Shown here piece after piece: positions 1 through 10,981 of a DNA stretch of 10,981 bases (positions are counted from its first letter, which is position 1; the number at the start of each line of letters is the position of its first letter). The notes below the pieces were generated by a model. That model made no database searches. It saw nothing but the letters and a program-made list of their open reading frames with translations, and was not told where the DNA came from. Location of the stretch: positions 1 to 10,981 of the forward strand of contig JALUWC010000222.1 in the NCBI GenBank assembly GCA_027019885.1, given 5' to 3'. Source of the DNA: Geoglobus sp. (GTDB lineage: Archaea > Halobacteriota > Archaeoglobi > Archaeoglobales > Archaeoglobaceae). The translations under genes were made by a program, and so were the position numbers.

Positions 1-1
1 A

Positions 2-1420
2 AGGCAGGGAATGAAGAATTTTTCCGAAAAGAAGAGTGGAGACATGACGACAGTCATAAACAGCAGGTTTGCGAGGGTGGAATATGCTGTTCCTGCGAGA
101 GCAATGGTTGAGGGCGAGTTCTCAGATGTTGTGATAATAGATGAGGCCGCAGGCATAGATGTTCCTGTGCTGTTCAGGATCGTTGAGAATGTCAGGTATG
201 CCATCTTCTCCACAACCGTGCATGGATATGAAGGAACAGGAAGGGGGTTTGCCATAAGGTTTCTCAGGAGAATGGAGGAGGATGAGAATACAGAGGTCGA
301 CAGGATAGAGCTGAGAGAACCGATAAGGTATGGTCTTGGCGATCCGATAGAGGAGTGGCTCTACGATGTTTTGCTGCTTAATGCACAGCCAGCAGAAATT
401 GATGAAGAGGATATTGAGAGTGTGGAGAGGGGTGAGCTCGAATTTGAGGAACTTGACAAAGACATGCTGATTGAAAATGATGAGCTGCTGAGAGAGTTTT
501 TTGGAATTTATGTTCTTGCCCATTACAGAAACCGGCCTTCCGATCTGGTGATTCTGCTTGACATGCCCAACCACATACCTCTGAGAGTGAAGGTGAATGG
601 AAAAACAGTATGTGCACTGCATGTGGCAATCGAGGGAGGAATGGATGATGTTACGATAAAGAAGCTGGCAGAGGGCTACAAGCCGAAGGGCCAGATAATT
701 CCCGATCTGATTCTCAAGCACTACTGGGACTATGAGTTCCCCAAGCTCAAAGGTGTGAGAATCGTCAGGATTGCAACCCATCCATCCCTCATGGACATGG
801 GGATCGGGAGCTTTGCCCTGAAAATGCTGGTGAAGTGGGTTGCTGAAAGAGACATGGACTGGGCTGGAAGTGGATTTGGCGTCTCTCCAGAGCTTCTGAG
901 GTTCTGGACTAAAAATGGGTTTGTTCCTGTCCATATCACCCCTCAGAGGAATGAGGTCTCGGGGGAGTACACGGTTATTGTGCTTAAAGCCCTGAAGATG
1001 CACATTGAATCCAGGGTGGAGATGATAAACTCGGAGTTTGTGAGAAGGGTTATTGAGTACCTTGGAGATGAGCTGAGGGACATAGAGATTGAAACGGCAA
1101 TGAGACTTCTTGCTTCGTTGAAGAGGGATATCAACGTTCCTCAGCCAGAGTACACGAGAGTCGAGAGAAGGAGGATGATGAAGTACTTTCAGGGGCACAG
1201 CCTTTTTGAGTATGTATCAGACATAGCAAGGCCTCTTGTCAGATACCACTACTCAAAAACCGGCAGAGCAGATCTGGACGAGAAGGAGGAAAGAGTTCTC
1301 GTTGCAAAGTGTTTGATGATGAAAGCCTGGAAAGAGGTGGATGATGGGAGAGCATACAGAAGGATGCTGAAGGCTTTGAAAAAGGTATGGGAGTGGTATC
1401 ATGGAGCAGAAGAGAATTAA
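2..1420 (+). CDS. tmcA: tRNA(Met)/RNA cytidine acetyltransferase TmcA, 5'-truncated by the window
   Basis: The product acetylates N4 of cytidine in RNA (classically wobble C34 of elongator tRNA-Met; in hyperthermophilic archaea also many rRNA and tRNA sites) using acetyl-CoA and ATP. Only the C-terminal two thirds is visible: the frame is open from base 2, and the ATG at 11 lies just before helicase core motifs, so it is not the real start. Numbering from that Met, a Walker-B-like IDEAA is at 43-47, the family-typical TTVHGYEGTGRGF at 68-80, and the GNAT acetyltransferase core follows with RIATHP (253-258) and GIGSFAL (264-270). ELLRFWTKNGFVPVH (294-308) and QRNEVSGEY (312-320) are also characteristic of TmcA/NAT10. 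The rest is a basic helical tail, probably RNA-binding. The acetyl-CoA loop reads M-D-M-G-I-G where many GNATs have Q-x-x-G-x-G. It overlaps the next gene by 20 nt. The identification is firm; the N-terminal domains lie outside the window. Confidence 0.95.
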   Translation, partial: RQGMKNFSEKKSGDMTTVINSRFARVEYAVPARAMVEGEFSDVVIIDEAAGIDVPVLFRIVENVRYAIFSTTVHGYEGTGRGFAIRFLRRMEEDENTEVDRIELREPIRYGLGDPIEEWLYDVLLLNAQPAEIDEEDIESVERGELEFEELDKDMLIENDELLREFFGIYVLAHYRNRPSDLVILLDMPNHIPLRVKVNGKTVCALHVAIEGGMDDVTIKKLAEGYKPKGQIIPDLILKHYWDYEFPKLKGVRIVRIATHPSLMDMGIGSFALKMLVKWVAERDMDWAGSGFGVSPELLRFWTKNGFVPVHITPQRNEVSGEYTVIVLKALKMHIESRVEMINSEFVRRVIEYLGDELRDIEIETAMRLLASLKRDINVPQPEYTRVERRRMMKYFQGHSLFEYVSDIARPLVRYHYSKTGRADLDEKEERVLVAKCLMMKAWKEVDDGRAYRRMLKALKKVWEWYHGAEEN

Positions 1421-1718
1421 TTTCGATTCTGAATACATCAGCGCTATAAAAAATGGAAAGAAGGTGACAACCATAAGAAAGGGGATAAAGAGGTATCCTG
1501 TTGGCAGAATAGTCGATCTCACGGCTGACAGCAAGCCATTTGCAAGGGCAAGGGTGGACAAGGTTGTTGTTAAAAGAGTCAGGGAGCTGACAGATCACGA
1601 TGCAGTTCTGGATGGATTTGAGAGCAGGGAAGAGCTGATTGATGCTCTCAGGAGGATATACGGGGGTGTAAGGGAAGAGGAGTTCGTCACTGTTGTTCAT
1701 TTTACCGTTATCGAGTGA
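1401..1718 (+). CDS. Small ASCH-domain protein, putative N4-acetylcytidine amidohydrolase (YqfB-like)
   Basis: This 105-residue protein is a single ASCH domain (PUA-like beta barrel) with almost nothing extra. The ASCH signature G-x-K-x-x-T-x-R is exact: G19, K21, T24, R26. From memory, E. coli YqfB (103 aa) also has its catalytic Lys at 21 and Thr at 24, plus an acidic residue, Glu74, and hydrolyses N4-acetylcytidine to cytidine and acetate. Here the acidic partner is probably D71 in the D-G-F corner, or E74. The ATG lies inside the 3' end of tmcA (20-nt overlap) and has a Shine-Dalgarno-like GGAG at 1390-1393, seven bases upstream, so it is probably made from the tmcA transcript by coupled translation. 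Seen: the motif and the overlap. Known: ASCH proteins bind RNA or modified nucleosides. Inferred: ac4C hydrolysis, suggested by both the motif and the neighbour. A plain RNA-binding regulator remains possible. Confidence 0.85.
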   Translation: MEQKRINFDSEYISAIKNGKKVTTIRKGIKRYPVGRIVDLTADSKPFARARVDKVVVKRVRELTDHDAVLDGFESREELIDALRRIYGGVREEEFVTVVHFTVIE

Positions 1719-1726
1719 TGGTTTAG

Positions 1727-1959
1727 AGATTGGTCTGGAAAATTGGAAGAACTTCAAATACGGGGTTAAGGTTCAATTCCATACCATCTGAGGGTGTTTT
1801 TAAAGTAGTGGGATGACTTACCCGTTTTCAAGCAGATGTAAACAAAGAGAAGCTCGGAAACTACAATCTGATTTATCAAACCCCTATGTTCTCCGGATTC
1901 CACCAGATTCAGAGATGAGATCATGGTCTGCAGCAGGGGGGAGGTTATTATGGATGCAT
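1727..1959 (-). pseudogene. Possible decayed PIN-domain (VapC-like) fragment
   Basis: The open minus-strand frame ending with TAA at 1766-1768 finishes in a segment reading ESGEHRGLINQIVVSELLF (codons about 1900-1844), then YICLKTGKSS. This resembles the middle of archaeal PIN ribonuclease toxins, where a short 'G-x-I-x-S-x-V-V-x-S-E' strand-helix carries a conserved Glu. After the stop, a shifted frame reads PVFEVLPIFQTNL before ending near 1727, reminiscent of the next PIN segment and consistent with a frameshift. The N-terminal PIN strand with its catalytic Asp is not found at the right distance, and the C-terminal Asp residues are absent. If real, it is a non-functional relic. Codon use (AGA/AGG for Arg) fits the host. 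Judged by eye only. Confidence 0.3.
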
Positions 1960-2340
1960 GCTCCGTAACACTGGCAGATGGGAAAGATGAGTAGCATTTC
2001 CCGATGTTTACTGCATTCTTCGTGACTTCATCCATCTCCTGAAGCTTCCATGACTTGAGATGCGTCTCGTAAACACTTCTATCAACGAAGAGGTCTACCA
2101 AATGCACAAGGTCGAGCTTTTCACAGCCCTCCATGATGTTCAATTTCATCATTCTGCAGGTTGGTGAGGATGGAGAGGAGTTGTGATCTGGAACGCCCTG
2201 ACAGCAAACTTGAGATCTTCTCCAGCAAGCTCTCTCCACCTCTCTGCGGTTTCCGGCGTGAGGGTTTGTAAGAGATTTTCTGAATCTCGACCGCGTTGGA
2301 GGTCCTGAAATACCTTTTCATGCTCACCGGAAAACTGCAA
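1960..2340 (-). pseudogene. Possible decayed HEPN-domain gene fragment (frameshifted)
   Basis: Read on the minus strand, one frame (2340 down to 2149, opening with TTG) gives a 63-residue piece containing ERWRELAGEDLKFA (33-46) followed by HPHQPAE (58-63). This resembles the HEPN pattern of a Trp, an A-x-x-D-L-x-x-A helix and an H/F-x-x-Q-x-A-E helix. That frame then stops. A different frame continues with EKLDLVHLVDLF (codons about 2122-2087), which resembles the T-H-D-L-x-x-L segment expected next in HEPN proteins. No single frame covers the domain, no Shine-Dalgarno or promoter stands out, and the match was made by eye. HEPN proteins are usually RNases or toxin partners in archaea. The alternative is chance open frames in non-coding DNA. 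Confidence 0.3.
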
Positions 2341-2630
2341 CAGTCCACCTGTATCGCGTTACCCTCCACCTATGCATTCAATCGATAAAAAGATTTTTGA
2401 CATTCATCAGGCATGTTAGAGAGGGAAACTAATTCGAGACATCACCCGGATTTTTAGCAATAGTCGAAAATTTAGTTAGGAGGACATTAATGACATTAAC
2501 AAATAAAGGACCAACCAAGAATTGATAGGAACCATGGGGATTTTTTAGCGTCCCAGAAAATGGTGTTTCCGAGCAGATTAAACAATAAATTGCTGCGATT
2601 TCGTATGATGATTTGACGTTATCCAGCAAA

Positions 2631-2640
2631 CTATATATTT
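2631..2640 (+). promoter_or_regulatory. TATA box for ftr
   Basis: The element reads CTATATATTT, with a purine/A-rich GCAAA just upstream that could serve as BRE. Its centre is about 24 nt before the ATG at 2659 and there is no Shine-Dalgarno sequence in the gap, so the mRNA probably begins at or next to the start codon (leaderless). Confidence 0.65.
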
Positions 2641-2658
2641 TAGCCTCCAACTTTAATC

Positions 2659-3570
2659 ATGGGGCTTGAATTGAATGGTGTGCCTGTGGATGATACATAC
2701 TGTGAGGCTTTTGACGGGATATACTCGAGAATTCTGATAACCGCAAAGCAGAAGTGGCTGCTGAAGAAGGCTGCTTACAACTCCACCGCTCTACCTTCAA
2801 CTGTCTTTGGAGAGTCTGAGGGAGGAGTTGAGAGGTTTGTCTCCCCTCAGAAGACTCCAGATGGAAGGATTGGGGCAATAGCCCAGATATGGGTTGCCAA
2901 AAGCAAGAACTTTGAGAGTGTGATGACAAGAGAGATGGGCAAGAGGATAAGGCAGGGGATTCTTGTTGTTCCCACAACCAGAGTCTTCAACGCAACTGAG
3001 AGCGAGACCTACTTTGATGCCGAACTCAATGTTGGCAGGTGTGGAGACGGCTACGAGTGGGAGGAGGAGATGTGGGGCAGAAAGGTAATAAGAGTGCCAG
3101 TAATGTTCGGGGAGTTTATAATTGAGAGAAGAATTGGCTATGCTGAGGGCGTTGCTGGAGGAAACGTCTGGTTCTTCTGCGACAGCGAGGAGTCAGCGCT
3201 TGAAGCGGGAGAGGCTGCCGTTGAGGCTTTAAAGAATATGGAAAATGTCATAACTTCTTTCGACATCTGCTCTGCTGGCTCGAAACCTGAAACCAAGTAT
3301 CCGGAGATCGGTCCGACAACAAACCACTACTACTGTCCCACACTCAAGAACAAGATCCCTGATTCAATGGTTCCTGATGGAGTCAAAAGCATTCCGGAGA
3401 TCGTGATCAACGGCACAACGCTTGAGGATGTCAGGAAAGCCATGTACGTTTGCATGGATGTTGTCAGCAGAATTGGTGGCGTGCTCAGGATTTCAGCAGG
3501 AAACTACGGTGGGAGGCTGGGCCAGCACAAAATCTATCTCAAAGACATACTGCAGGAATACGGTGAATGA
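2659..3570 (+). CDS. ftr: Formylmethanofuran:tetrahydromethanopterin N-formyltransferase (Ftr), divergent form
   Basis: Cytoplasmic C1-pathway enzyme that moves a formyl group between methanofuran and tetrahydromethanopterin: forward in CO2 reduction, reverse when acetyl units are oxidised to CO2 as in sulfate-reducing Archaeoglobus. The 303 residues match the usual Ftr length of about 300. Family features include the opening ELNGVPVDDTYCEAF (4-18), RILITA (24-29), TPDGR (66-70), GDGYEWEEE (129-137), GEFIIE (151-156), VAGGN (165-169), YCPT (225-228), EIVINGT (247-253) and the end motif SAGNYGGRLGQ (279-289). Residues 42-58 depart from the canonical T-G-F-G-T-S ... C-P-A-E-A-G segment (as I recall it from methanogen enzymes): the Cys is absent and only S-E-x-G is kept. 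A diverged paralogue is therefore possible; some Archaeoglobus genomes carry two ftr copies. Start: first ATG, about 24 nt after a TATA box. Its stop overlaps the DUF2070 start. Confidence 0.92.
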   Translation: MGLELNGVPVDDTYCEAFDGIYSRILITAKQKWLLKKAAYNSTALPSTVFGESEGGVERFVSPQKTPDGRIGAIAQIWVAKSKNFESVMTREMGKRIRQGILVVPTTRVFNATESETYFDAELNVGRCGDGYEWEEEMWGRKVIRVPVMFGEFIIERRIGYAEGVAGGNVWFFCDSEESALEAGEAAVEALKNMENVITSFDICSAGSKPETKYPEIGPTTNHYYCPTLKNKIPDSMVPDGVKSIPEIVINGTTLEDVRKAMYVCMDVVSRIGGVLRISAGNYGGRLGQHKIYLKDILQEYGE

Positions 3571-5186
3571 TAGATCAGAACGTTCTCGAAAAATTTTACT
3601 CCAAAATTTTTTCTGTACCCAAGAAAAGGGTTAGCATAGCCATAGGCATAACCAGCATCGTTCTTGCCTCATATCTGAACGGTATCTCGGGCAAGTCTTT
3701 CTTTGCGATGAGATACTTCTTCATAGGACTCGCTCTGATAGCTCTGCTGATTCTGGCAGGCAGAGTGATGAAATCCGGGTTCAACAGCAGAAGAATATTC
3801 TTTTTTGCACTCTTCATGCTCATACTGGTTGAAGTGGGTGATGTGATTGCCATACACCTTCTGAACCCTGAACTGATAGTTGTATCACCATCTGCAATCG
3901 CATTCATTCTCTCAGTTGCGCTCTACTTCACGTCTGAGAGATTTAGTTATCTGGCACCTCTCGCAATTCTTTCTCTGCTCTACCCTGTCGATTATATGTT
4001 CTCCTTCAGCGTTCCCAACAGAAGTATTGCCTATGCACTATCCTCTCTTTCTGGAGTTTTTCTCTCCTACCTCTTCATCTCTTTCATGAGCAGGAAAGCA
4101 GGCAGAATAGTTGTGTCAGACATACTGAGAGACTTTGTTCTTTACTGGCTGAAGTCTGATCCGGGAATTTTTGAAAAAAGGCTGGAAATGTATTCCAAGA
4201 CCTCTATCGGGAAAGTCCATACTATAAAATTCAACAACTGTTCTGTTTTTATTCCGGAATTTCACCCCGGGCCATTCAGAGACGTTGGTGGCTCAAAACT
4301 TGTTGAGATGGCATTGCAAAGGTACGACATGTTTCTGCATGGTGTCTCAGGGCATGACAGAAACCCCACAACAGCACATGATGTTCGGGCAATTCTGAAC
4401 GCTGAATTTGATTTCATGGAGTGTTCTGCCAAAATTCCATATACGGTTCATGGCAGAAAATTCTGGGTAAAGGTGTATCCCTTTGAATGTTTCAATCTGA
4501 TAATCGTACATGGAAGGGAGAGGATAGATGACCTCCCATCTCAGGTGAGAGAATACGCTGAGACCTTCTTCGCAAATCCGGTTGTGGTTGATGCTCATAG
4601 TGCCTACGGGGAGAGATATGAGATGTCCCCCTCTGACATGGCTGAGATATACAGTCTCATCAGAAAGGCGGGAGATTTCAATCCTGAAAGTGCTGAAAGG
4701 CTGAGAGTGTGCTACAGCACAATGAATCTTGAGAATGAGAGGATATGCGGAAAAGTTGGGCTGCTTTTATTTGAGTTTGATGGTGAGAGGCATGGAATCC
4801 TGATGGTTGACTCAAACAACATGAGCGCAGAACTCAGAGACCATCTTGTTGAGATTGGTAAGAAGAGCGGGGTTGAGCTGGATGTCGTTACAACAGATAA
4901 TCATTCCAAGACTGGAGTTTCACCGAAGATAGGATACGAGCCTGCAGATATGAGGGATTCCGATCTGATAGGGGAGTTTGTTGAGAGATCTCTCAGCTGT
5001 GAGATGGAGGAGTCAAGTGCGAGTTACGGGAGTGCAGAGGTGTCTGTGACGGTGATGGGTGAGGAGTTCTTCAGAGACATTGACACAGCCTTCAGGAAAT
5101 ATGGAGAAAAGGGGATATACCTTTTTGCTCTCTTTTCATTCCTGAACTATGTCATGGCATTCCTCCTTTCCTACATCATCATCTAA
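3567..5186 (+). CDS. DUF2070 family archaeal membrane protein
   Basis: This 539-residue protein has about six hydrophobic segments near the N-terminus (roughly 22-38, 49-66, 77-98, 104-122, 128-146, 154-174), a soluble domain of about 340 residues, and a final membrane helix (517-538). This is the layout of the archaeal DUF2070 family, whose biochemical role is unknown to me. The soluble part is rich in conserved-looking polar motifs: HPGPFRDVGGS (233-243), GHDRNPTTAHD (262-272), VVDAHSAYGE (340-349), DSNNM (415-419) and TTDNHSKTG (442-450). Clustered His/Asp of this kind would suit a metal-dependent hydrolase, but that is inference. The ATG overlaps the ftr stop (ATGA), with AGGA at 3554-3557 as Shine-Dalgarno, so it is translated from the ftr mRNA. 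Family assignment is good; function unknown. Confidence 0.88.
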   Translation: MIDQNVLEKFYSKIFSVPKKRVSIAIGITSIVLASYLNGISGKSFFAMRYFFIGLALIALLILAGRVMKSGFNSRRIFFFALFMLILVEVGDVIAIHLLNPELIVVSPSAIAFILSVALYFTSERFSYLAPLAILSLLYPVDYMFSFSVPNRSIAYALSSLSGVFLSYLFISFMSRKAGRIVVSDILRDFVLYWLKSDPGIFEKRLEMYSKTSIGKVHTIKFNNCSVFIPEFHPGPFRDVGGSKLVEMALQRYDMFLHGVSGHDRNPTTAHDVRAILNAEFDFMECSAKIPYTVHGRKFWVKVYPFECFNLIIVHGRERIDDLPSQVREYAETFFANPVVVDAHSAYGERYEMSPSDMAEIYSLIRKAGDFNPESAERLRVCYSTMNLENERICGKVGLLLFEFDGERHGILMVDSNNMSAELRDHLVEIGKKSGVELDVVTTDNHSKTGVSPKIGYEPADMRDSDLIGEFVERSLSCEMEESSASYGSAEVSVTVMGEEFFRDIDTAFRKYGEKGIYLFALFSFLNYVMAFLLSYIII

Positions 5187-5188
5187 AA

Positions 5189-5198
5189 ATTTAATAAC
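5189..5198 (+). promoter_or_regulatory. TATA-like element for the DUF401 gene
   Basis: TTTAATAA (5190-5197) is centred about 26 nt before the ATG at 5220 and lies only a few bases past the DUF2070 stop codon. There is no Shine-Dalgarno sequence, so this gene probably has its own leaderless transcript rather than depending on the upstream operon. Confidence 0.5.
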
Positions 5199-5219
5199 AA
5201 GCTGCCTTCATGAAAATGC

Positions 5220-6368
5220 ATGGATGTTGTCACTGCACTTTTTGTGTCCATTTTCATCATACTGCTCCTGATAAAGTTTGAAATAACACTGGCTGTGTTC
5301 TCTGGTGCGATATTTCTGGCTTTGGCAACATCTCCGGAGAGCATATACACCTCTCTTTCCGATCCGTCAACATGGAAGATTGTTGCAATAGTGATATTTG
5401 CCTTCTCGATTGGCTACGGGATGGAAGTTACAAAGATGCTGGATAAAATCACAGAAACCGTTGAGTCATTTGCCGGGGTTTTCAGTCTCGCTCTCATTCC
5501 AATGCTTATTGGCCTGCTTCCAATGCCCGGGGGTGCATTGGTTTCTGCAGTTATGATTAAGGATTTTGTTGAGAAATTCAGAATACCTCCTGAGAAGGCT
5601 GTATTCATAAACTACTGGTTCAGGCATGTCTGGGTGACCTTCTGGCCACTGTATCCAAACATAGTCATTGCAATGGGGATTCTCTCTGCAGACTACGGTG
5701 AGATTGCCAGAGCAACATACCCGATTCTTCTTGCTTCGATTGTAGCAGGAGTCGTTATGTTTGGAGTAAAAGGGAAAAGAGGTGAATCTGGACTATTGAG
5801 TCTGCGGGGGCTGATTTACATGTATCCCGTGATTCTTATAGTGATATTCACTGCAATAACTGGAGATCTCCTCATTGCACTAATAGCGTCATTTGTGAGC
5901 ATTGTTGCCTTCAACAGAGCCTACAGAAAGATTCCTGAGATATTCAAAAAGACGATTGACCTCAAGATAATTCTGCTCGTTATCGGTGTGATGATTTACA
6001 AAACCGCCATAGAGGCGAGTGGTGCTTCTCAGGCTTTCTATGATGAGGTGCTGAGCATGTCAAATCCATACGTTGCGGGATTTACACTTCCATTTGTCAT
6101 AGCCTTCGCAACAGGAATTGAACTGAGCTACACTTCAGTTGCCCTGCCGCTTCTCACATCCTTTACCGGAACTGTCAATGTTGTTGAGAGCAACCTATTT
6201 TTGGTGTTTCTCGGAGGAATACTGGGGGTTCTCCTTTCACCAATGCATCTCTGTCTTGTTCTGACAGCCCAGTATTTCAAAGCAAGACTGTATGTTGTAT
6301 ACAGGTACCTCATACCAGCAGCCTTAATAACAGTGCTGATAGCACTGCCATTCCTGAGAGTGCTGTGA
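5220..6368 (+). CDS. DUF401/TIGR00529 family integral membrane protein, transporter-like
   Basis: This 382-residue, very hydrophobic protein has roughly ten predicted membrane segments. The motif LLPMPGGALVSA (99-110) followed by FINYWFRHVW (129-138) and FWPLYP (141-146) is typical of the DUF401 family (TIGR00529, which I recall being built around an Archaeoglobus protein). The P-x-P-G-G loop resembles the re-entrant substrate loops of ion-transporter-superfamily permeases such as GntP/DctM relatives, so carriage of an organic anion is plausible but unproven, and no substrate can be named. The ATG at 5220 is chosen because two nearby ATGs (5210 and 5216) are out of frame and the TATA-like box sits about 26 nt upstream. 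The last 59 nt overlap the convergent cbiB 3' end. Family call good; function inferred. Confidence 0.85.
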   Translation: MDVVTALFVSIFIILLLIKFEITLAVFSGAIFLALATSPESIYTSLSDPSTWKIVAIVIFAFSIGYGMEVTKMLDKITETVESFAGVFSLALIPMLIGLLPMPGGALVSAVMIKDFVEKFRIPPEKAVFINYWFRHVWVTFWPLYPNIVIAMGILSADYGEIARATYPILLASIVAGVVMFGVKGKRGESGLLSLRGLIYMYPVILIVIFTAITGDLLIALIASFVSIVAFNRAYRKIPEIFKKTIDLKIILLVIGVMIYKTAIEASGASQAFYDEVLSMSNPYVAGFTLPFVIAFATGIELSYTSVALPLLTSFTGTVNVVESNLFLVFLGGILGVLLSPMHLCLVLTAQYFKARLYVVYRYLIPAALITVLIALPFLRVL

Positions 6369-7143
6369 AAGATTTCATTGCTTTTTTCACATCTCCTGTT
6401 TCAGGATCTTTTCCGCAGTCTATTGTGTAGTAACCTGTCTTTTCAAGCCTGACTCCAAGTAATCCTGCCATTGCAGATACAGAATGGCCGTTGAACTTTG
6501 GATTTTTTCTCATTCCACAGAAAAAGGCTCTCTTGCTCAGGATGAGGTAAAGAATCAGAGACACTCTTGACGGTATCAGATTTGCCAGATCGTCAAGTCT
6601 TGCCGAGATCTTTCCGAACCTCTCATATCTACCCTTTCTGTATCCGAGCATGGCATCGCATGTGTTTATGGCTCTGTAGATCAGGGCTCCATGGATTCCG
6701 AATACTGAATAATACAGGAGAGGGGCAAGAACCCCATCAATGAAATTTTCTGCCATGCTCTCTATAACTGCAGAATTCATCATCCACTCTTCAGCATCAT
6801 TCAAGTCTCTGCTGACAATTTTCTTAACTTCCATCAGATTTATCCTCCCGCCTTCAACACACCTCTCTGCATGTTCCAGCATACTCCTGATTGATATTGA
6901 TGTGTAGAGTAGATACCCGGCCAGAATGTACGATAGGGGCTTTGGAATCATTGATGGGATCTCTGCGAGAATGAACGCAAAGATTGTTGTGGCGAGAGGT
7001 GGAATCACACCGAAGACAACTGTTCCGGGCATGAATCTGTCCAGAACTTTGATTATTTTTCCAAACCAGACTGTGGGGTGGACCATTTCAGGAGGCTCCG
7101 ATCTTATAAGCTCGAAGATTATTGCTGTTACAAGTTCAATCAC
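6310..7143 (-). CDS. cbiB: Adenosylcobinamide-phosphate synthase CbiB/CobD
   Basis: Membrane enzyme of cobamide (B12) synthesis that attaches the aminopropanol (phosphate) arm to adenosylcobyric acid, using ATP. At 277 residues it is slightly shorter than bacterial CbiB (about 310-320). Diagnostic motifs are in order: HPTVWFG (22-28), SRDL (111-114), ESMAENFIDGVLAP (128-141), RAINTCDAMLGY (157-168), RLDDLANLIPSR (182-193) and SAMAGLLGVRLEKTGYY (223-239). Several hydrophobic helices span the membrane. The start is GTG: an in-frame stop (TAA) lies a short way upstream with no other start between, and a TATA-like element sits about 28 nt before it, fitting leaderless initiation. The gene converges on and overlaps the DUF401 gene by 59 nt and diverges from the lipoprotein gene. 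No other cobamide gene or cobalamin riboswitch is visible nearby. Identification strong. Confidence 0.93.
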   Translation of the reverse strand: MIELVTAIIFELIRSEPPEMVHPTVWFGKIIKVLDRFMPGTVVFGVIPPLATTIFAFILAEIPSMIPKPLSYILAGYLLYTSISIRSMLEHAERCVEGGRINLMEVKKIVSRDLNDAEEWMMNSAVIESMAENFIDGVLAPLLYYSVFGIHGALIYRAINTCDAMLGYRKGRYERFGKISARLDDLANLIPSRVSLILYLILSKRAFFCGMRKNPKFNGHSVSAMAGLLGVRLEKTGYYTIDCGKDPETGDVKKAMKSFTALSGMAVLSALLLRLLV

Positions 7144-7164
7144 AAAGCTTGTATCTGGCAGGAA

Positions 7165-7177
7165 GTAAAATTTTTAC
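7165..7177 (-). promoter_or_regulatory. TATA-like element for cbiB
   Basis: On the minus strand the sequence reads GTAAAAATTTTAC, a near-palindrome centred about 28 nt before the GTG start of cbiB. It lies in the 79-bp divergent spacer shared with the lipoprotein gene. There is no Shine-Dalgarno sequence before the GTG. Confidence 0.5.
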
Positions 7178-7192
7178 GGATCAGCAGAAAGG

Positions 7193-7200
7193 GTTATATC
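7193..7200 (+). promoter_or_regulatory. TATA box for the PrcB-like lipoprotein gene
   Basis: GTTATATC, preceded by the A/G-rich GAAAGG (possible BRE), is centred about 26 nt before the ATG at 7223. The gap lacks a Shine-Dalgarno sequence, so a leaderless transcript is expected. The box lies only about 20 bp from the cbiB element on the other strand. Confidence 0.55.
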
Positions 7201-7222
7201 CTTCCCTGCAGCCCTGAAACTC

Positions 7223-7702
7223 ATGGATAAGATATTGCAAAATTACACTGGAGCTTTGTTCGTTCTTCTGATTTTAGCAGTCGTTGTTGTTTCAGGATGC
7301 ACAGGGGGCAGTGAAGAAAAAGCTGGAGAGGAATTGAAATTTGATGTGATGTACACCGAGTATCATGCTCCATTCTCTGAGAAAAAGTTTATTGTGATAC
7401 AGAATGAGAGGGAGTTCATGGAGTTAATGAATAAATTAGGGCTCAACCTGAAACCGCCAGATTTTGAAAAATACACGGTAATTGCTCTTTTCATGGGGGA
7501 GCAGAGAACAGGTGGATATTCAATTACTGTTGACAGGATTGTGAGAGCGGGTGATGTTGTCAGGGTTTATGTGAAAAATTCGGTTCCCTCCGACACATGC
7601 ATAGTCATCCAGCAGATCACGAGGCCGTTTCAGATAGTAAAGGTTGAAAAGATAGCTGAAAAGATAGAGTTTGTTGAAAACACACAGGAAGTGAAGTGCT
7701 GA
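7223..7702 (+). CDS. PrcB C-terminal-domain-like lipoprotein
   Basis: This 159-residue exported protein has an N-terminal hydrophobic helix (10-24) ending in a lipobox-like VVSGC with Cys26, followed by a Gly/Ser/Glu-rich linker. It is therefore probably a lipid-anchored protein on the outer face of the membrane. The remaining 120 residues look like the PrcB C-terminal domain: an E-F-x-x-L-x-x-x-L helix (64-72), a YTVIALFMGEQRTGGYS strand-turn (84-100) with the family-typical T-G-G-Y-S/T, and a closing strand containing ITRPFQIVKVEK (132-143). PrcB in Treponema is part of a protease complex; in other organisms the domain occurs in lipoproteins of unknown role, so no specific function can be given. 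It diverges from cbiB and its stop lies 7 bp from the convergent malic enzyme stop. Domain call moderately sure. Confidence 0.75.
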   Translation: MDKILQNYTGALFVLLILAVVVVSGCTGGSEEKAGEELKFDVMYTEYHAPFSEKKFIVIQNEREFMELMNKLGLNLKPPDFEKYTVIALFMGEQRTGGYSITVDRIVRAGDVVRVYVKNSVPSDTCIVIQQITRPFQIVKVEKIAEKIEFVENTQEVKC

Positions 7703-7709
7703 ACACCCA

Positions 7710-9005
7710 TTACATTCTTTCTTTCAACTCTGTTATGAGTTTTATTTTTTCATGGGTGTAATCGAGGATTCTTCTGATCTCCTTTTTGATTTCACTCCTC
7801 GTCATTTCTCTTCTTGCAAGTCCACTCTTCACAGCCTTTTCTGCAACTCTAACAGCGACTTTTTCATGAACCTCAAATTCATCCATCCTTGGTATTATGT
7901 GGTTCTCGTTTAATTTTGGCTTCGCAAAATCATAAAGAGCTTTTGCAGCTTCAATTGCCATCTCATCTGTTATCTCTTTAGCCCTTACCGTAAGAACTCC
8001 TCTGAAAAGACCTGGGAATACCAGGCTGTTGTTCACCTGATTTGGATAGTCACTTCTCCCCGTTCCAACAATTCTCGCTCCCGCATCAATGGCATCTTCA
8101 GGCAGAATCTCAGGAACGGGATTTGCCTCTGCGAATATTATCGGATCATTATTCATCGCCCCTATCCATTCCTTATCAATGACTCCAGGACCCGGAACGC
8201 TTGCAGCAATCACAACATCAGCATTGCTCATCGCTTCTCTTATCCCTCCCCTTTTTCCATTCAGATTTGTTGATTCTGCGATCCACCTCTTGTAGCTTTC
8301 GGGTGTTATGTCCTCTCTGCCGCTGTGTATTATACCCTTCGAATCAACTGCAACAATGTTCTCTCCCGGAACACCATTTTTAATCAGCAGCCTGATTGTG
8401 GCTGTGTTTGCAGCTCCAACCCCTATGATCGCTATCTCCACCTCTTCGAGCCTTTTACCGACGACATCTAAAGCACCAAAGAGCGCTGCAAGTGTGGCTG
8501 TTGCTGTGCCCTGCTGATCATCGTGCCAGACAGGGATGTCAAGTCTTTCCTTAAGTTTTTCAAGCACGTAGAAGCATTTTGGACTTTCAATGTCTTCGAG
8601 GTTTATTCCTCCGAATGAGGGAGAAACCTTCTCCACGATCTCAATGAATTTATCAGCGTCATGCTCGTTTACTGGCAGGGGGATCGCATCAACCCCACCA
8701 AATAACTTGAAAATCAATGCCTTCCCTTCCATAACTGGCAGAGCTGCAAGACTTCCTATGTCCCCCAGTCCAAGTGTTCTCGATCCGTCTGTTACAATTG
8801 CAATGCTGTTGGATTTCCAGGTGAGATGATATGCCTCTTCTGGACTGTTCTCAATTTCCTCACATGCTGCAGCAACACCGGGAGAGTAAAGATATGTTAG
8901 ATCATCAAGACCTCTGAACGGTATTTTTGGTACTGTTTCAATTTTCCCCTCGTAATGCCTGTGTATTCTGAGGGCTTTCTCGTAGACCTCTCTGTTTTCT
9001 GTCAT
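7710..9005 (-). CDS. Malic enzyme, oxaloacetate-decarboxylating malate dehydrogenase
   Basis: Cytoplasmic enzyme that decarboxylates malate oxidatively to pyruvate and CO2 with NAD(P), linking C4 acids to pyruvate. At 431 residues it is the short prokaryotic form without a phosphotransacetylase-like extension. Key residues: YSPGVA (40-45, catalytic Tyr40), EGKALIFK (93-100, Lys95 probably general base), the metal ligands in NLEDIE (135-140) and HDDQQGT (161-167), the Rossmann loop GVGAAN (195-200), and NQVNNS (322-327) of the malate site. Coenzyme preference cannot be read reliably; an acidic Asp221 lies after the second Rossmann strand (VAVDSKG), which could favour NAD. A TATA box sits about 28 nt before the ATG. 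The last 30 residues are charged and helical. It lies 54 bp downstream of the VIT1-like gene on the same strand and converges on the lipoprotein gene. Identification strong. Confidence 0.95.
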   Translation of the reverse strand: MTENREVYEKALRIHRHYEGKIETVPKIPFRGLDDLTYLYSPGVAAACEEIENSPEEAYHLTWKSNSIAIVTDGSRTLGLGDIGSLAALPVMEGKALIFKLFGGVDAIPLPVNEHDADKFIEIVEKVSPSFGGINLEDIESPKCFYVLEKLKERLDIPVWHDDQQGTATATLAALFGALDVVGKRLEEVEIAIIGVGAANTATIRLLIKNGVPGENIVAVDSKGIIHSGREDITPESYKRWIAESTNLNGKRGGIREAMSNADVVIAASVPGPGVIDKEWIGAMNNDPIIFAEANPVPEILPEDAIDAGARIVGTGRSDYPNQVNNSLVFPGLFRGVLTVRAKEITDEMAIEAAKALYDFAKPKLNENHIIPRMDEFEVHEKVAVRVAEKAVKSGLARREMTRSEIKKEIRRILDYTHEKIKLITELKERM

Positions 9006-9028
9006 GGTGTAATGTATATCCTGACTAA

Positions 9029-9036
9029 TTTATAAA
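9029..9036 (-). promoter_or_regulatory. TATA box for the malic enzyme gene
   Basis: TTTATAAA is centred about 28 nt before the ATG at 9005, in the 54-bp gap after the VIT1-like gene. There is no Shine-Dalgarno sequence, so the malic enzyme gene probably has its own leaderless transcript even though the upstream gene runs in the same direction. Confidence 0.6.
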
Positions 9037-9059
9037 ATATGTGGGTAACATTTGTGACC

Positions 9060-9668
9060 TTAAAAGTGTGCCGGGCTGAGTGCTGTAACAACTAAGAGTG
9101 TCAGAACACCTGCAACAATCATTCTGACTCCGGATTTCAAGAGATTCTCTTTTGAAACCCTGCCCATTGACATTCCAACCGCAAAGAGCAGAAGGAATCC
9201 GATAGCTATGGAGACAGGAAAAGCATCTGCCTCTCTCAAAAACAGATAAGGGGTTATTGGAAGAATGCCAGCAGGGATCGGTGCAATTGCGTGAACGAGA
9301 GAACTGACCCTCATGGCAAATCCGTGAGCATCATCTATCAGACACTGTTCACCATCTGCTTTCAGAAGTGCTCTTCTTTTCTTCATAGCCAGAAGTTTTT
9401 GCTCAACCCTTTCAGCCTCAAAAGCTCCCCACCCGCTTGATATACCAAGAGCAAGAGCTGTTGCGACTCCTGCCGTGAATATCATCTGACCGCTTGCCTC
9501 ACCGCTTAAATGCGCACCCAGAACGAGCCCCATTATTGTGAGGACGCCATCAAAAAATCCGATGACAAAATATCTTCTTGATATCGACCCTATATCTGTC
9601 ATTCTTGAGTATATTCTGTACTTTCTTATCCTTTCCTTCCCGGCAATTTTTGAAAGCCATCCACCCAC
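9060..9668 (-). CDS. VIT1/CCC1-like membrane protein (TIGR00267-type), possible metal transporter
   Basis: With the GTG start at 9668 the product has 202 residues and about five membrane segments (approximately 33-54, 62-83, 124-143, 149-168, 179-198). The first carries GFFDGVLTIMGLVLG, the hallmark of the VIT1/CCC1 family of Fe/Mn transporters, and GISSGWGAFEAE (75-86) is also family-typical. Between helices 2 and 3 is a charged cytoplasmic segment (E-A-E-R-V-E-Q-K onward) corresponding to the metal-binding region of VIT1, but with fewer Glu pairs than the plant protein, so transport and substrate are inferred. An in-frame TTG at 9686 would add six residues. I prefer GTG 9668 because the palindromic TATA element at 9690-9697 lies 25.5 bp from it, whereas 9686 would lie upstream of any start of transcription set by that box. 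It shares this promoter with divergent cysS. Confidence 0.82.
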   Translation of the reverse strand: MGGWLSKIAGKERIRKYRIYSRMTDIGSISRRYFVIGFFDGVLTIMGLVLGAHLSGEASGQMIFTAGVATALALGISSGWGAFEAERVEQKLLAMKKRRALLKADGEQCLIDDAHGFAMRVSSLVHAIAPIPAGILPITPYLFLREADAFPVSIAIGFLLLFAVGMSMGRVSKENLLKSGVRMIVAGVLTLLVVTALSPAHF

Positions 9669-9689
9669 TTGGCTCAACTCCAGCAACTG

Positions 9690-9697
9690 ATTTAAAT
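9690..9697. promoter_or_regulatory. Bidirectional palindromic TATA element between the VIT1-like gene and cysS
   Basis: ATTTAAAT is a perfect 8-bp palindrome whose centre is 25.5 bp from the first base of cysS (ATG, 9719) and 25.5 bp from the first base of the GTG start (9668) of the VIT1-like gene. A symmetric TATA box could bind TBP in either orientation and drive two leaderless transcripts. Confidence 0.5.
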
Positions 9698-9718
9698 TAA
9701 AAGGGAATCAGTGGATTT

Positions 9719-10981
9719 ATGAAGATTTTTGATACAATGAGTGGACGGGTTGTGAAGCTTGATATTGGGGAGGTTGTAAGGATATATGTTTGCGGTATAA
9801 CTGCTTATGATTACTCTCACATCGGTCATGCGAGAAATGTTGTCTTTTTTGATACATTCAGGAGATTTCTTGAATTTAAAGGGCATAGGGTAATGATGGT
9901 TCAGAATTTTACAGATATTGATGATAAAATAATAAGCAGAGCAGTAAATGAGGGTAAAAAGGCACTTGAGGTCTCATCAAAGTTCATAGATGAGTTTCTA
10001 AAGGATATAGAAGAGCTGAATGTTAAAGAGTGCATAAGACCTAAGGTCTCGGAGTTCATTCCGGACATTATCGAAGCTGTTAAAACTCTGATAGAGAAGG
10101 GCTATGCATACACTGTTGAGAAGGAGAAAGGAATGGACGTTTACTTCCACGTTCCAGCATTCAAAAGCTATGGGAAACTCTCTAAACTCTCGACAGAAGA
10201 ACTCAGAAGGCACAGAATTGAGCCAGATCCTTCAAAGAAAGATCCAAGAGATTTCGCTTTATGGAAAGCTGCCAAGGAAGAGGATTTTAAGGCAGAATCA
10301 TATTTTGACTCCCCCTGGGGGTATGGGAGGCCTGGATGGCACATAGAGTGCAGTGTCATGTCCTCCAAAATTCTCGGCATCCCCTTTGACATTCACGGGG
10401 GAGGAATGGACCTGATTTTCCCGCATCACGAAAACGAAAGAGCTCAGAGCTTCGGGATGTATGATAAGGAACCCGTTAAATGCTGGCTCCACAACAATTT
10501 TGTTACCGTTAATGGGGAAAAAATGAGTAAAAGTCTTGGCAATATCGTGAGAATAAGGGATGTGGTTGAGGAGCATGGTGGAATGGCTTTGAGATACCTT
10601 CTCCTTTCAGCCCACTACAGACACTCTTTGGATTACTCAGAGGAGAAGATGATTGAAGCCAGAAAATCCTATGAGTATCTGCTCAACTCTCTGAGAAACG
10701 TGGATATGGAGATAGCATACATAAAAACGTTTTATGGAAACAGAGGTGGTGATGCAATCCCCTCTTCAATTGAGGCTTTTGTTGAAGCTTTGGAAAATGA
10801 CTTTAACACTCCAAAAGCCCTTGCCATTATGCACGACTTCGCTTCAAAGGTAAATCGCAAACAGTTCTCTGCGAGTCTTGAAAGCCTTGAAAGAGCTTTT
10901 GACGAACTGTACAGGATGATGGATGTTATGGGCATGATAAGGGAATATGAGAGATCCCCAGTCCTTGGTGAAGAGGACAAA
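9719..10981 (+). CDS. cysS: Cysteinyl-tRNA synthetase, 3' end beyond the window
   Basis: Class I synthetase that charges tRNA-Cys with cysteine. The frame opens with ATG at 9719 and stays open for 421 codons to the last base, so roughly the last 40-50 residues are missing (family length about 460). Seen: the HIGH motif at 34-37 (within SHIGHAR), the KMSKS motif at 268-272 (within GEKMSKSLGN), and the zinc ligands expected for CysRS: Cys25 in YVCGIT, Cys211 in GWHIECS, and His236 and Glu240 in PHHENE. NFTDIDDK (63-70), DPRDFALWK (175-183) and DIHGGGMDLIFPHHENE (224-240) are family hallmarks. The C-terminal part (from about 300) is the helical DALR-type tRNA-binding region. A TATA-like element lies 25.5 bp before the ATG, and the spacer lacks a Shine-Dalgarno sequence. 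Identification certain. Confidence 0.97.
   Translation, partial: MKIFDTMSGRVVKLDIGEVVRIYVCGITAYDYSHIGHARNVVFFDTFRRFLEFKGHRVMMVQNFTDIDDKIISRAVNEGKKALEVSSKFIDEFLKDIEELNVKECIRPKVSEFIPDIIEAVKTLIEKGYAYTVEKEKGMDVYFHVPAFKSYGKLSKLSTEELRRHRIEPDPSKKDPRDFALWKAAKEEDFKAESYFDSPWGYGRPGWHIECSVMSSKILGIPFDIHGGGMDLIFPHHENERAQSFGMYDKEPVKCWLHNNFVTVNGEKMSKSLGNIVRIRDVVEEHGGMALRYLLLSAHYRHSLDYSEEKMIEARKSYEYLLNSLRNVDMEIAYIKTFYGNRGGDAIPSSIEAFVEALENDFNTPKALAIMHDFASKVNRKQFSASLESLERAFDELYRMMDVMGMIREYERSPVLGEEDK

Follow-up and report, generated by a model that had tools for sequence, protein, structure and literature searches.

The window analysed here, a stretch of 10,981 nucleotides from Geoglobus sp., comes from an assembly fragmented into 574 contigs and carries at its 5′ end two overlapping genes on the same strand. 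The features of this region are the following.

2..1420, forward strand: tmcA, RNA cytidine acetyltransferase (the writer of N4-acetylcytidine, ac4C), truncated at its 5′ end by the contig start (PF05127, PF13718)
1389..1397, forward strand: purine-rich gggagtggt ahead of the ASCH start, a candidate ribosome-binding site within tmcA
1401..1420, forward strand: 20-nt overlap between the 3′ end of tmcA and the start of the ASCH gene
1401..1718, forward strand: gene of an ASCH protein of 105 aa with an ATG start, a YqfB-like putative N4-acetylcytidine amidohydrolase (PF04266)
1461..1463, forward strand: Lys21 codon of the ASCH gene, aligned to YqfB K21
1470..1472, forward strand: Thr24 codon of the ASCH gene, aligned to YqfB T24
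1611..1613, forward strand: Asp71 codon of the ASCH gene, aligned to YqfB E74

By Pfam the upstream gene encodes a member of the TmcA family. Despite the missing 5′ end, the helicase (NAT10_TcmA_helicase, PF05127, E 4.9e-36) and acetyltransferase (GNAT_acetyltr_2, PF13718, E 2.6e-41) domains were both found above their cut-offs within the 472 visible codons, the remainder being cut by the contig start; the open frames of the orthologues have mostly 765-881 codons. The downstream protein belongs to the ASCH superfamily (PF04266, E 2.5e-18), with 67.1 bits against a curated cut-off of 21.2. Its gene starts 20 nt before the end of the tmcA frame, as the first-pass annotation had read it, and the gggagtggt stretch, which is also TmcA coding sequence, is retained in seven Geoglobus rows of the junction comparison. 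The ASCH gene is under purifying selection, with dN/dS of 0.04-0.09 in four of six Geoglobus comparisons, where dS is high (1.9-2.6), and with saturated dS in the remaining two. Because this selection is accompanied by recurrence of the pair in many genomes, its presence in the window goes beyond chance. Scanning the window with Rfam at gathering thresholds gave no match, the phage collection yielded none either, and the plasmid collection gave two weak matches, of bacterial origin.

The predicted structure of the ASCH protein (pLDDT 95.3) found its best match in YqfB with ac4C, the nearest solved structure found and closer in fold than the other solved ASCH proteins, among which the Pyrococcus proteins PH0355 (2z0t) and PF0470 (1xne) share the archaeal ASCH fold; PUA domains of RNA-modifying enzymes appear among the lower matches. 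E. coli YqfB is an N(4)-acetylcytidine amidohydrolase (NF003443; PDB 9kyf, 9kyg, 9kyh) that acts on free ac4C and related compounds; to our knowledge its natural role is unclear. At the sequence level the likeness is distant. Identity with E. coli YqfB amounts to 20-23%, a PDB search with the single ASCH sequence returned chance matches only, and in a profile search YqfB ranked first with an E-value of 0.11, below significance. Against the YqfB equivalog model NF003443 the window protein scored 17.9 bits over residues 2-103, far below the cut-off of 93. The earlier proposal that this minimal ASCH protein carries Lys21 and Thr24 at the catalytic positions of YqfB agrees with the alignment, in which K21, T24 and D71 match the catalytic triad of YqfB, which we take to be K21, T24 and E74. 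The same annotation had offered D71 or E74 as the third partner. Only the former stands, since D71 is invariant in alignment A1 (19 sequences), and the window E74, unconserved and lacking a counterpart in YqfB, was rejected as a catalytic residue. The triad is not specific to YqfB, as a lysine, a threonine and an acidic residue are common to most ASCH proteins compared. The window protein also differs from E. coli YqfB in having Asp instead of Glu as acidic residue and in being basic instead of acidic: the pI ranges from 8.0 to 10.4 in 18 TmcA-linked ASCH proteins and from 4.6 to 5.1 in four YqfB proteins.

Within the Archaeoglobaceae, the ASCH protein was detected in 52 of 55 genomes and TmcA in 53, with both in 51. 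In two thirds of these (34/51) the genes share a strand and their aligned ends are separated by less than 100 nt; in another 16 the two lie on separate contigs. In the remaining genome (G016) tmcA and the ASCH gene are 1,557 nt apart, with genes for a DarT-like protein and a macrodomain protein in between (L056:3360-4795). Three single-contig relatives (G025, G026 and G027) carry the pair as well, which shows that it did not arise through misassembly of the window. Secondary ASCH matches served as the control: TmcA-containing Archaeoglobaceae genomes have 34 of them, of which eight share a contig with tmcA and not one lies nearby, the shortest distance being 38 kb. Overlapping junctions were seen at 30 of the 38 loci examined (the interrupted G016 being one of the rows), and the overlap is exactly 20 nt in 12, the start codons having been chosen automatically and some being doubtful.

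The association extends beyond the family, in genome sets of which many members are incomplete. In a phylum sample of 294 genomes the ASCH type, called at E 1e-6, is present in 56, TmcA in 107 and both in 54 (p 2.5e-26 by a Fisher test that treats related genomes as independent). When the Archaeoglobaceae are left out and the total is set to 240, TmcA is found in six of the seven ASCH-containing genomes (p 8e-4), and in all six, from four families (G180, G228, G237, G154, G178 and G166), it lies directly upstream of the ASCH gene; the seventh, G113, has a weak match that falls in another group of the ASCH tree. TmcA is present without this ASCH type in 53 genomes of the phylum, 50 of them in seven families that look haloarchaeal, a label partly inferred from acidic proteins at two loci. 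In the order of G154 only four of 53 genomes have TmcA and exactly those four have the ASCH gene (chance 3.4e-6), adjacent in three and on different contigs in G418. Further away, in the phylum of Baldrarchaeum, which we take to be the Asgard archaea, 119 genomes gave 18 ASCH matches at E 1e-4 and TmcA in 16. Ten of the 11 genomes with the strongest ASCH matches have TmcA (p 8e-10), and 12 of 18 when all matches are counted (p 3e-9). The ASCH gene directly follows tmcA in three Asgard genomes (Baldrarchaeum G298, G313 and G321), with an overlap likewise of 20 nt in Baldrarchaeum; in the other seven with both, the strong ASCH matches are on other contigs of broken assemblies. Same-strand adjacency is therefore conserved in more than one lineage and well beyond one species; restriction to a single species was what the first-pass annotation had named as counting against its reading. 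Because the genes overlap, their sequence suggests that they are co-transcribed.

Different ASCH subtypes take part in the linkage. A tree of 55 ASCH domains, based on 103 columns of a domain of about 100 residues and unsettled in its backbone, divides the TmcA-linked rows among five groups, each with its own support. G180 and G166 join the short Archaeoglobi type, G154 pairs with G178, and the two same-order genomes stand as a third group; the remaining two are a long Asgard type and a clade of the 192-aa Baldrarchaeum protein with two unlinked relatives. YqfB itself found no secure place in this tree, which does not join the window protein to it. Once 32 ungrouped rows are omitted, TmcA linkage needs two changes on the tree, and a single ancient linkage with later changes may account for the pair. 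At about 180-200 aa, the long paralogue found in Archaeoglobaceae and Asgard archaea shares the triad of the window protein and differs from it by an additional C-terminal part; a relative adjoins tmcA in two Asgard genomes.

Thermophilic archaea acetylate many RNA cytidines, which raises the question of what becomes of ac4C once the RNA is turned over and whether the mark is reversed; TmcA is not known to have an ASCH partner. We propose, with a probability of roughly 0.57, that tmcA and the ASCH gene are a coupled pair in which TmcA acetylates RNA cytidines and a YqfB-like hydrolase clears free ac4C after RNA breakdown. The gene itself, its overlap, the conserved linkage, the co-occurrence with TmcA, the YqfB-like fold of the model and the aligned K-T-D triad are observed; the hydrolytic activity, the form of the substrate and the coupled translation belong to the proposal. 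In the model, the two proteins would be made by coupled translation; TmcA would acetylate cytidines in RNA, and the ASCH amidohydrolase would take the acetyl group off N4-acetylcytidine, most likely as the free nucleoside or nucleotide released when acetylated RNA is broken down. Recycling to cytidine would then keep ac4C out of the nucleotide pool. The earlier description of the pair as a writer and a putative ac4C hydrolase is partly supported: linkage, fold and aligned residues agree with it, and the low NF003443 score, the tree and the non-specific triad leave the hydrolysis putative. That free ac4C is the substrate may be argued by analogy from the specificity of YqfB and from a tandem ASCH locus in the Asgard genome G306 (L150:2933-5379). 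There, two ASCH genes are followed directly by two RNase_PH genes, likely the exosome pair Rrp41 and Rrp42, and the first of the ASCH genes encodes QENM, a string resembling that of YqfB.

RNA itself as the substrate is weakly supported by the basic charge and the PUA-like fold. A true write/erase pair, in which the ASCH protein would remove ac4C from RNA and so limit or edit acetylation by TmcA, draws on the linkage and co-occurrence, on a charge that would suit RNA binding and on the PUA domains among the structural matches, but YqfB acts on free compounds, and archaea with a linked ASCH protein often have unlinked ones that are equally basic, so that charge is weak evidence and was rejected as a decisive sign; we regard this reading as unlikely. 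Its wider form, with archaeal ac4C as a reversible RNA mark written by TmcA, deacetylated by the overlapping ASCH protein and served by several subtypes recruited across lineages, is slightly less probable still. THUMP proteins present RNA to the eukaryotic counterpart of TmcA, and the ASCH protein could by the same token be a non-catalytic partner that presents RNA to TmcA. The relationship of the fold to PUA domains, the basic charge, the overlapping genes and the variety of subtypes found next to tmcA are in its favour. However, not one of the 18 TmcA-linked proteins compared has lost the lysine, threonine, arginine or acidic residue, and TmcA often occurs in genomes that lack this ASCH type; we hold such a partner to be slightly less probable again. 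Least probable is that the ASCH protein hydrolyses or binds some other modified nucleoside or nucleic acid and is paired with tmcA by history: neither the triad nor the fold sets it apart among ASCH proteins, and most Asgard matches and the secondary Archaeoglobaceae genes lie away from tmcA, but the linkage involves different subtypes and co-occurrence in the order of G154 is exact.

Many of the heat-loving Archaeoglobaceae have tmcA overlapping or adjoining the gene of a YqfB-like protein, and this arrangement suggests that one coupled gene pair both makes and clears ac4C. A gene for a candidate hydrolase, overlapping that of the writer and tracking it across gains and losses, is a concrete, testable proposal in a family that includes cultured members, and, if true, it would tie E. 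coli YqfB, whose gene lies about 447 kb from tmcA whereas the archaeal genes overlap or adjoin, to the ac4C writer pathway.

Some ASCH genes have other neighbours. Short ASCH genes apart from tmcA (L153:2663-3984 in G051; L155:3840-5161 in G053) overlap the end of the preceding gene by 4 nt; in L153 this gene resembles that of an encapsulin, with Linocin_M18 and a rubrerythrin part, and the likeness in L155 was judged by eye. A long ASCH gene in G017 (L164:3902-6450) overlaps the end of an apparent methionyl-tRNA synthetase gene, identified by eye. Several Asgard genomes have a gene for a SAM hydroxide adenosyltransferase near the long ASCH gene, identified by Pfam in L149:1620-3066 and by eye in L143, L144, L147 and L148.

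In the window, the approximately 900 nt 3′ of the ASCH gene (1719-2640) hold no convincing gene. The parts of this segment that match complete Geoglobus genomes sit about 270-505 kb from tmcA there, so that the window seemingly joins the pair to another neighbourhood, by rearrangement or assembly. Contig C490 of the same assembly (G000:C490:1-1200, L166) carries a tmcA part absent from the window, and its slight mismatches to the window start suggest, from the sequence, a second strain or a mixture of strains in the assembly.
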